Shown here in pieces: positions 1 to 5,596 of a DNA stretch of 5,596 nt (position 1 is the stretch's first letter; every line of letters starts with the position of its first letter). The translations under genes were made by a program, and so were the position numbers. The notes under the pieces were generated by a model, which saw only the letters and a list, made by a program, of their open reading frames with translations, was not told the DNA's origin and made no database searches. Source of the stretch: Verrucomicrobia bacterium 12-59-8 (GTDB lineage Bacteria > Verrucomicrobiota > Verrucomicrobiae > Verrucomicrobiales > Verrucomicrobiaceae); assembly GCA_002279765.1 (NCBI GenBank), contig NCCR01000284.1:1628-7223 (forward strand), in the 5' to 3' direction.

Positions 1-471
1 CATTGGTTCAACGATGACGTCTGTCTTGATCGAATTGGCGATGAAGCATTGTTCGTGCGCAAGATGATGCAGGTGAGCGACTTCTATGGCAGTGGGATGC
101 TTTTCACCGCCCCAGACGATGGTAGGATGCAGGGTGATCTGGCTGATCCAGGGCACGCCACGTTCGTTTTTCGTCATGATGCCTTCGGCTGCATCGTCAT
201 AGCTCTCGGGGAGAAAGCCGGCGTCGCAGGCGACGTGGAGGAACCAGAGCATGTGACAGCTTGAGACGGAGGCGATGAAGGTCTCCTCGGGATCGACGCC
301 TGCGGGGTTTGACCATGGGGCAGGGACAATCTGCGGGGAGGGGGAGCCGGGGATGGTGGCGCCGCCGTCGAAGTGGAGGGTGTGCTCGCGGGTGTAGCGG
401 CGGGCGAGGAAGTCGGGGCCTTGGTTTTTCCAGCGGACGGTGGCGGTGTGAGTATTGTTGCGACGCTGCAA
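1..471 (-). CDS. OsmC-like peroxiredoxin, 3' end outside window
   Basis: Reading the minus strand in the frame whose last in-window codon is 3-1 gives 157 residues of an OsmC/Ohr-fold protein. This family reduces organic hydroperoxides in the cytoplasm with a reactive cysteine pair. Visible hallmarks are HTATVRW near the N terminus, DPEETFIASVSSCHMLWFL with the peroxidatic-type Cys at about residue 72, and HHLAHEQCFIANSIKT with the second Cys at about 142. Both conserved cysteines are present. The family is about 150-160 residues, so only a few codons should be missing. I prefer the TTG at 471-469: AGGA lies 7 nt upstream and the family begins close to the HTATV segment. The frame stays open to ATGs at 537 and 588, with a stop at 591-589, and those longer starts cannot be excluded. 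It is transcribed divergently from the glycan cluster and is probably unrelated to it. Confidence 0.88.
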   Translation of the reverse strand, partial: MQRRNNTHTATVRWKNQGPDFLARRYTREHTLHFDGGATIPGSPSPQIVPAPWSNPAGVDPEETFIASVSSCHMLWFLHVACDAGFLPESYDDAAEGIMTKNERGVPWISQITLHPTIVWGGEKHPTAIEVAHLHHLAHEQCFIANSIKTDVIVEPM

Positions 472-782
472 AAGGCTTTTCCTGCTGTAAATGAGGATGT
501 CTTTGTCAACGACGGAAGAACAAGCGGAGACGGGCATGATGGAATGCGCCTCATGCTTTTGAGAACAAGAATGAAAGTGATGAATCATTTACGATGCAAC
601 TAATGGGAAGCAGTTGTCTCTCGCTGTGGGAAAGCAGCGGCTTTGGTTGGAAGGGGGGTTCGTGTCCATGCCAGCCCTTGTCAGATTCGATGAAAAATCA
701 TTCTGAGCCTCCTGCACAATGAGCGAGACAGGTCAAAAATTCACGTCTGGGAGATGATGCTGAATACGACGGCAAGTCATTT

Positions 783-807
783 TATGATAGGCGAAGCGCC
801 TATCATA
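783..807. repeat. Perfect 11-bp inverted repeat, 3-nt loop
   Basis: The arm TATGATAGGCG (783-793) and its exact reverse complement CGCCTATCATA (797-807) flank the loop AAG. Neither strand has a T-run directly after the hairpin, and the site sits upstream of both divergent genes, so a rho-independent terminator is unlikely. A dyad operator for a dimeric regulator, or a structural cruciform or RNA hairpin in a leader, fits better. The regulator is unknown. Confidence 0.7.
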
Positions 808-854
808 CAAATAAATAGTATCTTTATTACTGAGAAAAACTTGTGAGAAAACAG

Positions 855-883
855 TTGAAAAAATTTATGCGCCTACATATATC
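855..883 (+). promoter_or_regulatory. Candidate sigma70-like promoter for the glycan cluster
   Basis: TTGAAA (855-860, five of six matches to TTGACA) is followed after 17 bp by TATATC (878-883, four of six matches to TATAAT). This would start transcription near 890, giving a leader of about 105 nt to the preferred ATG at 998. AT-rich DNA yields such matches by chance, so this is a weak call. Confidence 0.3.
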
Positions 884-966
884 GTGCATTTAATGATCGC
901 GATTTCACGTGCCTCTTGGCGTTCTCAGAGCGCAATTTTTAGTGATCGAGAAAAGTACACCTCGCT

Positions 967-980
967 TATTCTTAAGAATA
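967..980. repeat. 14-bp perfect palindrome upstream of glycosyltransferase
   Basis: TATTCTTAAGAATA is its own reverse complement and ends 17 nt before the preferred ATG at 998. It may be an operator-like site or chance in AT-rich DNA. If translation began at 884 or 893 it would lie inside the coding region. Confidence 0.4.
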
Positions 981-997
981 TAAAACACAACAGAACA

Positions 998-1870
998 ATG
1001 TGCTACTTTCGAGGCAAACGGATTCTGCTGTGGACGCGCAAGCCTGGCCTTGGGGACATGGTGATGAATGCCATCTGCTGCGACATACTCAGAAGGGAGC
1101 ATGGCTTGGACGTATGGTTTGGCTGTCGTTACAACCCCTATGACCGTGATTTTCCCGAGATATTGAAGGGAATACCCTGCTACAAGTACCAGCCGGACTT
1201 GCGAACTCATCCGCTTCCCAACCAAGCCGAGCCAAGAGGTTATGCAGGAGGCAAGGACTACGCCGGGCAGAAGCATCCCTTCGACTTCATTCTGGATTTC
1301 CGCTACCACATGCATCTTGAGGTCAACACCCTCTTTCAATGCCTGGAGGAATTCGGTGTGTCCCGCATGAAAGTGCCTTGCGATGGTCTGCCGGTTCACA
1401 ACCTGCCGGGCATCGGCAAGACCTACGATGTCGTTCTCAGTCCGGACTGTGGAGGATGGAAGCCGGTGAGGGCGTACCGACGAGGCGTTGACCTTGAGGT
1501 ATTGCTGAACAAGCGGGGGATCTCTGTACTGAACCTCTCCAGAAGCGCCAGCCATGCGAAGCTCAGGCTGCCGGAAGTACTGGCACACGTGAAGGCGGCC
1601 AAACTGTTCATCGGCGTGGAAACTGGTCCGACACATCTGGTCTCCGGGGTTCACCAGCAGGCGCTGGTGCTGCAGTCAGGTATTCATAGGTCCGCTTTCT
1701 GGAATATTTATGCGCGCACGCATGTGGTGGAGAAGGAATGGGCATGCGGGGGAAGGAAATGCCAGGTTCGGAAACACGATGAGTGTGTCATTCCAGAAGG
1801 CGTCTGCATGGACCGGTATGCTCCTGAGGACATTGCGGAACTGGCCTGTGAACTGATCTCAAACAAATGA
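998..1870 (+). CDS. GT9 family (heptosyltransferase-like) glycosyltransferase
   Basis: This 290-residue protein resembles glycosyltransferase family 9, the ADP-heptose:LPS heptosyltransferases. Those are cytosolic GT-B enzymes that transfer a sugar from a nucleotide donor to a glycan acceptor. The N-terminal Rossmann half starts with RILLWTRKPGLGDMVMNAI (residues 8-26), matching the GxGDxxxxxP/A-type GT9 opening. The C-terminal half has KLFIGVETGPTHLVSG (202-217), the GT9 donor-site loop usually written as D/E-S/T-G-P-x-H-L. A late cysteine cluster (C250, C255, C263, C270) ending in GVCMDRYAPEDI is also typical of GT9 tails. At 290 residues it is somewhat short for the roughly 320-360 usual. 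I chose the ATG at 998 because similarity begins a few residues later. GTG 884 and ATG 893 are in-frame alternatives adding 38 or 35 residues of unlike sequence. No clear Shine-Dalgarno site is seen. The stop overlaps the next start as ATGA, so the two genes are probably translationally coupled. The donor and acceptor sugars cannot be read from sequence. Confidence 0.8.
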   Translation: MCYFRGKRILLWTRKPGLGDMVMNAICCDILRREHGLDVWFGCRYNPYDRDFPEILKGIPCYKYQPDLRTHPLPNQAEPRGYAGGKDYAGQKHPFDFILDFRYHMHLEVNTLFQCLEEFGVSRMKVPCDGLPVHNLPGIGKTYDVVLSPDCGGWKPVRAYRRGVDLEVLLNKRGISVLNLSRSASHAKLRLPEVLAHVKAAKLFIGVETGPTHLVSGVHQQALVLQSGIHRSAFWNIYARTHVVEKEWACGGRKCQVRKHDECVIPEGVCMDRYAPEDIAELACELISNK

Positions 1871-2429
1871 GCTTTGAAACATCCAAATGCACGGCGCGCA
1901 GACTTGCGCAGGGCCACCTGCTGAAGCTGGCTGGCAATGGAATCGACATAGGTGCCGGCGACGATCCTTTCCGTCCCCTCTCCGGTGTCTGCCGTCCTTG
2001 GGACAAAAAAAGCGGAGGGGGGGATGCCTCTGAACTTAAGGGCTTGGAGGCGGGCTCCCTGGACTATGTCTATGCTTCTCATTGCCTTGAGCATCTGCCT
2101 GATCCGGTTGAAGCCCTGAACCGCTGGGCGGATGTGATACGCAGCGGAGGCTTCATGTATGTGGCTGTTCCCGACTTTGATCTTTATGAGGGGGGGGGGG
2201 CATCCGCAACAAGTTCCACAAGGCCGCTTTTTCACTGCACCGTCCGTCAGATCCGGCGAAACCGCTCTACAATGTGGCGTCGCTGCTTCTCGGAACCCTG
2301 TCCTCAAGACTGAGGCTCTGGTACATCGGGCTGTGTGATGACAACTACAATTACGACCTGCCCTCCAGTGTTGACCAGACCCAGCGAGGGGCTGTCTGCC
2401 ATATCGAATTTATGGCTCAAAAAATATAA
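1867..2429 (+). CDS. SAM-dependent methyltransferase, frame broken at poly-G tract
   Basis: This is a class I (Methyltransf_11-like) enzyme. Visible parts are motif I GIDIGAGDDPF (residues 25-35), an acidic residue after strand 2 (D46), SLDYVYASHCLEHLPDP (64-80) and IRSGGFMYVAVPDFDLYE (91-108). The annotated frame then meets 11 G residues and reads nonsense to a stop at 2313. Reading in the -1 frame from 2199 instead gives GIRNKFHKAAFSL and later DQTQRGAVCHIEFMAQKI, ending at TAA 2427-2429. That is the normal C-terminal continuation of this family and has no internal stop. The intact protein would be about 187 residues and would need 9 or 12 G residues in place of 11. The start overlaps the glycosyltransferase stop (ATGA) and the next gene starts 26 nt after the stop, so it sits inside the operon. 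It is likely to O-methylate a sugar or related glycan precursor, inferred from context only. As written, the product loses its C-terminal 40%. Confidence 0.82.
2190..2200 (+). repeat. 11-G homopolymer at methyltransferase frameshift
   Basis: Eleven consecutive G residues begin with the last base of a GAG codon and end before CATCCGC. The coding frames on either side are offset by one base exactly here. Tracts of this length slip during replication and are also error-prone in some sequencing methods. Confidence 0.95.
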
Positions 2430-2455
2430 CTTCAAAATCAATCTCCCACTGATTC

Positions 2456-4417
2456 ATGAATGCAGTTTACAACAGCCACATATTAAAATGGAAGAACGTC
2501 AACTGGCCCGAGGAAGAGCGAAGGCTGCTTGAGAGCATCCAGAGCTGCAAAGGAAAGGAGGTGCTTGCCAAGGTCCGGCAGGGTGACAGGCTGGTGGAAC
2601 TGCCTTCGCCCAACGGCAATTTCAGCCGGAGACTTCAACTGGAGAAGATCAATCTGAAGGCAGGGTTTGATCTTGAACTCATCACGCGTGAACCGTGCAT
2701 GGCGGGACATGGGCAGCCGGCGGTCGAGCCAGAAAGGCCTGAGGATTTTGTGGACCGCGCCGATTACAACGCGCTGCAATGGAATGGTGAGCGAGGCACT
2801 GGAACCCTGGTGTCCAACCGCATGCGCAACACTCCCATGTTCTTCCGGCACAACGGCATGAACGCCGACGTGATGGACTTGTATGCTGGGCAGACACTGT
2901 TTCTGGTGCTCAACGGCGGGAGCCTTGAGGGCTTTGACTGGTCCCGGCTTAAGAAGCCGGGAATCTGCACCTTTGGAGTGAACAACGGCGCCCACGTCCT
3001 GCGTCCGACATTTTGGACTTCCGTGGACGATCCCACCCGGTTTCTGCGTTCGATCTGGCAGGATCCGACCATCACGAAATTCATTCCCATGTCGCATTTC
3101 CAGAAGCCGGTCTGGGACGAGTCTAAAAATGCGATTTCCAAATCGCAGGTGAAGGATTTCCCCAATGTTTACGGCTATCGCAGAAACGAGGCGTTTCAGG
3201 CCGCGCAGTGGCTTTATGAAGACACCATCAACTGGGGGAACCACGGCAAGCGGGGAGGAGGGCGCTCGGTCATGCTTGCGGCGCTGCGCATCGCCTTTCT
3301 GCTGGGCTTCCGCAGGGTCTGTCTGCTGGGCTGCGACTTTTACATGGATGACAACAACCGGTACTGGTTTGCGGAGCAGAGGTCAAAGCAGGCCATCTCC
3401 AACAATCAGAACAGCTACCGCATCATGATGAGCTATTTTGACGAGCTGCAGCCACACTTCTTAAACGCGGGTTTCCATGTGGTGAACTGCAACCCCAAAA
3501 GCCATTTAAAGGCGTTCCCCATGGCGGATCTTGAAGAGGAACTGCGTGCCGCGCAGGTTGACACCGGCGCCACGACGGTCGGCATGTATGTGGACCGCTA
3601 CAAAGAAACGAAACCAGCCGCACCAAAGCCGAATCCACCGCCGCCAGCTGCCCCCAAAGGGGCTGCGGCTCCCAAAGGTGTGTCTCCCGCGTACAAGACA
3701 TCCCGCCCCGCCGCTGTCTCCCCGGGAAGCGGGCGAAGGATGGAGGCAAAAACGCTGGGACAGATGATCAGTGTGATAAGAGCGAGCCCCCTGCAGCATC
3801 AGCCTTTTGCACACATGCGGCTTGAGTCGATGATCCCTGAAGACATTTATCAGGAGCTTCTGGAGAATCTGCCGGACAGGCGCTGCTACATCGCGCCGCA
3901 CCGCACCCCCGGTGCCGAGAGGGGGGCGGACGGGAGGCTCAGGCTTGGGCTTTCCAGCAGTGAGATTTCCCGGCTTCAGGGCGGACAGCAAAAGTTTTGG
4001 TCTCAAATGCGCACCGTGCTGCATGATCCCCGGCTTGAGTCCGCTTTGCGCATGGCGATGCGAAGCGGACTGAGACAGCGTTTTGGCGGTCATGCCGACA
4101 GTTTGAAATTTCAACCCAGGGCCGAGCTCTTGCACGATCCCGAGGGTTATTGCGGGGGGATTCATTCAGGGACTTCCCAGCAGGCCTTGATCCTCGAACT
4201 CCACCTGCCTCAGGACTGCAGCCAGTCCGATTCCGCCGCCACCCGATACTTCAGGCGTTCTGAATCAGGGGCGTTTGTCGCTGAGAAGACCCTGGACTTC
4301 ACCCCGCGTTCTGGGCACGCGTTTGTCGCAGGAGACAGCAGCTACCATGGTCTTGAGTCTACCATGACCGAAGACCGGCATCGAAACGCCCTGCTGGTCA
4401 CATACGAGATCAAATGA
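2456..4417 (+). CDS. DUF115/GT42-like domain fused to 2OG-Fe(II) oxygenase-like domain
   Basis: This is a 653-residue, apparently cytosolic protein with no signal peptide or membrane segment. Residues 1-140 are unassigned. Residues 145-360 look like the DUF115 (Maf/MptE-like) or GT42-like Rossmann fold: TLFLVLNGGSLEGFDWSRL (147-165) resembles the nucleotide-sugar loop NGPSL, followed by TFGVNN and FWTSVDDP, then FRRVCLLGCDFYMDD (285-299). Residues about 386-425 form a Pro/Ala/Lys-rich flexible linker. Residues about 436-653 resemble small 2-oxoglutarate/Fe(II) oxygenases: LLHDPEGYCGGIHSG (558-572), LELHLPQD (580-587), the PRSGHAFV strand and SYHGLEST (629-636), then R643, the expected 2OG-binding arginine. 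The first motif is HSG where relatives usually have HxD, so the iron-binding Asp is Gly572; H570 and H631 remain. The domain may therefore be a halogenase-type or inactive variant. An in-frame TGA at 2450-2452 forces the start to 2456 or later. No Shine-Dalgarno site is visible. It is third in the cluster, and a role in transferring or decorating glycans is inferred. Confidence 0.75.
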   Translation: MNAVYNSHILKWKNVNWPEEERRLLESIQSCKGKEVLAKVRQGDRLVELPSPNGNFSRRLQLEKINLKAGFDLELITREPCMAGHGQPAVEPERPEDFVDRADYNALQWNGERGTGTLVSNRMRNTPMFFRHNGMNADVMDLYAGQTLFLVLNGGSLEGFDWSRLKKPGICTFGVNNGAHVLRPTFWTSVDDPTRFLRSIWQDPTITKFIPMSHFQKPVWDESKNAISKSQVKDFPNVYGYRRNEAFQAAQWLYEDTINWGNHGKRGGGRSVMLAALRIAFLLGFRRVCLLGCDFYMDDNNRYWFAEQRSKQAISNNQNSYRIMMSYFDELQPHFLNAGFHVVNCNPKSHLKAFPMADLEEELRAAQVDTGATTVGMYVDRYKETKPAAPKPNPPPPAAPKGAAAPKGVSPAYKTSRPAAVSPGSGRRMEAKTLGQMISVIRASPLQHQPFAHMRLESMIPEDIYQELLENLPDRRCYIAPHRTPGAERGADGRLRLGLSSSEISRLQGGQQKFWSQMRTVLHDPRLESALRMAMRSGLRQRFGGHADSLKFQPRAELLHDPEGYCGGIHSGTSQQALILELHLPQDCSQSDSAATRYFRRSESGAFVAEKTLDFTPRSGHAFVAGDSSYHGLESTMTEDRHRNALLVTYEIK

Positions 4418-4486
4418 GGTCTGGTATTTTACGTTACAACTAACCATTTGGAATACATCGATTTAAAAAAATTAAACATCTAAATT

Positions 4487-5572
4487 ATGAGCTCCTCATC
4501 GTCAGAATTTCCTCCCCCCTCCTCGTCCTCTGAAGTTCCCTCCAGCTCGGAGCACTCTTCATCTTCAGCACCGAGTTCGTCATTTTCGGACTCCCACTCA
4601 TCTTCATCAGTTTCAGACTCTTCTTCGGGCTCGTCCTCTTCAAACTCCGAATCGTCGTCTTTATCGTCAAGCTCAGCCGGACCGGGGGATTCCAGCTCAT
4701 CGAGTGAAAGCGGCAATTCGTTTCAACCGCAGCAAAAGAGCACCCAGGCTCCGGTGGTTCCCGTGGATCAGAACGGGACAGGCCTGCCTTATTCCGAGAG
4801 CAAAGACCTCGACAGCCTGGGCAGAACGGTGATGCATGTCGATCAAATGGGGGTTGCCACCAAGTTCGCCTATGACAATGCCACGGGCGCGATGGTGCAG
4901 AAAATTGCGGATGCAGACACATCATCGGAGGGGGGGGCGGCCAGCCTCCTGACTGCTGGATCCTCCTCTTCTTCGTCTTCTTCCTCTCCTCCTTCTGAAG
5001 CGTCCAATCTCGTCACCGACTTTGAAACCGACGACAACGGCCGGGTGCTCCGTGAATACGGTCCGGTGCATGAAGTTCAACTGCGTGTGGACGAGCAGAC
5101 TGTGGAGGCGGCCATGGTGCGGACCATGAAGTACAACGTGTATCGCGACGACCTGCACCAGGTCTGGACCGCCTCAGGGTATGCCAGGGGCAACGGGCCC
5201 AACTACACGTTTGTGACCGTCGGTTCCGTGCACCTTTCCTTCATGAACGACTCAGGCCAGGTGACCGATGACATCGAGGCGGTCCGAGTGTGCGACATGG
5301 GCCCCCTGTCCGAGGCGGAAACTTTTCCACGTCCACGCTGGCGGCGCTGGACCCACAAGATCTACGACATGTGGGGCCATCTGCTCTCGCAACGCGTTTA
5401 TAGCAGGATCCCGGAAAGTGGAGAGGGTGAGAAAGACTACGACTACGCCGAGACCTGCTATGGCTACGACAGCATGGGCCGGCTGACCAGTGTCGGCTAT
5501 CCCGATGGCACCAGTGTCCAGTACGTCTATGAGGACACCGACTATCCGTTCCTGGAGACGGCGGAGGCCTGA
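4487..5572 (+). CDS. Serine-rich RHS/YD-repeat protein, probable fragment
   Basis: This 361-residue protein has degenerate YD repeats: LGRTVMHVDQMGVATKFAYD (111-130), DDNGRVLREYG (182-192), KIYDMWGHLLSQRVY (291-305) and CYGYDSMGRLTSVGYPDGTS (324-343). Such repeats build the beta-cocoon of RHS/Tc-toxin-type surface or secreted proteins. Residues 2-75 are mostly Ser with some Pro, Asp and Glu, and a second run of nine Ser lies at 159-167. RHS proteins usually exceed 1,000 residues and start with a signal or targeting region. This one starts directly in a Ser-rich linker and lacks both a signal peptide and the RHS core, which suggests a 5'-truncated or displaced piece. A stop at 4481-4483 rules out an earlier in-frame start. 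There is no Shine-Dalgarno site, and the 69 bp upstream are AT-rich with no obvious terminator. The stop at 5570-5572 comes soon after a typical repeat, and the sequence ends 24 nt later, so a frameshift before more RHS sequence cannot be judged. Confidence 0.7.
   Translation: MSSSSSEFPPPSSSSEVPSSSEHSSSSAPSSSFSDSHSSSSVSDSSSGSSSSNSESSSLSSSSAGPGDSSSSSESGNSFQPQQKSTQAPVVPVDQNGTGLPYSESKDLDSLGRTVMHVDQMGVATKFAYDNATGAMVQKIADADTSSEGGAASLLTAGSSSSSSSSSPPSEASNLVTDFETDDNGRVLREYGPVHEVQLRVDEQTVEAAMVRTMKYNVYRDDLHQVWTASGYARGNGPNYTFVTVGSVHLSFMNDSGQVTDDIEAVRVCDMGPLSEAETFPRPRWRRWTHKIYDMWGHLLSQRVYSRIPESGEGEKDYDYAETCYGYDSMGRLTSVGYPDGTSVQYVYEDTDYPFLETAEA
4490..4711 (+). repeat. Serine-rich low-complexity tract
   Basis: These codons encode residues 2-75 of the RHS fragment, over half of them serine. 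TCN and AGC/AGT codons are mixed, so the DNA is a degenerate pyrimidine-rich tract and not a pure microsatellite. This points to selection on the protein as well as repeat expansion. Read on the minus strand it yields a spurious Asp/Glu-rich frame. Confidence 0.85.
4930..4937 (+). repeat. 8-G homopolymer within RHS fragment
   Basis: Eight G residues encode part of the Ser-Glu-Gly-Gly-Ala stretch at residues 147-151. The frame is intact across it, since YD-type sequence continues on both sides. It is a second potential slippage site, shorter than the one in the methyltransferase gene. Confidence 0.85.
4961..4987 (+). repeat. Nine-serine run
   Basis: Nine consecutive Ser codons (mixed TCC, TCT and TCG) at residues 159-167 are followed by PPSEAS. 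This looks like an internal linker between YD-repeat segments of the RHS fragment. Confidence 0.9.
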
Positions 5573-5596
5573 TCGAACCCGTGATCGCCGGCGTTC

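Follow-up and report, generated by a model that had tools for sequence, protein, structure and literature searches.

The C-terminal domain (C-domain) of a glycosyltransferase fusion protein encoded in the window, the whole 5,596-nucleotide stretch of DNA analysed, is most likely a pseudo-oxygenase, helping the glycosyltransferase through binding or positioning (probability of about 0.7), which is more likely than a new halogenase. Its ancestor would have been an HxD prolyl-hydroxylase/PolD-like 2OG-Fe(II) oxygenase domain, already fused to a sialyltransferase/Maf-like glycosyltransferase. In the window lineage it would have lost the acid that binds the metal, along with a conserved Lys and the Tyr presumed to contact 2OG. 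The domain would have changed quickly before constraint returned. Its Fe/2OG chemistry would be gone, and it may instead bind an acceptor or hold the glycosyltransferase against its target, for which the serine-rich RHS protein encoded alongside is a plausible candidate. Sequence comparison and structure prediction firmly support the fold, the ancestry, the in-place loss of pocket residues and the low dN/dS of one ortholog pair.

Table 1. Features of the window, with positions counted from its first nucleotide
Feature	Position	Strand	Remarks
GT9 (heptosyltransferase)-like gene	884..1870	+	PF01075 E 0.0052, below cut-off; kept in L001, L018, L021
Methyltransferase gene	1867..2313	+	PF08241 E 6.4e-8; frame broken at 11-G run relative to L001
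Fusion gene	2456..4417	+	653 aa, open frame
N-domain, probable sialyltransferase/Maf/MptE-like glycosyltransferase	2456..3595	+	residues 1-380
C-domain, degenerate 2OG-Fe(II) oxygenase fold	3743..4414	+	residues 430-653
Proximal metal motif His570-Ser571-Gly572, Gly replacing Asp	4163..4171	+	
Residues 576-583	4181..4204	+	window: Lys576 to Gln, Thr579 to Ile, Gln581 to Glu, Tyr583 to His
His631, distal metal ligand position	4346..4348	+	Ile in P0006
Arg643, 2OG C-5 carboxylate position	4382..4384	+	role of OGFOD1 Arg230
Serine-rich RHS/YD-repeat protein, start	4487..5572	+	PF05593 E 5.5e-6

The Fusion Protein and Its Domains

The protein consists of an N-terminal glycosyltransferase-like domain (N-domain), a Pro-rich linker and the C-terminal 2OG-oxygenase-fold domain. 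Translation of frame 2456-4417 (+) yields GYCGGIHSGTSQQALILELHLP where the sequence-only reading had placed it and bears out the positions given there for H570, S571, G572, H631 and R643. The proximal motif is encoded by CAT (His570, 4163-4165), TCA (Ser571, 4166-4168) and GGG (Gly572, 4169-4171). That reading had also argued that no single-base read error explains the Gly; such an error is indeed unlikely because HSG occurs in L001/P0003 and P0004, all from other assemblies, and the Gly codon of L001 is a different one, GGA.

As a 223-aa piece, the C-domain has no match in Pfam or NCBIfam, and its PHROGs matches are weak and confined to families without a known function (best E 0.015). The window C-domain as sole query retrieved no relative at E ≤ 0.01, and standalone relatives surfaced only when a seven-row alignment was used as the query. 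A 31-row profile finds PolD among PDB sequences at E 3.9e-4, with the metal motif, the KAIT..Tyr strand, the distal His and the Arg all in register, and the predicted structure is a confident model of a 2OG oxygenase fold, so that the likeness to the family pattern first noticed by eye is now confirmed. Both marks of the 2OG-Fe(II) oxygenase fold superfamily, a double-stranded beta-helix and a significant match to solved members, are found in this domain. In the profile alignment, Gly572 falls on the Asp of PolD, in agreement with the proposed replacement of HxD by HxG, and no other acid is seen at the third-ligand position, where the sequence-only reading had allowed for one. Among the best 50 fold matches listed no halogenase is named; unlisted families may include some.

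The N-domain is probably a sialyltransferase/Maf/MptE-like glycosyltransferase, judging from its sequence, with Maf as a presumed relative. Residues 1-395 match the alpha-2,3-sialyltransferase family phrog_4603 at E 1.4e-9, this family having no curated cut-off, and scores lie below the curated cut-offs for PF01973 (20.9 bits vs 34.6) and CST-I (E 0.12, 12.2 bits vs 25). The N-domain has no sequence match in the PDB, where the profile of the whole fusion obtained two matches in all, both above E 0.1, and its structural model is weak (pLDDT 60.6). The domain also exists without the oxygenase domain, in L004 (1865-2941) and L005 (9893-10930), where other glycosyltransferase-like genes follow it; neither genome has a C-domain match elsewhere.

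Relatives and Acid State

Full-length relatives of the fusion are P0003-P0006, L001-L003, L008, L011 and L012. The 31 alignment rows include 24 with H-x-D, one gapped at the position and six without the acid (window, L001, P0004, P0005, P0006 and P0020). Genome searches added L008 and L009 (HTD), L011 (HSD), L012 (HKD) and L010 (HTG), together with L013, which has HPD and is not a fusion. Residue counts refer to a set of 27 acid-bearing and seven acid-less rows, which leaves out P0028 (motif gapped), P0029 (fragment), L014, the repeats L006, L007 and L015-L017, and P0007, judged by eye to be the same domain as L008.

Orthologs with HxD, which the sequence-only reading had regarded as a sign of an isolated decayed copy, do exist among the fusion relatives (L002, L003, L008, L009, L011 and L012), but the copy is not isolated, as the loss is common to a whole clade. 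In the 34-row tree, the window, L001, P0004, P0005 and P0006 form that clade (100/100), and its successive sisters, L011 (96/85) and then L008 (97/96), both bear the acid. A second tree without L003, L012, L013, P0026 and P0030 has identical nesting (100/100, 97/85, 94/94). Both trees require three acid-state changes, forced by well-supported branches; in the simplest reading of the sequences, HxD would be ancestral and would have been lost separately in the window clade, L010 and P0020. The placement of P0020 and L011 is less sure because the 34-row tree has several long branches (P0020, L011, P0030, P0026, L013 and L003).

Two acid-less copies lie outside the window clade. L010 (1501-2163) is an independent HTG fusion copy with an HTD sister, L009, and has Asp in place of Tyr583 and Arg in place of Gly568. 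P0020, a metagenome protein of 251 aa, has HPG and Ser in place of Gly568, and keeps Lys576, Thr579, Gln581, Tyr583, both His and the Arg; its DNA was searched for in viral contigs, without a match in that collection. Its sequence suggests a nearly isolated acid-to-Gly change in a standalone branch and makes this single protein a better halogenase lead than the window.

The C-domain alignment found relatives in at least nine of 386 genomes of the order (E ≤ 1e-3, L014 among them as a weak 35-residue match), in five of 68 genomes of the family and in at least one of 387 genomes drawn from the phylum, namely G001 itself; the order and phylum counts are lower bounds because up to seven candidates were scored per genome. 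L014 is a long protein in which two stretches resemble, by eye, further distant oxygenase-like repeats. None of the viral contigs encodes a relative of the fusion.

Loss of Pocket Residues

H-x-D, Lys576, Tyr583, His631 and Arg643 are present in 27/27 acid-bearing rows. Three of these residues are missing in all five rows of the window clade: Asp572 is replaced by Gly or His (Gly in the window), Lys576 by Gln and Tyr583 by His or Asn. The canonical two-His-one-carboxylate triad is absent throughout the clade. Three further positions are each conserved in 26/27 acid-bearing rows: Gln581, nine residues past position 572, is Glu in 5/5 clade rows, while Thr579 is Ile and Arg560 is His in 4/5. Arg643 is retained in 34/34 rows, acid-less (7/7) and acid-bearing (27/27), and the window, L001 and P0004 also retain both His570 and His631. 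HxG is conserved in these three rows, all HSG, and not across the clade, since P0005 has RSG, with an Arg570 known from this one protein, and P0006 has HTH, its distal ligand position being occupied by Ile.

Tyr583 aligns with a Tyr of PolD and, we infer, answers to Tyr169 of OGFOD1, which, according to excerpts of PMC4396695, works with Arg230 to bind the C-5 carboxylate of 2OG. With Arg643 kept and Tyr583 gone in 5/5 clade rows, this Tyr-Arg pocket is incomplete. The inactive scaffold that the sequence-only reading had offered as one of two possibilities gains support from the loss of Lys576 and Tyr583 and from the drift of the His ligands.

The erosion is wider than the metal site. Of 58 columns that are conserved across 85% or more of the acid-bearing rows, 37 are intact in the window, 36 in L001, 36 in P0004 (of 57 lettered), 34 in P0005 and 40 in P0006, compared with 50 and 52 in the acid-less rows outside the clade, L010 and P0020. 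In a leave-one-out control, which is generous because acid-bearing rows include close relatives, these rows keep a fraction of 0.82-1.0 (0.83 in L011), with the exception of the distant P0030 (0.69).

Tempo and Selection

The two domains (N-domain, 255 columns; C-domain, 223 columns) were compared for branch length on a topology fixed from the trees. The stem leading to the four HSG/RSG rows shows 0.621 changes per site in the C-domain against 0.059 in the N-domain, a C/N ratio of 10.5; the ratio is 3.8 for the stem of the whole clade of five and 1.8-2.1 for end branches within the clade, P0005 excepted (5.4). Ten of the 11 acid-bearing branches, the inner ones assigned by inference, lie at 0.5-3.1 and L011 at 4.5. 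L010 (HTG) reaches 4.3 against 0.8 for its acid-bearing sister L009. Two inner N-domain branches are near zero, which makes their ratios meaningless. Between the window and L001, a single pair, dN/dS is 0.156 for the C-domain (bootstrap 95% 0.096-0.25), 0.108 for residues 1-380 (0.068-0.16) and 0.155 for the GT9-like gene (0.093-0.245). Branch ratios and this one pair together therefore indicate that the C-domain changed fast around the time its pocket was lost and that the present constraint on it is similar to that on the neighboring gene. Fast change alone is no proof because the acid-bearing L011 also has a high ratio.

Gene Neighborhood

The order GT9-like gene, methyltransferase gene, fusion gene recurs in four of 11 loci, two acid-less (window and L001) and two acid-bearing (L018 and L021). 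The methyltransferase frame is intact in L001 (187 aa). In the window, the 11-G run lies at 2190-2200, and the longest G runs in the L001, L018 and L021 copies have 4-5 nucleotides; the run is either an assembly error or a slippage switch. A counterpart of the L001 RHS/YD-repeat protein is found in nine of 11 loci, in varying places and on varying strands; the two loci without it, L019 and L022, are short contigs. The RHS protein of the window has 52 Ser among its first 120 residues and is 91% identical to that of L001 over 257 aa. Large proteins of this kind, with extended runs of serine, also lie by or near the fusion in L001 (12034-19617), L002 (12127-19368), L003 (3785-9754) and L021 (1974-9500). 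It is plausible that the cassette glycosylates a serine-rich surface protein. An OsmC-like protein (1-588, minus strand, PF02566 E 2.6e-9) is clipped by the start of the window.

Alternative Explanations

Acid-bearing relatives with the same fusion, among which the tree nests the acid-less clade, favor a pseudo-oxygenase, as does the gene order that acid-less and acid-bearing loci share, and the C-terminal domain of OGFOD1 provides an already known oxygenase-fold domain without a metal site (excerpts of PMC4396695). Retention of His570, His631 and Arg643 in the window, L001 and P0004 counts against it. The same three residues, along with purifying selection on the C-domain in the one pair measured, would suit a working hydroxylase whose iron is held by two His alone, water replacing the acid. 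By analogy, human AspH is an active hydroxylase that has two His and lacks the acid, and its single-His variants still work (excerpts of PMC8252765), so losing the acid, or even one His, does not prove inactivity. Such a hydroxylase nevertheless appears unlikely here, considering that Lys576 and Tyr583, invariant in acid-bearing rows, are absent from the whole clade and that P0005 and P0006 each lack one of the two His ligands. A functionless C-domain, decaying as a passenger of the glycosyltransferase domain, would agree with the lost pocket residues and with the N-domain occurring alone in L004 and L005. Neutral decay seems very unlikely given the upper bound of 0.25 on dN/dS, the full domain kept in five clade proteins of 648-653 aa and the confident fold of the model.

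The sequence-only reading leaned on H-x-G...H...R, present in the window, L001 and P0004, to suggest a radical halogenase, in which a halide replaces the lost carboxylate; the change from acid to Gly in L010 and P0020, separate lineages by the tree, could be read in the same way. That chemistry is highly improbable for the window: relatives with the same fusion have HxD, the His ligands are not conserved across the clade (Arg570 in P0005, Ile631 in P0006), and Lys576 and Tyr583 are lost. Moreover, the HxG motif alone says little because, according to excerpts of a plant halogenase study (PMC12346261), no activity could be detected when the hydroxylase FLS was given the D-to-G change by itself. 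A broader proposal, which we hold to be a long shot, is that in the HSG rows and in the HTG and HPG cases (L010 and P0020) selection has repeatedly converted members of one oxygenase family to iron chemistry that needs no acid. This chemistry would include halogenation, and its target would be a surface glycan or the serine-rich RHS protein; the changes of Gln581 to Glu and of Tyr583 to His or Asn throughout the clade would then be parts of a rebuilt pocket.

Significance and Comparison with Known Systems

HxG is used to flag radical halogenases. A clean-looking HxG can accompany a more general breakdown of the active-site pocket, and relatives, not the motif, should decide. Related gene cassettes offer a natural series (HTD/HSD, HTH, HSG and RSG) leading from an oxygenase domain to a glycosyltransferase component that is probably no longer catalytic. 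Should acid-free copies turn out to keep iron chemistry, they would be additions to the short list of carboxylate-free 2OG enzymes. A search of the open-access literature with a few terms found no case of an oxygenase-fold domain joined to a glycosyltransferase-like one and encoded next to a serine-rich RHS protein.

PolD of Streptomyces cacaoi (PDB 9blq) and PasI (9ei6, 9ei7) are 2OG-Fe(II) enzymes; the window clade differs in lacking the Asp, Lys and Tyr, and the window C-domain in being fused to a glycosyltransferase-like domain. The prolyl hydroxylases PHD2, Pseudomonas P4H and OGFOD1/Tpa1 differ from the clade in having an acid at the third-ligand position, and the clade has His or Asn at the residue taken to match Tyr169 of OGFOD1. 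Compared with CST-I, phrog_4603, Maf and MptE-like glycosyltransferases, the window protein carries the extra C-domain. Human AspH, a two-His 2OG hydroxylase in the excerpted account, likewise has a metal motif without Asp or Glu; the likeness is one of motif, and the window clade has lost further pocket residues. In the radical halogenases SyrB2, WelO5 and BesD, Gly or Ala replaces the metal-binding acid, as Gly does in the window. The same is described for DAH in excerpts of PMC12346261. The window differs from these halogenases in that its relatives reveal a pocket in decay and His ligands that vary.
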